Assembly: GCF_003201775.1 (NCBI RefSeq)
Contig: NZ_QJJZ01000003.1
Span: 62,001 to 126,000 of the forward strand
Source: Arenibacter sp. ARW7G5Y1
GTDB lineage: Bacteria; Bacteroidota; Bacteroidia; Flavobacteriales; Flavobacteriaceae
Length of the DNA: 64,000 nucleotides
Direction of reading: 5' to 3'
Of this stretch, positions 1 through 64,000 are shown piece after piece. Under the pieces are notes generated by a model. It was given only the letters and a program-made list of their open reading frames with translations, was not told the origin of the DNA and did no database searches. The stretch's first letter is position 1. Each line of letters begins with the position of its first letter. The translations under genes were made by a program, and so were the position numbers.

Positions 1-462
1 TTAAAGTATTTGGCGGTCAATACGGTTATACAAAATTGGGATACTTATGGTAGAATGACCCATAATTATTATCTGTACAATAATCCAGATACGGAAAAAT
101 TATCTTGGATACCATGGGACAATAATGAGGCATTGCAGGAGGGGAATAGAGAGGGCTCCTTGGCCTTGGATTTCTCGGACTTAAATGCAGGGGATTGGCC
201 CTTGATCGGCTACCTATATGAAGATGCCACCTATAGGGCGAAGTATGATGGGTATGTGCAGGAAGTGGTCGATAATGCTTTCAATGTTAGTACCATGCAA
301 GCAAAGTATACAACCTATGGAGCCCTGATAGAACCTTTTGCGAACCTAGAGGTGTCCGGTTATACTTTTCTGAGTTCAAGTTCCGATTTTCAGGCTGCCC
401 TAAGCCAATTGAATAGTCACGTTAACGCTCGTGCCACAGCGGTAAATAATTATTTGAACTAA
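1..462 (+). CDS. CotH-like kinase family protein, C-terminal part (5' end outside window)
   Basis: The reading frame is open from base 1 and closes at TAA 460-462, so this is the last ~153 residues of a longer protein; any start inside the window is artificial. The visible part has the look of the C-terminal half of a CotH-type kinase-like domain: LAVNTVIQNWDTYG, then HNYYLYNNP and the IPWDNNEAL segment, where CotH proteins usually read IPWDxDxxF. These proteins are secreted in Bacteroidota and often carry lipoprotein or other N-terminal modules; none can be seen here because the N-terminus is missing. The stop codon lies inside a copy of dispersed repeat R1, and an intrinsic terminator follows. 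The family call is recognised from motifs; the substrate is unknown. Confidence 0.75.
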   Translation, partial: LKYLAVNTVIQNWDTYGRMTHNYYLYNNPDTEKLSWIPWDNNEALQEGNREGSLALDFSDLNAGDWPLIGYLYEDATYRAKYDGYVQEVVDNAFNVSTMQAKYTTYGALIEPFANLEVSGYTFLSSSSDFQAALSQLNSHVNARATAVNNYLN

Positions 463-517
463 TCCCGCCTTTTTCGGCGGGATCTAGGTTCAATACCTGG
501 ACCCTAGGGTCGATTCC
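454..517 (+). repeat. R1 repeat, copy A (3' half only)
   Basis: It begins TTGAACTAATCCCGCC and runs to GGGTCGATTCC, matching the 3' half of the longer R1 copies at 23041, 23161, 42058 (reverse) and 54593. It holds two of the R1 hairpins: ATCCCGCC/GGCGGGAT at 462-483 and GGACCC TA GGGTC near 499-511. It supplies the stop codon of the upstream gene. Confidence 0.8.
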
Positions 518-527
518 CCCGAGTAAG

Positions 528-562
528 ATCCGGCCAATTTAACAGTTAGCCGGATTTTTTTT
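528..562 (+). terminator. Intrinsic terminator after the CotH-like gene
   Basis: The stem ATCCGGC (528-534) pairs with GCCGGAT (549-555) and is followed by an uninterrupted run of T to about 562. It lies 66 bp after the stop codon, downstream of the R1 fragment. Confidence 0.75.
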
Positions 563-634
563 GTCTTAATTGCTGGCATGGATGTATAACCGGATGTTCA
601 AACCCATAAATTTCGTAAATTGGTGCTGCTATTT

Positions 635-1489
635 ATGACCAGGGATTTTATAAACATAAACGACTTTATTGTTTTGGTGGAAGAAGCCAAAGTAAATGAG
701 GCAACCATAGATTCGTGTTCTTTTGAGGAACCACTGATTGCCGTTGCCTTTTATGGCTCCGGTAATGTTGATTTAAAGGTGAATTATGGCGACAAGCAAA
801 AGGACTTTAGTCACACCAAGGGATTGGCCCTTTCTTTTTACGCAGATGATAAAGTAGAATTTATTCATACGGTCTCCTCCTCCAAGCCATTGGAATGCTT
901 GGTGATAGCCACCTCCATAAAAGCATTGGATAAGCTTCCCAATCAAGAGGGCGAGTTGTTCGGAGATATGTTGGGCGAGCTGGTAGACCCCTCCGACCAT
1001 TTTGTGGAAGGCCCTAGTTTCATTATGACCCCGGAAATGCAAGAAATTGTTGATAGTTTGTTCAATATTAAATATGAGGGAAAAACCAAAATGATGTTTT
1101 TCCGAAGTCAGATAACGGCACTGCTTTCCCACTTTTTTGGTCAATTGGCCGGCTTAAAAACAGAGAAAATAAACACTCAGGAACGCAAACGACTCAATTG
1201 GGCCAGAGATATCCTATTGGAGAATATTGATAATCCTCCTACCCTCAACGAACTTTCCAAGCAAATAGGGTGGAACACCTTTAAATTGAAAAAGGACTTT
1301 AAGGCATATTTTGGGGTTCCCGTGTTCAAATACCTTCAAAATGAGCGTTTGACCCTGGCTCACAAGTTGATCCGAAATCAGGATGCTACTGTCCAGGAGG
1401 CTGCCTGGCATGTAGGCTATGACAGTTTAAGTTCCTTCTCCAATGCCTTTGAAAAAAAGTTTGGCTATAGACCAAGTCAAATCAAGTAA
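635..1489 (+). CDS. AraC-family transcriptional regulator
   Basis: A 284-residue cytoplasmic DNA-binding regulator. The C-terminal ~100 residues form a clear double helix-turn-helix of the AraC/XylS type: LNELSKQIGWNTFKLKKDFK is the first and VQEAAWHVGYDSLSSFSNAF the second, ending in the family hallmark FGYRPSQIK. The N-terminal part has no recognised ligand domain. A TTG at 620 would add five residues, but ATG 635 is preferred because it is the first ATG. The downstream genes at 1582, 1988 and 2539 follow on the same strand; regulators of this type beside NmrA-like and DUF1772 genes usually control them, which is inference here. Confidence 0.85.
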   Translation: MTRDFININDFIVLVEEAKVNEATIDSCSFEEPLIAVAFYGSGNVDLKVNYGDKQKDFSHTKGLALSFYADDKVEFIHTVSSSKPLECLVIATSIKALDKLPNQEGELFGDMLGELVDPSDHFVEGPSFIMTPEMQEIVDSLFNIKYEGKTKMMFFRSQITALLSHFFGQLAGLKTEKINTQERKRLNWARDILLENIDNPPTLNELSKQIGWNTFKLKKDFKAYFGVPVFKYLQNERLTLAHKLIRNQDATVQEAAWHVGYDSLSSFSNAFEKKFGYRPSQIK

Positions 1490-1581
1490 ATTCCCTTTCG
1501 AACAAATCATACTCCATTTGGGACAAACCTCCCAGAGCGCACTCCAATAATTTTGGCATGTAACTTTTAAAAATAAAAGGC

Positions 1582-1983
1582 ATGAAAATTAAACGCGCAC
1601 TGCTTATCGGCATCCTCATTTGGATTATTGCAATTCTTTTTTATTCAGCTTCTTACTATGTGCCCATTATGGAAAATAGGGAGGCACAGGCAAACCTTGT
1701 ATTGTTTGTAGTGGTTATACCCTTAGTCTGGTTGGGCTGTGCTTTCTACTACAAAAATGACCTTCAGACCCATGGGTATCTAGTGGGGCAAACCATGTTG
1801 TTGACAGCTGTTGTTTTGGATGGCTTATTCACGGTCCCTTTCTTCATAATTCCACAAGGGGGAAGCCACTACAGCTTTTTCACCTCCTTGGGATTCTGGA
1901 TCATAGCGGCCGAATTTTTATTGGTAGCCGTGCTGTACTGGTATACTCGTGTATACCACAAAACTAACCTACAAAAAAATTAA
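1582..1983 (+). CDS. DUF5367-type four-helix membrane protein
   Basis: A 133-residue integral membrane protein with about four hydrophobic segments: residues 5-25, 40-57, 72-92 and 100-122. The phrasing IPLVWLGCAFYYK, THGYLVGQTMLLTAVVLD and LFTVPFFIIPQGGS matches what I recall for the DUF5367 family of small Bacteroidota membrane proteins, whose function is unknown. The next gene starts 4 bp after this stop, so the two are almost certainly co-transcribed. It lies 92 bp after the AraC gene. Recognition is from memory of the family. Confidence 0.75.
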   Translation: MKIKRALLIGILIWIIAILFYSASYYVPIMENREAQANLVLFVVVIPLVWLGCAFYYKNDLQTHGYLVGQTMLLTAVVLDGLFTVPFFIIPQGGSHYSFFTSLGFWIIAAEFLLVAVLYWYTRVYHKTNLQKN

Positions 1984-1987
1984 GGTC

Positions 1988-2497
1988 ATGGATATCACAT
2001 TTGAAACTATAGTAATGGGTGTATTGATAGTGCTTACCGGCCTATCGGCAGGATTGTGCTTCACCTGGACCAATGCCATTACCCCCGGAATTGGAAGGTT
2101 GGACGATCAGGGCTATTTAATGTCCTTCCAACAAATGAACAGAACCATAATTAATCCCCTGTTCTTTCTGGTGTTCTTTGGTCCTTCCCTTCTTGGGTTT
2201 ATCAGTTTGTATTGGTTGAAAGGAAGTCCGGCTACACTTATGTGGCTATTGATTTTGGCCATGGCTACCTACTTCTTAGGGGTTGTGCTGGTTACCATTT
2301 TCGGGAACGTCCCTTTAAACGAGATGCTGGATAAAGTTGATTTAAACACGTCCAGCTCCGAAGAATTGGGACAATTGCGGGAAAGCTTCGAGATAAAATG
2401 GAATCGTTTGCACCTTATTAGGACCATCAGTTCGATAATTTCATTTCTCATACTGCTAATGGCATTCGTACAAACCATCAAAAATAGTATTCAATAG
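1988..2497 (+). CDS. DUF1772 (anthrone-oxygenase-like) membrane protein
   Basis: A 169-residue membrane protein with four predicted helices. The start MDITFETIVMGVLIVLTGLSAG followed by FTWTNAITPGIGRL, FQQMNRTIINPLF and FGPSLLGF is the DUF1772 pattern, a family that includes fungal anthrone oxygenases but is mostly uncharacterised in bacteria. An in-frame ATG at 1949 lies inside the preceding gene; ATG 1988 gives the family-typical N-terminus and a 4-bp intergenic gap. It sits between DUF5367 and NmrA-like genes, a set often found under AraC control in Flavobacteriaceae. Confidence 0.8.
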   Translation: MDITFETIVMGVLIVLTGLSAGLCFTWTNAITPGIGRLDDQGYLMSFQQMNRTIINPLFFLVFFGPSLLGFISLYWLKGSPATLMWLLILAMATYFLGVVLVTIFGNVPLNEMLDKVDLNTSSSEELGQLRESFEIKWNRLHLIRTISSIISFLILLMAFVQTIKNSIQ

Positions 2498-2538
2498 ACA
2501 TCACAAAATCGTATAAAATAATTTTAAGACAAATAAAA

Positions 2539-3378
2539 ATGGAAAACAAGAGTAATATTTTAGTTATCGGCGGAACTGGGAAAACAGGCCGAAAAGTCGT
2601 TCAAGGATTAAAGGAAGCAGGACATAAGGTTAGGATAGGTTCCAGATCTGCAAGTCCGGCCTTTGATTGGGATCAACCAAAAACATGGTCCGGGAGTTTG
2701 CAAGGGATGGAGAAGGTCTATATCACCTTTCAGCCAGATTTAGCGGTTCCGGGTGCCTTAAAAGCTATTGAGGTCTTGATTGGGAAGGCCAAACAGGCCG
2801 GTGTAAAAAAGGTAGTGCTATTATCGGGTAAAGGGGAGCGGGAAGCAGAGCTCTGTGAACAAGTAGTGATCCACTCGGGTCTGGATTATACTATTGTTAG
2901 GGCCAGTTGGTTTAATCAAAATTTTAGTGAAAGTTTTTTATTGGAGCCCATCTTGGATGGCTTTGTGGCCTTGCCCCGGGCAGATGTTAAAGTTCCCTTT
3001 GTGGACACGGATGACATTGCCGATGTGGTTGTGGCGGCTTTGTTAAAGGGGGAGCACAACGGAAATATTTATCAACTTACCGGGCCCAGGCAACTCACCT
3101 TTAAGGAAGTGATCCATGAGATTTCGGAAGCCACTGGAAGAAACATTGCCTTTACATCAATTACGCTCTCGGCCTATGCGCAAGTAATGAAACAACAGGG
3201 AGTTCCAGCCGATTATGTTTGGCTAATAGAGTACTTGTTTTCTGAAGTCCTAGGTAATCCGAACATTGCGGAGATGACCAATGATATTGAAAAAGTATTG
3301 GGGAGAAGGCCTAAGGACATTTCAAAATATATCGAGGAAACGGTGGCTACAGGAGTTTGGCACCCACAGGCCAATTAA
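2539..3378 (+). CDS. NmrA-like NAD(P)-binding protein
   Basis: A 279-residue protein of the atypical short-chain dehydrogenase group. It opens with the nucleotide-binding motif VIGGTGKTGRKVVQGL (GxxGxxG, residues 9-24) followed by a basic IGSRSASP that suits NADP. Later come KKVVLLSGKGE, YTIVRASWFNQNF and VPFVDTDDIADVVVAALL, all typical of NmrA/HSCARG-like proteins, which act as redox sensors or quinone/ketone reductases. The usual YxxxK catalytic pair of classical SDRs is not evident. It closes the AraC-DUF5367-DUF1772-NmrA set. The exact substrate cannot be read. Confidence 0.85.
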   Translation: MENKSNILVIGGTGKTGRKVVQGLKEAGHKVRIGSRSASPAFDWDQPKTWSGSLQGMEKVYITFQPDLAVPGALKAIEVLIGKAKQAGVKKVVLLSGKGEREAELCEQVVIHSGLDYTIVRASWFNQNFSESFLLEPILDGFVALPRADVKVPFVDTDDIADVVVAALLKGEHNGNIYQLTGPRQLTFKEVIHEISEATGRNIAFTSITLSAYAQVMKQQGVPADYVWLIEYLFSEVLGNPNIAEMTNDIEKVLGRRPKDISKYIEETVATGVWHPQAN

Positions 3379-3533
3379 ATTTTCGCGTTTCCCTATGGGT
3401 AGATGCCAAGAATGGCACAGGCTTGCAAGCGATGCCAATAGGATGGACTGCCCACTAATCGCTTTAGAAAATAGGGGAGTGTAAAAGCCGGAGGGGGATA
3501 ACTACTAAAAATAACAATTCAAAATTTAAATTT

Positions 3534-3890
3534 ATGCCACATTTTATAATAGATTGTTCGGAAAGCATCATTTCGTTAAAATCGCCTCAGGAGATTATGC
3601 AAAACGTATATGATGCTGCCGAGTCCACACAGCTTTTTGATCCTGGAGATATAAAGGTAAGGATCAATCCATTTAAGTATTACCAAATTGGGAGCACTAA
3701 GAGTGATTTTGTCCATATTTTTACCAATATTATGGAAGGGAGATCGATACAGCAAAAGGCTGAGTTGTCGAAAACAGTGGTAATGAAATTAAATCAAATG
3801 TTTCCGGGAGTTCCAATTCTATCCATGAACATCCGGGATTTTGAAGAGGCAACCTATTTCAATAAAACGATGATTAAAAAAGATGACTAA
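3534..3890 (+). CDS. 5-carboxymethyl-2-hydroxymuconate delta-isomerase (CHMI/HpaF-like)
   Basis: A 118-residue cytoplasmic protein starting MPHFIIDCSE. Removal of Met leaves the N-terminal proline that serves as the catalytic base in the tautomerase superfamily; the length and the RINPFKYYQIG and IFTNIMEGRS segments fit the CHMI branch (E. coli HpaF is 126 residues). In homoprotocatechuate degradation it isomerises 5-carboxymethyl-2-hydroxymuconate, but no other Hpa gene is in this window, so the physiological substrate is uncertain. Its end overlaps the next gene by 8 bp, showing translational coupling. Confidence 0.8.
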   Translation: MPHFIIDCSESIISLKSPQEIMQNVYDAAESTQLFDPGDIKVRINPFKYYQIGSTKSDFVHIFTNIMEGRSIQQKAELSKTVVMKLNQMFPGVPILSMNIRDFEEATYFNKTMIKKDD

Positions 3891-4176
3891 AGAAGAGAAA
3901 ATAAAAATATTGGATACCAGTTGGGAGTTGCATAGTCTGGTTGAAACTAGTTATATGAACAATCCAGCCAATAAGGATGATAAAGAGTGGTTGGAAAAAC
4001 AGCGGCTGCTACTCGCCGATATGGCCCTTCATTTATTACAAACATCTGTTGGCCCAGGCGAAATAAAATTGGATAGATTAGGCGATAATATTCATGCCAT
4101 ATTAACTATAGCTGATCGGTTTTTGCCTAAGGCCGATCTTAAAAAGGCAACCGAAAAATTGTACGAAAACTTATAA
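3883..4176 (+). CDS. Conserved small protein of unknown function
   Basis: A 97-residue, probably all-helical soluble protein with no signal peptide and no motif I recognise. It is rich in charged residues at both ends (MTKEEKIKILD; LKKATEKLYENL). The start ATG overlaps the CHMI gene by 8 bp, and the next gene follows after 4 bp, so it is a genuine member of the four-gene operon rather than a chance frame. No function is proposed. Confidence 0.7.
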   Translation: MTKEEKIKILDTSWELHSLVETSYMNNPANKDDKEWLEKQRLLLADMALHLLQTSVGPGEIKLDRLGDNIHAILTIADRFLPKADLKKATEKLYENL

Positions 4177-4180
4177 GCAC

Positions 4181-4579
4181 ATGAAAAGATCAATAATCAC
4201 ATTCAGCATCCTTCTTTATGCCATTGTGGTACCTTTTTTGGAAATCAATGCAACCCATGTTTTTAATCCGGATTGGACTCCCCATGCAAAAATTCATGAG
4301 GTATGGCAGTTAATTACCAATTCGAGTATAGGGGCGCTATGCATATGGTTGGTTTGGGTAAAGAATGAAACCATGATCAGTGGCATATTAAGTTTATTGG
4401 TAACTGGCGGCTTCTTATTGGCTTATGTTTTACAGGAATCCTATGGTGGTTCCATGATATTTTTGGACGGAAGTGAAAAAACACTTTTGGGAATCAATAT
4501 AGGAGTCATTGGATTTGGAATGGCGTTTATTGGGTTGTTGTTCAGTTTGATATTTACAAAAAAAAAGGAGAAACATTAA
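4181..4579 (+). CDS. Small multi-pass membrane protein (possibly DUF6640)
   Basis: A 132-residue protein with four hydrophobic segments, about residues 3-22, 45-62, 65-85 and 103-126. The soluble stretch after the first helix reads THVFNPDWTPHAKIHEVW; a histidine-rich motif of this kind is what I remember from the DUF6640 family, but the link is tentative. It lies 4 bp after the preceding gene and 16 bp before the GNAT gene, inside the same operon. Function unknown. Confidence 0.65.
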   Translation: MKRSIITFSILLYAIVVPFLEINATHVFNPDWTPHAKIHEVWQLITNSSIGALCIWLVWVKNETMISGILSLLVTGGFLLAYVLQESYGGSMIFLDGSEKTLLGINIGVIGFGMAFIGLLFSLIFTKKKEKH

Positions 4580-4595
4580 GGGAGATTTTAAGGAT

Positions 4596-5048
4596 ATGAT
4601 ATTCAGAAAAGCAACAAAAAAGGACGTTTTGGCCATTGTAGAAATGATTGCCGATGATGAGTTGGGAAAAACAAGGGAGAATTTTCAAATACCCTTGCCC
4701 AAAGAATATTACACGGCCTTTGAAAATATAATGGGCGATGAAAACCAGGAGCTTATGGTTGTTGTAAATGAAGTGGGGGAGGTGATAGGTACCTTGCAAT
4801 TGTCCTTTATCCAATACCTCACCTATCGCGGAGGTGTAAGAGCCCAGATTGAAGCGGTAAGAATAAGAAGGGATCAACGGGGAAGGGGCTTAGGTACTAC
4901 AATGTTTGAATGGGCTATAAAGAGAGCCAAGGAAAGAAATGCCCATGTACTTCAATTGACCACGGACAAGAAACGGCTACAGGCCATAGCCTTTTATTCA
5001 AAACTTGGGTTTAGGGACAGCCATGAGGGGATGAAGATACATTTTTGA
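4596..5048 (+). CDS. GNAT-family N-acetyltransferase
   Basis: A 150-residue acetyl-CoA-dependent acetyltransferase. It begins IFRKATKKDVLAIVEM, has the beta-4 strand IEAVRIRRDQRGRGLGTTMFEWA holding the acetyl-CoA pyrophosphate loop (RGRGLG, around residues 94-99), and ends with the typical AIAFYSKLGFRDSHEGMKIHF. The substrate cannot be read from sequence. It is last in the run that starts at 3534. Confidence 0.88.
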   Translation: MIFRKATKKDVLAIVEMIADDELGKTRENFQIPLPKEYYTAFENIMGDENQELMVVVNEVGEVIGTLQLSFIQYLTYRGGVRAQIEAVRIRRDQRGRGLGTTMFEWAIKRAKERNAHVLQLTTDKKRLQAIAFYSKLGFRDSHEGMKIHF

Positions 5049-5200
5049 TTGGATAATTTCTAGCGAAGCTCATAAGGGAAGGGAAGAAGGGAGGTAGGGA
5101 ACCAGACTTTATTTTTATTATTATATTACCCACTATATCCGTTTCCTACCCATAAAACAACAGGAAAAACATATCTTAGAGCTAACAAAACAATTCTGCC

Positions 5201-7228
5201 ATGAAAACACTGTTTTATGCCTCTTTGATTTTTTGGATGTGTATTTCCTGTAAAAATGAACCTTCCAATAAGAACGATCTTTTAACCGATAATAAGACCG
5301 TTGTCTTTGACGGAATTACAGATTCCATAAGACCAGGGGATGACTTCTTTAATCATGTCAATAAAAAATGGATGGACACAGCGGTTATTGCGGAGGATCA
5401 GGTTGGGGTTGGGTCCTATCGATTTTTGAATATTCCCCAACAAGAACTGCTCAGGAATATTCTGCAGGAAGTATCCCAACAAGAACATACCAAAGGGAGT
5501 ATAGAACAAATGGTGGGCGATTTTTATGCCTCTGGAATGGATACCCTTAGTATTGACGCCAGAGGAATTTCGCCTATACAACCCATAATGGATAAAATAG
5601 AGGCCATAAAGGATATTCCGGGTATGATGGACTTTGTAGCTACCCAGATCAAGTCCGGGGATTATTCCATGGTGGCGCCCTATGTTTCCCCTGATCAGGA
5701 GAATAGTTCCCTTAATATTCTACATGTTGCCCAGACCGGATTGGGCATGCCGGACCGGGATTATTATTTTCTGGAAGATGCTTCGGTAGAAGCTGTTCAG
5801 GAGGCCTATAAAACATATCTGACCTCACTTTTTAAGTTGGTAGGGGAGAAGGATGCCGAAGCCCGGGCAGCTATTGTCTATGATTTGGAAAAACAATTGG
5901 CCCAATCGCACAAGACGCGTACAGAGCGGAGGGTCATTAAAGAGAACTATCACAAAATGGCCGTTGACGAACTGGATCAAAAACAGCCCAATTTGGGTTG
6001 GAAGACGCTATTCTCAATTTTGGGTGCGGAGATCGACTCTTTGAATATCTCCCAACCAAAATATTATGACACTTTGAATAAACTGCTTACCAAGGTGCCA
6101 ATGGACCATTGGAGAACGTACCTAAAAGCACATTCCTTGGATTCACACGCCAATATATTGAGTACACCCTTTAGGGATGCCGCATTTGAATATAGCAAAG
6201 CATTGTCGGGACAGGCGCAACAACAACCCAGGGCCAAGCAGATGGTACGCCGGGTAGATGATCAAATAGGCTTTGCCCTAGGACAATTATATGTAAAGCG
6301 TTACTTTAAGGAAGAGGCTAAAAAACGGGCCCTGGATCTGGTAAATAATTTTCAGGAAGTATTGGAGAAGCGTATCGATGCCTTGGATTGGATGGGCGAT
6401 AGTACCAAGCTAAAAGCCAAGGAAAAACTTTATGCCATCAACAAAAAAATAGGCTATCCTGATGTATGGAGAACTTATGACGTGGTTATAGAGCGTGATA
6501 AGTTCTTTGAAAATGTGGTGGCCTTGCAACAAGATGACTATCATTACGAGCTAAAACAACTTAATAAGGCTCCCAACAGGGACGAGTGGCATACCACCCC
6601 CTCCACGGTAACGGCCTATTACAACCCATCGTTGAACGAAATTGTGTTTCCCGCCGGTATCCTCCAAGCCCCTTATTTTGATCTATATGCCGACGATGCT
6701 GTTAATTACGGTGGTATTGGAATGGTGATAGGTCACGAGTTTACGCATGCCTTTGACGATCAAGGGGCACAATATGACAAGGATGGCAATGTTGCCAATT
6801 GGTGGACCGAGGACGATTATACCAAGTTCAAGGCCAAAACTCAAAAGATCAGTGACCTTTATGCTGGCTTCACGGTTTTGGACAGTATCCATTTGAAGGG
6901 CGACTTAACGGTGGGTGAAAACGCGGCCGATAACGCAGGGATTGCCATTGCCTATGATGCGTTTAAGCTAACCCAACAGGGACAGGATTCCACCAAAATA
7001 GGAGGTTACACTCCAGACCAACGTTTTTTTCTTTCCATAGCCAATATATGGCGGGTAAAAATGCGCGAGGAATTCTTGCGCAATTATGTAATGAACGATC
7101 CGCACTCGCCACCTATCTGGCGTGTAAATGGCCCATTAATGAACTTTACACCGTTTTATGAGGCTTTTGATGTTAGGCCCGGGGATCGGAATTACAGACC
7201 TGAAGCTGAGCGGATCAAGATATGGTAA
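5201..7228 (+). CDS. M13-family zinc metallopeptidase lipoprotein (neprilysin/PepO-like)
   Basis: A 675-residue secreted endopeptidase. The N-terminus MKTLFYASLIFWMCISCKN is a lipoprotein signal with the modified Cys at residue 17, so it is anchored to a membrane facing the periplasm or the surface. The zinc site is complete: HEFTH at residues 512-516 (two His ligands and the catalytic Glu) and ENAAD starting at 573 (third ligand). NAYYNP-like TAYYNPSLNEIVFPAGIL precedes it, as in M13 enzymes, and the protein ends in the family-typical ...RPEAERIKIW. M13 enzymes cut oligopeptides on the amino side of hydrophobic residues. It stands alone, with the broken sigma gene convergent downstream. Confidence 0.93.
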   Translation: MKTLFYASLIFWMCISCKNEPSNKNDLLTDNKTVVFDGITDSIRPGDDFFNHVNKKWMDTAVIAEDQVGVGSYRFLNIPQQELLRNILQEVSQQEHTKGSIEQMVGDFYASGMDTLSIDARGISPIQPIMDKIEAIKDIPGMMDFVATQIKSGDYSMVAPYVSPDQENSSLNILHVAQTGLGMPDRDYYFLEDASVEAVQEAYKTYLTSLFKLVGEKDAEARAAIVYDLEKQLAQSHKTRTERRVIKENYHKMAVDELDQKQPNLGWKTLFSILGAEIDSLNISQPKYYDTLNKLLTKVPMDHWRTYLKAHSLDSHANILSTPFRDAAFEYSKALSGQAQQQPRAKQMVRRVDDQIGFALGQLYVKRYFKEEAKKRALDLVNNFQEVLEKRIDALDWMGDSTKLKAKEKLYAINKKIGYPDVWRTYDVVIERDKFFENVVALQQDDYHYELKQLNKAPNRDEWHTTPSTVTAYYNPSLNEIVFPAGILQAPYFDLYADDAVNYGGIGMVIGHEFTHAFDDQGAQYDKDGNVANWWTEDDYTKFKAKTQKISDLYAGFTVLDSIHLKGDLTVGENAADNAGIAIAYDAFKLTQQGQDSTKIGGYTPDQRFFLSIANIWRVKMREEFLRNYVMNDPHSPPIWRVNGPLMNFTPFYEAFDVRPGDRNYRPEAERIKIW

Positions 7229-7394
7229 GTACAAAAAAAAGAAAGGTTATGTAAATTTGTCCTTTGAATGGGATGGTCTGCATTATAGATATGAAATCGC
7301 TAAAGAAATAATTCCAAAAAAAGGACTTCTGCCTAGAATGTGGTATTTTATTTTGGCCAACAAGGTGCACAATTCCAATAATGTGGATTATGTA

Positions 7395-8163
7395 CTAATA
7401 TAAATAAGCCCTTAAAATTTCGGAACGGGATTTGTATTGAAGGATCCGCAGTGCTTTTGCGCTAATTTGCCGTATACGTTCCCTGGTGATATCAAAGAGT
7501 TTACCAATTTGGCTGAGGCTCATTGGGTTTTGTTCCCCAATACCATAGTTCAGACGAATAATTTCACTTTCCCTACTGGGAAGGGTTTTTAACACCATTT
7601 CAATATCCGTTCTTAGTGAGTCCTTTATCATTTTGGTATCGGGACTGTTCGATTCTTTCGATTTTATTACGTTGTATAAATTGGAGGATTCCCCTTCCTC
7701 AAAAAGTGCGTCCATGGACAATTTCTTTCCGGAATTTTTAATCGCCAATTTCACCTGTGCGGGACTCATATCCAATTCCCTGGCAATCGTATCATACGGG
7801 AATGTTCGGACATCGCTTGCAAGATAGATTGCCGGATCCACCAAACGACATATGAGATAAATTTAAAACCTCTGGTTTCGTCAAAACGTTTGGCCGCCTT
7901 CACCAGGCCAATATTTCCTTCGTTGATTAGATCGGAAAGGCGTAATCCTTTACCTTGATATTGTTTTGCGGCAGAAACCACAAAACGTAAATTGGCATTT
8001 ACTAATTTATTAAGGGCAATCTGATCTCCGTCACGAATTCTTTTGGCCAGGTCCGCCTCCTCATCTGGAGTTATCAATTCAATTTTTGATATTTCTTGAA
8101 AATATTTTTCCAAGGATCTGGTGTCTTTGTCGTAATTTGTTTAGTGATCTTAAGTTGCCTCAT
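7395..8163 (-). pseudogene. Broken RpoD-like sigma-70 factor
   Basis: Two overlapping minus-strand frames together match the intact sigma factor at 15693-16553. The natural start ATG (8163-8161) reads [11 protein letters not shown], then a single missing A shifts the frame before SLEKYF. The body is readable to SRMIRLP, where it jumps straight to IARELDM in another frame. Against the intact paralogue this is a loss of 94 bp (29 residues between LP and IA plus one repeat) ending at a TTGCCA present at both sites, so a microhomology deletion is likely. It removes part of region 3. Region 2 and region 4 remain readable in separate frames. No full-length protein can be made. Confidence 0.9.
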
Positions 8164-8520
8164 ATATTTGTTTTAATTATTAGTTATGTCTTATAATTTA
8201 ACATTTTTTGCATAATTCCTAATATAATTGCAGTTATTTTGATTTATTTTTAATCAAAACATAAGAAATATACTTAATTATTGATAATTACAAAGAAATT
8301 TGAGATCGACCGGTTTTTAATGGATAATCATTTATTTGAACTTCATTTTGGATGAAACTCACATTAAGTAAGGTTTACAGACGTATTTAATTGTAATAAG
8401 ACTCAAAGGAATTATTCCTTCATTCGTTCCAAACTAATGGCTATTTAAAGAAAGTTCTAAAATCGCCTAATATATTTCATTAAGTTTGCTCCAAATACCA
8501 ATAAGTTAAAGTCCAATACA
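8164..8520. other. Divergent intergenic region; leader of the sigma pseudogene
   Basis: No gene seen. The part next to the pseudogene resembles the leader of the intact sigma gene (16554-16650), including an inverted repeat TTTTGATT...AATCAAAA at about 8237-8263, so the duplication included upstream DNA. Confidence 0.5.
8481..8488 (+). promoter_or_regulatory. Candidate -7 box for the gene at 8521
   Basis: TAAGTTTG fits the Bacteroidota -7 consensus TAnnTTTG and lies 32 bp before the start codon. No good -33 TTTG is visible at the usual distance, so this is weak. Confidence 0.35.
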
Positions 8521-9303
8521 ATGAATTTTATTTTAAATAGGATAAGACTATCGCTTTATGTACTAGGGTTGTTTGTCTTTGCAAAGAGTCATGCTCAATC
8601 CCCAAAGGAAAATATCGAAGACCATATTGAATACAATTGCTCTATGGATGCTCAAAATATCTATTTGGAGCTTAGTACTACCAATCAACCTACAATGCTT
8701 TCAATGCTGCACCGTGGGTTCTATGTTTATTTTGATATAAAGGGAAAGAAAAAAAAGAAGGTCTCCGTTCAATATCCATTGGAAATGGAACCTCTGCAAA
8801 GAGCACAAGGCAGAAATGATAGAGATGGGGGCAACAGTAGGGTAAAAGAAAACGGTGATCAAAAAGGACCGGATATTTTGGTAATGTTGGATGGCATGCC
8901 CAAAAAAGCCAATTATATCAATAATGATTATGAAGAAGAATTTCATTTAGATCTTAATAAATTGGGGATCTCCATTAATTATAACTATGATGAAGAAGCC
9001 AATTTATTACGCTATGATCTTAAAATGCCTAAACAAAAAATTGCTGATAGTGACATTGATTATTCAAAATTATCTATTGGTGTGCTAACCACAAAAGTGG
9101 AAGGGGATACTGTAGATAAAGGTTCAAGTGTCAGCTTTGGTGGTGGCCGTCAAGGTGGCCGTCGAGGAGGTGGTCAACGAGTGGGAGGCCGAGGCAGTGG
9201 TGGCGCCAGAGGGGGCAGTCAAGGTGGAGCTAGACCACAGCAGGATCAAAGACCAGTAGCAGTGTCAATCGACTTTTGGTTTAATCCGAATTTGACTGAA
9301 TAG
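8521..9303 (+). CDS. Secreted protein with Gly/Arg-rich C-terminal stretch, function unknown
   Basis: A 260-residue protein with a cleavable signal peptide (LYVLGLFVFAKSHAQS, cut after about residue 25). The middle is a mixed alpha/beta domain without known motifs, with a basic KGKKKKKVSVQYPLEME segment. Residues about 205-240 form a low-complexity stretch of GGGRQGGRRGGGQRVGG type, then the chain closes with VAVSIDFWFNPN, a probable last beta strand. RGG-like stretches bind RNA in cytoplasmic proteins, but with a signal peptide a cell-surface or matrix role is more likely. I do not recognise the family. Confidence 0.65.
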   Translation: MNFILNRIRLSLYVLGLFVFAKSHAQSPKENIEDHIEYNCSMDAQNIYLELSTTNQPTMLSMLHRGFYVYFDIKGKKKKKVSVQYPLEMEPLQRAQGRNDRDGGNSRVKENGDQKGPDILVMLDGMPKKANYINNDYEEEFHLDLNKLGISINYNYDEEANLLRYDLKMPKQKIADSDIDYSKLSIGVLTTKVEGDTVDKGSSVSFGGGRQGGRRGGGQRVGGRGSGGARGGSQGGARPQQDQRPVAVSIDFWFNPNLTE

Positions 9304-9471
9304 CTTTTTTATTCAAACCCCCAGGGACATTGAATTGAAAATTCAGAATCCATTTCATCTATCAAAACGAGCTGTATGTAGGGGTATTTACCGTATTCGT
9401 ATATGATTTTTTTTAGACTATTTTGGTGGGGGTATTTTCGCGGTTGAATGAAATATAATAAACACAAAACT

Positions 9472-9771
9472 ATGAAAAAAGTAGTAGCCTTTTTGATTCT
9501 AATAGCCGCAGTATCTAGTTGCAATAGCGTAAAAAACTTGAACACTTCTAATATTTCGGATGCAGCAACATTGTTAAGTTCTTTAAGTTCTAACTCAACG
9601 GTTCAGCAAGTAGCAAGTCTCTTCAGTCTTTTGGATACCAATAGTGATGATGCCGTTAGTTCAACCGAAGCCATCGGTTCTGTGGCCGAAAATTTCGATG
9701 TATTGGACACGGATAGTAACTCTAGCCTTAACCTTACTGAATTGCAAGGTATTCTGGCCTTGTTAAAGTAG
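9472..9771 (+). CDS. Small EF-hand-like lipoprotein
   Basis: A 99-residue lipoprotein: MKKVVAFLILIAAVSSCNS gives a lipobox ending at Cys18. The mature part carries two loops of EF-hand type, FSLLDTNSDDAVSSTEAIG and FDVLDTDSNSSLNLTELQGIL, with Asp/Asn/Ser at the calcium-coordinating positions and a Glu at position 12. It is therefore a likely calcium-binding surface or periplasmic protein. An upstream in-frame ATG at 9448 would put extra polar residues before the signal peptide, so 9472 is chosen. An intrinsic terminator follows. Confidence 0.8.
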   Translation: MKKVVAFLILIAAVSSCNSVKNLNTSNISDAATLLSSLSSNSTVQQVASLFSLLDTNSDDAVSSTEAIGSVAENFDVLDTDSNSSLNLTELQGILALLK

Positions 9772-9792
9772 AAAATAATTTTTATGTAAATG

Positions 9793-9820
9793 AGCGTATC
9801 CTATCGGATACGCTTTTTTT
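9793..9820 (+). terminator. Intrinsic terminator
   Basis: The stem AGCGTATCC (9793-9801) pairs with GGATACGCT (9806-9814) around a TATC loop, followed by seven T. It ends the EF-hand lipoprotein transcript. Confidence 0.85.
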
Positions 9821-10148
9821 ATCTATAGATTTACGGGTCCATAGAGAGAAAATGCCCATTCTTCCAGAATCTGTTAAAAAGGCTTTATGGAGATTAGACC
9901 ATGGATGAAAATAAATGTCTAAATAGTTAAAATTTGCAGATTACTGTTAAAAAAGGGATTAAAGCCGTGTGAAAATGTCTTGATAAATGTCCAGAAACGG
10001 CATAAGTTGCAATGGCAAGCAGTCATGACTACCTTTAAAAAATTAAATTCACTTAATACATGATGTACGGCAGTACGGGATTAAATTGTCATTTTGGTTT
10101 CGGTGTGTGGAATCCGTAATACGCGGGCAATAACCTCAATTTAAAGGG
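9821..10148. other. Intergenic, nothing recognised
   Basis: No reading frame with coding character, no repeat shared with other parts of the window and no clear hairpin between the two convergent genes. Confidence 0.5.
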
Positions 10149-12209
<2,061 letters not shown>

Positions 12210-12391
12210 TCAACAAGGTACGGTTTTTTTGGGTTGCACTCAAATTTAACGGTAGGGCAGGGGGCAATCTTAGTTGGGTCTAGAAAAACATCATTTTGTC
12301 CAAAATCCATTTGTAGGATTAAACCAAAATTGAAAATTAAGGTCAAAGGAGTGTAAGTGGAATAAAGTTTAACCTTTTAAAATTTTGACCT

Positions 12392-12979
12392 ATGAAAACA
12401 AATAGCAAAACATATTTGGTCCTGTCCATATTACTTATCGGCTTTATGTACGTAGGTATGGCCCAAACCCGCACTCGAACAATTACCACCACCAAAACGA
12501 CCAGAACGGTAACCAAAAAGACCCCAAATAGGGTGTCCAGCAAAAGAGTGGTGTATAGGACCCCTAAAAAGAAGGTCGTTTCTGTGAGAACCGTACCCAA
12601 TAGAAGGATAGTGAAGTACAAAGGGCAAAATTACTACTATTCCAACAATAGGTTTTATACCTATTCTAGGGGGCGCTACATTGTAATAGCTCCCAAAATA
12701 GGATTTAGAATAAGTACTTTACCGGCCAATTATCGCAGGGTTCGTTTTAATAACCACGTCTACTTTACCGTGGGAGGTACTTTCTATACCCAGATCGGGA
12801 ACGAATATGAAGTGGTTGAACCCGAAATAGGGACCATAGTCTATGAACTCCCTGACGATTATGAAAAAGTGACCATAGACGGGCAGACCTATTATGAGTT
12901 CGGCAATATCCTATATGAAAAGGTACAGGTAGATGGTACTAGGGCCTATGAAGTGGTTGGTATAGTGGATTTGGAATAG
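12392..12979 (+). CDS. DUF6515-type secreted protein
   Basis: A 195-residue protein with a signal peptide (residues 1-24, cut near GMAQ). A basic, threonine-rich linker (TRTRTITTTKTTRTVTKK) is followed by repeated short modules of the form YKGQNYYYSNNRFYTY, FNNHVYFTVGGTFYTQ and IDGQTYYEFGNILYEK, each separated by IAPKIG or VEPEIG and a LP turn. This repeated Y/G pattern is what I know as DUF6515. The function is unknown; it is probably an envelope protein. A terminator follows. Confidence 0.75.
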   Translation: MKTNSKTYLVLSILLIGFMYVGMAQTRTRTITTTKTTRTVTKKTPNRVSSKRVVYRTPKKKVVSVRTVPNRRIVKYKGQNYYYSNNRFYTYSRGRYIVIAPKIGFRISTLPANYRRVRFNNHVYFTVGGTFYTQIGNEYEVVEPEIGTIVYELPDDYEKVTIDGQTYYEFGNILYEKVQVDGTRAYEVVGIVDLE

Positions 12980-13006
12980 ATAGCAGAAATAGCGGTCGAT
13001 TAAAAA

Positions 13007-13040
13007 AAGCGTTTATCAATACATCGGTAAACGCTTTTTT
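13007..13040 (+). terminator. Intrinsic terminator
   Basis: AAGCGTTTA (13007-13015) pairs with TAAACGCTT (13028-13036) followed by T; an A run precedes the stem. It is placed 28 bp after the DUF6515 gene. Confidence 0.8.
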
Positions 13041-13405
13041 GGGTTTGTAAAGGGAGGGGATTATAAGGAGGGTGTGCTACCCCATCCTATTGAATGCATA
13101 GAATATTATCCCATTTATTGTCGGGTCTTTCATGGCCAAGGCAATTATTCAGTCTCTGAAAACCATCGTTTTTGGATAGTTGATTTTAGAATGTGTATAC
13201 CTGTTTAACGGTATTCCTATGTGTTTTGAGGGAGCAACTTTGTCGGTCATTTTAAGAAACAGCTGGGATTTTGATGAAATTTTATTTTTAATTTTCTAAT
13301 GTTAAAATCCAACAAGGTTAAAATACCATAGGTATTCATCAAGAATAGTGGTGCAACTTAGTTTACATACATTTATTTTTATCGATTCTTCAATTGATAT
13401 AAATT
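13041..13405. other. Intergenic upstream of the 734-residue secreted protein gene
   Basis: No gene, repeat or hairpin stands out. AT content rises in the last 100 bp, as expected for a promoter. Confidence 0.45.
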
Positions 13406-15610
13406 ATGAAAAGATTATTCTTAGGTTTTTGTTTACTAGTAGGATTTGCAACCAAGGCACAAACGGTCACCGATAAGCCGTTTCTACAGGATAGTGCCGA
13501 AAAGTTTTCTTTGGAGGAGGGGCAAGGGAATATAAATTTGCTTCAAATTGCCAGTGATCGAAATAAGGCCATTAAAGTTCTTGGCAGCCAAGGCCTCATG
13601 CTCCCACATGAAAAAAGATTGCGGCAAGACGTACAGTACAGACCTTTGCTGGATATGGATATTGTGGCTTTGGCCGAGTACCAAGGTCAATTTGTATATT
13701 TAACGGATCAAGCGGTCCTAAGCAATGCCTGGGCCGGGAAGTTATACATAGACCATAATATAAAGAGTCCCAAGGCTATGGGCATAGGCCCCGATTTTTT
13801 GACCTTGATTGCAGGAGAAGGGGATTTTGCCCTTTTTAAGAACAATCAGGAAGTTTGGAGGGCTGCCATTAGTAGGCTACAACCCCTATCCGTTCAATAT
13901 GACCCCAATTCAGGTCATTTTTTACTTTTAACAGCGGAAGGGCTATACCAGTTGGATAGTGTTTTAAAGACATCAAAAAAAGTGTTTAACGGCACTAATT
14001 TAACCGCCTTTGCTTTTCATGGAGACCGAATTGTTTTGGGGACTGCCAATGGAATACAGTATTTGGATCGCAAAACATATGCCTTAAATACCTTGGACGA
14101 AAAGCTGCCTTGGACCGAAATAACCAGTGTTAAAAATATACGTGAAAACCTGTGGTTCGGATCTACCAAAGGGGCCTTCAAACTGCGTGATGATGGTAAG
14201 TACGATTATTACGCTTCCAAGCGTTGGCTGTTAGACGATGAGGTGGTAGACTTGGCGGAAGGGCCCGATGGAAGTGTGCTGGTCTTGACCCAGGAAGGGA
14301 TGGGCAAAATTAACTTCGTACCCATGACCCTGGCGCAAAAGGCGGAATATTTTCAGGAAATTCAGCGGTTGCGGCACATCCGCTACGGTTTTACTTCGGA
14401 CTTGGCCATGAGAACACCTGGGGACCTTTCTACGGGCTACTTCCACGATACCGATAATGACGGACTCTGGACATCCATGTATTTGGCAGGGGAGTTGTTT
14501 AGATATGCGGTAACCAGGTCCGAAGATGCCAAACAGAATGCCTATGAAGCCTTTGAGGCCATGGAGAGGTTAACGGCACTTCCCAATTTAAAAGGCTTTC
14601 CGGCAAGGTCGTTTGAAAGGGACGGCTATGAAGTGGGACTTCATGCCAACGGATTTTCTGAAGAATGGAGGGAGCAATATGTAAAAGAAAACGGAAGGAT
14701 ATGGCAGTTATCCGAGGATGAACTTTGGCGATGGAAGTCGACCACCAGCAGCGATGAATCCTGTGGGCATTTTTTCGTGTACGCACTTTTTGCCGAGCTG
14801 GCACCCGATAAGGAATGGCGGGATAGGGCCATACATCAAATAAAAATTGAAATGGACCATATTATGGATAACGATTGGTACCTAAGGGATTGGAATGGAA
14901 AGCCCACCGCTTGGGGAAGATGGAATCCAGAATACGTAAACAGCTTTCCCATCAATGTGGGCGATCGCAGGCTGAATTCCACCCTAATACTGTCTTTCCT
15001 ACAAACCGCCTATCATTTTACAAAGGACAAAAAATATAAAAAAGGAGCCGAAAAACTGATAAAAAAATACGGATATGATGATAATGCCAACAGACCGGCT
15101 ACGGTTATTGGTTATGTGGAAGGGGAGGATTTAAGTGATAAATGGAACCATTCCGATGATGAAATGTATTTCTTGACGATGCCCGGATTTGTTAATTATT
15201 CCTTTACGGAAGAACAAAGGGAGGCACATTTCAATTCGGTGAAAAGTCATTGGGAAGTGGAACGCTCCGAAAAAAATCCTTTGTGGAATTATCTATTCGC
15301 ATTGGCTGGGGGAGAAAATATAGATAGTGAAGAATCGGCCTGGTGGTTGCGGGAGTTTCCTATGGATTTGATCGATTGGAAAATTAACAACGACCACCGT
15401 AAGGACCTGACGAAAATAGCCCCTAATTTCCGAAGCCAGACCTATACCGAGGTGTTGCCGGGCGACGAGAGGACGCTGCATTTGCACAATGGGGCATATA
15501 GAAACAATGGCGGAAGTGACGGCAAACGGGAATATGCCCCCTATATCTATTTGTTGCCCTATTGGGCGGGCAGGTATGTTGATGCCATTAGTGCGCCCCA
15601 GGCCGAGTAA
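13406..15610 (+). CDS. Secreted beta-propeller / helical-toroid protein, putative carbohydrate-active
   Basis: A 734-residue exported protein (signal peptide MKRLFLGFCLLVGFATKAQT). Residues about 60-300 are repeats of propeller type, for example NLWFGSTKGAFKLRDDGKYDYY and VLVLTQEGMGKINF, as in ligand-binding two-component propellers. From about residue 330 the protein is helical, with DTDNDGLWTSMYLAGELFRYA, aromatic-rich segments and repeated helices, resembling an (alpha/alpha)6 toroid such as those of glycoside hydrolases and lyases. No catalytic residues can be assigned with certainty. No SusC/D pair lies nearby, so a polysaccharide target cannot be named. Confidence 0.6.
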   Translation: MKRLFLGFCLLVGFATKAQTVTDKPFLQDSAEKFSLEEGQGNINLLQIASDRNKAIKVLGSQGLMLPHEKRLRQDVQYRPLLDMDIVALAEYQGQFVYLTDQAVLSNAWAGKLYIDHNIKSPKAMGIGPDFLTLIAGEGDFALFKNNQEVWRAAISRLQPLSVQYDPNSGHFLLLTAEGLYQLDSVLKTSKKVFNGTNLTAFAFHGDRIVLGTANGIQYLDRKTYALNTLDEKLPWTEITSVKNIRENLWFGSTKGAFKLRDDGKYDYYASKRWLLDDEVVDLAEGPDGSVLVLTQEGMGKINFVPMTLAQKAEYFQEIQRLRHIRYGFTSDLAMRTPGDLSTGYFHDTDNDGLWTSMYLAGELFRYAVTRSEDAKQNAYEAFEAMERLTALPNLKGFPARSFERDGYEVGLHANGFSEEWREQYVKENGRIWQLSEDELWRWKSTTSSDESCGHFFVYALFAELAPDKEWRDRAIHQIKIEMDHIMDNDWYLRDWNGKPTAWGRWNPEYVNSFPINVGDRRLNSTLILSFLQTAYHFTKDKKYKKGAEKLIKKYGYDDNANRPATVIGYVEGEDLSDKWNHSDDEMYFLTMPGFVNYSFTEEQREAHFNSVKSHWEVERSEKNPLWNYLFALAGGENIDSEESAWWLREFPMDLIDWKINNDHRKDLTKIAPNFRSQTYTEVLPGDERTLHLHNGAYRNNGGSDGKREYAPYIYLLPYWAGRYVDAISAPQAE

Positions 15611-15692
15611 GGTAATTATAACCTCAACTTGACCAAGGCGTCCAAGGGGGTAGGGGCCAGCTTGCCGACCAACATAAACGATTTATAGACGC

Positions 15693-16553
15693 TTATAAAT
15701 ATTCCTTTAAAATTTTGTTGCGGGATTTATTTTGTAAAATCCGTATGGCTTTTTCCCTAATCTGTCTTACACGTTCCCTGGTGATGTCAAAGATTTCACC
15801 GATTTCGGTCAGGCTCATTGGGGTTCGCTGTCCAATACCGTAATAAAGCCGTATAATTTCACTTTCCCTACTTGGAAGTGTTTTTAAGACTTGGTCAATA
15901 TCCATTCTCAAGGAGTCTTTCATCATATTGGCATCTGGGCTGGTTGTTTCCTTGGATTTTATAACGTTGTATAGATTGGAAGATTCCCCTTCTGTGAAAG
16001 GTGCGTCCATGGACAAATGCTTTCCGGCATTTTTCATGGCAATTTTAACCTGATCTGGGCCCATGTCAAGTTCTCTGGCAATCTCGACGGCACTTGGGGG
16101 GCGCTGATACGTTTGTTCCAAGGAAGAGTACACCTTGTTTATTTTGCTGATTTCCCCAATCTTGTTCAATGGCAAACGCACCATACGCGATTGTTCGGAC
16201 ATCGCCTGCAATATGGATTGGCGTACCCACCATACCGCATAGGAAATAAATTTAAAGCCTTGGGTTTCGTCGAAACGTTTGGCCGCTTTTACCAATCCAA
16301 TATTTCCTTCGTTGATCAGATCGGAAAGTCGTAAACCGTTTCCTTGGTATTGTTTTGCGGCCGAGACCACAAAACGTAAATTGGCATTGACTAACTTATT
16401 AAGGGCAATCTGATCTCCTTCACGTATTCTTCTGGCCAGATCCACCTCCTCCTCTGCGGTAATCAAATCAATTTTTGATATTTCTTGAAAGTACTTTTCT
16501 AAGGATTTAGTGTCTCTGTTCGTAATTTGTTTGGTGATCTTAAGTTGCCTCAT
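15693..16553 (-). CDS. RpoD-like sigma-70 factor (intact paralogue)
   Basis: A 286-residue sigma factor that directs RNA polymerase to promoters. It starts [25 protein letters not shown] as Bacteroidota RpoD does. Region 2 has [40 protein letters not shown] and [20 protein letters not shown]; region 3 has KINKVYSSLEQ; region 4 has SREADVIRLYYG-like SRESEIIRLYYGIG and FDITRERVRQIREKAIRILQ. It departs from the housekeeping flavobacterial protein at several otherwise fixed sites, so it may be an additional RpoD-type factor rather than the primary one. The broken paralogue lies 8 kb away in the same orientation. Confidence 0.9.
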   Translation of the reverse strand: MRQLKITKQITNRDTKSLEKYFQEISKIDLITAEEEVDLARRIREGDQIALNKLVNANLRFVVSAAKQYQGNGLRLSDLINEGNIGLVKAAKRFDETQGFKFISYAVWWVRQSILQAMSEQSRMVRLPLNKIGEISKINKVYSSLEQTYQRPPSAVEIARELDMGPDQVKIAMKNAGKHLSMDAPFTEGESSNLYNVIKSKETTSPDANMMKDSLRMDIDQVLKTLPSRESEIIRLYYGIGQRTPMSLTEIGEIFDITRERVRQIREKAIRILQNKSRNKILKEYL

Positions 16554-16920
16554 ATAGTTGTTTTAATTAATAATTATTTACTATAACCTACGCTTTTTAT
16601 TGAATAAATCCTAATAAAATTGCATTTTATTTAAATTTTATTCAATAAAATAACACAAAAACAGCCTTTTTTTAAATCATTTTTAATATATCAAGGTGTG
16701 TTAAGAGGAAACACTTATTCTGGGTGTCATATCTCTATTTCAGTAGGAGGGAGTGGAGTTTGGTTAAAGGCGCAAAATGGTTTTGGACACCTAATGTTTA
16801 AATAATAACTTTGGGAAAAGGGAACTCAAAAATTTGTTTGGTAGCGCATAACTCCATAAACAAACCCGGATTCGGGGTGATAAGGGTTGTGACTGTTGGA
16901 TAGAAATGCACGTTTTTTCA
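16554..16920. other. Leader of the sigma gene with a long inverted repeat
   Basis: About 40 bp upstream of the sigma start, TTTTATTGAATAAA (near 16596-16609) is the inverse of TTTATTCAATAAAA (near 16638-16651), a 14-bp arm separated by an AT-rich spacer. It could be an operator or part of the leader RNA. The rest holds nothing recognised. Confidence 0.5.
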
Positions 16921-17613
16921 ATGACACAAAAGCAACATGAACTAAAGTCGCTAATAAGGATAGCTATGGAACGCGATCGCCTTTTTAATATGCCCAAAAG
17001 TGCCTATACGGACTGGCTACATAAATACAATGGGACTGCAGAAGAGATCGAAACCTTGGCCAAAGTCTTTAAGAGAAATGATCTGACCTTTAAGGATCAG
17101 GCCCGGGATATTGAAGAAGATAATAGGGCATGGGCCATGCGTTTTTCCAACGAATCCACATTGAAGGATAAGTATCAAGATTTAGGGAGGAGACTTCATG
17201 AGTATTGTGAAAGTTATGGCTATCACCCAGACTTCAACGACCCCATTATGAACAATCCTAGATTTAAAGAACACTGTAAGCCCCTTATTCCCCGTATAGG
17301 GAATGTATTGCCTTGGACGATTGCCCCTGAAAACTTGGATAATGCCCGGATAGAGGTAGAGTACACCTTTATGCTCTCGAAGTTTATAACAACAATGGAG
17401 GGTAGAAAATTCTTTGGTATTAAGGAAAGGATTAAAGAAGACCTTATCATGGCAGTGGACAATGACAAGCAAATACGGGAGGAATATGACGATACACTTG
17501 CAGATCGCTTAATTCTGGGCCAGATGGATGAAGAAGCCATAGGTGCTTCAGTTTATGATATCCCATTTGCCAAATTAGCTTCCTATAATAAAGAGGCGAC
17601 AAGGTATATTTAG
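16921..17613 (+). CDS. Conserved cytoplasmic protein of unknown function
   Basis: A 230-residue soluble protein, no signal peptide and no membrane segment. It is acidic/helical, with MERDRLFNMPKSAYTDWLHKYNG near the N-terminus and a tail VYDIPFAKLASYNKEATRYI. I recognise no domain. ATG 16921 (MTQKQHEL) is preferred; an ATG at 16906 adds five residues. Codon usage and the steady mixed composition support a real gene. It is divergent from the sigma gene. Confidence 0.65.
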   Translation: MTQKQHELKSLIRIAMERDRLFNMPKSAYTDWLHKYNGTAEEIETLAKVFKRNDLTFKDQARDIEEDNRAWAMRFSNESTLKDKYQDLGRRLHEYCESYGYHPDFNDPIMNNPRFKEHCKPLIPRIGNVLPWTIAPENLDNARIEVEYTFMLSKFITTMEGRKFFGIKERIKEDLIMAVDNDKQIREEYDDTLADRLILGQMDEEAIGASVYDIPFAKLASYNKEATRYI

Positions 17614-17968
17614 GAAATTGCCTAAATAGGGGCATGTACTTTATACGGAAAGTTATATTAAATTCAATATACATTAGCCAATAGTCGCTATACGGCCTAT
17701 CAACTTCGTGGTATTTGCCATCCCAACCTTAATTATGGGGACTAACAGTTTTGTTGGGTAAATACATCTATACCATTCAGTATATTCCCTTTGGTCCCCA
17801 TTTTAAAACCGGATGGCCCCCTTCCGAACCTTTTGATTTTTATACCATTCCACTCCCAGTATTTTTAAGCACTTGTTAAAATTGGTTAAAAACGTTAAAG
17901 CGATAATAAAAACAAGGCTGGACATTAAAAAACATCTTCTTTTGTTTTGAACAATTAAAATTTAAAGC
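17614..17968. other. Intergenic with one long-loop inverted repeat
   Basis: ATGGGGAC (17735-17742) pairs with GTCCCCAT (17794-17801) followed by TTT; the 51-nt loop is long for a terminator, so it could end the upstream transcript or lie in the leader of the barrel gene. Nothing else stands out. Confidence 0.4.
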
Positions 17969-18526
17969 ATGAAAAAATTATTACTTCTTACCGCATTGAC
18001 CGTTTTTGGATGGGCAAATGTAAATGCTCAGGACATTCATCTTGGTGCCAAGGTCGGTATTAACTTTGCCTCAATTTATGGGGACAATACGGGAAGCCTC
18101 GATCCTATAACCAGCCTGGTTAATTTTGGTGTGGTGGCCGAAATGCCATTTAGCGATAAATTTTCTTTTCAACCAGAAATAATGTATTCCATTCAGGGCT
18201 ATAGTATTGGCGAAGATGTAGTTGCCTTAAATTATCTGAACCTTCCATTAATGGGGAAATATTATCTAACAAAGGGCCTCAGTGTGGAAGCTGGTCCACA
18301 AATTGGGCTTTTGCTTTCCGGCAAATATGAAGATGTGGATGTAAAAGATGATTTTAAAACCGTTGATTTTGGTATAAATCTAGGGCTGGGGTATAAATTA
18401 AAAAACGGACTTCATTTTGGTGCGCGTTATGATTTGGGATTATCCAATATTAATAATGTAGATGGGAATTCGGATAAATTCAGGAATGCCGTCTTACAAG
18501 TCTCTGTGGGCTACTTCTTCTTTTAA
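17969..18526 (+). CDS. Outer-membrane beta-barrel protein (PorT/OmpW-like small barrel)
   Basis: A 185-residue protein with signal peptide MKKLLLLTALTVFGWANVNAQ. The mature chain opens DIHLGAKVGINFASIYGD, alternates hydrophobic and polar residues through about eight strands, and ends in VLQVSVGYFFF with the C-terminal aromatic expected of an outer-membrane barrel. This is the porin-family small barrel abundant in Bacteroidota. No ligand can be inferred. It stands alone with its own terminator. Confidence 0.85.
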   Translation: MKKLLLLTALTVFGWANVNAQDIHLGAKVGINFASIYGDNTGSLDPITSLVNFGVVAEMPFSDKFSFQPEIMYSIQGYSIGEDVVALNYLNLPLMGKYYLTKGLSVEAGPQIGLLLSGKYEDVDVKDDFKTVDFGINLGLGYKLKNGLHFGARYDLGLSNINNVDGNSDKFRNAVLQVSVGYFFF

Positions 18527-18557
18527 GCAGTATCTTTTTAAAATATAACCGGTATAA

Positions 18558-18604
18558 AATGGCCCTATGGTTCGATTCAAAGAAACACTAGGGCCATTGT
18601 TTTT
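18558..18604 (+). terminator. Intrinsic terminator
   Basis: AATGGCCCTA (18558-18567) pairs with TAGGGCCATT (18589-18598), 21-nt loop, then GTTTTTAT. It lies 31 bp after the barrel gene. Confidence 0.75.
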
Positions 18605-19271
18605 ATAGGTAACCATGTTTTGGAACAACACGATACCCAATATTTCTTTTAATTTCAACCATTTATTTGTTGGCTCAATCCCCTTTATCAGCACTAGACC
18701 GGGAGGTGTTAATGAAGGATGTATGGGACCGCTTTAAATAGTGTAGTGCTTGTCCTCCTTCGGGTTCACAATCATTTTGCAGACTATATACCTCTTCTTC
18801 GTTGGGTCCGCCGGCATGGGGTAAGGAGGTATTGCAACACTAAGTACCCCTCCAAACAGTATCAAAATGGCCATATAATGGATAAAGTACAGTAATTATC
18901 GGTAGATACCCTTCACCAAGGGCTATTAAATGGATCAATCCCAAAAGTTGTGTGTGAATTACAAAAAAATATAATTTACTATCTAAAGTTTGTATCCTGT
19001 TCATTTTTTGCATCGCCCAAATGCGTAGCATTCATGAATACCATTAAAAATCAATAGACCAGCCGATGAATAAAAAACGACCAGGGCCGAACAACCAAGG
19101 TACGGGGTAGCTTGATTAGGAGGAGCCAGCTGTAGCCGGGGCCGAGCTGATTTTAAATTTCTTTAAATCTACGCACTTTCCACAGCCCCGGCGTCCAGGC
19201 CGCTTTCACTTGGGTGAAATGCTCTATGGACGCCTTCCACCTTCTAATGTGAAAACCACTTGATTTAATAC

Positions 19272-19352
19272 GAAATCGAAGATTCACGAAAACCTATAAA
19301 AAACCTGTCTGCCGAAGGCAGGCAATAATAACCACTTAAGTAAATTGAAAAT
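19272..19352 (+). repeat. Degenerate repeat, copy 1, with inserted palindrome
   Basis: Shares GAAATCGAAGATTCACGAAA and the following ATAAAAAA...CAATAA.AACCA..T.AGTAAA framework with 19664-19732. Here a 19-bp palindromic insert CCTGTCTGCCGAAGGCAGG (19304-19322) interrupts it. Confidence 0.7.
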
Positions 19353-19663
19353 AGGCCGGTCCTTACGTTGCGTCAACCTTCATGTGGGGATAAGTCATTT
19401 TCCGTTATTAAATAACTTTGGGCATTGCCCTCAAGGTCCATTGTTTGGTCGTTCTTCTTCCGTCGTGGAGATGGCATGGCCGTTAAGAATTATTGAAGCC
19501 TTGGAAATAATTTAGGCCATGGCATCGGTCCTTAAAATCCAGAGATTTTAGGGACCACCTAGCGAAGAAGGGTCTTTTCTTTTGTTTCGTTTTATTCATT
19601 GCTTGCTTATTATGTAATAAGGTATTCATGAACCTCCTAGGTCGGTTTCATTGGACAAGCAAA

Positions 19664-19732
19664 GAAATCGAAGATTCACGAAATCCGATAAAAAACAATA
19701 ACAACCAATTGAGTAAAATGAAAGAATAATTT
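19664..19732 (+). repeat. Degenerate repeat, copy 2, uninterrupted
   Basis: Same framework as 19272-19352 but without the palindromic insert, so it shows the empty site. Confidence 0.7.
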
Positions 19733-19895
19733 AATCATTGGTTTTACTAAATTGCTCCTATTAATAAAAACTATTTATCAAAAAAAACACGACTGATCAA
19801 ATTAATCCCTTTTTTTTATAAACACAAAAATTGCTTTTTTATCCTATTAAATTTTAACATTTTGCCTAGTTTTACCCAGACCAAAAACCAACCAA

Positions 19896-22277
19896 ATGAA
19901 AAATGCATTTTTTTGCACACTATTTATATTCCTTGCTTTTAGTTGTGGAGGTTCAGATGATGATCCTATAGAAGAACCCCTTGAAGATCCCGTTGCAGAG
20001 GAAGATGGGGGTGTAGCCGATCCCGTAGACCCTACAGATAATTTTACGATTACCGAAGACGGCAATGTAAAACGCGATACCTATGTAATCTTACCTAATG
20101 ACAGTAAGCTTAAGGCAGAGGATCTGACCGTATCATCCCTATTTTCCGATGATGTGATAAATGACAACCACAAATCCGAGATTGAATTGTTTAATGAAAG
20201 TTCATTTGAGCTATTGTTTGCAAAGGATAAGGAAGGGGAAATACTTATGCTTTCCTATGTAAACCCAATTAGTAAGGAGCCTTTGGTTATTACTGCGGAA
20301 ACAACTGCTGTTGCCTTGGTCATGATGCATCCTTGGACGTTTGAGATGTCTGCAGAAACAAAGCTGGAAGCTGTAGACAAAATAAGGCAAACCCCAGGAT
20401 TTGAAGAATTGAGGATTAGTGTTGAAGAACAAATTGCCACGGGTACCTTGGATGTAGCAAAGAATGAAGCCTTGTTCAACCTTTTGAACCAGTTTCAGAC
20501 CAACCTTGCCGCTAAAGAGGAAGTTAATGTGGAACCGCTAAAATTCACCTTGGAAGATGGAAAAGTAACGGTGCTGAATTACAGGAGCAGTGCTTCCTAT
20601 GGCGTGGGAATCTACGACGGGAACGATGTTTTTATAGAACATAAGTTAAGTGCTGGTTTGAATAAGAGCAGGTATTTGGAAAGTGGTTTCTCCACGGGCG
20701 GGGAGACCGATAACCTTAAAGCAACATTCAATATTCCTTCGGATGGGCAATGGACCATGAAGGCTACTAGCGGCCTATCATTTGATGGTACTCTTCAAAA
20801 TCAGCAAGCCGCCTTTTATAATACCGGCCAATTAACCTTGGGTGTCATAGGCATTTTCTCTGACAGGTTAAAAAAATTGATTAAAAATGCCGATTGTATT
20901 CTGTCGTTGGGCGGTAATGTATTTGACGGACAATCAGAATCCTCTCAAATATCCGATAGGCTCAAATTGTTCAAGGACGGGAAAATATCGGGGGCTTATT
21001 TGGCCTATGACGTATTTTTTTATGTTGCTGATAGGATTGCCAGTATTTTTTCGATTATCGAAGATTGCAGCGGGGTCGACACCGACAAGTATGGTGTAAA
21101 CTTTAAAGGGCTTGGTAAGATTTTAAGTTTTTGGACCAATATAAAAAGTGCCTTTGATACGGGTGCTCTATTTGGTGATTGGTTGCTTTATGATAAGGAA
21201 ATAGAATTCTGTTTTATTAAGGATGGGGATGAATTAAGGGATTGTGTTTATCTAACGGTGAATGGCGACTTGGATTTTGGAGATATTGGTGTAAATAGAA
21301 AATCGCGGTATAAGGTAGAAATCCTTAATGAAACCGATAAGGAAATTACCTTGTATGGTGTCTATACGCAACCAGAAGAAGGTTCAACAGGGCAGTCGGA
21401 ATTTTTCAGAGTGGAGTATCCAAGTGCTGGTGATTGGCCATTGACCATACCGCCCCAAGGATCTTTTGAAATGGAACTATCGTGCGCTCCTAAGGAAATA
21501 CGGGAATATACCACGGAAGTATCCTTTTATATCAACCCCGACTTTGATGATGGCTTACATGGTCAAGATTCCAGTCTTAGAATGGAGGCGGTAGCCAACG
21601 TTATTATGAATAGGGTGAGTGTTACCCATAATTTACCTCAAACTTTACCAAAAAGTGGGGATGAGGTAAGCTTTGATGTAGCTATAACCAATAATTCTCC
21701 TGATGACCTGAAGCTGGCTTGGATCAGGGAGGAAATTGAGGAGGGTAGCCCCACAATAAGTAAAAGGCTTGAACCTCCCGTTGATTTTATTATTCCAAAG
21801 GATGGAACAAGAACAGTAACCATGAAGGCAGAAGCTGAATATGTTCATGAATATTCCGGAACATTCGTTGTAGAGTTTTTTCATGAAAACGGAACGGGGA
21901 CTGGATGGTTACCGCCCGAGGATATAGAAGGCAATACTGTTGTTTATAGGACTGACTCAACGGGAGATCCTGTAACCACCACAACCAATACCATTAATTT
22001 TGGAGAGATTAATACGGCAAGTTCCAAAAGTTCAGCTTTTTATTTATCTAAGGAAACCTTTGACCCTATAAATATTTCCATCTCCTTACCTAATGGATTC
22101 GATGTTGTAGGAGGGTCGCCCTTTTTAATGGATTCAGATTATATGAACATCCCAAAAAATGTTCAAATTAATTTTAGACCCACAGAAGAAAGACCCTACA
22201 ATGGCAATATCGTAATCAGCAATGACTACAACAATTCTGAAATTATCATTCCTGTGAGCGGGACTGGTGTAAACTAG
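19896..22277 (+). CDS. Large lipoprotein with choice-of-anchor-D-like repeats
   Basis: A 793-residue lipoprotein. The lipobox LAFSCGGSDDD places the modified Cys at residue 17, followed by an acidic linker (PIEEPLEDPVAEEDGG) of the kind that favours surface export in Bacteroidota. The first ~400 residues hold no recognised domain. Three Ig-like repeats follow, each with LDFGDIGVNRKSRYKVEILN, SFDVAITNNSPDDLKL and INFGEINTASSKSSAFYLSK type openings, ending NIVISNDYNNSEIIIPVSGTG, the pattern of choice-of-anchor D / ASH domains. A structural or adhesive surface role is likely; no enzyme motif is visible. Confidence 0.7.
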   Translation: MKNAFFCTLFIFLAFSCGGSDDDPIEEPLEDPVAEEDGGVADPVDPTDNFTITEDGNVKRDTYVILPNDSKLKAEDLTVSSLFSDDVINDNHKSEIELFNESSFELLFAKDKEGEILMLSYVNPISKEPLVITAETTAVALVMMHPWTFEMSAETKLEAVDKIRQTPGFEELRISVEEQIATGTLDVAKNEALFNLLNQFQTNLAAKEEVNVEPLKFTLEDGKVTVLNYRSSASYGVGIYDGNDVFIEHKLSAGLNKSRYLESGFSTGGETDNLKATFNIPSDGQWTMKATSGLSFDGTLQNQQAAFYNTGQLTLGVIGIFSDRLKKLIKNADCILSLGGNVFDGQSESSQISDRLKLFKDGKISGAYLAYDVFFYVADRIASIFSIIEDCSGVDTDKYGVNFKGLGKILSFWTNIKSAFDTGALFGDWLLYDKEIEFCFIKDGDELRDCVYLTVNGDLDFGDIGVNRKSRYKVEILNETDKEITLYGVYTQPEEGSTGQSEFFRVEYPSAGDWPLTIPPQGSFEMELSCAPKEIREYTTEVSFYINPDFDDGLHGQDSSLRMEAVANVIMNRVSVTHNLPQTLPKSGDEVSFDVAITNNSPDDLKLAWIREEIEEGSPTISKRLEPPVDFIIPKDGTRTVTMKAEAEYVHEYSGTFVVEFFHENGTGTGWLPPEDIEGNTVVYRTDSTGDPVTTTTNTINFGEINTASSKSSAFYLSKETFDPINISISLPNGFDVVGGSPFLMDSDYMNIPKNVQINFRPTEERPYNGNIVISNDYNNSEIIIPVSGTGVN

Positions 22278-22298
22278 ACAAAAATAAGTTGCTCAAAT

Positions 22299-22374
22299 CA
22301 AATCTTAATCTAGATTCACAAATATTAAATAAAACAATAGACAAGTAATTTGTAAATGTGTGTGGAATGGGATT
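22299..22374 (+). repeat. R2 direct repeat, left copy
   Basis: 76 bp almost identical to 33133-33209 (differences at one 3-4 nt patch and one base). It includes the palindrome AATCTAGATT. It lies 75 bp upstream of the DUF6642-like gene. Confidence 0.85.
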
Positions 22375-22410
22375 TTATATGAAAACGCTGAAAAACTTGA
22401 AGAGTTACAG

Positions 22411-22418
22411 TAATTTTG
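22411..22418 (+). promoter_or_regulatory. Candidate -7 box for the DUF6642-like gene
   Basis: TAATTTTG matches TAnnTTTG and is 32 bp before TTG 22450. A -33 element at normal spacing is not obvious. Confidence 0.35.
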
Positions 22419-22449
22419 TGTTTAACATACTTTATACAATTTCAGAAAC

Positions 22450-23049
22450 TTGCTAGAGAAAAGACAACAATTACCCCAAGAGCAATTTATAGATGCAGAT
22501 TATTTCATTTATTGTTTGGAAGGGGTTCAAGAAATAGAAACGGACAAGGTTACCGAAACACAGGAAAACCTGGGGCAATTGGCCATAAAGTATGGGGTAG
22601 CTAGCATATATAAAACATGCGACACCATTGAAGGATTGGAAGATAGCTTAAATGCATTGGTTTTGGACGACCATCATTTTAGGGATTATGAAATCATCTA
22701 TTTGGTCATGTCCGGTGAGGCCAATAGTATTTGCCTAAATGGCTATTACTATAGTTTGCAGGAAATTGCTGAAATTTTTGAAGGAAGGTTAAAAGGAAAG
22801 ATCTTGCACTTCTCAAATACTAAAATTCTGGATTTGGACGAAGAAGAAGCACAATATTTTTTGGATATCACTGGCGCAAAAGGTGTTTCTGGCTATGGTA
22901 ATGAATTTAATGGAATAAGTAGCGCAAATCTTGATAAGGCATTCTTCAACTTATTTAAAGAAGATGATAATATGCTGGATATTGTAGAAGAGTTGCACCA
23001 AAGACATTACCATGTCTGCAAATTGCTCGATTTTAGATTGTACTATTAG
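22450..23049 (+). CDS. DUF6642-like protein
   Basis: A 199-residue cytoplasmic protein. It reads LEKRQQLPQEQFIDADYFIYCLEGVQ, then LGQLAIKYGVASIYKTCDTIEGLEDSLN and a tail HYHVCKLLDFRLYY. I recall this as the DUF6642 family, found near mobile and defence genes, function unknown; the fold may be a nucleoside-deoxyribosyltransferase or TIR-like Rossmann type, which is a guess. There is no ATG: the frame opens after a stop at 22423, and TTG 22450 gives the family-like N-terminus. TAATTTTG at 22411-22418 fits a -7 box. The stop codon lies inside the first R1 unit. Confidence 0.65.
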   Translation: MLEKRQQLPQEQFIDADYFIYCLEGVQEIETDKVTETQENLGQLAIKYGVASIYKTCDTIEGLEDSLNALVLDDHHFRDYEIIYLVMSGEANSICLNGYYYSLQEIAEIFEGRLKGKILHFSNTKILDLDEEEAQYFLDITGAKGVSGYGNEFNGISSANLDKAFFNLFKEDDNMLDIVEELHQRHYHVCKLLDFRLYY

Positions 23050-23270
23050 TGAAACTCAATTTTGAGAAGTCAGTAAGACGTACTGAAAATTGCAAGTTGA
23101 ACTAATCCCGCCATTTTCGGCGGGATCTAGGTTCAATACCTCGATCCTTGGGTCGATTCCTATTATTAGTGAAACTCAATTTTGAGAAGTCAGTAAGACG
23201 TACTGAAAATTGCAAGTTGAACTAATCCCGCCATTTTCGGCGGGATCTAGGTTCAATACCTCGACCCTTG
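23041..23270 (+). repeat. R1 repeat, tandem copies B and C (120-bp period)
   Basis: 23041-23160 and 23161-23270 are near-identical, offset by exactly 120 bp. Each unit has four successive hairpins: CTCAA TT TTGAG; CAGTA AGACG TACTG; ATCCCGCC N6 GGCGGGAT; TCGAYCC TT GGGTCGA (intact in B, cut short in C). Copy B overlaps the last three codons of the DUF6642-like gene. The unit joins as GGGTCGATTCC-TATTATTAG, showing where one copy ends and the next begins. Confidence 0.9.
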
Positions 23271-23395
23271 ATCCTAAAATTTTGCGACCGACCCAGGAGT
23301 TATTATCTCCGTGGGCCCCAGAATTCGTATATTTTAATATTCATGGTCTTTTGTTTTATAAATTGTTATTTTCATAAATCTAAATACATATTAAA
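23271..23395. other. Short spacer before the DUF4838 gene
   Basis: AT-rich upstream region after the R1 tandem; together with R1 it makes a 346-bp stretch without a gene. No exact -7 box is seen. Confidence 0.4.
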
Positions 23396-25969
23396 ATGAA
23401 AGAAAAGATGCAACCTACTTTCTTAAAAAGGGTGTTTTTTATATTATTAATGGGTTCTTTAATACAATGTTCACCAAAGGTAGCATCTTCATTTTCAGAA
23501 GAAGAATGGGATTCTCTACCCGCAGATGGACCAAATTTGTCCACTTTTAACGGGATTTTTTGCAGTTCTAACGCAACAGCATCAGAATTGTATGCTGCAA
23601 CTGAATTTCAAAGGCTTTTTAGAGGATTTACAGGTAAAGAGTTGCCTATAGATAGTACCGAATCAAAGATTGGAAAAACCATTTTAATAGGCCCTAAAGC
23701 AGCTGTTAAAGTTGGTTTTAAGACAACAACGAAAAAGCTTGGTGAAGAAGGTTTTAATATCGATATCTCTAAGGATCAAATTGCTATTTATGGGGGGCAA
23801 GCCCGGGGTACTCTTTATGGTGTATATGAGTTTTTTGAAAAATATTGTGGTGTTCGGTTCTTGACCCATGATCATACTTTCTATCCACAGGAAGGGAAAA
23901 ATGGGAATTTTAGGATCAAAGGGCGAAATTATACTTACGTTCCTCCTTTTGCTTTTCGTTCTTCCCATTATGGTGAAACACTCCAAAACCCTTCGTTTGC
24001 AGCTAAACTACGCACTAATTCGGTCAAAGGTGAAGAGAAATTTGGCGGTATTACGGGGTATATACGTGTAAGTCATAATGTATCTAATCTTGTTCCCCCT
24101 TCCATTTATGGCAAAGAACATCCAGAATACTATGCTTTGGTTAATGGTAGGAGAGAAGTTAGCATGCATGGCGGTGGACCACAATTATGTTTAACCAATA
24201 AAGACGTTCTGGACATTGTAACGGAGGCTACTTTGGAGGCCATTGAGAAAGATCCTACAAGAAAGAATTTTAACGTTGCACAAATGGATAATGGTAGTTA
24301 CTGCACCTGCGAATCTTGTGCTGCTCTCGATGCTCAAGAGGAATCCCATGCGGGTACCATGATTTCTTTTGTCAATGCAGTTGCAGAGCGTGTTGAAAAA
24401 ACGCATCCAGAGGTTTTAATTGGCACCTATGCTTACGAATACACGCGTAAGCCACCGAAAACAATACGTCCTAGAGATAATGTTATGCTCATGTTATGTA
24501 GTATTGAATGTTGTAATTTTCATGCGATTGACGATCCTACCTGTATTCTGAACGAAGAATTTAGTAAGGATATGGATGATTGGAACAAAATAGCCAAAAA
24601 CATCTTTATTTGGAATTATAATGTCAATTTCAGGGCGTTTCTCCTCCCTTTTCCAAATTTACAAACCATTGGAAATAATGTGGAATATTTTGCAGACAAT
24701 AGTGGTCGTGGCGTATTTATGCAGGCAGCCGGAAATGGTTTTTCTACGGAGTTAAGCGACTTACGAAATTATGTAATTTCGCGCTGTCTATGGAAACCTG
24801 GCCGCGATAGTTGGCAAGAAACAATCGACTTCTGTCGGATGCATTATAAGGAAGCCGCACAACCTATCATTGATTACTTAAGTTATTATCACAATTTGAT
24901 TGAAAAAGAAAAGAGGCACCCCGGTCTTTTTTCTACTGAAGCACCTTTATGCTTAAATGCAGAAACAGTAGATCAAATAGATTCTTTTTTTAAGGAAGCA
25001 TTATCATTGGCAAAATCGGAAGAGGTGCGTACGCGGGTAGAAAAGGCATCGTTATGTGTTTATCGGGCAAAATTGAGTGTAGCGACGATGAATCTTACCT
25101 ATGAAAATGGCTATTGTAAGCCTTCTTTAAAGGAAGGCGATGAGGCTTTATTGGATACATATACTGATCTATGTGCAAAGTATAACGTAATAATGGATAA
25201 TGAATATGTGAAAAATGAGACCTACCTAGAAAATATGCGTAATATTTTTTCAGGGTTGAAAGCAGTTCAATTAGAAAATAACTATTGGAGTTTAGTGGTA
25301 ATACCTGAAAGCAATGCTAAAGTGGTGGAGATGACCTATAAGCCTAAAGATAGAAACGTGGTTCAGCCTACGCGTTCATTTGATCGTTTTCGTTTTGAGG
25401 AATGGGTCAGAGAGGGAGATGGCCCAAAACCTGATGGAATTTTAGGGTATGAAATTGTGGAGCAAAGCCCAACAAAAGTAATTATTGCACTTACAACAAA
25501 TGATGGCGCACGAATTGAACGTACCATCAGTCTCGAAGGAGATGGCATCCACTTTGAAACCTCAATAAAGTCAGAGGTGGACCGTTCCTTTAATTTCTTC
25601 GTACACCCGGAATACAATGCTGGGTCGGGCTCTTTAGACCCTCAAGAAGTTGGTGTTTATGTTAAAGCTAACCATTGGTTGCAGGTAAACCAGGGTTGGG
25701 AAAATGCAAAACCAACAGAAAGGACAAATTCAATAATGAAAGAAGGTCTTAAAGGGGGTTCCTTTGCCTATTTTAATCAGAAGTCCGGATTTGGTGTTGA
25801 GCAACGTTTTAAACCGGGTACTTTTGAAAATTTAAATCTTTTCTGGAGTCCAGAGCGAGTACAGATCAATTTGGAAATGACGCCTAATGTTAAACAACTT
25901 AAAGCGGGGCAAGAGGCAAGTTACGCTTATGCTATACATTATTTGGATAAAGCACCAATAAATAATTAA
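23396..25969 (+). CDS. DUF4838 lipoprotein, alpha-glucuronidase-like
   Basis: An 857-residue lipoprotein (LLMGSLIQCSPK, lipobox Cys near residue 26; ATG 23408 is an alternative start). Residues about 50-150 match the alpha-glucuronidase N-terminal fold (ELYAATEFQRLFRGFTGKELP, TLYGVYEFFEKYCGVRFLTHD). Residues 200-480 are DUF4838, with the cysteine cluster NGSYCTCESCAALD and DNVMLMLCSIECCN, typical for the family and possibly metal-binding. The C-terminal ~250 residues form beta-rich modules. Likely a surface glycoside hydrolase of unknown substrate. No transporter or other sugar enzyme is adjacent, and its codon use is closer to the AT-rich island than to the flanks. Confidence 0.8.
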   Translation: MKEKMQPTFLKRVFFILLMGSLIQCSPKVASSFSEEEWDSLPADGPNLSTFNGIFCSSNATASELYAATEFQRLFRGFTGKELPIDSTESKIGKTILIGPKAAVKVGFKTTTKKLGEEGFNIDISKDQIAIYGGQARGTLYGVYEFFEKYCGVRFLTHDHTFYPQEGKNGNFRIKGRNYTYVPPFAFRSSHYGETLQNPSFAAKLRTNSVKGEEKFGGITGYIRVSHNVSNLVPPSIYGKEHPEYYALVNGRREVSMHGGGPQLCLTNKDVLDIVTEATLEAIEKDPTRKNFNVAQMDNGSYCTCESCAALDAQEESHAGTMISFVNAVAERVEKTHPEVLIGTYAYEYTRKPPKTIRPRDNVMLMLCSIECCNFHAIDDPTCILNEEFSKDMDDWNKIAKNIFIWNYNVNFRAFLLPFPNLQTIGNNVEYFADNSGRGVFMQAAGNGFSTELSDLRNYVISRCLWKPGRDSWQETIDFCRMHYKEAAQPIIDYLSYYHNLIEKEKRHPGLFSTEAPLCLNAETVDQIDSFFKEALSLAKSEEVRTRVEKASLCVYRAKLSVATMNLTYENGYCKPSLKEGDEALLDTYTDLCAKYNVIMDNEYVKNETYLENMRNIFSGLKAVQLENNYWSLVVIPESNAKVVEMTYKPKDRNVVQPTRSFDRFRFEEWVREGDGPKPDGILGYEIVEQSPTKVIIALTTNDGARIERTISLEGDGIHFETSIKSEVDRSFNFFVHPEYNAGSGSLDPQEVGVYVKANHWLQVNQGWENAKPTERTNSIMKEGLKGGSFAYFNQKSGFGVEQRFKPGTFENLNLFWSPERVQINLEMTPNVKQLKAGQEASYAYAIHYLDKAPINN

Positions 25970-26019
25970 AAGTTACTCGCTCTCCCAAAATATTTTTAGA
26001 ATACATTAAACTTAAAATT

Positions 26020-26277
26020 ATGGTAAAAAAATTTAGGTTTCTATTGCTTTTAGTATTTTTTAGTCTTGGTTGTGAAAGTAATGGTGATGGCTGTGAAGAA
26101 GGTTATGTAAGGCAAGTTGGACCAGATGCTTCTGAATGGTGTGTAGAAGAATTTAAGGAAGATGGTATTGACAAAGAGTACCGAACCGGAGAAAGTTATT
26201 ATCATCAAAAGTATGGCCTAATAACATATACTAGTGGTAAATGGACAGACAAACACAATCAAGTAATTTGGCCTTAG
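26020..26277 (+). CDS. Small cysteine-containing lipoprotein, unknown
   Basis: An 85-residue protein with lipoprotein signal LLLLVFFSLGCESN (Cys18). The mature part has two further cysteines (GDGCEEGY and SEWCVEEF) able to form a disulfide, and ends SGKWTDKHNQVIWP. No family recognised. It lies 50 bp after the DUF4838 gene and may be co-transcribed with it. Confidence 0.6.
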   Translation: MVKKFRFLLLLVFFSLGCESNGDGCEEGYVRQVGPDASEWCVEEFKEDGIDKEYRTGESYYHQKYGLITYTSGKWTDKHNQVIWP

Positions 26278-26843
26278 TATCATTTAAGGATTCCATGCAT
26301 CAATATAGTATCTAAAAAGGTATAATATCAAGCTTACTTTCTTAAATCTTGGCAAATTTGGCTTTTGTTAGACCATACGGACTTTACAATCCAACACCCA
26401 AGTCCTAAGGATTCTTGTGAAATACTAACATGTAGGTATATTTTAGACAATAGAATTATAGTTACGTGGATTAAGTTTTGTTGGCATTATGCCAACGCGT
26501 CAACCTGCTTTATTTTTGATTCAGCCACTGACTAAACCAATAATTCAAAATGTACATAATATCTTACACCTGCCAGCCGAAGCAGTTTTATCAAGACAGG
26601 CATATGATCCATTGCCATAGGTTAAGGATTGCCAATACAAAGGCCAATGCTCCAACTCGCATAAACTTTAAAAGATTCCAAGTCTTTCAACAGTATGCCG
26701 TCCTTAAAACTCTTTTTAAGTCGACTACCTCACACTTGGCAAGCAAGTAAACAACCTCGGGGCAAGCCCGCGAGGCATTCGTAGGTAACGACCTTTAATT
26801 TTCGAGGCAAGCCTCGGGGTATTATACCCTTTGGCGGTGCCAA
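26278..26843. other. Non-coding stretch with a cluster of GC-rich hairpins
   Basis: No gene is supported; the 66-codon frame at 26550-26750 lacks coding character. At about 26753-26832 three hairpins follow one another: CTCGGGGC..GCCCGCGAG, CGAGG CAAG CCTCG and GGGTAT TATACCC. They look like a REP-type intergenic element. Confidence 0.5.
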
Positions 26844-26961
26844 TAAAATGAAAACCTTAAAAAGTCTATGGTTTTTATGTAGTTGTTAGTTAAATTTTAT
26901 TTGTAACTTTTTAGTCTCCAGATAATTACTGCCTACGTTTTTACTTTCCCCCATTAAATAG
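26844..26961 (+). promoter_or_regulatory. Duplicated upstream element U, copy 1
   Basis: 118 bp that aligns end to end with 29010-29126 (117 bp). A 33-nt core (26853-26885) is identical and contains AAAACC...GGTTTT, a stem-loop with TTAAAAAGTCTAT as loop; the 3' part ends in a shared ACTTCCCCCATT-like motif. It lies 47 bp before the start of the metallo-beta-lactamase gene, while copy 2 is 59 bp before the next gene. This placement suggests a shared promoter or leader. Confidence 0.6.
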
Positions 26962-27008
26962 CTGTTATTGGCACTATGGTATTGAGCTAATCTCAAAAAT
27001 TGTTATTT

Positions 27009-28946
27009 ATGGCACAGGGGTGGATTCGGGCATATAGTGATGAGTATCGCTTTTTTAAGGATAAAACATATAGTCGCAAGGACAAATCATTCTTTAGAAA
27101 AGATTTTACTACCTCCTTTCATTTAACCGCAAATGAAAACGCAGCAGTTCTCAAAACATTACATTGGGGGGATGAACTCATTCTCCCGGATGGAATAGGG
27201 TCGGACGATTGGACGAGAGGTATTGTGGATGGACAAGAAGGATTTCTCAAACGATGGCATGTAGTGGAAATAGGCTATTTGGCCAAAGATGTCGATGATA
27301 ATAAAACACCCTACACTTCTAGACTCCAGTTATCGGATAACGAATACCGCAAAGATTTGCTTTGGGGAGATTTAATCCAGATCACCAAAAGGGAAAACGA
27401 TCTATGTAGTGTAAGGGCTAGAGGATGGTTTGGAAAGTTAAGTTCACATCTTATTGGCGAAACAGCACTTTTAAATATAAATTTTATTGACGTAGGTCAG
27501 GGTGACGGTGTACTTATTCGTTTTCCGGAAGGAAGACATATGCTCCTCGATGGAGGATTGCCCAGGGCGAATCAGCAAACAGGTAAAAATGGAGCGGATT
27601 TTGTAGACTGGAAATTCTTTTTTGATTATGGTCATTATAAAATTCAACTAGACAGTATGATGGCTTCCCATTGTGATTCCGACCATTACGGCGGACTATG
27701 GGATTTAGTGAAAAAAGACCCGGAAACTGATTTGGAATTGGATTGCATCGATTTAAAAATTGGTGAATTCCACCATGCCGGATTATCTACCTGGGTAGAC
27801 AAGGGTGATACTCATAAAGACGGTCTTGGACCCAAAAAAAGCAGTCATTTCACCCGTCTCTTAAATGATAGGCAAGATGCCATTTCGTGCCTGGATCCAG
27901 ATAATCAGGATACCTTGAGTGGCCATTGGAAATCATTCTTAAAAGATATTATCGAGGAACTTCCTGAAACTACCTTCAATAGGGTAGGGGTAACCTCTGA
28001 AAGTTTAAAGGCAGGACAGGATTTACCGGAAATATGGCCAAATACGTCCGATTGTAAGATCAAAGTATTGGCTCCGGTGACCAAAAATGTAGACGGTCAG
28101 CCCGCTTTAAAGGACCTTGGCAACTCGGGGGTCAATAAAAATGGCCATAGCATTTGTCTGAGACTCAATTACCACAATGCCCAGATATTGCTGACAGGTG
28201 ATTTAAACAAAGCGAGTATGGACTTTATATCGGAAGCGTATGGAGATCGAATATCCAGTTTCAACTGCGATGTCGCCAAAGCTTGTCATCATGGCAGCCA
28301 TGATATTTCCTATAAATTCCTACAACATATAAATGCTGGAGCTACCATAATCTCCAGTGGGGACGCTGAAGGTTACGCCCATCCAAGACCAGAGGTCGTG
28401 GCGGCCAGCGCAGTCACCGGACATGTGGATATTGACCCGGTAAAGGACAGATTGGTAACCCCCTTGGTATATATGACAGAGATAGAGCGCTCAGTTTCAC
28501 TAGGAAAGGTCACACATATAAAGATGCGGAACTTTCATGATGGAAATGGTAATGTTAACGATAAGGCCCTGTTGGCACTAAATAAGGCAGAAATCAGCAA
28601 AGCCTCCTATCTCAGTACGGATGAAAAGGAAGCGCTTAATGCCATACAGGATTTAAACGAAAAAAAAGCACACAGAGAGGCGTTGGAGGAGCGCGAAAAG
28701 ACGCTATTGGAAACTATGGAATTGGAATCGAGACAGTTTGAAACCAGGAGCGATTTTCATTTTAAAACCGTACACCAACTGTTCACGATTTCCTATGCCA
28801 CAAAACCACTGGAACGCTCCCGTATTTTGACCAAAAACCATTATGGCCTGGTCAATGTACGTACCGATGGTGAAACCATCATGTGTGCCACTATGGAAGA
28901 AGAAGGTGCAGGATGGACCATACATACGTTTCCGGCAAGATTTTGA
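27009..28946 (+). CDS. ComEC-like metallo-beta-lactamase-fold protein with N-terminal SH3-like modules
   Basis: A 645-residue cytoplasmic protein. Residues 1-140 form two SH3-like modules (VLKTLHWGDELILPDG..., DLLWGDLIQITKRENDLCSVRARGW). The MBL domain begins LNINFIDVGQGDGVLIRFPEG and carries HCDSDH (221-226), ILLTGDLN and ACHHGSHD (His427/428), the ComEC/Rec2-type metal site. A charged coiled coil (residues ~530-575) and a C-terminal domain follow. Standalone ComEC-like MBL proteins are often nucleases or phosphodiesterases and occur in conflict systems. A TTG at 27000 could add three residues; ATG 27009 is chosen. It shares upstream element U with the following gene. Confidence 0.8.
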   Translation: MAQGWIRAYSDEYRFFKDKTYSRKDKSFFRKDFTTSFHLTANENAAVLKTLHWGDELILPDGIGSDDWTRGIVDGQEGFLKRWHVVEIGYLAKDVDDNKTPYTSRLQLSDNEYRKDLLWGDLIQITKRENDLCSVRARGWFGKLSSHLIGETALLNINFIDVGQGDGVLIRFPEGRHMLLDGGLPRANQQTGKNGADFVDWKFFFDYGHYKIQLDSMMASHCDSDHYGGLWDLVKKDPETDLELDCIDLKIGEFHHAGLSTWVDKGDTHKDGLGPKKSSHFTRLLNDRQDAISCLDPDNQDTLSGHWKSFLKDIIEELPETTFNRVGVTSESLKAGQDLPEIWPNTSDCKIKVLAPVTKNVDGQPALKDLGNSGVNKNGHSICLRLNYHNAQILLTGDLNKASMDFISEAYGDRISSFNCDVAKACHHGSHDISYKFLQHINAGATIISSGDAEGYAHPRPEVVAASAVTGHVDIDPVKDRLVTPLVYMTEIERSVSLGKVTHIKMRNFHDGNGNVNDKALLALNKAEISKASYLSTDEKEALNAIQDLNEKKAHREALEEREKTLLETMELESRQFETRSDFHFKTVHQLFTISYATKPLERSRILTKNHYGLVNVRTDGETIMCATMEEEGAGWTIHTFPARF

Positions 28947-29009
28947 GAAGTTACTTTTTTTTTGAAAAGGTATTTTTCAAAAAGGTAGACAACACACTTA
29001 GTGAGTAAT

Positions 29010-29126
29010 TAAAATAAGAACCTTAAAAAGTCTATGGTTTTTATGTAGTTGGTATTCAGGTGATATTCATATCTTATTTATATCCAGGTAATTATCTGCT
29101 AAAATTTCACTTCCCCCATTCAATAG
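29010..29126 (+). promoter_or_regulatory. Duplicated upstream element U, copy 2
   Basis: Partner of 26844-26961, with the identical 33-nt core at 29019-29051. It lies directly upstream of the outer-membrane protein gene. The middle third has diverged while both ends are kept, which argues for function at the ends. Confidence 0.6.
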
Positions 29127-29185
29127 TTGCTCATAATTAAATACTTTATAGAGTCAAGTTTTAATTAACCTTAAACACTATTATT

Positions 29186-30133
29186 ATGCAACTTTCAACA
29201 AGTTTAGTATTATTACTACTTTCCGTACAGAATATCTATTCACAACAACAGAGCACTAAACAAACCAGTTTAGGGGGTAAAGAAAAAGTACATATAGACT
29301 TTGTTGGTACAGGTAATCTCCAAAGTTCCTTGGCGCAGGGTGACGAAATTCAGGGTAGTGCTGGACTTGGAGTAATATATGAACGTTTTAGAGGAGATTC
29401 TTTAAAATACAATAATGAATTATTGCCAATAAAAGGGATTAAGAGTTTTGAAATGGAAGCAATAATCAATGTAGCGTCAACAGTTGACACACTTTCCGTG
29501 AATTTTGAAAATGGCCAAATTACAAATCAACGAGATTTTGGGTCCTATGTTTTAAATCCATTTAGTTCAAAACAGTCATTATTCATTAATTCCAATGTAT
29601 ATTTTAACCCAGACGGAGATTACTGGTTAAACAAAATAGCGAAATACTTAAGTGGGCTTAATTTCCGGGTTACTGCTTCTAATGGGGTTTGGAGTGACCC
29701 AGAAATAGGGAATGTTAATCTAGGCGTAATAGCTTATAGATTCGGAATTTTCCATGAATTTTTACCAGACGATTATATCCGAACCGACGAAAAAAAAAGT
29801 AAGTACAGTGTTTTTCTGGGATTAAACATGGGGTACCGTGGTATTTTTGGTGATGTAACGTCAGATGCTAATGACGAAATTAGAACCTCAATATTGGGTA
29901 GTGATCGTACTGATTTTTCTGGCATAGAGTTGAATTTTGGGTTTCGGTTGGATAATATAAGGGCCGAATTTCAAATGCCATTTTTATATGGAAGTGATAG
30001 AAAATCAATTAGTGGCTTAACGGATACACAATTTTTATTCACAATTCGATTTGTTGGTGGTTTCTCATTAAAGATAGACCCAGATAAGAAAACAGAAAAC
30101 AATGATAAAGCAAACCTTGAATCTGAAGACTAA
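29186..30133 (+). CDS. Predicted outer-membrane or periplasmic beta-rich protein, unknown
   Basis: A 315-residue exported protein (signal MQLSTSLVLLLLSVQNIYSQ). The mature chain alternates in the way of barrel strands, with aromatic girdles such as YSVFLGLNMGYRGIFGD, IELNFGFRLDNIRAEFQMPF and QFLFTIRFVGGFSLKID near the end; the last 20 residues are charged. I recognise no family. It has element U upstream and a patatin-like gene 260 bp downstream; whether the three work together is open. Confidence 0.65.
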   Translation: MQLSTSLVLLLLSVQNIYSQQQSTKQTSLGGKEKVHIDFVGTGNLQSSLAQGDEIQGSAGLGVIYERFRGDSLKYNNELLPIKGIKSFEMEAIINVASTVDTLSVNFENGQITNQRDFGSYVLNPFSSKQSLFINSNVYFNPDGDYWLNKIAKYLSGLNFRVTASNGVWSDPEIGNVNLGVIAYRFGIFHEFLPDDYIRTDEKKSKYSVFLGLNMGYRGIFGDVTSDANDEIRTSILGSDRTDFSGIELNFGFRLDNIRAEFQMPFLYGSDRKSISGLTDTQFLFTIRFVGGFSLKIDPDKKTENNDKANLESED

Positions 30134-30394
30134 CTAAATTGAAATATTAATTATTGAATTTTTTGCTAGGATTATAGGTCAATAACAGTATGAATATTGA
30201 AGCAATCAAGCCTTACCTAAAGACCATTAGCTTTACAATTAACAACTTGTAAAACTAACGGCTAATTTGCAAATGCCTGTCTATAGGTAATAAATAGGTA
30301 ATACAGTTGTGTAAAATTGTGTCTGGAGACATTCCCAACAATAAATTATACTTGTATATAAGACTTTTTACTTAATTCAAATCTAGTGCACCAA

Positions 30395-32890
30395 ATGACA
30401 CAACAGGACCAACAAGAGACAAAAAACAATAAAAATAGAGGAGACCACTATCAAAAGATAAAATTTTCCTCATGGCTTCGCCTATTGTTGCAGGCCGTTT
30501 TGAGACATGGATTTGCACTTGTATTTGTGCTCATACTTCTTGTTATTTTCAGAATGCCACATCTTAGTGACCTAACGGTGGTCATCATACAGCTTGAAAA
30601 TGGTAATGATTTTGTGGTGATGTTCTTTTTCTATGCCTCCATATTGGTGATGGCCCTGTTAATCGGTTATGGTAACCTGGTCAAAATAGATTCAGTTGAA
30701 GAGCGTTCACAGCACATAGTGGATGCTAGTTTAGACTCGAAAAAAGAAAAACAAACCAAATTGCTAAATAAGGTTACCCAAGCCATTAACCTTAAAGATT
30801 CAAAGGAAAAAAGGCTCGAGGAACAAAAAAATCAGACAGAATCTTTAGCTGTTGATGGAACTGAACGAAACTATGAGGAGACTGAATATCCTGAAGAATA
30901 CGTAAATAGGATTTATCCAAAAATGCTGGCGGTATTTATGATTTTGGGAATTACATTTACTGTTGAAAATACCTATTTCCAATTGTTCGGAACTCTTATA
31001 AGTTTCAAGTATTTCTTTTTCTTGTTAACAGTGTTTCTTATCGCACTTACCCATCCTCGATTTGCAACGTTCTTAAAGGGTATTTTAAAATGGAAATCAC
31101 GTAACGGATGGTTACCCTTAATAGTTTTGGTAGTATCGGTAGGAATAATAATAATTCTGGGGATTTTCAACACCGGAGGCACTAAATCGGATATTGCCGG
31201 TCTATTTTGGTCTATGATGTGTTTAAGTATTATATTCTTTTTCTTAAGTATTTCCTACAATAAGAGAGTCCTTTGGTTTAAGGAAAAAATAGCCATGCCA
31301 TTTGCCTATATATATACCATAGCACTGGTAGTCATTTATATAGTGATGTTATTTGATCCAGAACTCAATGATCTCAAGTACTTAACTCCTATGGTTATAA
31401 TAATGATCTGTATTATTGGCCTCTACACTATGTTTCTTGGGCTGAATTATTTAGGCAAATACACAAATTGGCCTATTTTGACAATAGTATTTAGCGCAGC
31501 TATCTTAGCAACTGTTTTAGTTGCTAAAAGTGACTGTTTCAAGCACTATGAGGTAAGTAATGTGCATGCAGAAAATATTGATCCTGACGAACGTTTAACC
31601 TTGGAAGACTATGTAGATCAATTTATTGGGCAGCGAAGGGAAGCGATATTAGCAGTCAAGAAAAACCAACAGTTTCCGATAATATTGGTTTCAGCCGAGG
31701 GAGGTGGATCAAGAGCGGGGCACTGGGCATTTTTGGTACATAGCTATTTATATGGCTCAAATGAAGACTATTTTAAAAAACACCTGTTTTCTATAACCGG
31801 GGCCTCCGGTGGTAGCGTTGGTAGTAATATGTTCTACGTTCAAGCTTATGCTAATAAAGACAAATACGATCGTGAATTGTTTTTAACTAAAAACAGTAAG
31901 GAAACATCAAGTGAATTACAGGAAAAAGCTAAAAAAAGGTTTAGATACATAGCGAGTGAATTTTATCAAAGCGATTATATCTCTTCGTCGATAGCCGGAC
32001 TCTTAGGAAGGGACATCATAGCAAGTATATTTCATCTGAATTTTTATAGAGATCGTGGTGGGATTACGGAGAGCGAGTGGGAGAAGAAATTCGATTCATT
32101 ATTTGACAGGGGCTTGTTACAAAGGCCTTATCTAGATATTATGCCAAAAAAAGGTGACACCTTTACACCTCCAATTATGGTGACAACGACAACACATGTG
32201 CAAACTGGGCAACTCTACGTGATAAGTCCAGTTAAGTTCAACAATAATAATGAACGCGAATCGGGATTTAATGATTTCTTATCGGAATACGCCAAGAAAA
32301 ATAAGAGTTCTCAAATGATAAAACGAAGCAGTGCAATGCTGCTCACGGCAAGATTTCCCTATTTAAGTCCAAATGGAAGAGTGTCCGGTGTGGGACAATT
32401 TGGTGATGGTGGCTACTATGACAATATCGGAGGCACGGTTACAAGGTTTCTTGAAGCAGCTTTGATAAAAGGGTTAAAAAAGGATAGCTTATTAAACGGC
32501 AAATACAAGATAAAGCATCTAATTATAACCAATAATACTACCGCTGATTTTGCAGATTGTCCAACATCCAATCAAAAGAAGAAAGATGAAGTAAATTATT
32601 ATACGCAATTGGTTACGCCCGGACAAATGGCCTTAAATGCCCTATTTGCACATGCAGATGAATTTGTAAATGCGACCATGGATTCTTATCGAATTGAATC
32701 TAAACGTACCTTAATCCCAATAGACCAAAATAAACGGCCAGAGATAATTACTCAAATGTGCGACCCTTTGTTTAGACCACTTATACCATTGGGTCGTTAC
32801 CTAAGTGTAGACGCTGTAAGATCTTTGGAAGAGAGATTAAAAGACCCTATAGAGGTTAGAAAGCAATTGGATAGTATTCTTCTTTATTGA
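30395..32890 (+). CDS. Membrane-anchored patatin-like phospholipase
   Basis: An 831-residue protein. The first ~400 residues hold about eight hydrophobic helices, interrupted by a charged cytoplasmic loop (residues ~95-165). The C-terminal half is a patatin domain: oxyanion hole GGGSR (436-440), nucleophile elbow GASGG with Ser471, and the catalytic Asp671 in DGGYYDN. Patatins cut acyl chains from phospholipids; several act as membrane-destroying effectors in defence systems such as CBASS. Here the enzyme is built into a membrane protein, with no nucleotide cyclase near. ATG 30395 is preferred over GTG 30386. Confidence 0.85.
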   Translation: MTQQDQQETKNNKNRGDHYQKIKFSSWLRLLLQAVLRHGFALVFVLILLVIFRMPHLSDLTVVIIQLENGNDFVVMFFFYASILVMALLIGYGNLVKIDSVEERSQHIVDASLDSKKEKQTKLLNKVTQAINLKDSKEKRLEEQKNQTESLAVDGTERNYEETEYPEEYVNRIYPKMLAVFMILGITFTVENTYFQLFGTLISFKYFFFLLTVFLIALTHPRFATFLKGILKWKSRNGWLPLIVLVVSVGIIIILGIFNTGGTKSDIAGLFWSMMCLSIIFFFLSISYNKRVLWFKEKIAMPFAYIYTIALVVIYIVMLFDPELNDLKYLTPMVIIMICIIGLYTMFLGLNYLGKYTNWPILTIVFSAAILATVLVAKSDCFKHYEVSNVHAENIDPDERLTLEDYVDQFIGQRREAILAVKKNQQFPIILVSAEGGGSRAGHWAFLVHSYLYGSNEDYFKKHLFSITGASGGSVGSNMFYVQAYANKDKYDRELFLTKNSKETSSELQEKAKKRFRYIASEFYQSDYISSSIAGLLGRDIIASIFHLNFYRDRGGITESEWEKKFDSLFDRGLLQRPYLDIMPKKGDTFTPPIMVTTTTHVQTGQLYVISPVKFNNNNERESGFNDFLSEYAKKNKSSQMIKRSSAMLLTARFPYLSPNGRVSGVGQFGDGGYYDNIGGTVTRFLEAALIKGLKKDSLLNGKYKIKHLIITNNTTADFADCPTSNQKKKDEVNYYTQLVTPGQMALNALFAHADEFVNATMDSYRIESKRTLIPIDQNKRPEIITQMCDPLFRPLIPLGRYLSVDAVRSLEERLKDPIEVRKQLDSILLY

Positions 32891-33132
32891 TTTTTTCCTT
32901 TTTAAAATTTTCTTCTCAAAATGTAATGAAACCTCAAAGGAGGTTAGGCCCAGCCAAACTTCATTGGAGGTTCACGAGGTCCTATTTAATAAAATAGAAA
33001 TAACCTGAGTAAACACTTATTAAGTGACCCAACGATAGGAGGGAAGTGACACCGAGGAACGAGGTGCATGAATTCCTATAAATAGAAAATAACTAGCCAT
33101 GAATAAATCGCCGAAAGAGATTAGGCGGAGGC
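32891..33132. other. Spacer with fragments of dispersed repeats
   Basis: Part of a 469-bp gap. Contains CCTC AAAG GAGG and two degenerate runs similar to the ATTCACGAAAT/CCTATAAA framework of 19272. No gene is seen. Confidence 0.45.
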
Positions 33133-33209
33133 CAAATCTTAATCTAGATTCACAAATACCGAAATAAAACAATAGACAAGTAATTTGTAAATGTGTATGG
33201 AATGGGATT
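33133..33209 (+). repeat. R2 direct repeat, right copy
   Basis: 77 bp nearly identical to 22299-22374, same orientation, 10.8 kb apart. It sits 150 bp upstream of the first reverse transcriptase gene and marks the point where the sequence becomes clearly AT-rich. Confidence 0.85.
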
Positions 33210-33231
33210 ATTCTTTCTAATTTCTATTTAG

Positions 33232-33338
33232 TTACGGAAATCCGTAAATAGTTTCTTGTTAAAATTCTGTATATTGCTTGTCATAATTGACAACCAAGAA
33301 AATACTCTTTTTGAATACTATAAAGTTGATTTTATAGT
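33232..33338 (+). promoter_or_regulatory. Three successive palindromes upstream of the RT operon
   Basis: TTACGGA AA TCCGTAA (33232-33247), TTGTCA TAAT TGACAA (33278-33293) and ACTATAAA GTTGAT TTTATAGT (33317-33338) lie between R2 and the start codon at 33360. They could be operators for a repressor or structured leader RNA. They share no sequence with each other. Confidence 0.5.
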
Positions 33339-33359
33339 AGTTCTGTATCGTGAAATTTT

Positions 33360-34607
33360 ATGCTAAACCAATCATTTAATGAATCTGAACTTATAAGATT
33401 AATCACTTTTGATGATTATAAAAAGTATGAGGGATTTGGAGAAAGTCGTAGAAAAACATTAGAAACTCTTAACAAGATTTCTAATAAAATAAACTCTGCC
33501 GATTTTATAGTCTCATCTGTAATTAAAATACTGAATGATTCTAATGAGATTTTCAGTCTTTCCAAAGTGGAAGACGATTTCGCCCTAAGAAAGATTAATG
33601 ATTCACTAAAAAGATTTTATAAGGTTAAACAAGCTGATAGAAACCTGATAGTAAATCAAATTATAATCTTATTGCAAGAGGCAGTTCCAATGTCTATTAT
33701 AAAATTAGACTTAAAAAAATTCTATGAAAGTATTGATAGAAAATGGATTATTGATAAACTTAGAGATGATGCTTTACTTTCCGCCAGGGCAATTAATGTT
33801 CTTGAAGACTTTTTTGAATTAAGTGAGTTTACTTCTTTTACAGGTTTACCTAGAGGAATAGGAATAAGTGCTACTTTATCGGAGCTTTATCTAAGAGATT
33901 TTGACAGAAAGGTTAATCGACTTGATAGTGTATATTATTATGCAAGGTATGTTGATGATATTATATTGTTCACAACAAAAGCTCCGGAAGAAATTTTAAA
34001 AGAAATAAAGGAAAAGAAATTATTACGAGAACCATTGCTGTTTAATGATAAGAAAACAAAAAAATATGAAGTAAATAATTACGATAAGGCTTCTGAAAAG
34101 GAATTGAATTTTGAATATTTAGGTTATAAATTTTTATTTACTGACTGTTGCAAGAAAGCAAAAAATGAGTTTACGGATAAAAAAATAGAAGTATCTATTG
34201 CTCAATCTAAGGTTAATAAATATAAAACTAGAATTGTTCGTTCATTCTTAGATTATTTAAAAAATGGTGATTTTTCTCTTTTAGAAGACAGAATGAAATT
34301 CTTAACGGGTAATTACCCTATAAAAAGAAATACAAGTGAGGGAACTATTTTATATGCAGGGTTATACTATAATTATCCCTTTATTAATGATAAAAAAACA
34401 TTAGAAGAGCTAACCATTTTTCTGCGAAAAATTATCAATTCAAAAAATAAAAGCTTTGGAACCAAGATAAATTCATCTTTGAGTAATAGTCAAAAAGGAT
34501 TACTGTCAAAATATAGTTTTTTGTCAGGATGGAATAATAGGAAAATTAATGCTGATTTTAACCCAGAAAGAGTAAAATTAATAAAGCAATGTTGGCATAA
34601 TGACTAG
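33360..34607 (+). CDS. drt3a: Antiviral reverse transcriptase Drt3a (DRT type 3)
   Basis: A 415-residue reverse transcriptase with full catalytic motifs: motif A IIKLDLKKFYESID (Asp117), motif B TGLPRGIGISATLSELYL and motif C YYARYVDDIILF (YVDD 197-200), then YLGYKF of the thumb-side region. There is no maturase, group II intron or retron context. Two RT genes overlapping head to tail, one of ~415 and one of ~660 residues, are the arrangement I know as DRT3 (UG3 plus UG8), a phage-defence system. In DRT3 this RT is reported to copy an ACACAC template of a partner RNA into poly(GT) DNA. AT-rich codon use contrasts with the chromosome at either side. Confidence 0.85.
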   Translation: MLNQSFNESELIRLITFDDYKKYEGFGESRRKTLETLNKISNKINSADFIVSSVIKILNDSNEIFSLSKVEDDFALRKINDSLKRFYKVKQADRNLIVNQIIILLQEAVPMSIIKLDLKKFYESIDRKWIIDKLRDDALLSARAINVLEDFFELSEFTSFTGLPRGIGISATLSELYLRDFDRKVNRLDSVYYYARYVDDIILFTTKAPEEILKEIKEKKLLREPLLFNDKKTKKYEVNNYDKASEKELNFEYLGYKFLFTDCCKKAKNEFTDKKIEVSIAQSKVNKYKTRIVRSFLDYLKNGDFSLLEDRMKFLTGNYPIKRNTSEGTILYAGLYYNYPFINDKKTLEELTIFLRKIINSKNKSFGTKINSSLSNSQKGLLSKYSFLSGWNNRKINADFNPERVKLIKQCWHND

Positions 34608-36585
34608 AATTCGCATTAAAAAATTTGATAAAAGCAGAATACTTTTAACCGAAGTGCTTCCATACGAAGTACCTATTCCTTTTACAAACGTTGGTCTGTA
34701 TAGATTCTCGAAAAGACCAAAATCTGAAAGAGTGCCAGGCTTAGTAACCGAAATACTTGGCAACAGAAGTCCAATGAGTTTATTGCCTTATAATTATCAA
34801 ATAATCAAAAAATTGGATAGTTACAGAACTCTGACCATAATGCACCCACAAGTTCAATTAAAATTTGTTGACTTTTATTCGAAGTATGATTCTTTGATAA
34901 TAAGTCTATGCTCTAAAAGCAGAGTATCCATTAGATATCCATCAAAAGTGGCAAGTCATTTTTATGTAAAGAACCCACAAATAATAAAGAGAAAGTTAAG
35001 AGATTCGGGTGTAGAGGTAGAAAAGCAATCCTATGAATTAGATGTGGCTCACTCAAGTTCATATTTTACATATAAAAGTTATGATTTTCTTTACAAATTC
35101 TATGATTCTTATAAATTTCATCGTTTTGAAAAAAAATTTAAAAAGCTTTTGCGATTTGATGTAGCCAAGTGTTTTCCTAGCATTTATTCACATTCGATAG
35201 CTTGGGCCGTTAAAGGTAAAGAATTTGCAAAAAAAAATGTTGCAACTAGTTCATTTGAAAATAAATTTGATAAGCTTATGCAATGGTCAAATTATAATGA
35301 GACTAATGGAATTATTATTGGCCCAGAAACCTCAAGAATTTTTGCCGAAATAATTCTGCAAAGAATCGAGCAAAATGTAATAACCAAATTAAATGATGTC
35401 AAAATTAGAATAGATAGAGATTATGCTATTTGTAGATATGTCGATGACTATTTTGTTTTCTCGAATGATTTTAAGTTAGCCAATAAAATTAAAGCAGCTT
35501 TTGTCAAAGAGTTAGAATATTATAAATTATCAATTAATGATTCTAAAACGGAAAAGATAAAGGTTCCGTTTATTACAGGAATAACAATTGCAAGAATTGA
35601 ATTAGAAAGACGCTTAAATGAGTTCTTAAATTCATTTATGGATGAAGTAGAAACCAAAGATGAAGATGGGAATAGTAGAAAAGAAGTAGTTTTAAAAACC
35701 TTAAATAGACCATTCGGAATATCAAATAATCTAATAAGAGATTTAAAAAGTATTATCAAGAAGAACAATGTAGATTATGAAGATGTAACGGGAATGACAG
35801 TTTCGATAATTCGAAATAAGCTGGTTAAAATTCTTGAAAACGAATATCTACTTGAGCAAGAAGCAGATTATTTAAAAGATATTGGAAATCCAATTCTGAT
35901 AATTCTTGACGTATTATTTTTTCTTATTTCGATGGATAGTCGACCCAGAGCAACGGTTTTACTAACTCAAATTAACGTAGTAATTACTCGCTTTCTAAAG
36001 TATAGTAAAATAGATGCTGAACAGAGCAGATTAATCTCTAAGAAAATTTTTGATGGTTTAAGAGATACTTTGGATATATTAAGTAGAGATTCTAAAACAC
36101 ACTTAGAATCATTAAACTTATTTGTATCGCTTGTAAACCTAAATAAGGTTCATCCAATAAATAAGGTTAAGTTCATTGAAGAAATTTTTAAAGATGAGGA
36201 GGATTTAGTGAATTTAGATTATTTTCAAATCATTGTTTTGTTCTATTTTTTTGAAAACTCAAATGAGTGTGTTAGTCAAAAAAATGTTTTAATTAAATCA
36301 ACTATAAATAAGTTTTCGAATATGAATGAACCAATGTCGAAAGCAGAATTTGTTTACTTATTTTTTGATTTTATTGCTTGTCCTTATATAGAAGTATCTG
36401 ATAAAAATCAGATGTTAGATATTGTTTATAAATCAGTTTATAAAACAAACCCCAGTGTTACAAGGCGAGGAACAATAAGAAACTATATTTCAAAGAATTT
36501 TTGGTTTATGGACTGGAGAACAGATGACATAAATCTTGAGTACATTTTAGCAAAAAAAGAATACAATCCGCCTTATTCAGGTTGA
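34600..36585 (+). CDS. drt3b: Antiviral reverse transcriptase Drt3b (DRT type 3)
   Basis: A 661-residue second reverse transcriptase whose start codon overlaps the end of drt3a by 8 bp. Motif A is LLRFDVAKCFPSIYSHSI (Asp187), motif B NGIIIGPETSRIFAEIIL, motif C AICRYVDDYFVFSND (YVDD 280-283). The C-terminal ~300 residues are helical, fitting the alpha-repeat tail of UG8-class enzymes. Both RTs look catalytically intact. From the published DRT3 work as I remember it, Drt3b makes the complementary poly(AC) strand. Downstream lies the candidate partner RNA. Confidence 0.85.
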   Translation: MTRIRIKKFDKSRILLTEVLPYEVPIPFTNVGLYRFSKRPKSERVPGLVTEILGNRSPMSLLPYNYQIIKKLDSYRTLTIMHPQVQLKFVDFYSKYDSLIISLCSKSRVSIRYPSKVASHFYVKNPQIIKRKLRDSGVEVEKQSYELDVAHSSSYFTYKSYDFLYKFYDSYKFHRFEKKFKKLLRFDVAKCFPSIYSHSIAWAVKGKEFAKKNVATSSFENKFDKLMQWSNYNETNGIIIGPETSRIFAEIILQRIEQNVITKLNDVKIRIDRDYAICRYVDDYFVFSNDFKLANKIKAAFVKELEYYKLSINDSKTEKIKVPFITGITIARIELERRLNEFLNSFMDEVETKDEDGNSRKEVVLKTLNRPFGISNNLIRDLKSIIKKNNVDYEDVTGMTVSIIRNKLVKILENEYLLEQEADYLKDIGNPILIILDVLFFLISMDSRPRATVLLTQINVVITRFLKYSKIDAEQSRLISKKIFDGLRDTLDILSRDSKTHLESLNLFVSLVNLNKVHPINKVKFIEEIFKDEEDLVNLDYFQIIVLFYFFENSNECVSQKNVLIKSTINKFSNMNEPMSKAEFVYLFFDFIACPYIEVSDKNQMLDIVYKSVYKTNPSVTRRGTIRNYISKNFWFMDWRTDDINLEYILAKKEYNPPYSG

Positions 36586-36591
36586 TTGTTT

Positions 36592-36720
36592 GAAACTAGT
36601 GGTGCATCGTATAATACGGTTCGCTTAATTGATTAATTAATGCATTTTTTAATCCTGTAGTGAATTGAGCTCATTTTTTGGGTACACACCAAGGTGCGTT
36701 AAGCCACTAGTTTCTTTTTA
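36592..36720 (+). ncRNA. Candidate DRT3 non-coding RNA
   Basis: It begins 7 bp after the drt3b stop. GAAACTAGTGG (36592-36602) pairs perfectly with CCACTAGTTTC (36704-36714), an 11-bp closing stem, followed by TTTTTAATTTTTT like an intrinsic terminator. Inside are TGCAT (36603-36607)/ATGCA (36640-36644) and a hairpin TTGG GTACACA CCAA (36679-36692 region). ACACAC occupies 36684-36689, in or next to that loop. A DRT3 RNA is expected to present ACACAC as template for poly(GT). No protein frame covers the region. Exact ends are inferred from the stem. Confidence 0.7.
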
Positions 36721-36740
36721 ATTTTTTAATTCCTAAATGA

Positions 36741-37157
36741 ATGGATGTAATAAATTTTCTGAAATCTAAATTTAAAAAATCTGACCTAGAATTATTAAAT
36801 AATCCAAATGGGAGGGCAGGGGTTGATTTTTTAGTTGGAGATTGTCAATTATATCTTCAACCTATGAATTTAGATGAAACTCAGCGAAGTATCAAAATAT
36901 TAAAAGAAGATTTAGGAAAATTAAGAAGTGATTTATTTGTCGTTTTAGTATTGGTAATCGATAAAGAACCAAGGGGTTTTTATTTAATTCCATCGACAGA
37001 GTTAGAACAGTCAAATGGAGATATTTTTATTGATAATAATGTAAATTTAATGCCCAGGTTATCAAATTGGGAAATTAAAGTTTCCTCTTATACAATTCCA
37101 AAATTAGCGAGGTATTCATCTGACCATGTAATAGATGAGTTCAAACATCGTCAATAA
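36741..37157 (+). CDS. Small protein downstream of DRT3, unknown
   Basis: A 138-residue soluble protein. It reads NNPNGRAGVDFLVGDCQLYLQPMNL, then ILKEDLGKLRSDLFVVLVLVIDKEP and IKVSSYTIPKLARYSSDHVI. The alternating short strands with VDFLV...LYLQ have a vague PD-(D/E)XK-like order, but the required Lys is absent, so this is not claimed. It starts 20 bp after the RNA candidate's terminator-like tail, on the same strand and with the same AT-rich composition, so it may be part of the system or a neighbouring accessory gene. Confidence 0.6.
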   Translation: MDVINFLKSKFKKSDLELLNNPNGRAGVDFLVGDCQLYLQPMNLDETQRSIKILKEDLGKLRSDLFVVLVLVIDKEPRGFYLIPSTELEQSNGDIFIDNNVNLMPRLSNWEIKVSSYTIPKLARYSSDHVIDEFKHRQ

Positions 37158-38084
37158 TATTATATAAAATAGAATTAACCGGATTTCTACCCAGATGATG
37201 TGCTGGCAAAACGGCCTCAGAGAACTTTGGTAAAACAATAGGCTAAATGAGCGGCCATATTCTAGACTTTTAGTTATACAATTTGTTGAACAATATTATG
37301 TTACAAGCAGTTCAAAGCGGTCTTAATAGTTAGAATGCTTTCTAGAATATAGCGACTGAGCGCCAACGCGCCTGCTGGCTCCTTCGCTAAAAATGTACTT
37401 TAGGTACATTTTCTTTACGCTCGGCCCTGTTCCAAAATTATATTCAGCCTTGAATTTTTGTTTTAGGTATTTAGCTTTCGCTAAATAGTGTTTCAAGACA
37501 CTATTTTAAAGAATTGATTAAGTATCAATTTTTAAAATACCCAATAATGAAACATTAAAAAAAAGGATTAATTGAAGTTCTAAAGTTAACAAGTGCACAG
37601 AAGTTTTATTTTATTCACAATCCTATTTAATTGTTGAATGTAAAGGTGTTCGTGAATCTCCTAAAAATTCGATTTCAAAAATTTGTGCTGTTGCGGCAAG
37701 CTAGCGAGAATCTTCCCCTGCTGGCGCTCGCGCCAGCGTGGAGAATTTAATACCAGCAAGTTGATAACAATTAATTAAATTTACCAATTACACAGAATAT
37801 TTTACAATTTATACAACATTTCTGCTAGTATATTAAGATTAATACTACATTGAATATTCAAATTGTGTGCTCATCACTAGTGTTTCACTAGTTCTTCCCC
37901 TAAAACGATAACCATTATTCTTGAACATCAGAATTATTACAGGGCATGTTAGCTTTTGTATTAAATGACTCCCTGGTATACTAATTGAAAGTTTTGTTAC
38001 AGAGTAAAAATTTAAGAACATATATTTTTCTGCTTAGTTGTGGATTATTTTAAATATATACAGTTCTTACTTTAAAAAAGTCTT
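37158..38084. other. 0.9-kb AT-rich non-coding stretch
   Basis: No gene is seen. Apart from the hairpin cluster at 37390-37530, a strong GCTGGCG CTCG CGCCAGC hairpin stands at 37720-37737. GC-rich scraps at 37360-37435 (ending TTTACGCTCGGCCCTGTT) resemble the repeat at 42790-42960. Confidence 0.5.
37390..37530. repeat. Cluster of four hairpins
   Basis: AAAATGTAC/GTACATTTT (37390-37412, 9 bp), ATTTAGC/GCTAAAT (37469-37486), AAATAGTGT/ACACTATTT (37483-37506, 9 bp, overlapping the previous stem so that the two exclude one another) and AATTGAT/ATCAATT (37512-37530) followed by TTTT. The order suggests a structured RNA with alternative stems ending in a terminator. Confidence 0.5.
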
Positions 38085-40052
38085 ATGGGTAGATTACAAT
38101 GTTTCGTGAAATTATTTTTTTTCAGTTTTCAAATTTTTTTGGGTCAAGAGTCCAATTACAACGAATTAAAGGCCGAGTTTAATACTATTAAGTATTTAAG
38201 TAAGACTAATAGTTTTATTAGGCAATTGAAAATCGATACCACTAGCATAAACTATAAACATGTGAGTCCAAAAGCAGTATTAAAGGACTCGACGCGAGTT
38301 AAGACAGAGTTAAAAAATGAAGTGCAAGATTTCTATTCCAAAGTAAGAAGTAATCTTAAAAAAAAATATTTAGGAGAGGTTGAAGGTGAAATTTATAGAC
38401 GAAGAGACAGTCTAAACGATTTAACTCTAGAAATAATTCAAAGTCGTATCAAACAGCTGAATAAATACGTTTCTGACAAACCTTTAAATGCAAGTAATGT
38501 TTCTCACTACATAGATTTTTCATTATCAGAAATTGCGGAGATACACGATATTTTATCCCGGGATAACACTTTCGCTTGGCCAAATTGTACTGAAGATAGC
38601 CAGTTGGAGATTGTAGATTTGGGATATGATAACCCAAACGGTGAATTACTCCAACAGTCTTCAATATTATATGTCACAGGGGGGCAAGTAGAGCTCAAAT
38701 TACAAACAGAGAAATGTTTAAAAATTAAATCGGTTACTCTTATCTCCACCTATTTTCAAGGTAATAAAAAAGAGCTTTCCAATAATACCGGGTTTTATGA
38801 TGAGATTGAACAACAGTGGATTGTCGATCCTTTTCGCTATGAAGATTCCTATACTACAATTAACGAAGAACAACATGAAATCTCAGCTAAAATAATTTTG
38901 CCGAATTATAAAGATGGGCGTTCATTTGATGTTGAGATTGAGATTTCGAATAATACATCATCCTTTAAGAAAATTTATGAATTTACCATTTCATGCGTTA
39001 AAGATGTTGTACTTCAAAATTCTCCTTTTGCAAAACCCATACTTAGTCTTAGTGAATTGTATCTTAAAAATAAGATAATTACAGGTATTTACGGCATGTT
39101 TGGAGATGATGGAAGAATGACAACTGCTAGCGGAAAGACTGTATACAATCCCGATTACAAAAACATCTATTTCAATATTGACAATGGGATTATTCAGTTT
39201 CGGTTAAAGGCGAAAGTAGATTTGCCCACCTGTGACCCAGTTATTTTAATAAACATGGATATGAAATTGTTACCCCTGCCCGTAGGATTTGAAATTGAAA
39301 CCGACACTTCGGTAGATTTCGACGCCCCATTATGGTGTGATATTATTAGTCTCAGTTTAGCGGATAATATTATGGGTTTGTTTGAATCGAAAATTAAAAA
39401 AGCTATGAAAGAAGAGGTTGAAGATATTATCTCTAAATCTATTGAGGATAATAATTTTTTCATAGCAAGCATTTTTATAGATGAAATATCATCATATAAT
39501 CATGAATTGAATTTCCTTTTTATTAATGCATTTAATCAATTAAAAATTGATGTTCCATATAATACAAAAAGGCTGAACGACGCATTTAAATGGGGTGTAG
39601 CTTTCAGTCCTAATCAAAACATAGGTTTAATTCCTGGTGGAAGAACGGAGATTGAATATACACATGACAGCGAAACACAATTTGTAATAGGGCCATTTGG
39701 CATATTTAATTGGAACAACGATGTGCCTATTCCCAATCCGTGGATTTTAACTAATTCTAATATTTATGTCTATCATAAACAGCGAGATTATGCTCGCAAG
39801 GCACTCCAAGGTGTTAGACGAATGACACCCGATCTCATCTTACAAAATACAGGCATAGGTCGTACAATCATGAATTCTAATTATGAAGGGATAATACACA
39901 CCCTTCCAAAAATATTAAAAACACCAGACAGTGATCTTCAATCCAGAATTGTCTTTGGGAATAATGATCATTTGTACATAAATGTAGCTGAACAGGGAAA
40001 TGGCAATTGGGAATTATCTATCATTCTTATACCTTTTGATATTAATTTATAA
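38085..40052 (+). CDS. Large exported protein of unknown function
   Basis: A 655-residue protein with N-terminal signal LFFFSFQIFLGQES. Residues ~25-140 are helical and charged, then beta-rich. A stretch from about 365 to 470 (IIQFRLKAKVDLPTCDP, PLPVGFEIETDTSVDFDAPLWCDII, then an amphipathic helix LFESKIKKAMKEEVEDIISKSI) is strands followed by a long helix with two cysteines, which recalls tubular lipid-binding (BPI/TULIP) domains; this is only a resemblance. The C-terminus ends NWELSIILIPFDINL. The next gene follows within 16 bp, so an operon of three is likely. Confidence 0.6.
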   Translation: MGRLQCFVKLFFFSFQIFLGQESNYNELKAEFNTIKYLSKTNSFIRQLKIDTTSINYKHVSPKAVLKDSTRVKTELKNEVQDFYSKVRSNLKKKYLGEVEGEIYRRRDSLNDLTLEIIQSRIKQLNKYVSDKPLNASNVSHYIDFSLSEIAEIHDILSRDNTFAWPNCTEDSQLEIVDLGYDNPNGELLQQSSILYVTGGQVELKLQTEKCLKIKSVTLISTYFQGNKKELSNNTGFYDEIEQQWIVDPFRYEDSYTTINEEQHEISAKIILPNYKDGRSFDVEIEISNNTSSFKKIYEFTISCVKDVVLQNSPFAKPILSLSELYLKNKIITGIYGMFGDDGRMTTASGKTVYNPDYKNIYFNIDNGIIQFRLKAKVDLPTCDPVILINMDMKLLPLPVGFEIETDTSVDFDAPLWCDIISLSLADNIMGLFESKIKKAMKEEVEDIISKSIEDNNFFIASIFIDEISSYNHELNFLFINAFNQLKIDVPYNTKRLNDAFKWGVAFSPNQNIGLIPGGRTEIEYTHDSETQFVIGPFGIFNWNNDVPIPNPWILTNSNIYVYHKQRDYARKALQGVRRMTPDLILQNTGIGRTIMNSNYEGIIHTLPKILKTPDSDLQSRIVFGNNDHLYINVAEQGNGNWELSIILIPFDINL

Positions 40053-40068
40053 ATTAAACTTTTTACAT

Positions 40069-40581
40069 ATGAAAACTAAGCTTTTAAAACTTAAAAATTT
40101 AATATTATTTGGAGTGATAATTTTTGGGATACTTTCAATTATTTCTTCCGGTGGTAACGGTGGTGGAAATGATGGCAATTCTTCTAATCCTACTTCACCT
40201 ACAGACGAATCAACAAGTGCTACGCTAGTTTTGAGGATGGAATATCCGGCTTCCCAAACTTTTAGTGAATTGGGAAGAGTAAGATGGGAAGGTGAACTTA
40301 TTAGTGATACAGGTACGGTTGGTATTGAGGAATTCCAAGATAATGAGGATTACGGATCAAGCAATCCGATTGGCTTTAATACTGATGCGTCAGGAGCTCA
40401 ACAAGCTATCTATCAGGTAAATTTTCAAAAGGTGAATCTCAAAAAAGGTACTTGGAAGTTTCGTTTTATCAGGTCGGGTTGGTCTAGTGAATGTGAAGTT
40501 CAATTGGAGTCACCAAAATCAATAAATTTCTATGCTGGAAGGGAAGGTTGTGGCGAGGGCGGTAATTTTCCAAGCGAATAA
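40069..40581 (+). CDS. Exported small beta-rich protein, unknown
   Basis: A 170-residue protein. The N-terminus MKTKLLKLKNLILFGVIIFGILSIISSGGNGGG is a signal or anchor; where a lipobox would have Cys there is Ser, so it is not an ordinary lipoprotein. After a low-complexity linker (GGNDGNSSNPTSPTDEST) comes one beta domain (TLVLRMEYPASQTFSELG, IYQVNFQKVNLKKGTWKFRFI) with two Cys in SSECEV and EGCGEG. A longer frame opens at 40000 inside the previous gene; ATG 40069 gives the signal at the right place. Function unknown. Confidence 0.6.
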   Translation: MKTKLLKLKNLILFGVIIFGILSIISSGGNGGGNDGNSSNPTSPTDESTSATLVLRMEYPASQTFSELGRVRWEGELISDTGTVGIEEFQDNEDYGSSNPIGFNTDASGAQQAIYQVNFQKVNLKKGTWKFRFIRSGWSSECEVQLESPKSINFYAGREGCGEGGNFPSE

Positions 40582-40586
40582 AAATT

Positions 40587-41051
40587 TTGAAATCAGTTGA
40601 TAGGTTTTGGTTTTCCGGAATTGTTGGCGGCTCGATATTAGTTTTTGGCCTTGTTTTTTATCTTTTTGTTAGAGGAAATAACGTGCTATTATTTTTATAT
40701 GATGGCCCATTGAATATCATGGATTTAAATTCACAGGTGTTTTTTAGTCTACCTTCCTTGATTCATTGTATCGGGTTTATTCTTATTACTTATTCCATAC
40801 GTTCAGACATCTTAAATAGACCATTATCTATATCAGTGATGTGGACGGTTATCAATCTGATATTTGAATTTTGCCAAAAAGGAAGCCAGATTAATTCGAT
40901 TCTTAAAAACCCAAGTTTAATCGAAAATTCGAGGATAGACGAATTATTGAATTATGGTTATTTTGATTGGTTTGACGTTCTTTCCATTTTACTCGGTGGC
41001 CTGATTGCGTATTTATTCCTGATGCTTTTAGAATTAAAAATGGAGACTTGA
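40587..41051 (+). CDS. Small membrane protein with VanZ-like layout
   Basis: A 154-residue protein with about four membrane segments. SLPSLIHCIGFILITYSI, WTVINLIFEFCQKG and YFDWFDVLSILLGGLIAYLF follow the order of VanZ-family proteins (helix, E..Q motif, D..D-G motif), which is a tentative match. No ATG is available before the first helix; TTG 40587, 5 bp after the preceding stop, is the likely start. It is the last gene of the 38085-41051 run. Confidence 0.55.
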   Translation: MKSVDRFWFSGIVGGSILVFGLVFYLFVRGNNVLLFLYDGPLNIMDLNSQVFFSLPSLIHCIGFILITYSIRSDILNRPLSISVMWTVINLIFEFCQKGSQINSILKNPSLIENSRIDELLNYGYFDWFDVLSILLGGLIAYLFLMLLELKMET

Positions 41052-41321
41052 TTACACATCGAACCGTTTAAGGTATTAGACTGGAAATTGTCCATTTATT
41101 TGGAATACACGATATTTTTCAGGTTTTATCAGATAACATCAATCTTGGACATGATGCCTCAGAATTTGTATTCTCATTAAAAAGGTTTTCTTATAAATCT
41201 CACACTATTTTTTATTTGGCTACAGATATTCATATTTTAATTGTTCGTGTGCTAAATCAAATTATGGATTACGAAAATAATTTTAGGTAGATGTTTTTTT
41301 TGATTCGTTTTATAAAATAAT
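41052..41321. other. Intergenic between convergent genes
   Basis: No gene or repeat recognised; AT-rich. With the terminator that follows it forms a 358-bp gap. Confidence 0.4.
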
Positions 41322-41381
41322 AAAAACCAGCAAGAAGAAACTTATATTTGTTAAGACAAAAGTTTCGTCTTGCTGGTTTTT
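41322..41381 (-). terminator. Long terminator hairpin, probably bidirectional
   Basis: A 21-bp stem with one mismatch: AAAACCAGCAAG..GAAACTT against AAGTTTCGTCTTGCTGGTTTT, with T runs on both strands. It lies 28 bp beyond the stop of the minus-strand lipoprotein gene. Confidence 0.8.
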
Positions 41382-41409
41382 CTGTTTATGACGTTTTTTT
41401 CTTTAATTT

Positions 41410-41910
41410 TTAATCGCACCCATCGATGGAAATATCAAATTTACCCTGAATGTTTAGCGCACCAGGAGCATTGTCTTGCCTACGGTAATTGATATTGATA
41501 GATCCTTTATAGGTTTTACATTGGCCATTCACGGTGATGTCGGTAACATATGCATTCCCATCTTTAGAAAGATAGATGCCTTTTTTATTTAGTATAACAC
41601 TGGAGGTTTGTACATTCCCAAATACATAAGGAGCAATGGAATATTGCAATTTCTCAACTGGATCAGGCAAATAAAAATCAATGGTGTTGTTGTCGTCATC
41701 TTTGGCAGAGAAACGAATTTTACCATCGGAAGCTCCAACGGTTTCTCGAAACATTTCAAATGTTGTATCGGAAAAGCCTTCGCCATTCACCCGAATGGAA
41801 ATATCTCCAGTCTCCTTGGGCTTGTCGGTTTCCTCATCGGCATCATCGCTTTTTGAACAGCCAACAAATAATGTGCAAATGCATACAGTAAGGTAAATAA
41901 TTTTTCTCAT
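41410..41910 (-). CDS. Small lipoprotein, unknown
   Basis: A 166-residue lipoprotein: MRKIIYLTVCICTLFVGCSKSDD gives the lipobox Cys at residue 18, followed by an acidic linker ADEETDKPKETGD. The mature domain is beta-rich (ISIRVNGEGF, TIDFYLPDPVEKLQYSI, YVTDITVNGQCKTYKGSININY) and ends GKFDISIDGCD with a Cys pair. An upstream frame extends to 41955 but the signal places the start at 41910. The family is a common Bacteroidota surface-lipoprotein type without known role. Confidence 0.7.
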   Translation of the reverse strand: MRKIIYLTVCICTLFVGCSKSDDADEETDKPKETGDISIRVNGEGFSDTTFEMFRETVGASDGKIRFSAKDDDNNTIDFYLPDPVEKLQYSIAPYVFGNVQTSSVILNKKGIYLSKDGNAYVTDITVNGQCKTYKGSININYRRQDNAPGALNIQGKFDISIDGCD

Positions 41911-41997
41911 TTTGATTAATTTTAGAGGTTTCATACCTATACATCGAAAGACCATTAAAATGTCATCAAGTCTTTAAATAAAAGGTATTAAACCTCA

Positions 41998-42052
41998 GGG
42001 CAGGCCTGTCTGCCGACAAAGGCAGGCCTGTCTGCCGACAAAGGCAGGCCCT
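41998..42052. repeat. 22-bp tandem repeat of CCTGTCTGCCGACAAAGGCAGG type
   Basis: Two full units and part of a third of GCAGGCCTGTCTGCCGACAAAG. The same palindromic core (CCTGTCTGCCG..GGCAGG) is inserted singly at 19304-19322. Confidence 0.85.
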
Positions 42053-42057
42053 GAACC

Positions 42058-42186
42058 TAATAATAGGAATCGACCCTAGGGTCGAGGTATTGAACCTAGA
42101 TCCCGCCGAAAAAGGCGGGTTTAGTTCAACTTGCAATTTTAAGTGCGTCTTACTGACTTCTCAATATTGAGTTTCACTAATAAGTG
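42058..42186 (-). repeat. R1 repeat, inverted copy D
   Basis: Full R1 unit on the minus strand: read that way it goes TTATTAGTGAAACTC..., through CCCGCC TTTTTC GGCGGG, to TCGACCCTAGGGTCGA (perfect 16-nt palindrome) and CCTATTATTAG. Hairpin 1 is CTCAATATTGAG here, changed in sequence relative to copies B/C but still fully paired. Confidence 0.9.
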
Positions 42187-42212
42187 TTGTTTCAAAATTG
42201 TTATAAAATAAT

Positions 42213-42263
42213 ATGAAAATATTTAGTTTATTCCTGATTGCAATTTCTATGCTGTCATGTTAG
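42213..42263 (+). pseudogene. Lipoprotein signal-peptide remnant
   Basis: ATG opens a frame of 16 codons, MKIFSLFLIAISMLSC, that is a perfect lipoprotein signal ending on the lipobox Cys and is closed at once by TAG. No continuation is found in any frame, so this is probably the stub of a lipoprotein gene cut by rearrangement next to R1 copy D. Confidence 0.5.
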
Positions 42264-42770
42264 CTTTTATTTTGGCGGCGAGATGAAGCGTTGGCAAAGT
42301 CGCATATACCGCTTAAAAGAAGTTTATGACCCTGCTCATAATTCGCTTAAATAATAAAATGTTCTGGGATATTTTACTTAATGCAATTATAGCTAACCAA
42401 TGAGGAACAATTATTTAAGTATGGCGTGTTGGTTTCCTTTTACATAATTGTTGACGATATGAGCCTAAAGGCAATCATATCTGCAATTATATAAAATAGC
42501 ACAAGCTATACGGAAACTGCACAAATGCTATAAAACTAAAACGTTATATTCTGCCCTATAATTTACATTATGTAAAATAGAATATTTGAAGTACTCCTGC
42601 GAAGTCCTCGTATACTCCAATTTTAACGAGTGGGTTGCCGTGGCAGGGAATTACGTTAAACCCTCTTCCACTCATTCCCTCTACATCGTCCCGCCGATCT
42701 TTAAAATCATCCACTGGATAATCTTAAAGCATCGCGTATGTAAAATACGATAAAATATAGGAGATTAAGT
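42264..42770. other. Non-coding remnant DNA ending in a 16-bp stem
   Basis: No gene is seen. At its end ATAAAATATAGGAGAT (42750-42765) pairs without error with ATCTCCTATATTTTAT (42771-42786) around TAAGT. Confidence 0.5.
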
Positions 42771-43018
42771 ATCTCCTATATTTTATGCGAGATGGCGCGC
42801 TGGCCAAGAATACTATAAACATCATTTACGTCGGCCCTATTAAACATACAGCCTATAAAATCATTTATGTAGGATTCTAGGTGTAAGATTGAGTATCTCC
42901 TATATTTTATGTGAGATGGTGCGCTGGCCAAGAATACTATAAACATCATTTACATCGGCCCTATTAAACATACAGCCTTTAAAATCATTTGTGTAGGATT
43001 CTGGATGTAAGATTAAAT
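42771..43018. repeat. 124-bp tandem duplication
   Basis: 42771-42894 and 42895-43018 are near-identical and both begin ATCTCCTATATTTTATG. The unit includes GGTGCGCTGGCCAAGAATAC and ends ATGTAAGATT. The period is not a multiple of three, so it is not a protein repeat. Confidence 0.85.
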
Positions 43019-43056
43019 TTATAACAGTATAGAATCCGATGGTAAACCATATTCCA

Positions 43057-43095
43057 TAAAAAAAGCTCCGAATATCAATATCCGGAGCCTTTTTC
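43057..43095 (-). terminator. Bidirectional terminator
   Basis: GCTCCG (43065-43070) pairs with CGGAGC (43083-43088), with inner ATAT pairing; A/T runs flank both sides. It lies 81 bp beyond the stop of the minus-strand gene at 43176. Confidence 0.75.
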
Positions 43096-43175
43096 CCTAT
43101 TTTTCCTTTGGTGTTATTGTCCTTGGCTACATGCTCTAGTAAAACACCCACAGGAAAAGTATAGGAAACGCTTTA

Positions 43176-43511
43176 CTACCGCAACATGTTGCTGTATTCC
43201 TCCACCGACTTTTGTACTTCCAGATACGAACGGATCTGGGCCATCGTTTTTTCAAAGAGTTCAATCTTTAAATCCTTTTCCCTTTTTAAAGCCTTGATCA
43301 ATTCCACATTCGTATTTTTCAAGCTCTTTAATGTGTGTCGGAGAGTTTCAGATTTAATAAACAATGAGTATGTGTTGGGTTCACATACATAAGAGGTCAA
43401 TTTTTTTTCCAATTGGCATAAGTCATTATTGGTACGCTCCAATTTTAAAATACATCCACTGTTGGAAGGCCTGCTAATCAAATTTCTACTAATCTTTATG
43501 GTTGTTTCCAT
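43176..43511 (-). CDS. Small coiled-coil protein, unknown
   Basis: A 111-residue soluble protein. Residues 50-105 (TLRHTLKSLKNTNVELIKALKREKDLKIELFEKTMAQIRSYLEV in short) form a long amphipathic helix suited to a coiled coil; the N-terminus is short and basic with two Cys. No signal peptide, no known domain. A clear start, its own leader and a terminator downstream support a real gene. Confidence 0.6.
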   Translation of the reverse strand: METTIKISRNLISRPSNSGCILKLERTNNDLCQLEKKLTSYVCEPNTYSLFIKSETLRHTLKSLKNTNVELIKALKREKDLKIELFEKTMAQIRSYLEVQKSVEEYSNMLR

Positions 43512-44171
43512 AGTGTAAGCTTGTTTTAGGGTTAACGGATTTTTTTTGGTACACTCTTATATAAATTGATTTTATTGGTTTGTAGCTAAAAGATACGACA
43601 AAAATCCCATTTTTATATAAGCAAATCCCTCATTAACATTAGTTTAAAGCAATATTAACACCCCTCCCCGCATCGACGTACCGGACTATTTCTTCGACCA
43701 ACGGCACATTTTCCATGAAATCCCTGCTTTTTATTGGGCCCCTACTCCTACGCCTAACAATTTCTCTCCCTCCACTCCCCTCCTGCCCCAAATCATTAGT
43801 TTAACACCAACCCCATCAACTTTGCTGCTAACATAAGCCTCTCCTGTATGATTTCATCTAGTTTATGAATGGGAATCCTTATCCACAGAATAGGATTCAA
43901 AAGCTCCGGGATTCAGCTTTTTGTTTTGAAAAAAGCGCGGAGTTTTGAATCCGATTTTTAGACATAGTCTTAAAAATTCCTTGGAGGAGGTGTCTTTTCT
44001 TTTGTTTCGTTTTCTTTGGACAAGCAAAGAAAATGAAAAGTAGATTTGGTTATGGGTACTTTATTTGATTACAGGTTTAGATTTAAGTCGGAAGATATTG
44101 CACAATCAAAGAAATTGATGATACAGGCAAACATAAAAATTAATGAAAACCTACTGGGAAAAATGAATGAC
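43512..44171. other. Intergenic, with one dispersed repeat
   Basis: No gene is supported. At 43994-44036 TCTTTTCTTTTGTTTCGTTTT and GGACAAGCAAAGAAAATGAA recur from 19573-19665, a common Flavobacteriaceae intergenic element. Confidence 0.45.
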
Positions 44172-44206
44172 AAAAAAGAAACCCCGATGCATTGCATCGG
44201 GGTTTC
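44172..44206 (-). terminator. Strong intrinsic terminator
   Basis: A 13-bp perfect stem GAAACCCCGATGC (44178-44190) / GCATCGGGGTTTC (44194-44206), ATT loop, then a T run on the minus strand. It ends the lipoprotein gene at 44236. Confidence 0.9.
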
Positions 44207-44235
44207 AAAAGTTCGTAATATACTTACTATTCTAT

Positions 44236-45018
44236 CTACCAGCTGATCTCCTCAGATTCCCCATTGGGATAGGTAACTGTTCCCTTTTGGTCACAACTCC
44301 CATCGCCAAAGTCCAGGGAAGCCGTTAAACCATCCACTTCCAACTGCATAACACCGGAAGTGATATAGGCACATCCCAGGTTGGCGGATAAAGCTTCGGT
44401 CACGGTAAATTCATAGGTTATACCATCTACGGTAATGTCCCACTCTCCTGTACAGGTAACATCGTCTCCTTCAGCATTGATCTGATCCAAATGCCAGCTC
44501 AATACCTTGTTGCCCTCCCAGGCTATAATGTTTCCGTTGTCATCCTCAAAAGTGGCATCGGTTGCTATGGTAAAGGTTGGACTATTGGCATCGGAGAAAT
44601 CGAAAGACAAAGTCTTGGTTCCGTTCAATATATAATCGTTGTAGGTGAAGTCGGTAAAACTAATCTCATAACTCCCCTTGTTGCCATCGGTGTTTCCATT
44701 GTTGCCTGTTAATACAATGGTACCGCTTATCGACTTACCATGAATGATACATTGATCGTAAGCAACCGTAATACTTTCATCGGTAAAAGCCAGTGTTGCA
44801 CACTCTGTGCTGGTCTTGTTAGACTTTCCCGCCTTGTCGTTGATCAGTAATTCAGAAACCAACTCGTCCAGTCCGTCCGAAACGGCATTGACCTGCATTT
44901 GGGCTTTCACTTGTTCAGGGGTCAGACTTTCATCATTTAGGCCATTCATAGCATCATTGCTACAAGCGGCGATCAAAACAAGTCCGAAACTTAAAACTAA
45001 ATAATTAAATGTTTTCAT
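44236..45018 (-). CDS. Lipoprotein with beta-sandwich repeats, unknown
   Basis: A 260-residue lipoprotein (LVLIAACSNDAM, Cys19). After a helical stretch (LTPEQVKAQMQVNAVSDGLDELVSELL) come beta strands such as SYEISFTDFTYNDYILNGTKTLSFDF and ITYEFTVTEALSANLGCAYITSG, and the tail LDFGDGSCDQKGTVTYPNGESEEISW with paired Cys. Many DG and GN turns suggest surface display. No enzyme motif is visible. Monocistronic, with a strong terminator. Confidence 0.7.
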   Translation of the reverse strand: MKTFNYLVLSFGLVLIAACSNDAMNGLNDESLTPEQVKAQMQVNAVSDGLDELVSELLINDKAGKSNKTSTECATLAFTDESITVAYDQCIIHGKSISGTIVLTGNNGNTDGNKGSYEISFTDFTYNDYILNGTKTLSFDFSDANSPTFTIATDATFEDDNGNIIAWEGNKVLSWHLDQINAEGDDVTCTGEWDITVDGITYEFTVTEALSANLGCAYITSGVMQLEVDGLTASLDFGDGSCDQKGTVTYPNGESEEISW

Positions 45019-45224
45019 TGTTTGTAGGGTTTAAAACATATTTAACTTGGGCTAAAATAAGCGCTTATATAATATTATGTTAAAAAAAACGCAAATTTTC
45101 GACGCAAAGTATACATTATTAAGAATTATCCTACGTATATAACCACTTTAGGCCGATAATACCCTTGGTTATCAGCACCTTAATCCAAAAATCACTGTAA
45201 TTGCCCCCCCTTTTAATAGTGGTA

Positions 45225-46304
45225 TCAATCCAATTGAAACCTAAAATTGTTGTAGTCGTCCCGCTGATAAGCCATTTTTTGCGTAGTGGGCGATATGGCG
45301 AAATAGGGCGAAAACGTAGTGGTAATGACGGTCTTTCCATCTGGTAAAAACTCCATAATCCGTAGCCAACCGTCTCCCCCATTGCCATGCCATCCACCGC
45401 CCATGGCCTGTGCATTAAAGGTAATCTGGTTCACTTTTTTACCGGCAGCGTTCCTGTCTACCCTAAAGGCGGTATGTCCCCTAAAATTATCAGGGGAACC
45501 AATATGACCCGAAAATACCAATTGTACGTTCTTGGAAGGGGCCACTAGCTTTTCCCAAATCGATTTACCATAGTTGGCATCCGCTATGGGATAGTTTTCT
45601 TTTTCCATATGCTTGTTTTGGGCATTTAGATAGGAATGGGTAAGCAATACCACCGTATGATCTTTATAGATTTCTTTGGAGATCTCACTGTTGGCCCATT
45701 GTAAAATAGTATCCCGCGGTGCAAATTCAAGGTTCAGGAACAAGAACTTTCTTTCTTGGGGGGATATCAGTTCATAAGTGGCATTTTCCACCGATGGCAG
45801 GCCGTCTATGTTCTTACCGGCTGCCCTCAAAGCCTTTGCATTCAATAGGTTTTTGTGCACGGGAAAATACTGGCTGTAATTGGATTTTCGGTTTTCAACA
45901 CTTTTATAGCCAAAGTCGTGGTTACCTGCCGCCAGGATATAGGGAACCTTTCCGTCCAGTCGCCCAAAAGCATGGGAAACGGCCCTCCACTGGTCCCTAC
46001 TGGGCATATTTCCATTTACCTTGTCCGGCACCAAAAGTTCGTTCTGCTCTACCAAATCGCCAGTACACAGCACCATTTTTATATTTAGGGCATCGATATT
46101 TTCACTGATCCAAGCTGTCATGGTTTCCAGGATGCCCTGATTTCTTTCAAATTTCACATAGCTCTGGGTATCCGGAACCAGAATAATGGACCAGGAATCC
46201 GGATTGGATAATTTGGGAGCCGTATAGGCTTCTTGTGCCCTTAGAGCAGAGGAATGTATAAAAAGGGAGCAAATTAAAAGGTAATAATAGTGTCTAAGCT
46301 TCAT
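45225..46304 (-). CDS. Secreted metallophosphoesterase
   Basis: A 359-residue exported enzyme (signal LLICSLFIHSSALRAQ). It has the calcineurin-like blocks: VPDTQSYVK (D and Q in place of DxH), CTGDLVEQ (GDxxE type), AAGNHDFG (GNHD), LLTHSY and FSGHIGSPDN (GHxxx). The variant first block with Gln instead of His is usual in secreted members acting on phosphodiesters. It is 171 bp from recQ, divergent from it. Confidence 0.88.
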   Translation of the reverse strand: MKLRHYYYLLICSLFIHSSALRAQEAYTAPKLSNPDSWSIILVPDTQSYVKFERNQGILETMTAWISENIDALNIKMVLCTGDLVEQNELLVPDKVNGNMPSRDQWRAVSHAFGRLDGKVPYILAAGNHDFGYKSVENRKSNYSQYFPVHKNLLNAKALRAAGKNIDGLPSVENATYELISPQERKFLFLNLEFAPRDTILQWANSEISKEIYKDHTVVLLTHSYLNAQNKHMEKENYPIADANYGKSIWEKLVAPSKNVQLVFSGHIGSPDNFRGHTAFRVDRNAAGKKVNQITFNAQAMGGGWHGNGGDGWLRIMEFLPDGKTVITTTFSPYFAISPTTQKMAYQRDDYNNFRFQLD

Positions 46305-46416
46305 TTTGGTAGATTTTGATGGTTGTATGGGATAAATTTAACCTTTTTAGAGTAAGCCCAAATAAGACCCTTGCCCTAATTTCTATTTATTTCTTGGGAT
46401 TTTAAGATCGGGATAG

Positions 46417-46448
46417 TTGTATTGGGATACCAAATATGATTATTTTCG
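46417..46448 (+). promoter_or_regulatory. Candidate promoter of recQ
   Basis: TTG at 46417-46419 and TATTTTCG at 46441-46448 are 21 bp apart, close to the Bacteroidota TTTG-N19-21-TAnnTTTG pattern, and 27 bp before the start codon. Confidence 0.4.
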
Positions 46449-46475
46449 TCCCTTACAAAAGCTTTACCGATACCC

Positions 46476-48602
46476 ATGCCCGATTTCCAGAACGAATTGA
46501 TCCCCTATTTAAAAAAGTACTTTGGTTTTGACCGCTTTAGAAAACAACAAGAGGCCATTATCACGGCGGTGTTGAACAAGGAGGATTGTTTGGTGATCAT
46601 GCCCACAGGAGGCGGTAAATCCATTTGTTTCCAATTACCCGCCCTTTTGTTCAAGGGCACTACCTTGGTAATTTCGCCCTTAATTGCCTTGATGAAGGAT
46701 CAGGTAGATGGACTTAACGCCAACGGTATCCCCGCAGCTTTTTTTAATAGTAGTCAGTCTGCCGAAGAACAGCAGGCCATATTGGACAGCACCCATAAGG
46801 GGGAGTTAAAGTTGCTATATGTGGCACCGGAAAGTCTACAGGGCCTATCCCCTATCTTAAAAGAGGAGTTTGTTGGTTGTGTAGCGGTGGACGAAGCCCA
46901 TTGTATCTCCTCCTGGGGGCACGATTTTAGACCGTCTTACCAACAATTGGGATTTTTAAAGGCCTCCCTGCCCCAAACCCCCATTATTGCTTTAACGGCT
47001 ACCGCGGATAAGGCTACCCGGCAGGATATATTGGCGCAATTGAAGATTCCCAAGGCCAAGCAGTTTTTGGCTTCCTTTGATAGAAAGAATATCTTTCTGG
47101 AAGTACGGGCGGCCCATGACCGAGTCTCCCAAATACTTCAATTTATAGAGCAAAGGCCCAACGAATCGGGAATTATATATTGTCTTAGTCGGAAGTCCAC
47201 CGAAACCCTGGTCGAAAAAATTCGAAATAGCGGTGTTAAGGCGGCCGCCTACCATGCGGGGTTGGATTTTGAAAGTCGCAACCAGGTACAGGAGGATTTT
47301 ATTTTTGACAAGACCCAGATCGTGTGCGCCACCATTGCCTTTGGGATGGGGATAGACAAGTCTAACGTACGTTGGGTGATACACTACAATATGCCCAAAA
47401 ATATCGAGGGCTATTATCAGGAAATAGGTAGGTCCGGAAGGGACGGATTAGCGGCACACGCCCTATTGTTCCACAGTTATGCCGATGTAATCCAGTTGCA
47501 AAGATTTGCCTCTGGTGCCGCCAATGAGGAGGTACAGTTGGCCAAGTTGGAGCGAATGAAGCAGTTTTCGGAGGCCTCCAGCTGTAGAAGAAAGATTTTA
47601 CTGAGTTATTTTGGAGAGTATTTACAGTCCGATTGTGGCAATTGCGACGTTTGTAAAAATCCACCACAGTTTTTTGATGGCACCGTAATAGCACAAAAGA
47701 TATTGTCCACCATTGCCAGATTAAAGGAGTCCGAGGCTACGGGAACCGTTATAGATGTGTTGAGGGGAGCCCAAAATGCCAACATCTTGGATAAAAACTA
47801 TCAGGAAATAAAGACCTATGGTATTGGTAAGGATATTTCATGGAACCATTGGCAGCATTATGCCATACAGCTTATCAACCAGGGTCTCTGTGAGATTGCC
47901 TTTCATAAGAACAACGTTCTTCGTCTGACCGATTTGGCCAAGGCCGTATTGTTCAACAACACCAAGGTACAATTGAGTCAGCCCCTGTCCAAAGAGGAAC
48001 AAATGGCAGTTCGCAAGGAAAGCAAGTCCAAACCAGCTAGTGCAAATTCACTATTTGAAAAATTACGGCAATTGCGGTTTCAAATTTCTTTGGAAGAGAA
48101 TATTCCAGCCTATCTGGTCTTTAACGATGCCACCCTTAAGGAAATGGAATCCAAAAAGCCGATGACCAATGAAGCGTTCAAGGAGATCAACGGAGTTGGG
48201 CAACGTAAATTGGAGGTTTATGGGGAGATGTTCATCAATGAAATCAAAGCCTTTGTAGAGGCAAAGACCAAGAAGAAGAAAAAGAAGACCAGGAAATCGG
48301 ATACGGCTTTGGAAACCTATGAGCTGTTCAAGACGGGCGTAACCGTAGAAGAAATTGCAGAGATCAGGGGCCTAAAGCCCAATACCATCTTGGCACATTT
48401 GGAAAAATTGTACCATGAAGGGAAGGATATTGATATATACCAACTCATATCCAAGGAGGATGTAGTAAAAGTAGCAGAGGCCAGGAAAGAACTACAACAG
48501 CCGGAAGGCTTAAAACCCTACTTTGAGCATTTTGAAGAAAAAATGGAATACGCTTCCATTCGCTTGGCGCTCAGCATTATTGAAAGGGAGAAGATTTTAT
48601 GA
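46476..48602 (+). CDS. recQ: ATP-dependent DNA helicase RecQ
   Basis: A 708-residue 3'-5' helicase for recombinational repair. Motif I MPTGGGKS (Lys48), motif II DEAH (139-142) with the adjacent CISSWGHDFRPSY loop of RecQ, motif VI YYQEIGRSGRDG, and a zinc site SCRRKILLSYFGE...CGNCDVC are all present. The HRDC domain (LFEKLRQLRFQISLEENIPAY) and a C-terminal helix-turn-helix (TVEEIAEIRGLKPNTILAHLEKL) follow, giving the full-length long form. Monocistronic. Confidence 0.97.
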   Translation: MPDFQNELIPYLKKYFGFDRFRKQQEAIITAVLNKEDCLVIMPTGGGKSICFQLPALLFKGTTLVISPLIALMKDQVDGLNANGIPAAFFNSSQSAEEQQAILDSTHKGELKLLYVAPESLQGLSPILKEEFVGCVAVDEAHCISSWGHDFRPSYQQLGFLKASLPQTPIIALTATADKATRQDILAQLKIPKAKQFLASFDRKNIFLEVRAAHDRVSQILQFIEQRPNESGIIYCLSRKSTETLVEKIRNSGVKAAAYHAGLDFESRNQVQEDFIFDKTQIVCATIAFGMGIDKSNVRWVIHYNMPKNIEGYYQEIGRSGRDGLAAHALLFHSYADVIQLQRFASGAANEEVQLAKLERMKQFSEASSCRRKILLSYFGEYLQSDCGNCDVCKNPPQFFDGTVIAQKILSTIARLKESEATGTVIDVLRGAQNANILDKNYQEIKTYGIGKDISWNHWQHYAIQLINQGLCEIAFHKNNVLRLTDLAKAVLFNNTKVQLSQPLSKEEQMAVRKESKSKPASANSLFEKLRQLRFQISLEENIPAYLVFNDATLKEMESKKPMTNEAFKEINGVGQRKLEVYGEMFINEIKAFVEAKTKKKKKKTRKSDTALETYELFKTGVTVEEIAEIRGLKPNTILAHLEKLYHEGKDIDIYQLISKEDVVKVAEARKELQQPEGLKPYFEHFEEKMEYASIRLALSIIEREKIL

Positions 48603-49231
48603 ATTGAGTTGAAAGTTGAAAGCCGAAAGTTCTAACGAATTTAGATTTATATAAATATTAAAAATAGAAAGTCATTTCGAATGGATATGAGAAATCGCAC
48701 AAGTAGCTCCTGCATGCAGTTTAAAGTTGTAAAGTCGAATGTTAAAAGTTTCTTAGTTTCAAGTTCAAAATTCCAAAAGGTAGATTACAATGGGCAGAAA
48801 TTGTTTCAAGGTAAATCGGAGATTGAGCGTAGTCGAAATCGAAGTAGGGTAATGAGTTGTAAAGTTGAATGTTAAAAGTTGAATGTTCGGATGTTAAAAG
48901 TTCAAGGTTTCAAAGTTTCAAGTTTAAATCTAAAAGTCATTTCGATCGAGCCGAAGTGAGGAGAAATCCCACTGGTAACTCCTGCATGCAGTTCAAAGTT
49001 GTAAAGTCGAATGTTAAAAGTTTAAGGTTTCTTAGTTTCAAGTTCCAAATTGCCAAATGTAGAGTACTGTGTGCAGAAGTTGATTTGGCTAAATCGGAGA
49101 TTGAGCGTAGTCGAAATCGAAGTAGGTTAAGGATTTGGAAAGTTATGCAAAATCACTCGAAGTGACGGGACGTTTGACATTTTGTATCGAAAACTCTTTA
49201 TAGGGTAGAAAGTTTTTGATAAGAACGACAC
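48603..49231. other. Non-coding stretch made of low-complexity dispersed repeats
   Basis: Repeated blocks: TTGTAAAGTCGAATGTTAAAAG at ~48725, ~49000; AAATCGGAGATTGAGCGTAG with TCGAAATCGAAGTAGG at ~48815 and ~49094; GTCATTTCGA..GAAATC at 48671 and 48940. These are the GTCATTTCGA-type intergenic repeats common in Flavobacteriaceae. No gene is seen. Confidence 0.6.
48625..48710 (+). repeat. R5 direct repeat, left copy
   Basis: 86 bp almost identical to 52471-52556: GAAAGTTCTAACGAAT to CGCACAAGTAGCTCC. The pair flanks the TonB receptor and His-rich genes. Confidence 0.85.
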
Positions 49232-49272
49232 AAAAAAGCTCCTTCCCCCCAGAAAACTTTAGGGAAGGAGCT
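49232..49272 (-). terminator. Intrinsic terminator of the TonB receptor gene
   Basis: AGCTCCTTCCC (49237-49247) pairs with GGGAAGGAGCT (49262-49272), with a T run on the minus strand at 49232-49237, 22 bp past the gene's end. Confidence 0.85.
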
Positions 49273-49293
49273 ATGATTTGGTTACAACCTCCG

Positions 49294-51522
49294 TTAAAAA
49301 CTAACAGATACCTTGCCCCTGGCAAAAAAAGGTGTTCCAGGGGTAAAATGGATTTCCTCTACCGCCTGCGCCTCGTTGAACAATCTACTGTTGGTAGCAA
49401 ATTGGGTCTCGTTCCATTCCGTGTCAAAAAGATTGTCCACGATAAGTCCAAAATTCCAATTCTTCCAGGAATAATTTAGATTGAAATCGGTTACAAAATA
49501 TCCCTTGGCAACAATGGAATTGTCTTCATTGGCAGGTCGGTCCTGTATAAAACGATAGTTCACTCCCCCCGAAAAGTTTTTAAGCCCCTTAAAGCTAAGT
49601 CCGCCCGAAGAGGTCAGGTCGGGAGCCAAGGGGATATAATCCTCCCCACTAGGGTCTTCCGCGCTTCTGGCATAGGTATAATTAAGATCGCCATAGGCGT
49701 ACAACCAATCCGTTAGCTGGTACCTCGCCCCTAGGTCCACCCCAAAACGTTTGGTCTTGCCACTAGGTTCCACAATGCCGGCATCTCCCACATACACAAA
49801 TTCCTGCTCCATAAAAAGATGCCAAAGGGCCATATTTAATACCAATCGGTTTTTTGGCTTGTAGATGGTCCCTATATCGGCTCCAAAGGCCAAAGGCAAT
49901 ATTCTTTCCCCATTATTGGCAGTAACCACCCTGGTATCATTGGAATGAAAGCCAATTCCGGTCTTGGCATACACCTGTATCTCCTGGGAGGCTTGGTAAA
50001 TGGCATTCAGCTTGGGACTTAAAACCGTTTTGTTTTCACTCTTTTGGTCATAGGCCGAAGTCAATAAATTTTCATAATCAAATTTTAAATAGTCCAGACG
50101 GACCGCGGGATTGATGTTCCACTTATTTATTCTATAATTCATACTGAAAAAGCCATAGGCGTTCAATTCATCAATATTGCCAAAAGCAAGTTGCTCCAGG
50201 CTAGTCTTTCTGTTCAAGGTATGGGAAAGTTCCACCTCGTTGATATCGTCATACCTAAACCCTAGGCCCGTATTGAAACTGAACTGTGAATTATTGTCCA
50301 AGTGTAGGGTTTTGTCATAACTGGTCTCACCCCCAAGAAGGGTTCTATTTTCCTTTTGCTTTATTTGATCTCCGTTAATGGGATCCTCCAAGAAGAATGT
50401 GAAATTGGAATACAGTTCAAAATCATATTTGGAAATAAAGAACTTGGATGTAAGGCTACTGTGATGGTCCAATTGCCTGTTATGATTCACCAACAGATTG
50501 GTACGGCTGGTATTGCCCCCTTCGGTATCGTCTATGGCGCCAAACCTTCCAATGCTTCCATTGTCTACGGCCCGTTGGGGAATTTGTCCGGAGGCATCCC
50601 ATTTGCTCTGAAAGTGTGAAGCGGTCAAATTAACTTCGTTACCGGCATCGTCCTTATGGTGGTAGCGTCCCATAATATTGATTCTATTGAAATTCTGGGG
50701 AGATTCAAAAACGCCATCGGAAATTAAATATTCTGAAGCGATATAGGCATTGTCATTATCGCTTTCCAGTAGCTTTATCATCCCCAAGCCCCTTAAGGTA
50801 TTGTATTTACCGACTTCCATACTGACCATGTTTTTATCCAAGGTCTTTTTGGTGGTCAGATCCACATATCCGGCCGTATTAAAATTGCCTTTATCGGCAT
50901 AGTAAGGTCCCTTGCCAAAATCGATATTATCTATGGTTTCCGGAATTATAAAGTGCATATCGGCATAACCTTGGCCATGGGCATGGGATACCATGTTTAC
51001 GGGTAAGCCATCCACATTTATAGCGATATCGGTTCCGTGGTCAATATCAAATCCCCTTAGGAAAATTTGCTCGGCCTTACCGCCACCGGCATGCTGGCCA
51101 ATGATGAGACCAGGAACCTTCCTGAGGATTTCCTGGGAGGATTTAACGGGATCGGATTTAACATCCACGTTTACAAAATTGCTCATGGCATTGATATTGG
51201 ATACCAATACCACCTGGTCCAAGGACACTGCGGCCTCCTCCAGGACAATCCGAAGGGGGGAATCCAACTGACTTTCCGAAATGAGCAATTCTTTGTTCTG
51301 AAATCCAAGACTGTAAAAATAGATACGATCATTTACGCTAACGTTTGCCAGTCTAAAGGCTCCCGAATTATTACTGTAGGCATAATTGCCCGTATTCTTA
51401 TTGTACACCCCTACTCCACTTAGGGGCACATTATCCTGGTTGGTTATTGTTCCACTTATGGTATGGGCATTTAAGGCTCCACAAAGTAAAAGAATCAACA
51501 ATCCAAAGGTATTTTTAATCAT
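49294..51522 (-). CDS. TonB-dependent outer-membrane receptor
   Basis: A 742-residue receptor. After the signal peptide (GLLILLLCGALNAH) a carboxypeptidase-regulatory-like domain starts TISGTITNQDNVPLSGVGVYNKNT; the plug follows (SSQEILRKVPGLIIGQ, FLRGFDIDHGTDIAINVDGLPVN) and then the 22-stranded barrel ending FFARGKVSVSF. The plug contains VSHAHGQGYADMHFI, a His-rich motif. No SusD partner is adjacent, so the ligand is more likely a metal or metallophore than a glycan. The upstream minus-strand gene encodes a His-rich protein, which fits metal handling. Confidence 0.93.
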   Translation of the reverse strand: MIKNTFGLLILLLCGALNAHTISGTITNQDNVPLSGVGVYNKNTGNYAYSNNSGAFRLANVSVNDRIYFYSLGFQNKELLISESQLDSPLRIVLEEAAVSLDQVVLVSNINAMSNFVNVDVKSDPVKSSQEILRKVPGLIIGQHAGGGKAEQIFLRGFDIDHGTDIAINVDGLPVNMVSHAHGQGYADMHFIIPETIDNIDFGKGPYYADKGNFNTAGYVDLTTKKTLDKNMVSMEVGKYNTLRGLGMIKLLESDNDNAYIASEYLISDGVFESPQNFNRINIMGRYHHKDDAGNEVNLTASHFQSKWDASGQIPQRAVDNGSIGRFGAIDDTEGGNTSRTNLLVNHNRQLDHHSSLTSKFFISKYDFELYSNFTFFLEDPINGDQIKQKENRTLLGGETSYDKTLHLDNNSQFSFNTGLGFRYDDINEVELSHTLNRKTSLEQLAFGNIDELNAYGFFSMNYRINKWNINPAVRLDYLKFDYENLLTSAYDQKSENKTVLSPKLNAIYQASQEIQVYAKTGIGFHSNDTRVVTANNGERILPLAFGADIGTIYKPKNRLVLNMALWHLFMEQEFVYVGDAGIVEPSGKTKRFGVDLGARYQLTDWLYAYGDLNYTYARSAEDPSGEDYIPLAPDLTSSGGLSFKGLKNFSGGVNYRFIQDRPANEDNSIVAKGYFVTDFNLNYSWKNWNFGLIVDNLFDTEWNETQFATNSRLFNEAQAVEEIHFTPGTPFFARGKVSVSF

Positions 51523-51730
51523 ATTTTTAATTTTTGTTCATATAGCTAGTAGCTATTTTTGATATATTTTGGGCATATCTATCCATATAAAACCAATGGC
51601 TTTGAATGCGATAAAGTTGCATGCCTTTTCTTTAAAGTATCACGGGATTGGACAATAACAATGTAGAAGCTGACCACTTACATCCAGAAATGGATATGGG
51701 TTGCTTTTAAAAATTATTATGTTCCAAAAA

Positions 51731-52279
51731 TTAACAAAGGGGCTCGGGAGGAGGTACTATAAGTAATTGAATTCCTTTTGAAGTGTTTTCCTGTATGTGG
51801 GAAAAATGGGATTTTTTAAATGTTGCAATAGCTTGGTACGTTCCAAAATGGATCACCACTAGATGTTTGTCCAAATCGGTTTGCACCTTCATTCCGTCGT
51901 TGTCTTGATGGCTTGGGGTTGAAGCACTGAATGCCATGCTCATGAAATCTATAACCTCATGCGTGTGGGGTTTGGAATTGGGTGGATGAGAGTGACTGAG
52001 GAAACCTATTTCGTTGGAGTCCATATGTTTTTGGATTTCTGATGTATGGCTCAACGCCCCGGACGGGGCTACATCATGCCAATCGTAGTCCTTAAAATTA
52101 TGGGAATGGGCGGCCATGGTATGATGCCCTATTCCTTGATCAAACGAATGCGATAAAAAGTGCATCAGTTCCGTTAGCTCCTGCCGTAAAGGCGCCAATA
52201 AATAGCAGATACCAATAAGCACTGCTACACTTTTAAACAACCACGGCTTCAAGCCTTTTTCATTTTTCCAGGTCACCAA
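51731..52279 (-). CDS. Histidine-rich membrane-anchored protein, unknown
   Basis: A 182-residue protein. One hydrophobic segment near the N-terminus (residues 13-30) anchors it; the rest is rich in His (FLSHSFDQGIGHHTMAAHSH, SHSHPPNSKPHTHEV), then VVIHFGTYQAIATF and a C-terminal PPPEPLC. No ATG is available; TTG 52279 or GTG 52276 starts it after a stop 24 bp upstream. It is 208 bp upstream of the TonB receptor, same strand. A metal-binding role is inferred from composition only. Confidence 0.6.
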   Translation of the reverse strand: MVTWKNEKGLKPWLFKSVAVLIGICYLLAPLRQELTELMHFLSHSFDQGIGHHTMAAHSHNFKDYDWHDVAPSGALSHTSEIQKHMDSNEIGFLSHSHPPNSKPHTHEVIDFMSMAFSASTPSHQDNDGMKVQTDLDKHLVVIHFGTYQAIATFKKSHFSHIQENTSKGIQLLIVPPPEPLC

Positions 52280-52470
52280 TACCTTTTTATGCCTTAGCTA
52301 CAGAATATTTATGCGATGGGTTTCATTTTCGCCGAAAATATAAAATCATAGCGGTTTTACTGTTAAAATATCGTGAAACATTCTTTTTATTCTTTTATGG
52401 AGAGATGGGTATTGTTGGAAATTGATTTTAAAAGAACCAAGAGCCTAGAAGATAGAAGTTTAAAAGTGTA
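52280..52470. other. Spacer before the 52-53 kb repeats
   Basis: AT-rich, no gene or hairpin recognised. With the repeats that follow it makes a 950-bp stretch without a gene. Confidence 0.4.
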
Positions 52471-52556
52471 GAAAGTTCTAACGAATCTAGATTTACATAA
52501 ATATTGAAAATAGAAAGTCATTTCGAATGGATATGAGAAATCGCACAAGTAGCTCC
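52471..52556 (+). repeat. R5 direct repeat, right copy
   Basis: Partner of 48625-48710, same orientation, about 3.8 kb apart. Confidence 0.85.
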
Positions 52557-52571
52557 CGACTGTGGTTCAAT

Positions 52572-53105
52572 GTTGAAAGTCAGTTCAAGTGGAATGCCGC
52601 TAGGTATTTTGTATAGACCACTGTTGTTGTGATTAAAATCCCGTTATCGACACCAAACAAAAAGAGCTCCTTCCCCTGCTTAGGGGAAGGTGGATTCTCC
52701 ACCTTAAGGTGGGGAATACGGAAGGGGTGCGGGCCCGTGTTTATGAACATAAGCCGCTTTGGCCAAGTATGTGCAACTTCTCAATCGCCTGAAATAGGCT
52801 CATGTGGAAGTGACCGTTCAGTCCGTCTGAATGCAGTGGGAAACTAGATTTGGCTAAACCTAATATTGAAAATAGAAAGTCAGTTCAAGTGGAATGCCGC
52901 TAGGTATTTTGTATAGACCACTGTTGTTGTGCTTAAAATCCCGTTATCAGCACCAAACAAAAAAAACTCCTTCCCCTTAGCAGGCCTGTCCCGTGTTTTC
53001 CGCGGAACTGAGGTGGGAAATACGGAAGGGGTTCGGGCCCGTGTTTATGCTTACAAACCACATGGGCCAAGTATTTAATACCAATTATAAATCGCCTGTA
53101 AACCA
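52572..53105. repeat. Diverged tandem duplication, ~301-bp period
   Basis: Unit 1 begins at 52572 and unit 2 at 52873 with GAAAGTCAGTTCAAGTGGAA. Each includes CACCAAACAAAAA, a CTCCTTCCCC hairpin like the terminator at 49232, GGCCCGTGTTTATG and TGGCCAAGTAT. Unit 1 keeps the hairpin CTTCCCCT GCTT AGGGGAAG and GGTGGA TTC TCCACC; unit 2 has diverged there. Confidence 0.8.
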
Positions 53106-53230
53106 TGTTTGGACCTACGGGGAAGTGTTATTTCAGCATATATCAAATAAAAAATTAACAATAAAACAACAATTTGATTCCAATTGCGTTCTTAAAAAAA
53201 AGTAATTTTATATCACAAAAAAAGTTAGTT

Positions 53231-53371
53231 ATGGCATTTTTATCACCGCAGATTGAAGCTTTGGCCAAAAGAAAAAAAGAACAATCCCTTGTTAAAAAAA
53301 CCGATTCGTGTGGTATTTTTCAGGAATATGGGAAATTGGAAAAGATACAAAACCCCCAGGATAGCAAATAG
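53231..53371 (+). CDS. Small basic protein, 46 residues, unknown
   Basis: Frame MAFLSPQIEALAKRKKEQSLVKKTD, then SCGIFQEYGKLEKIQNPQDSK. Strongly helical first half with many Lys. A longer open frame begins at 53174, but ATG 53231 is a better start with an A-rich leader. No family recognised; short, so only moderately supported. Confidence 0.4.
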   Translation: MAFLSPQIEALAKRKKEQSLVKKTDSCGIFQEYGKLEKIQNPQDSK

Positions 53372-53390
53372 CCTACTTTGTTGGGCCTTG

Positions 53391-54485
53391 TCAATCCTTT
53401 GGAAATAAGCTCGTGTCCAATCCGGGAATGAGTTTTAGTGCATTCTTATAATATAACTTTTTAAGTACTTCATCGGGTAGGTCCATTCCGTACATGGCCC
53501 AGAAAGCATGGTATTTTTTATGATACGGGAAGTATTCATCATCGGATTCCAACACCCTAAAATAGGTAGGAAATTCTTCCGGTTTCCAACTATCCTTACC
53601 AAATAGGACCCGGTCCTGATATTTTACAAAGAATTTATGGGCATTTTTTGGTTGTCGGCCCAATTCTGCAATAATGGCCCCTATACCTACATACATATTG
53701 GGTATTTCGTCCATTAAACGTGCTAGGGTACCCAAGTCGTTGGCATACCATCCCATATGGGCATTTATAAAGTTCGTTTTCGGATGCTTTTTAAACATTC
53801 TGTGCTGTTCCCCTATAATTTGTTCCCAAGGGGCTGGATCGGTTGCCGAGCGCTTTCTCCTAGGGTGTGTCTTTAGTTCCAGCCATCTTTCGTTATCCGA
53901 ATCTACCTCATCCCAAAAAGGTTTTGGGTCGGCCGAGTGGATAAGGACAGGTACTCCCAATTCCCCACATTTTTCCCAAATAGAACTTAAGCGGTCATCA
54001 TCTACCGCCAATCGTTTTCCAGAAGCATCTTTATCCCGAAGTCCAAGACTTTTATACACCTTAAGTCCCTTGGCCCCGTTCTTGATATCGGCTTCCAATT
54101 GTGCAACTGCCTTCTCGGACCAGCCAGGTTTTCCAACCCCGTCAAAATCCACATTGGCAAAAACCGCAAATCTGTTGGGGTAATGGTTTTTTATATTTTC
54201 CAAAGATTGTTTTATCCTTTCTCCCGAACCACCACTAAGGTTGACCATAATTGCCAAATTGAGTTTATCCATATCCGCGATAAGTAGGGAAAGATCCTGA
54301 TTTGGCATTCGATACTGATGGCCATGGACATCTATAAATGGGAACTTGGCCCTGTGAATTTCCTTTCCTGGGACTTTAAGGGTCGATATAGGGTTGTATT
54401 CCTCGAAGCCCATTTCCTGTGAGAAGGCTTCATTGGAAAAGGCTATAATCAATATACAAAGAGGGACTAAATTCTTTAAAATCAT
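53391..54485 (-). CDS. Secreted amidohydrolase (COG2159-like)
   Basis: A 364-residue exported enzyme (signal LVPLCILIIAFSNEAFSQ). The TIM-barrel metal motifs are visible: IDVHGH (first His pair), AKGLKVYKSLG (bridging Lys), VLIHSAD, NFINAHMGWYAND and VLFGKDSW (last Asp). This matches the amidohydrolase/decarboxylase family often found exported in marine Bacteroidota. The substrate is unknown. Monocistronic. Confidence 0.85.
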   Translation of the reverse strand: MILKNLVPLCILIIAFSNEAFSQEMGFEEYNPISTLKVPGKEIHRAKFPFIDVHGHQYRMPNQDLSLLIADMDKLNLAIMVNLSGGSGERIKQSLENIKNHYPNRFAVFANVDFDGVGKPGWSEKAVAQLEADIKNGAKGLKVYKSLGLRDKDASGKRLAVDDDRLSSIWEKCGELGVPVLIHSADPKPFWDEVDSDNERWLELKTHPRRKRSATDPAPWEQIIGEQHRMFKKHPKTNFINAHMGWYANDLGTLARLMDEIPNMYVGIGAIIAELGRQPKNAHKFFVKYQDRVLFGKDSWKPEEFPTYFRVLESDDEYFPYHKKYHAFWAMYGMDLPDEVLKKLYYKNALKLIPGLDTSLFPKD

Positions 54486-54808
54486 TATGTCATTAAATTA
54501 GATTCTAAATTTATGTTATATAGTGGACAACCTAAAGTTTGAAGCTTAAAAAATTTCCAGAACATTAAATGTTTGACTTTAGCTTTACAACTGCAAGTTG
54601 AACTAATCCCGCCTTTTTCGGCGGGATCTAGGTTCAATACCTCGGCCTTAGGGAGAGATTATCTCTTTGCGGCTATCCACTCATAAAGAAGGAGATTGCT
54701 TCTTCGCCCTAGCTCCTCGCAATGACGTTTAGGTTTTTGGATTAAATAACTTTTAACATTGAATCTTGGAACAGCCAACTGTTCAATTTAGTTACCAGTG
54801 ACCACTGA
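54486..54808. other. Intergenic with R1 copy E
   Basis: Contains the R1 fragment at 54593-54652 and, after it, CGCAATGACGTTTAGG-type dispersed repeat DNA. No gene is seen. Confidence 0.5.
54593..54652 (+). repeat. R1 repeat, copy E (3' half)
   Basis: GCAAGTTGAACTAATCCCGCC TTTTTC hairpin through GGTTCAATACCTCGGCC; the last hairpin is lost. Confidence 0.8.
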
Positions 54809-55417
54809 CTACTGATTACTCTTTTTTACCCGTTCATATTCTTCCAAGGTGTCAATGTCGAGCTCTTTTCCGTCAGCGGCTATGCCCATAACATCGTTTG
54901 GGTGGGTTTTGATGATTTCCCTAGCACCATGGTCCGAATTCAATTCCATAAGGGCCTTAAAATGGATCTTTCCAAAAATGGCGGGCACTCCTACCCTATC
55001 GACATATTTGGTGGCTACAATGCTGTGTTGGGAATTGGAAAAATTATCGATAAGGGTATTTAAATACTGATCATCTATCAAGGGCTGGTCGGTCAGCATA
55101 ACCATAATTCCCCCATATACTTGGTCCTGTCCCAGAAGGTGCTTGGTACCACAGGCAATGGAATTCCCCAATCCCATTTTCCAATCGGGGTTATATATTG
55201 TTTCACAGTGCCTAAAGTCGGTTGCCTGTTGTATCTCCTCCTGATAGGCTCCTAATACCGTCAATACTTTAGTGGCCTTGGAGTAACGTGCATTATTTAG
55301 GGCATTGCCCATCAAAGTGCTGTCGCCCCAAGGCAACAACTGCTTTATGGCCTTCATCCGGGAGGAAGTGCCGGCCGCCATGATCAGAATCGCTACATGT
55401 AAGTCTTTCGGCATCAA
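54809..55417 (-). CDS. MocA-like molybdopterin nucleotidyltransferase
   Basis: A 202-residue NTP transferase. It opens with AILIMAAGTSSRMKAIKQLLPWGDSTL, the nucleotide loop with the conserved R and K, and later has VMLTDQPLID (DxP metal site) and HGAREIIKTHPN. In this setting, directly after xdhC, it most probably adds CMP to molybdopterin (MocA/CoxI-neighbour type) for a xanthine-dehydrogenase-family enzyme. Its start overlaps the xdhC stop by 4 bp (ATGA). It is the last gene of the operon. Confidence 0.82.
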   Translation of the reverse strand: MMPKDLHVAILIMAAGTSSRMKAIKQLLPWGDSTLMGNALNNARYSKATKVLTVLGAYQEEIQQATDFRHCETIYNPDWKMGLGNSIACGTKHLLGQDQVYGGIMVMLTDQPLIDDQYLNTLIDNFSNSQHSIVATKYVDRVGVPAIFGKIHFKALMELNSDHGAREIIKTHPNDVMGIAADGKELDIDTLEEYERVKKSNQ

Positions 55418-56424
55418 TCGTGAATTCCGGTTTTCTTGTTTTTTAAGGGCATGGGTTCCTTTTCCCTTATGACCGATAAGATTTCGGCAACAATGGATAT
55501 GGCAATTTCCTGTGGGGTCTCCGCACCAATATTGAGTCCGGCAGGACCATGGATTCCGTCCAGAAAGTCATAGCTAATCTCCGGGCTTAGTTCCATGAGT
55601 TCGTTAAATAGTTGTTCCCTTCTTTTGTAAGGACCTAAAAGACCTAAATATGTGGGTTTTGAGTCCTTCAATCTTAATAAATACTTTAAGTCTTTGGAAT
55701 AGCTGTGGTTCATTAGAACAATGGCCGTATGCCGATCTATTTCGTCGACGGGAAAGCTCTCAGGTAAAATCCCAAGAAAGTCATGGGCCCCTTCGAAATC
55801 CAAGATATTTTTTTCCTCGGAGGGGTCGGTAACGATGGTCACTTCCCAACCAGCCATAGAGGCAAAGCTACATAACTGTACCGCATCATGTTCGGCTCCA
55901 ATAATGAATAGTTTAAAACAGGGTTTCATGCTTTGCTCAAAAACCTCAAGTTTATCATGGGGACGGAAACCCGTCAAAAGTGGCAATGGTTCCTGTCCAA
56001 AAACGACTGTTGAACCGTAATCGGCATTGGACCCCTCTTTTTTTTCAAAATAGGACCGTATTTCAAAATGTTGTCTCGATGTCAGGGTTTTTTCAAAGGT
56101 TTCCAAAAATAGCTTGTCCGGTCTAAAAGGCTCCAATAAAATATACAGAATCCCCTCACAGCCTAGTCTATATCGACCATCATAGGTCATTATTTTGGAA
56201 ATGTCATGGGTAAAAACGGACTGTGCCTGTCTTACTACTTCCTTTTCAACACAGCCGCCACTTACTGCGCCTATCATATGCCCGTCTTCCAATATCAGCA
56301 TTCTCACTCCTGGTCTTCTATAGGAGGAGCCATCTAGTGCCACAACCGTGGCCAGAACACATTTTAAGCCCTTTGCAGTGGCCGATTGATATTCCCGTAC
56401 AATTTTTTTGAGTTCGTGTGTCAT
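55414..56424 (-). CDS. xdhC: XdhC/CoxI-family cofactor maturation protein
   Basis: A 336-residue cytoplasmic protein. The N-terminal XdhC domain has LATVVALDGSSYRRPGVRMLI and GAVSGGCVEKEVV; the C-terminal half is a Rossmann domain (LFIIGAEHDAVQLCSFASMAGWEV). Such proteins bind molybdenum cofactor, promote its sulfuration and deliver it to xanthine-dehydrogenase-family enzymes, here the large subunit at the head of the operon. ATG 56424 is 1 bp after the moeA stop; a longer frame to 56451 would overlap moeA. Confidence 0.88.
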   Translation of the reverse strand: MTHELKKIVREYQSATAKGLKCVLATVVALDGSSYRRPGVRMLILEDGHMIGAVSGGCVEKEVVRQAQSVFTHDISKIMTYDGRYRLGCEGILYILLEPFRPDKLFLETFEKTLTSRQHFEIRSYFEKKEGSNADYGSTVVFGQEPLPLLTGFRPHDKLEVFEQSMKPCFKLFIIGAEHDAVQLCSFASMAGWEVTIVTDPSEEKNILDFEGAHDFLGILPESFPVDEIDRHTAIVLMNHSYSKDLKYLLRLKDSKPTYLGLLGPYKRREQLFNELMELSPEISYDFLDGIHGPAGLNIGAETPQEIAISIVAEILSVIREKEPMPLKNKKTGIHD

Positions 56425-56425
56425 A

Positions 56426-57625
56426 CTACATTGGATCTCTGCTAGGGACAAAGGGAACCAACTCCCCTACTTCATAAGTGCCATTTTTGGGCTCCAAGAT
56501 TATAAATCCATCCGTATTTACCAAACTGCATAGGTCACCAGATCCATTTTCCTTTACCAGGGAGGCTACTAAATGTCCCCGGTTAAATCCTAATGCAACC
56601 CTTAGCAGCAAAGTTAAGTCGCCCTTCACTGCCACGGCCTCCTTAAGGATAACATCTATTTTGGGCAGCGGAAGCCCCAAGGACAGTCTTAACCAATCCT
56701 TAAAGTAGACATTGTAATTGGCAAAGGTGGATACAGGGTTACCGGGAAAGGAAAATACCACTGTGTTGGTTTCTCTTTGAATTCCGAACCAAAACGGTTT
56801 TCCCGGACGTTGGTAAACTCCGTGAAATATTTTTTCTACACCCAATTCCTCCAATACTAGGGGAAGAAAATCGAATTTACCTTTAGATACCCCCCCGCTT
56901 AAAAGTACGGCATTGTGCTCCTTTAAAGTATGGTCAAGGGCTTTTTTAATACTATCTTTTTTATCTGGTAAATGGATTTTGGTAGGGACAATACCTTCAA
57001 GGGACAATGCCGCATACAAGGTATGGATGTTGGATTTGCGTATTTGGTGGGGCAAGGGGATTTCTTCTACCTCTACCAATTCGTTCCCCGTGGATACAAC
57101 GGCTATTTTAGGCAGGGTGCGCACCTTGACGGATGCCTTTCCTACAGCAGCCAATACTCCTATTTCTGCGGCCGAAATGGCGCTGTGTTTTTTTAAGACC
57201 AGACCTCCCCTTTGCCGATCACTTCCGTTTAGGTGAATATCCTGCCCTTTGTTGGGTTTTTTGGTTAGTGTGGCCGTTCCATTTTCAATATGGAGATGTT
57301 CGTACATTACCACGGTGTCCGCATTTTCAGGAACCACGGCCCCGGTCATTATTTCAAGACAATTGGAAGGATCCAACAAGCGTTGTGAAGGCATGCCTGC
57401 AGCCAATACGCCCTCTATTGTAAATTTGGTCTGCCCTTTTTCAACGGCATCGTAGTTAATGGCAATTCCGTCTTTGGTGGCCCTGTTAAAAGGAGGGAAA
57501 TTTCTATCGGCCACAATGTCTTCCGCAAGGATTCGGCCCATGGCCTTGACAAGGGGAACCTCTTCATTCCCAAAGTCCTGATGAAGGTCCATTACTTTTT
57601 TATATGCGTCTTTAAAGGAAATCAT
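56426..57625 (-). CDS. moeA: Molybdopterin molybdotransferase MoeA
   Basis: A 399-residue enzyme that inserts molybdate into adenylated molybdopterin. It shows ISFKDAYKKVMDL, RNFPPFNRATKDGIAI, CLEIMTGAVVPENADTVV and the MPT-binding VLLSGGVSKGKFDF and VFSFPGNPVSTF segments of MoeA domains I-IV. ATG 57625 gives MISFKDAY, the usual start; the frame also allows ATG 57634. Confidence 0.93.
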   Translation of the reverse strand: MISFKDAYKKVMDLHQDFGNEEVPLVKAMGRILAEDIVADRNFPPFNRATKDGIAINYDAVEKGQTKFTIEGVLAAGMPSQRLLDPSNCLEIMTGAVVPENADTVVMYEHLHIENGTATLTKKPNKGQDIHLNGSDRQRGGLVLKKHSAISAAEIGVLAAVGKASVKVRTLPKIAVVSTGNELVEVEEIPLPHQIRKSNIHTLYAALSLEGIVPTKIHLPDKKDSIKKALDHTLKEHNAVLLSGGVSKGKFDFLPLVLEELGVEKIFHGVYQRPGKPFWFGIQRETNTVVFSFPGNPVSTFANYNVYFKDWLRLSLGLPLPKIDVILKEAVAVKGDLTLLLRVALGFNRGHLVASLVKENGSGDLCSLVNTDGFIILEPKNGTYEVGELVPFVPSRDPM

Positions 57626-57656
57626 GCTACACAAGTTACAATTAATAGGAGATTTG

Positions 57657-58523
57657 TTAAAGGCTTATCTTTTGTATTTCCCTCCAGGTTATAGGTTTTA
57701 TGTTCCTTTCCTTAAGTAATGCCACGGTATTGGGGTTGGTGAAAAAATCGAAATCCATTTGACGCCAAAGGGAACCAAAATTGGGATGGTCTGTACACAC
57801 TTGTTTCATTTCCATATTGTCAAAGGCCGGATGTATTAAAATTATATTGAATCCCGCTTTTAGGTTTTCCAGCATATTGGTATACACTGGACCCAAGCCA
57901 GTGCTTTTCATTGCGCCGAAATTGCCCATATGAACTGCATTTACGATGCTGTCGGAGGTCTGGAGCGAATCGGGATTGCCAACGTCTTCCAGCAGTTGAT
58001 CACTTAAAAAAATAGGTAGTTGATATTCCCTGCCCAATTCCCTGTAAACGCTTAGGAGTTCCTTGGTGAGGCCCAAAGTGTACATATGGGAATCCAAATG
58101 GGTAGGTGTTATCCCAGCTGCCAAGGCCCTATCAATTTGCGCTTTCAGTTCCTTTTTAACCTCCTGTGGCTTAGCCCATTTCTTTACCTGATCCCTTTTG
58201 GCATGGAAATGCCCCTGTTGGTCCACCAAACTAGGCACCTCGGAATAAGGGAGAACGGGTCCAAATTTGTAATGTTTCCATTCGCAGGTCAACGTCAGGT
58301 GAATGCCACAGTCGTGCTGCGGCTGATTTTTGGCAAAATTGGCCATATCCCAAAACCATGGACAGGGAACCATGATACTATAGGAATTTACAATCCCCTT
58401 TTCCAATGCCTCTATGGTGGCCGCATTTTCGGAACATGATAGGCCAGCGTCATCGGCATGAACCATTAAAAGGATATCCTCTTTCTTGTACCCTAATTGT
58501 TCTAGATCAAAATGTTTGGCCAT
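57657..58523 (-). CDS. YdjC/ChbG-family carbohydrate deacetylase-like protein
   Basis: A 288-residue protein. LLMVHADDAGLSCSENAATIEAL gives the DD pair, and GIHLTLTCEW, THLDSHMYTLG and IILIHPAFDN add the metal histidines of the YdjC/ChbG fold, which removes acetyl groups from diacetylchitobiose and similar sugars. It has no signal peptide. It sits inside the molybdenum cofactor operon, 31 bp upstream of moeA in transcript order and 45 bp after moeB, so it is presumably co-transcribed, though no link to the cofactor is known to me. Confidence 0.85.
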   Translation of the reverse strand: MAKHFDLEQLGYKKEDILLMVHADDAGLSCSENAATIEALEKGIVNSYSIMVPCPWFWDMANFAKNQPQHDCGIHLTLTCEWKHYKFGPVLPYSEVPSLVDQQGHFHAKRDQVKKWAKPQEVKKELKAQIDRALAAGITPTHLDSHMYTLGLTKELLSVYRELGREYQLPIFLSDQLLEDVGNPDSLQTSDSIVNAVHMGNFGAMKSTGLGPVYTNMLENLKAGFNIILIHPAFDNMEMKQVCTDHPNFGSLWRQMDFDFFTNPNTVALLKERNIKPITWREIQKISL

Positions 58524-58568
58524 ATTGTTCGGTCTTGTGGATATTTCAGATAATCAAAAAAAATAGGT

Positions 58569-59645
58569 TTACTTCTGAAGGGCAAGGAATTGGTCCACTC
58601 CCCCTAAAATATTATAGAGCTCAAGCTCAGGGTTTATTCCTTCCAAGATTCTTACCGCCATACCACTCCTTTTGCCGGATTGACAGAGGAGGTAGATCGG
58701 ATTTAGGGAGTCCAGTTCCTCTGTCCGGTCCTTCAATTCATTTAATGGGATATTAAGGGCCTTAAGTTGGGGCAATGAAAAATTTTCAAATTCTTCCTTC
58801 GTTCTTACATCGATTATTTGAACGTGCTTTTGAATTTTCAATCTGTTTTCAAATTCTTCAATACCAATGTTTTTATCCACCTTACAAACCTCTGTCCCAT
58901 AGGATTCCAGGAGTTTTTTTATAGCGGTATTTTGGGGTTTAAGGCTAAAAGTAATGGTTTGATAGGATTGATTTAACCCATTGAATAACAATAATTTACC
59001 GTTTAAAATTTTCCCAACACCACTAATTATTTTTACGGTTTCCAAAGCCTGAAGATTTCCTATGATACCTGGAATAACCCCTAATACCCCATTCTCGTTG
59101 CAATTGGGGATTTCTTCCAGGGTAGGCATATTGGGAAACAAACACCTATAGGTGGGGCCCCCTTGATAATTGAAGACGCTAAGTTGCCCCTCGAATCCCT
59201 GTATAGCTCCGGATACAAATGGTTTTTTTAGGATTACACAGGCATCGTTGATCAAATAGCGCGTGGGAAAATTATCGGAGCCATCCACTATCACGTCAAA
59301 CTGGGAAATAATCTCTAAGGCATTGTGTTTGGTGAGAAAAGTATCAAAGGTTTTAAATTGCGTATTGGAATTCTGGGCACTCAATCGCTCCAGTACAACT
59401 TCAATTTTAGACCTTCCCAAATCCTTTTCCGTATACAGCACTTGTCGTTGCAGATTGGTGATTTCGATATCATCCTGCTCAATTACACCAATAGTTCCAA
59501 TCCCCATGGCATTCAAATACTGTAACACAGGAATGCCCAATCCGCCGGCACCCACCACCAAAACACTGGAGTTTTTAAGCTTTTGTTGGGCCTGCGGTCC
59601 AAAATCCTTTAAAACGGTCTGTCTCTGATATCTATTGATGTTCAT
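58569..59645 (-). CDS. moeB: MoeB/ThiF-like adenylyltransferase with rhodanese domain
   Basis: A 358-residue fusion. The N-terminal E1-like domain has VVGAGGLGIPVLQYLNAMG, IEQDDIEITNLQRQVLY and DGSDNFPTRYLIND; it adenylates the C-terminus of MoaD. The C-terminal rhodanese ends with the active-site loop LLCQSGKRSG, which can carry the sulfur. The structural zinc site of MoeB looks lost: only one Cys remains where CxxC is usual (TYRCLF) and the second CxxC is absent. TTG 59663 is a longer alternative; ATG 59645 is preferred. Confidence 0.85.
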   Translation of the reverse strand: MNINRYQRQTVLKDFGPQAQQKLKNSSVLVVGAGGLGIPVLQYLNAMGIGTIGVIEQDDIEITNLQRQVLYTEKDLGRSKIEVVLERLSAQNSNTQFKTFDTFLTKHNALEIISQFDVIVDGSDNFPTRYLINDACVILKKPFVSGAIQGFEGQLSVFNYQGGPTYRCLFPNMPTLEEIPNCNENGVLGVIPGIIGNLQALETVKIISGVGKILNGKLLLFNGLNQSYQTITFSLKPQNTAIKKLLESYGTEVCKVDKNIGIEEFENRLKIQKHVQIIDVRTKEEFENFSLPQLKALNIPLNELKDRTEELDSLNPIYLLCQSGKRSGMAVRILEGINPELELYNILGGVDQFLALQK

Positions 59646-59693
59646 AAACAATTGGCAATCCAAGTTTTATAATTTACCTACCACCTACTTTTC

Positions 59694-60287
59694 CTAATTG
59701 TGGGCTAATTTTAGCAATACTTTTTCGTAATCCTCCTTAAAGTTGGCATTCCATAATACTTCTTCATTTTCAGGAAACACCAATTTAATATCTTCATTGA
59801 TCAAAAATTTCCGGGGACAGGTACCAGGCCCGTTATTCAGGTAATCCAATGACTTTTGCAAACCTCTGGGTTCCCAAATGGCACATAAAGGTTCGGGCAA
59901 ACCACTTTCCCTTGTGGCAAAGGCCGTAGCCATTTTGTTTGGATTCCGTAAATCGATCAACTGCTCCAAAGCGTCCTGATCCATCAGAGGCAGATCGCAG
60001 GCCAATACCAACCATGCCACGTTCTGATTAAAGTTATGGGCGCTTAAAAGTCCGTTGTAGGGACCTTTAAATTGGTTCTCATCAATAATAAGTTGGTGAT
60101 CTGGAGTGAATTCTGAAACCTGTTCCCCTCGGATGCTCAAATAAGTTTGGTCGCATACCGTTTGCAATAGTTGATACAAATATTCGCGTTGTGCTATGCC
60201 ATGGTATTCTATCAAACCTTTGTCGGTTCCCATTCTGGTACTTTTTCCACCGGTAAGTACTAGACCATATATTTTAGTGGAGTTCAT
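59694..60287 (-). CDS. mobA: Molybdenum cofactor guanylyltransferase MobA-like
   Basis: A 197-residue enzyme. GLVLTGGKSTRMGTDKGLIEY is the classic MobA loop, followed by LVLACDLPLMD (metal site) and ESGLPEPLCAIW. MobA attaches GMP to the cofactor for DMSO-reductase-type enzymes; with a MocA-like gene in the same operon, the cell may make both dinucleotide forms. Confidence 0.9.
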   Translation of the reverse strand: MNSTKIYGLVLTGGKSTRMGTDKGLIEYHGIAQREYLYQLLQTVCDQTYLSIRGEQVSEFTPDHQLIIDENQFKGPYNGLLSAHNFNQNVAWLVLACDLPLMDQDALEQLIDLRNPNKMATAFATRESGLPEPLCAIWEPRGLQKSLDYLNNGPGTCPRKFLINEDIKLVFPENEEVLWNANFKEDYEKVLLKLAHN

Positions 60288-60353
60288 TATTTGTAGTTAT
60301 TATTTTATTCCCTAGCCAAATACTACTTTGTCCCAAGCCGTATAAAGCTGGCA

Positions 60354-61337
60354 TTAACCTCCTATGGAGGTCATTGAATTTTCAAATATTCCATCATATT
60401 TTTCCTGTTCCTCAAAACCAGTTTTGGATCTGCTGCCAATAGCTTTAAGGATATGCTCCTTAATCCGGGTTTCTACCTTGTCCCCTCTCATCACTTCCCT
60501 TAAATTCATTCTGGGCTTGCCATACAAACAGGTTATAACATCGCCCGTGGCCGATATTCTTAGTCGATTACAACTCCCGCAAAAGGTTCTGGTAAAGGAT
60601 GGAATAAGTCCAAAAGTACCTTTATGTCCTTTTATCTTATAATTTATGGAGGTGGAGGTTTTGGGCGATTCCAACTTGGTTATTTCAGGATATTCAGATT
60701 GGATATGCTCCAATATTTTTTTATAATCCCAGGCAATGGTATTGAAGGACTTGGAGCCACCATTGAACGGCATTTCCTCCAAGAAGCGCACGGAAACCGG
60801 GTAATGCTTCATAACCTCCAGAATGGGGATAATGTCTTGGGTATTTTGATTTTCCAGGGCAATAAAGTTGATACGGACGTTGAAACCTTCCGTTATCAGT
60901 TGAATTAGATTGTTATATACGGTATCATATTGATTACGTCTTGTGATGCGTTCAAAGGTGTTTTTATCAATGGCATCCAAACTAACATTGATGTTTTTGA
61001 TCCCCAAGCTTTTTAATTCTTGAATATAGGGCCCTATCAAGGTGGCATTGGTAGTAATGGAAATATCCTGAAGACCTTTTAAGGACGAAAGTTTGCGCAA
61101 TAATACCATTAGGTCTTTTCTGACAAAGGGTTCCCCTCCGGTAATCCTTATTTTTTCTATCCCCTGCCCTACCATAATTTCGCTCAATTTACAGAGTTCC
61201 CCAATCGTGAAAAGGGAGTCTTTTTCGGCAAAATTTATCCCTTCCGAGGGCATACAATAGTTGCAGCGCAGATTACAGCGATCGGTAACCGCCAAGCGTA
61301 GATAATTTATTTTCCTATTGTGATTGTCTATCAACAT
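60354..61337 (-). CDS. moaA: GTP 3',8-cyclase MoaA
   Basis: A 327-residue radical SAM enzyme for the first step of cofactor synthesis. The SAM cluster motif CNLRCNYC (CxxxCxxC) is near residue 21, ITGGEPFVRKDL follows, and the second 4Fe-4S site is built from CGSCNRLRI and a Cys 14 residues on (VITCLYG). The chain ends SIGG, the conserved GG tail of active MoaA. It is 151 bp after moaD. Confidence 0.95.
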   Translation of the reverse strand: MLIDNHNRKINYLRLAVTDRCNLRCNYCMPSEGINFAEKDSLFTIGELCKLSEIMVGQGIEKIRITGGEPFVRKDLMVLLRKLSSLKGLQDISITTNATLIGPYIQELKSLGIKNINVSLDAIDKNTFERITRRNQYDTVYNNLIQLITEGFNVRINFIALENQNTQDIIPILEVMKHYPVSVRFLEEMPFNGGSKSFNTIAWDYKKILEHIQSEYPEITKLESPKTSTSINYKIKGHKGTFGLIPSFTRTFCGSCNRLRISATGDVITCLYGKPRMNLREVMRGDKVETRIKEHILKAIGSRSKTGFEEQEKYDGIFENSMTSIGG

Positions 61338-61488
61338 TGATCCTCAATTTTTTACCCACCGAGTGGGATTTTATGCTCCTACCTTTGCCTCTCTATTGGT
61401 AGGTAAGCCCTATCCGTTCATACGGCCCATGGAATGTTATGATTGGTTTTTTTCCGATGCCTCCTGTGTTTGCCCTGGGAAAAAAGAC

Positions 61489-61743
61489 TTATCCCCCGCT
61501 TACTGGAGGAATGAGTGCAATTTCATCAAAATTATCGATTATGGTATCATCATTTGCATAAGAATTATTGACAGCAACGGCCAAAGAGGATAATTTTTTT
61601 AGTTCAGGGTATATTTTGGACAAATATTCCTTAAGCTCTTTAACGGTCTTGGTTTTTTTCGATCCAAATTCGCTGGAACTAGGCATGGACAATGTTGAGC
61701 TACCTATAATATCCTTGGTAACACCAAAAAGTAATATCGTCAT
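61489..61743 (-). CDS. moaD: Molybdopterin synthase sulfur carrier MoaD
   Basis: An 84-residue ubiquitin-like protein: MTILLFGVTKDIIG start, TVKELKEYLSKIYPEL helix, and the C-terminal IPPVSGG whose Gly-Gly is thiocarboxylated by the MoeB-like partner. It begins 2 bp after the stop of the oxidoreductase gene, so the two are coupled. Its partner MoaE is not in the window. Confidence 0.9.
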   Translation of the reverse strand: MTILLFGVTKDIIGSSTLSMPSSSEFGSKKTKTVKELKEYLSKIYPELKKLSSLAVAVNNSYANDDTIIDNFDEIALIPPVSGG

Positions 61744-61745
61744 AT

Positions 61746-63974
61746 CTATCCAATTATTGGTTGGTCGGGGACTTTCATCAATTCCGGGAATTTTGAAAAC
61801 GGCTGCTGGGTAAGTCTATTTCCCGTAGCGGCCTTAATGGCATTGGCCACTGCTGCCCCTGCCGGGGGCAAAGTAGGTTCGCCCAATCCGGTTGGCGCTA
61901 TTTCATTTTGTATCATATGTGATTCCACTATTGGGATCTCTCCCATCCTTATCAAGCGGTACTTATCATAGTTCTGGGACTGGGGTTTCCCGTCCACAAA
62001 AGTTAGTTCGCCATACATGGCATGGCCTACCCCATCTATTACACCACCTTCTATTTGATTTTTGGCACCCAAGGGATTTACTACGATACCACAATCCACA
62101 ACGCAGGTAACTTTCTTTACAACAGGCATCCCGTTTTCAATCTCAACATCGGCCACCTCCGCTACATGGGAATTATGGCAATAATAGGCGGCAAAGCCTT
62201 GGAAGACGCCATCCCCTTTTTTGCCCCAACCTGATTTGTCCACGGCAACTTTAATAACATTTTGCATACGTTCCGGGGAATACTGGATACGCTCGTCCGT
62301 GGTACCTTTTACTTTTTCCAAAAGGTCCAAACGTAACTGAATGCGATCCACTTCCATGGTTTCTGCCAGTTCATCAAAAAAACTTTGTTCGGCAAATGCT
62401 AGGAAATTGGTATAAGGGGCTCTCCACGCCCCGGTAGTAATATTGCTTTGGTAATTGGCTACATCCACTTGGTAATTCTCAATGGCCCCTGCAGGGAAGA
62501 AATTGGGTATTAATCCGTACATGTTTCCGCCAACAGCTGCTTCTTTTAAGTGGTAGGCGGTTACTTGTCCATTTTTTATAGCCGCCTTGATCCTGTATTT
62601 TATAGCTGGTCTATATACGCCTGCCGTCATATCGTCCTCTCTGGAAAACACCAATTTGACAGGTTTTTTTATGGCCTCGGCAATTTCCGCAACTTCGTAT
62701 ACAAAATCCCCGTACAATCGCCTTCCAAAGCCACCTCCCATGCGTGTCATTTCCAAATGAACGTCCTTAACATCCCTGCCCAACATACCTGCTACCGCAT
62801 TGGCGGCGTATTCGGGGGTCTGCACCGGTCCCACCAAATGGATTTTTTCATCGGTAATATTGGCGAAAAAATTCATGGGCTCCATACAGTTATGTGGTAG
62901 GAAGGGGGATTCGTAGGTGCGTTCCAATATTTTATCGGCCTGGGAAAAGGCTTTGTCAATATTCCCATCCTTTCTCAAGGTCTTGAACTCCTTTCCATCC
63001 AGGAGACCTAATAATTGCTCATCCTGATACTCCGTACTTTCCATAACGGCATCATCTACCCAAGTGGCGGATAGGGCTTCCTTGGCTTTTAGGGCTTCCC
63101 AGGTAGTTTTGGCAATGACCACCACTTTATCACTTTTGCCCATAGCCGCTGTCCAGTTGCCTACCCCTTCTTTTGTAAGTTCCTTGGCCTTCTCCCCTAT
63201 TCTAATTACATCCAAAACACCAGGCATGGACTTGGCCTTCGTATCGTCATAGGTGTCCAATATTTTACCAAAGGCGGGAGGTCGTAAGACACAGGCATAT
63301 ACCATACCCTCTACTTTGTAATCCAATCCGAAAAGGGGTTTTCCAGTGATTATTTTATCAATATCCACATTTCGGGCATCGGTTCCAATAATCTTGAAAT
63401 CCTTTATCTCCTTAAGGGTAATATTTTCTGGAACTTCCATTGCTGCGGCCTCCTTGACTACATCACCATACCCAAAAGTCTCCCCATTGGCATTGGTGAT
63501 TATCCCTTCCGAGGTGCTACATTCCGAAGGATCTACACCCCATTTGGCAGCAGCGGCATTAATCAACATTTGGCGCGCCGTGGCCCCAGTCTGTCTCAAG
63601 GGCCCCCATGATTGTCGGATAGATTGGCTACCACCGGCAATCTGGCCCGAATAATTCTCGGTATCCAAGATGGCTTGTTCAACGTAAACCATGTTCCAGG
63701 CTACGTCCAATTCTTCGGCAATCAACATGGGCATTGCTGTTTTAACACCCTGTCCTATTTCAGGATTGGGTGAAAATAGGGTCACCGCACCATTATCTGC
63801 AATTTTTATAAAGGCATTGAAATCATTAAAATTTAATTGGGAAATATCTACTGGGGGCTGCACCTTAGGTTTACAGGCCGTAAAAAGGTTAAAGCCTATG
63901 AGGAGTCCGCCACTGGCCAAGGATGATGTTCTAATGAATGCCCGTCTATTGAATGTTACTGATGATGTCGACAT
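61746..63974 (-). CDS. Xanthine-dehydrogenase-family molybdopterin-binding large subunit (IorB-like)
   Basis: A 742-residue molybdenum hydroxylase subunit. The N-terminus NRRAFIRTSSLASGGLLIGF is a Tat signal, and a lipobox-like LFTAC follows. The single-chain layout with EIGQGVKTAMPMLIAEEL, MTRMGGGFGRRLYGDF (cofactor binding) and GVGHAMYGELTF, ending LGEPTLPPAGAAVANAI with the catalytic Glu, is that of isoquinoline 1-oxidoreductase beta-type enzymes. These oxidise aromatic heterocycles or aldehydes in the periplasm and need a small 2Fe-2S partner, which should lie just upstream, beyond the window end. It heads the cofactor operon. Confidence 0.9.
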   Translation of the reverse strand: MSTSSVTFNRRAFIRTSSLASGGLLIGFNLFTACKPKVQPPVDISQLNFNDFNAFIKIADNGAVTLFSPNPEIGQGVKTAMPMLIAEELDVAWNMVYVEQAILDTENYSGQIAGGSQSIRQSWGPLRQTGATARQMLINAAAAKWGVDPSECSTSEGIITNANGETFGYGDVVKEAAAMEVPENITLKEIKDFKIIGTDARNVDIDKIITGKPLFGLDYKVEGMVYACVLRPPAFGKILDTYDDTKAKSMPGVLDVIRIGEKAKELTKEGVGNWTAAMGKSDKVVVIAKTTWEALKAKEALSATWVDDAVMESTEYQDEQLLGLLDGKEFKTLRKDGNIDKAFSQADKILERTYESPFLPHNCMEPMNFFANITDEKIHLVGPVQTPEYAANAVAGMLGRDVKDVHLEMTRMGGGFGRRLYGDFVYEVAEIAEAIKKPVKLVFSREDDMTAGVYRPAIKYRIKAAIKNGQVTAYHLKEAAVGGNMYGLIPNFFPAGAIENYQVDVANYQSNITTGAWRAPYTNFLAFAEQSFFDELAETMEVDRIQLRLDLLEKVKGTTDERIQYSPERMQNVIKVAVDKSGWGKKGDGVFQGFAAYYCHNSHVAEVADVEIENGMPVVKKVTCVVDCGIVVNPLGAKNQIEGGVIDGVGHAMYGELTFVDGKPQSQNYDKYRLIRMGEIPIVESHMIQNEIAPTGLGEPTLPPAGAAVANAIKAATGNRLTQQPFSKFPELMKVPDQPIIG

Positions 63975-64000
63975 AATTTTTTGTTTTTCCCTCTATGTTC

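What the first reader, a model, noticed from the sequence alone, without database searches (positions are those of the whole stretch)
33360..36720. DRT3-type defence reverse transcriptase pair with a candidate template RNA in place
Seen: two overlapping RT genes with intact YVDD sites and, 7 bp after the second, a 123-nt element closed by a perfect 11-bp stem, ending in a T-rich tail, with ACACAC in or next to an internal hairpin loop. Known (from my memory of DRT3 reports): the system uses an RNA with an ACACAC template to make poly(GT), and a second RT to make the opposite strand. Inference: the element is the partner RNA, positioned downstream of both RT genes. A flavobacterial DRT3 with the RNA at this site would be worth describing.
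Basis: partly seen in the sequence, partly recalled or inferred. Interest (0 to 1): 0.85.

Follow-up and report, generated by a model that had tools for sequence, protein, structure and literature searches.

The report
DRT3 defence operon with template RNA

Summary
Two overlapping RT genes (33360-34607, 34600-36585) pass the curated Drt3a and Drt3b cut-offs by wide margins. Six bases after drt3b lies a 123-nt element (36592-36714) closed by a perfect 11-bp stem, with ACACAC (36684-36689) directly 3' of a small hairpin. The same element follows drt3b in all 4 close relatives found (70-79% Drt3b identity), with compensated stems. In 52 of 52 DRT3 loci an alternating A/C run of 6 or more bases lies within 300 nt after drt3b, against 6.2% of control windows. 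The published dA gate, dC gate and primer residues (E22, R241, Y666) map to E23, R246 and Y659 and are present. DRT3 and its mechanism are published for E. coli, so this is a new member of a known kind. Added here: this RNA is specific to one small clade; DRT3 falls into two lineages that differ in template distance and Drt3b size but keep the template; the host has no RecC, so the published RecBCD guard cannot act unchanged; and an 85-nt promoter leader is shared with a Gabija operon and a KAP ATPase locus in other genera. No activity was tested.

The parts
33360..34607 (+). drt3a, RNA-templated (class 2, UG3-type) reverse transcriptase, 415 aa, YVDD at aa 197-200
   Evidence: PADLOC PDLC02175 7.2e-134; NCBIfam NF041747 403.6 bits, cut-off 200; PDB 9z6y_A 6.5e-51
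34600..36585 (+). drt3b, protein-primed and protein-templated (class 1, UG8-type) reverse transcriptase, 661 aa, YVDD at aa 280-283; E23, R76, R246, Y659 match EcoDRT3b E22, R71, R241, Y666
   Evidence: PADLOC PDLC02176 4.8e-216; NCBIfam NF041748 656 bits, cut-off 350; PDB 26cz_A 6.3e-117 with residue alignment; AlphaFold model mean pLDDT 80.7, best folds DRT6, DRT4, UG15, AbiK
36592..36714 (+). template ncRNA, 123 nt, closed by a perfect 11-bp stem (36592-36602 with 36704-36714)
   Evidence: fold z -4.27; 5-locus alignment and covariation; model R1 151 bits in the window, which is one of its 5 training rows
36684..36689 (+). ACACAC template for poly(dTdG), directly 3' of a 5-bp hairpin (36669-36683)
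   Evidence: unpaired in MFE; invariant in the 5 window-type RNAs; A/C run in 52 of 52 DRT3 loci
36715..36726 (+). T-rich tail after the closing stem; stem plus tail could end transcription (inference; the terminator scan, which allows loops of 3-8 only, does not list it)
   Evidence: sequence; scan
33232..33247 (+). palindrome TTACGGAAATCCGTAA upstream of drt3a, candidate operator; the scan also lists it as terminator-like
   Evidence: same place in L013, L014, L015, degenerate in L012; only exact copy in the genome; scan
33191..33275 (+). promoter leader of about 85 nt shared with a Gabija operon (83.5% identity, L209) and a KAP ATPase locus (81.4%, L210) of other genera; holds TTGTTAAAATT..TATATTGC, like a flavobacterial promoter (motif recalled)

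Best explanation
An intact DRT3 anti-phage operon, drt3a-drt3b-ncRNA. The RNA downstream of drt3b folds so that a closing stem and a small hairpin present a short ACACAC segment; Drt3a copies it repeatedly into poly(dTdG), slipping back along the repeat. Drt3b, primed by Tyr659 and gated by Glu23 (dA) and Arg246 (dC), makes poly(dCdA) without a nucleic-acid template; the strands pair into a repeat duplex whose accumulation stops the infected cell. Shown here: gene identity, gene order, RNA conservation and covariation, template and residue conservation. Inferred from the published E. coli system: transcription of the RNA, the DNA products, and defence. In this host the nuclease that would clear the duplex is most likely an AddAB-like complex, since no RecC was found.
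For: Curated family scores for both RTs; alignment to solved DRT3 chains with gate and primer residues present; RNA at the same site with compensated stems in 4 of 4 close relatives; A/C run in 52 of 52 loci, and in 42 of 42 after removing copies at or above 90% identity, against 6.2% of 9415 control windows; R246 in 52 of 52, E or D at position 23 in 48 of the 49 loci with a letter there, Y659 in 51 of 52; published mechanism with the RNA downstream of drt3b (PMC13174585).
Against: No expression or activity data for this locus. The RNA model built from the 5 window-type RNAs finds no other DRT3 RNA, only 6 weak minus-strand matches at E 0.1-9.4, so kinship of this RNA with the E. coli RNA rests on place, template and layout, not on sequence. 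Host guard differs: no RecC. For the 16 viral-contig loci the search patterns held GPExSR and LPYE-like motifs, so their R246 and E23 are partly selected for.
Confidence: 0.93

Rival explanations
1. The element is only the operon's transcription terminator or a 3' UTR hairpin, and ACACAC is there by chance; the real RNA lies elsewhere.
For: The closing stem is followed by a T-rich tail.
Against: A 123-nt multi-hairpin element conserved in 4 of 4 close relatives, with changes on both sides in each of the five helices; the sequence around ACACAC is invariant while loops vary; A/C runs follow drt3b in 52 of 52 loci.
Confidence: 0.03
2. The operon is a genuine DRT3 but makes a different product, because this RNA or Drt3b has drifted from the AC/TG specificity.
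For: The RNA model does not recognise the E. coli DRT3 RNAs; Drt3b is 32-36% identical to the E. coli copies fetched.
Against: Template is exactly ACACAC and the four published active-site or priming residues are identical.
Confidence: 0.03
3. A decayed or silent defence locus.
For: Patchy: 2 of 18 genomes of the genus, this one included, hold Drt3b.
Against: Both frames open, catalytic and priming residues intact, stems compensated, promoter leader present.
Confidence: 0.04

Closest known systems
EcoDRT3 (Drt3a + Drt3b + ncRNA): Wang et al. 2026 preprint PMC13174585; Deng et al. 2026 (not read; known through PMC13174585, PMC13314766 and PMC13213688)
   Same: Gene order, RNA downstream of drt3b, ACACAC in a loop beside a stem-loop, YVDD in both RTs, dA and dC gates, C-terminal priming tyrosine.
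   Different: 32-36% identity in Drt3b to the E. coli copies fetched; RNA not linked by the sequence-structure model; host lacks RecC. E. coli loci L032, L034, L036, L037 lie next to an integrase and ogr- and psu-like genes (P4-like is my inference); no integrase was seen among the 19 window ORFs scanned against Pfam.
The other DRT3 lineage, with the template close to drt3b (e.g. L007, L009, L010, L038, L023; L033 and L035 in E. coli)
   Same: Same gene pair and A/C template after drt3b.
   Different: Run starts a median 41.5 nt after drt3b rather than 123; run of 8-9 nt in 15 of 22 rows; Drt3b open frame 690-772 codons in 21 of 22 rows, with about 33 extra residues between window aa 41 and 81.
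DRT9 and DRT10 RT-ncRNA systems
   Same: RNA-templated repeat DNA from a short looped template (PMC13174585).
   Different: DRT9 makes poly-dA; no second, protein-templated RT partner (recalled). Not tested here.

Membership tests
DRT3 antiviral system | Drt3a (UG3-type) reverse transcriptase | tested here: met
   403.6 bits against cut-off 200, NF041747; PADLOC 7.2e-134
DRT3 antiviral system | Drt3b (UG8-type) reverse transcriptase directly downstream | tested here: met
   656 bits against cut-off 350, NF041748; 8-nt gene overlap
DRT3 antiviral system | Intact catalytic YVDD in both RTs | tested here: met
   Sequence; Drt3b alignment
DRT3 antiviral system | Structured ncRNA downstream of drt3b with ACACAC in a loop | tested here: met
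   layout agrees with PMC13174585. Expression not tested
DRT3 antiviral system | Drt3b dA gate, dC gate and priming Tyr (E22, R241, Y666) | tested here: met
   E23, R246, Y659 by alignment to 26cz and 52-locus alignment
DRT3 antiviral system | ncRNA is transcribed and bound by the RTs | not testable with these tools
   Needs RNA sequencing or RIP-seq
DRT3 antiviral system | Makes poly(dTdG) and poly(dCdA), protects against phage | not testable with these tools
   Needs expression and phage assays
DRT3 with RecBCD-guarded activation as in E. coli | RecBCD present in host | tested here: not met
   No RecC family PF04257 (among 14 control genomes it was found in E. coli only); AddA- and AddB-like genes instead, scoring under the curated cut-offs
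DRT3 as placed in the UG-wide RT phylogeny | Clusters with UG3 and UG8 in an RT tree | not tested
   Only family scores and a tree of Drt3b rows alone
Group II intron RT | Passes the group II maturase model | tested here: not met
   TIGR04416 56.1 and 33.8 bits against cut-off 300

The most novel reading that the evidence does not exclude
The DRT3 operon is one interchangeable cargo behind a shared defence promoter of this bacterial family. An 85-nt leader, with the palindrome TTACGG-N4-CCGTAA and a promoter right after it, stands before DRT3 here, before gajA-gajB in one genome and about 500 nt before a KAP-family ATPase gene in another, with a sharp left edge about 41 nt before the palindrome; the palindrome alone also stands before cas9-cas1 in a congener. 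If real, a common regulator reads this site and couples DRT3, Gabija and other systems, or the leader is the entry point of cassette exchange.
Probability: 0.33. Interest if true: 0.6.

Novelty: new member of a known kind. Interest (0 to 1): 0.42.

Why it matters
In the papers seen, the mechanism, in which protein side chains and an RNA independently specify complementary DNA strands, was worked out in E. coli. This locus extends it to a distant clade and shows that both halves of the code stay at AC/TG over 52 loci while the RNA around the template is rebuilt. If only double-strandedness mattered, the two templates could drift together; that none of the 52 did suggests the particular repeat matters (inference). 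A host without RecC makes the proposed RecBCD guard model testable.

Tried and rejected
Rfam scan of the window: no family at gathering score. Viral-contig scan with the single Drt3b protein: none; with alignment A1: 16 loci. Plasmid and phage tblastn: 204 and 9 records; of the plasmid list H1-H8 were opened; the phage hits cover at most 61% of Drt3b and were not opened. GGTGCAYCGTAYAATAC gave 4 stretches, none of which the RNA model matches at E up to 10. Orphan copies of the window-type RNA: searched in 299 genomes of the family, found only in the own genome, with stricter filters that lose weak matches. A MAFFT alignment of 9 short-distance RNAs gave no consensus structure; a direct search for a closing helix beat shuffles (fraction below 0.05) in 9 of 21 loci only, so that fold is only partly supported. 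Generic fold check over 52 loci: template at least 80% unpaired, enclosed by at least 4 pairs and hairpin within 5 nt in 38% against 8.7% of 1040 shuffles: a trend, not a rule. Sigma-70-type promoter scan: 29 sites against 23.9 expected, uninformative; the same scan lists the 33232 palindrome as terminator-like.

Palindrome as a genus-wide regulon site: not supported. Exact copies number 11 sites in 9 of 18 congeneric genomes (this one included), fewer than the 60 of the backwards control; of the 11, six lie inside open frames, three are one integrase/transposase context, one is DRT3 and one precedes cas9. In 397 genomes of the family the palindrome-plus-promoter pattern has 13 matches in 11 genomes against 3 for the backwards control; of the 13 only 3 (DRT3, Gabija, KAP) show the long leader, two more match it weakly (45 and 27 nt), one lies inside an open frame, and several have longer palindromes that look like terminators. 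8 viral stretches with the pattern show no leader; the leader finds nothing in plasmids, its left part nothing in viral contigs. Literature: papers holding DRT3 and Flavobacter, 0; DRT3 and Bacteroid, 0, in an open-licence library that misses most subscription journals.

Rows dropped before counts: L001, L002, L017 (the window itself) and L006 (duplicate of L039) from the 52-locus survey; L025, L054, L055 (truncated or split Drt3b) from the tree and lineage counts; L022 also from the closing-helix test and from the first-lineage means. Drt3b lengths in the survey are stop-to-stop frames, so a few are longer than the annotated genes. At position 659 the 36-row alignment reads L in L022, the 52-row one reads Y.
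Full report
What is there. The window is C3:62001-126000 of an unnamed 5.73-Mb genome in 46 contigs. Two overlapping reverse-transcriptase genes lie at 33360-34607 and 34600-36585, both with YVDD. The first is Drt3a and the second Drt3b by PADLOC (E 7.2e-134 and 4.8e-216) and by NCBIfam equivalogs well above their cut-offs (403.6 vs 200 and 656 vs 350 bits). Both match solved DRT3 chains (9z6y_A 6.5e-51; 26cz_A 6.3e-117). An AlphaFold model of Drt3b (mean pLDDT 80.7; the C-terminal 7 residues below 50) is closest to DRT6, DRT4, UG15 and AbiK; the fold library ends in April 2026 and no DRT3 entry is among the 50 rows shown. The two genes are 27-29% G+C in a 39% window, which fits recent acquisition.

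The RNA. Six bases after the drt3b stop a 123-nt element begins (36592-36714), closed by a perfect 11-bp stem and followed by a T-rich tail. It folds at -39.1 kcal/mol, 0 of 200 shuffles as low. ACACAC (36684-36689) is unpaired and directly follows a 5-bp hairpin (36669-36683). A scan of one genome for each of 84,980 species with Drt3b, which finds close relatives only, returned 5 loci: four Flavobacteriaceae (L012-L015; Winogradskyella twice, Tenacibaculum, Flagellimonas; 70-78% identity) and Enterobacter soli (36%). All four of the former carry the same RNA right behind drt3b. On the 5-row alignment 93.5% of pair cells are standard pairs and 13 pairs change on both sides; no one of 500 shuffles reaches either value, 6 of 500 reach the number of further pair types, and sliding partners by 1-3 columns drops pairing to 35-48%. 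Five rows are few, the structure came from these rows, and helices 3 and 4 break in some rows (87% of cells paired). ACACAC and its neighbours are invariant.

How general. I gathered 52 DRT3 loci (window, L003-L005, L007-L016, L018-L055) from genomes of the same family, order, phylum and genus (10 of 397, 4 of 395, 6 of 395 and 2 of 18 genomes with a match; overlapping samples), the species scan, plasmids, E. coli and viral contigs. In 52 of 52 the 300 nt after drt3b hold an alternating A/C run of at least 6 bases, against 6.2% of 9415 control windows drawn from the same loci; with copies at or above 90% identity removed, 42 of 42. No search used the run as a criterion for these loci. Some runs lie far from the stop or in doubtful loci (L022, L018, L049, L054) and may be chance. 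A Drt3a-like frame was found on the same strand in 49 of 52; it was not seen in L018, L046 and L054, whose stretches are short on that side.

Protein side. From the alignment to 26cz, EcoDRT3b E22, R71, R241 and Y666 (PMC13174585) correspond to window E23, R76, R246 and Y659. Over 52 loci: R246 52; position 23 is E in 46, D in 2 (L029, L049), R in 1 (L018, whose N-terminus does not align there), gap in 3; R76 48, N 1 (L031), gap 3; Y659 51, with one changed C-terminus in L032. The search patterns bias the first two for the 16 viral loci. So the RNA half and the protein half of the code both stay at AC/TG, including in two loci with the E-to-D change.

Two lineages. A tree of 49 Drt3b rows, rooted at the midpoint for drawing only and with several long branches, splits into 22 and 27 rows (98/91). 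In the 22 rows the run starts a median 41.5 nt after drt3b, is 8-9 nt in 15, and the Drt3b open frame is 690-772 codons except L022 (638). In the 27 rows, which hold the window and the E. coli loci L032, L034, L036 and L037, the median start is 123 nt, the run 6-7 nt in 24, and the frame 638-685 codons. Exceptions: L016 starts at 46 and L022 at 123. The longer Drt3b carries about 33 extra residues between window positions 41 and 81, next to the gates (21 against 27 rows). Both lineages occur in the window's own genus (L023). The five window-type loci form one clade (100/100), and their RNA model finds no other DRT3 RNA among 56 sources.

Mechanism. In the published E. coli work (PMC13174585: abstract, results parts 1-2 of 3, escaper section, discussion, two methods sections, legends part 1 of 2 and search passages seen), Drt3a copies ACACAC into poly(dTdG), Drt3b makes poly(dCdA) from its C-terminal tyrosine, and duplex accumulation arrests infected cells unless RecBCD removes it. 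Two reviews were seen in part (PMC13314766 abstract and part of section 4; PMC13213688 part 1 of 2). The window has every sequence feature this needs on the system side. On the host side no RecC was found; AddA- and AddB-like genes lie at C1:228.6-236.6 kb and score below the curated cut-offs of their families. The guard here is therefore an AddAB-like complex or something else. GreA, the other published host factor, was not looked for.

Control region. Upstream of drt3a lies TTACGG-N4-CCGTAA (33232-33247), present at the same place in L013, L014 and L015 and degenerate in L012, just 5' of TTGTTAAAATT..TATATTGC. It is the only exact copy in the genome, but the palindrome is not enriched in the genus, and a scan lists it as terminator-like. 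The surrounding 85 nt are 83.5% identical to the leader of a gajA-gajB (Gabija) operon in G335 and 81.4% to a stretch about 500 nt before a KAP ATPase gene in G250, starting at the same left edge, and 71% to a stretch in three congeners that in the one scanned lies between a tyrosine integrase and a transposase gene. The palindrome alone precedes cas9-cas1 by about 45 nt in a congener (L212). L209 and L210 were found by the palindrome-promoter pattern, so only the 41 nt to its left are independent evidence of common descent.

Verdict. Observation and interpretation both hold; the system is known. That this member and its RNA are not in print rests on two library searches only. Deng et al. 2026, Mestre et al. 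2022 and Gao et al. 2020 were not read. On checking, the odds of the bold reading were lowered from 0.35 to 0.33 because of the control counts and the scan.

Noticed in passing
window 33191-33275: Promoter leader with palindrome TTACGG-N4-CCGTAA shared with Gabija and KAP ATPase loci of other genera of the family (L209, L210).
   Followed up: partly
L212 1425-1440 (congener G212, C33): The same palindrome (TTACGGTTTTCCGTAA) about 45 nt before a cas9-cas1 operon.
   Followed up: partly
window 27000-28946: Metallo-beta-lactamase-like protein with PADLOC matches to LmuA (2.7e-16) and RTasMBL (3e-13), ending 4.4 kb upstream of drt3a.
   Followed up: no
window 30386-32890: 834-aa protein with a patatin-like GASGGS motif (motif recalled), directly upstream of the DRT3 leader; no match at E 1e-20 in the 17 other genomes of the genus searched.
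   Followed up: partly
window 36741-37157: 138-aa ORF right after the RNA, no match in PADLOC, Pfam or NCBIfam.
   Followed up: no
L004, L005, L007-L011, L019-L021, L023, L027, L030, L033, L035, L038, L039, L047, L048, L051, L052: DRT3 lineage with the A/C run close to drt3b, a longer run and a longer Drt3b.
   Followed up: partly
L032 (E. coli CFSAN064035), drt3b 3460-5499: Drt3b with a changed C-terminus that lacks the priming tyrosine; described only.
   Followed up: no
window 32971-33017 with L012 3521-3566; L012 3476-3565 with L210: Further shared blocks upstream of drt3a (77% over 47 nt; 86% over 92 nt), around GAGTAAACAC.
   Followed up: no
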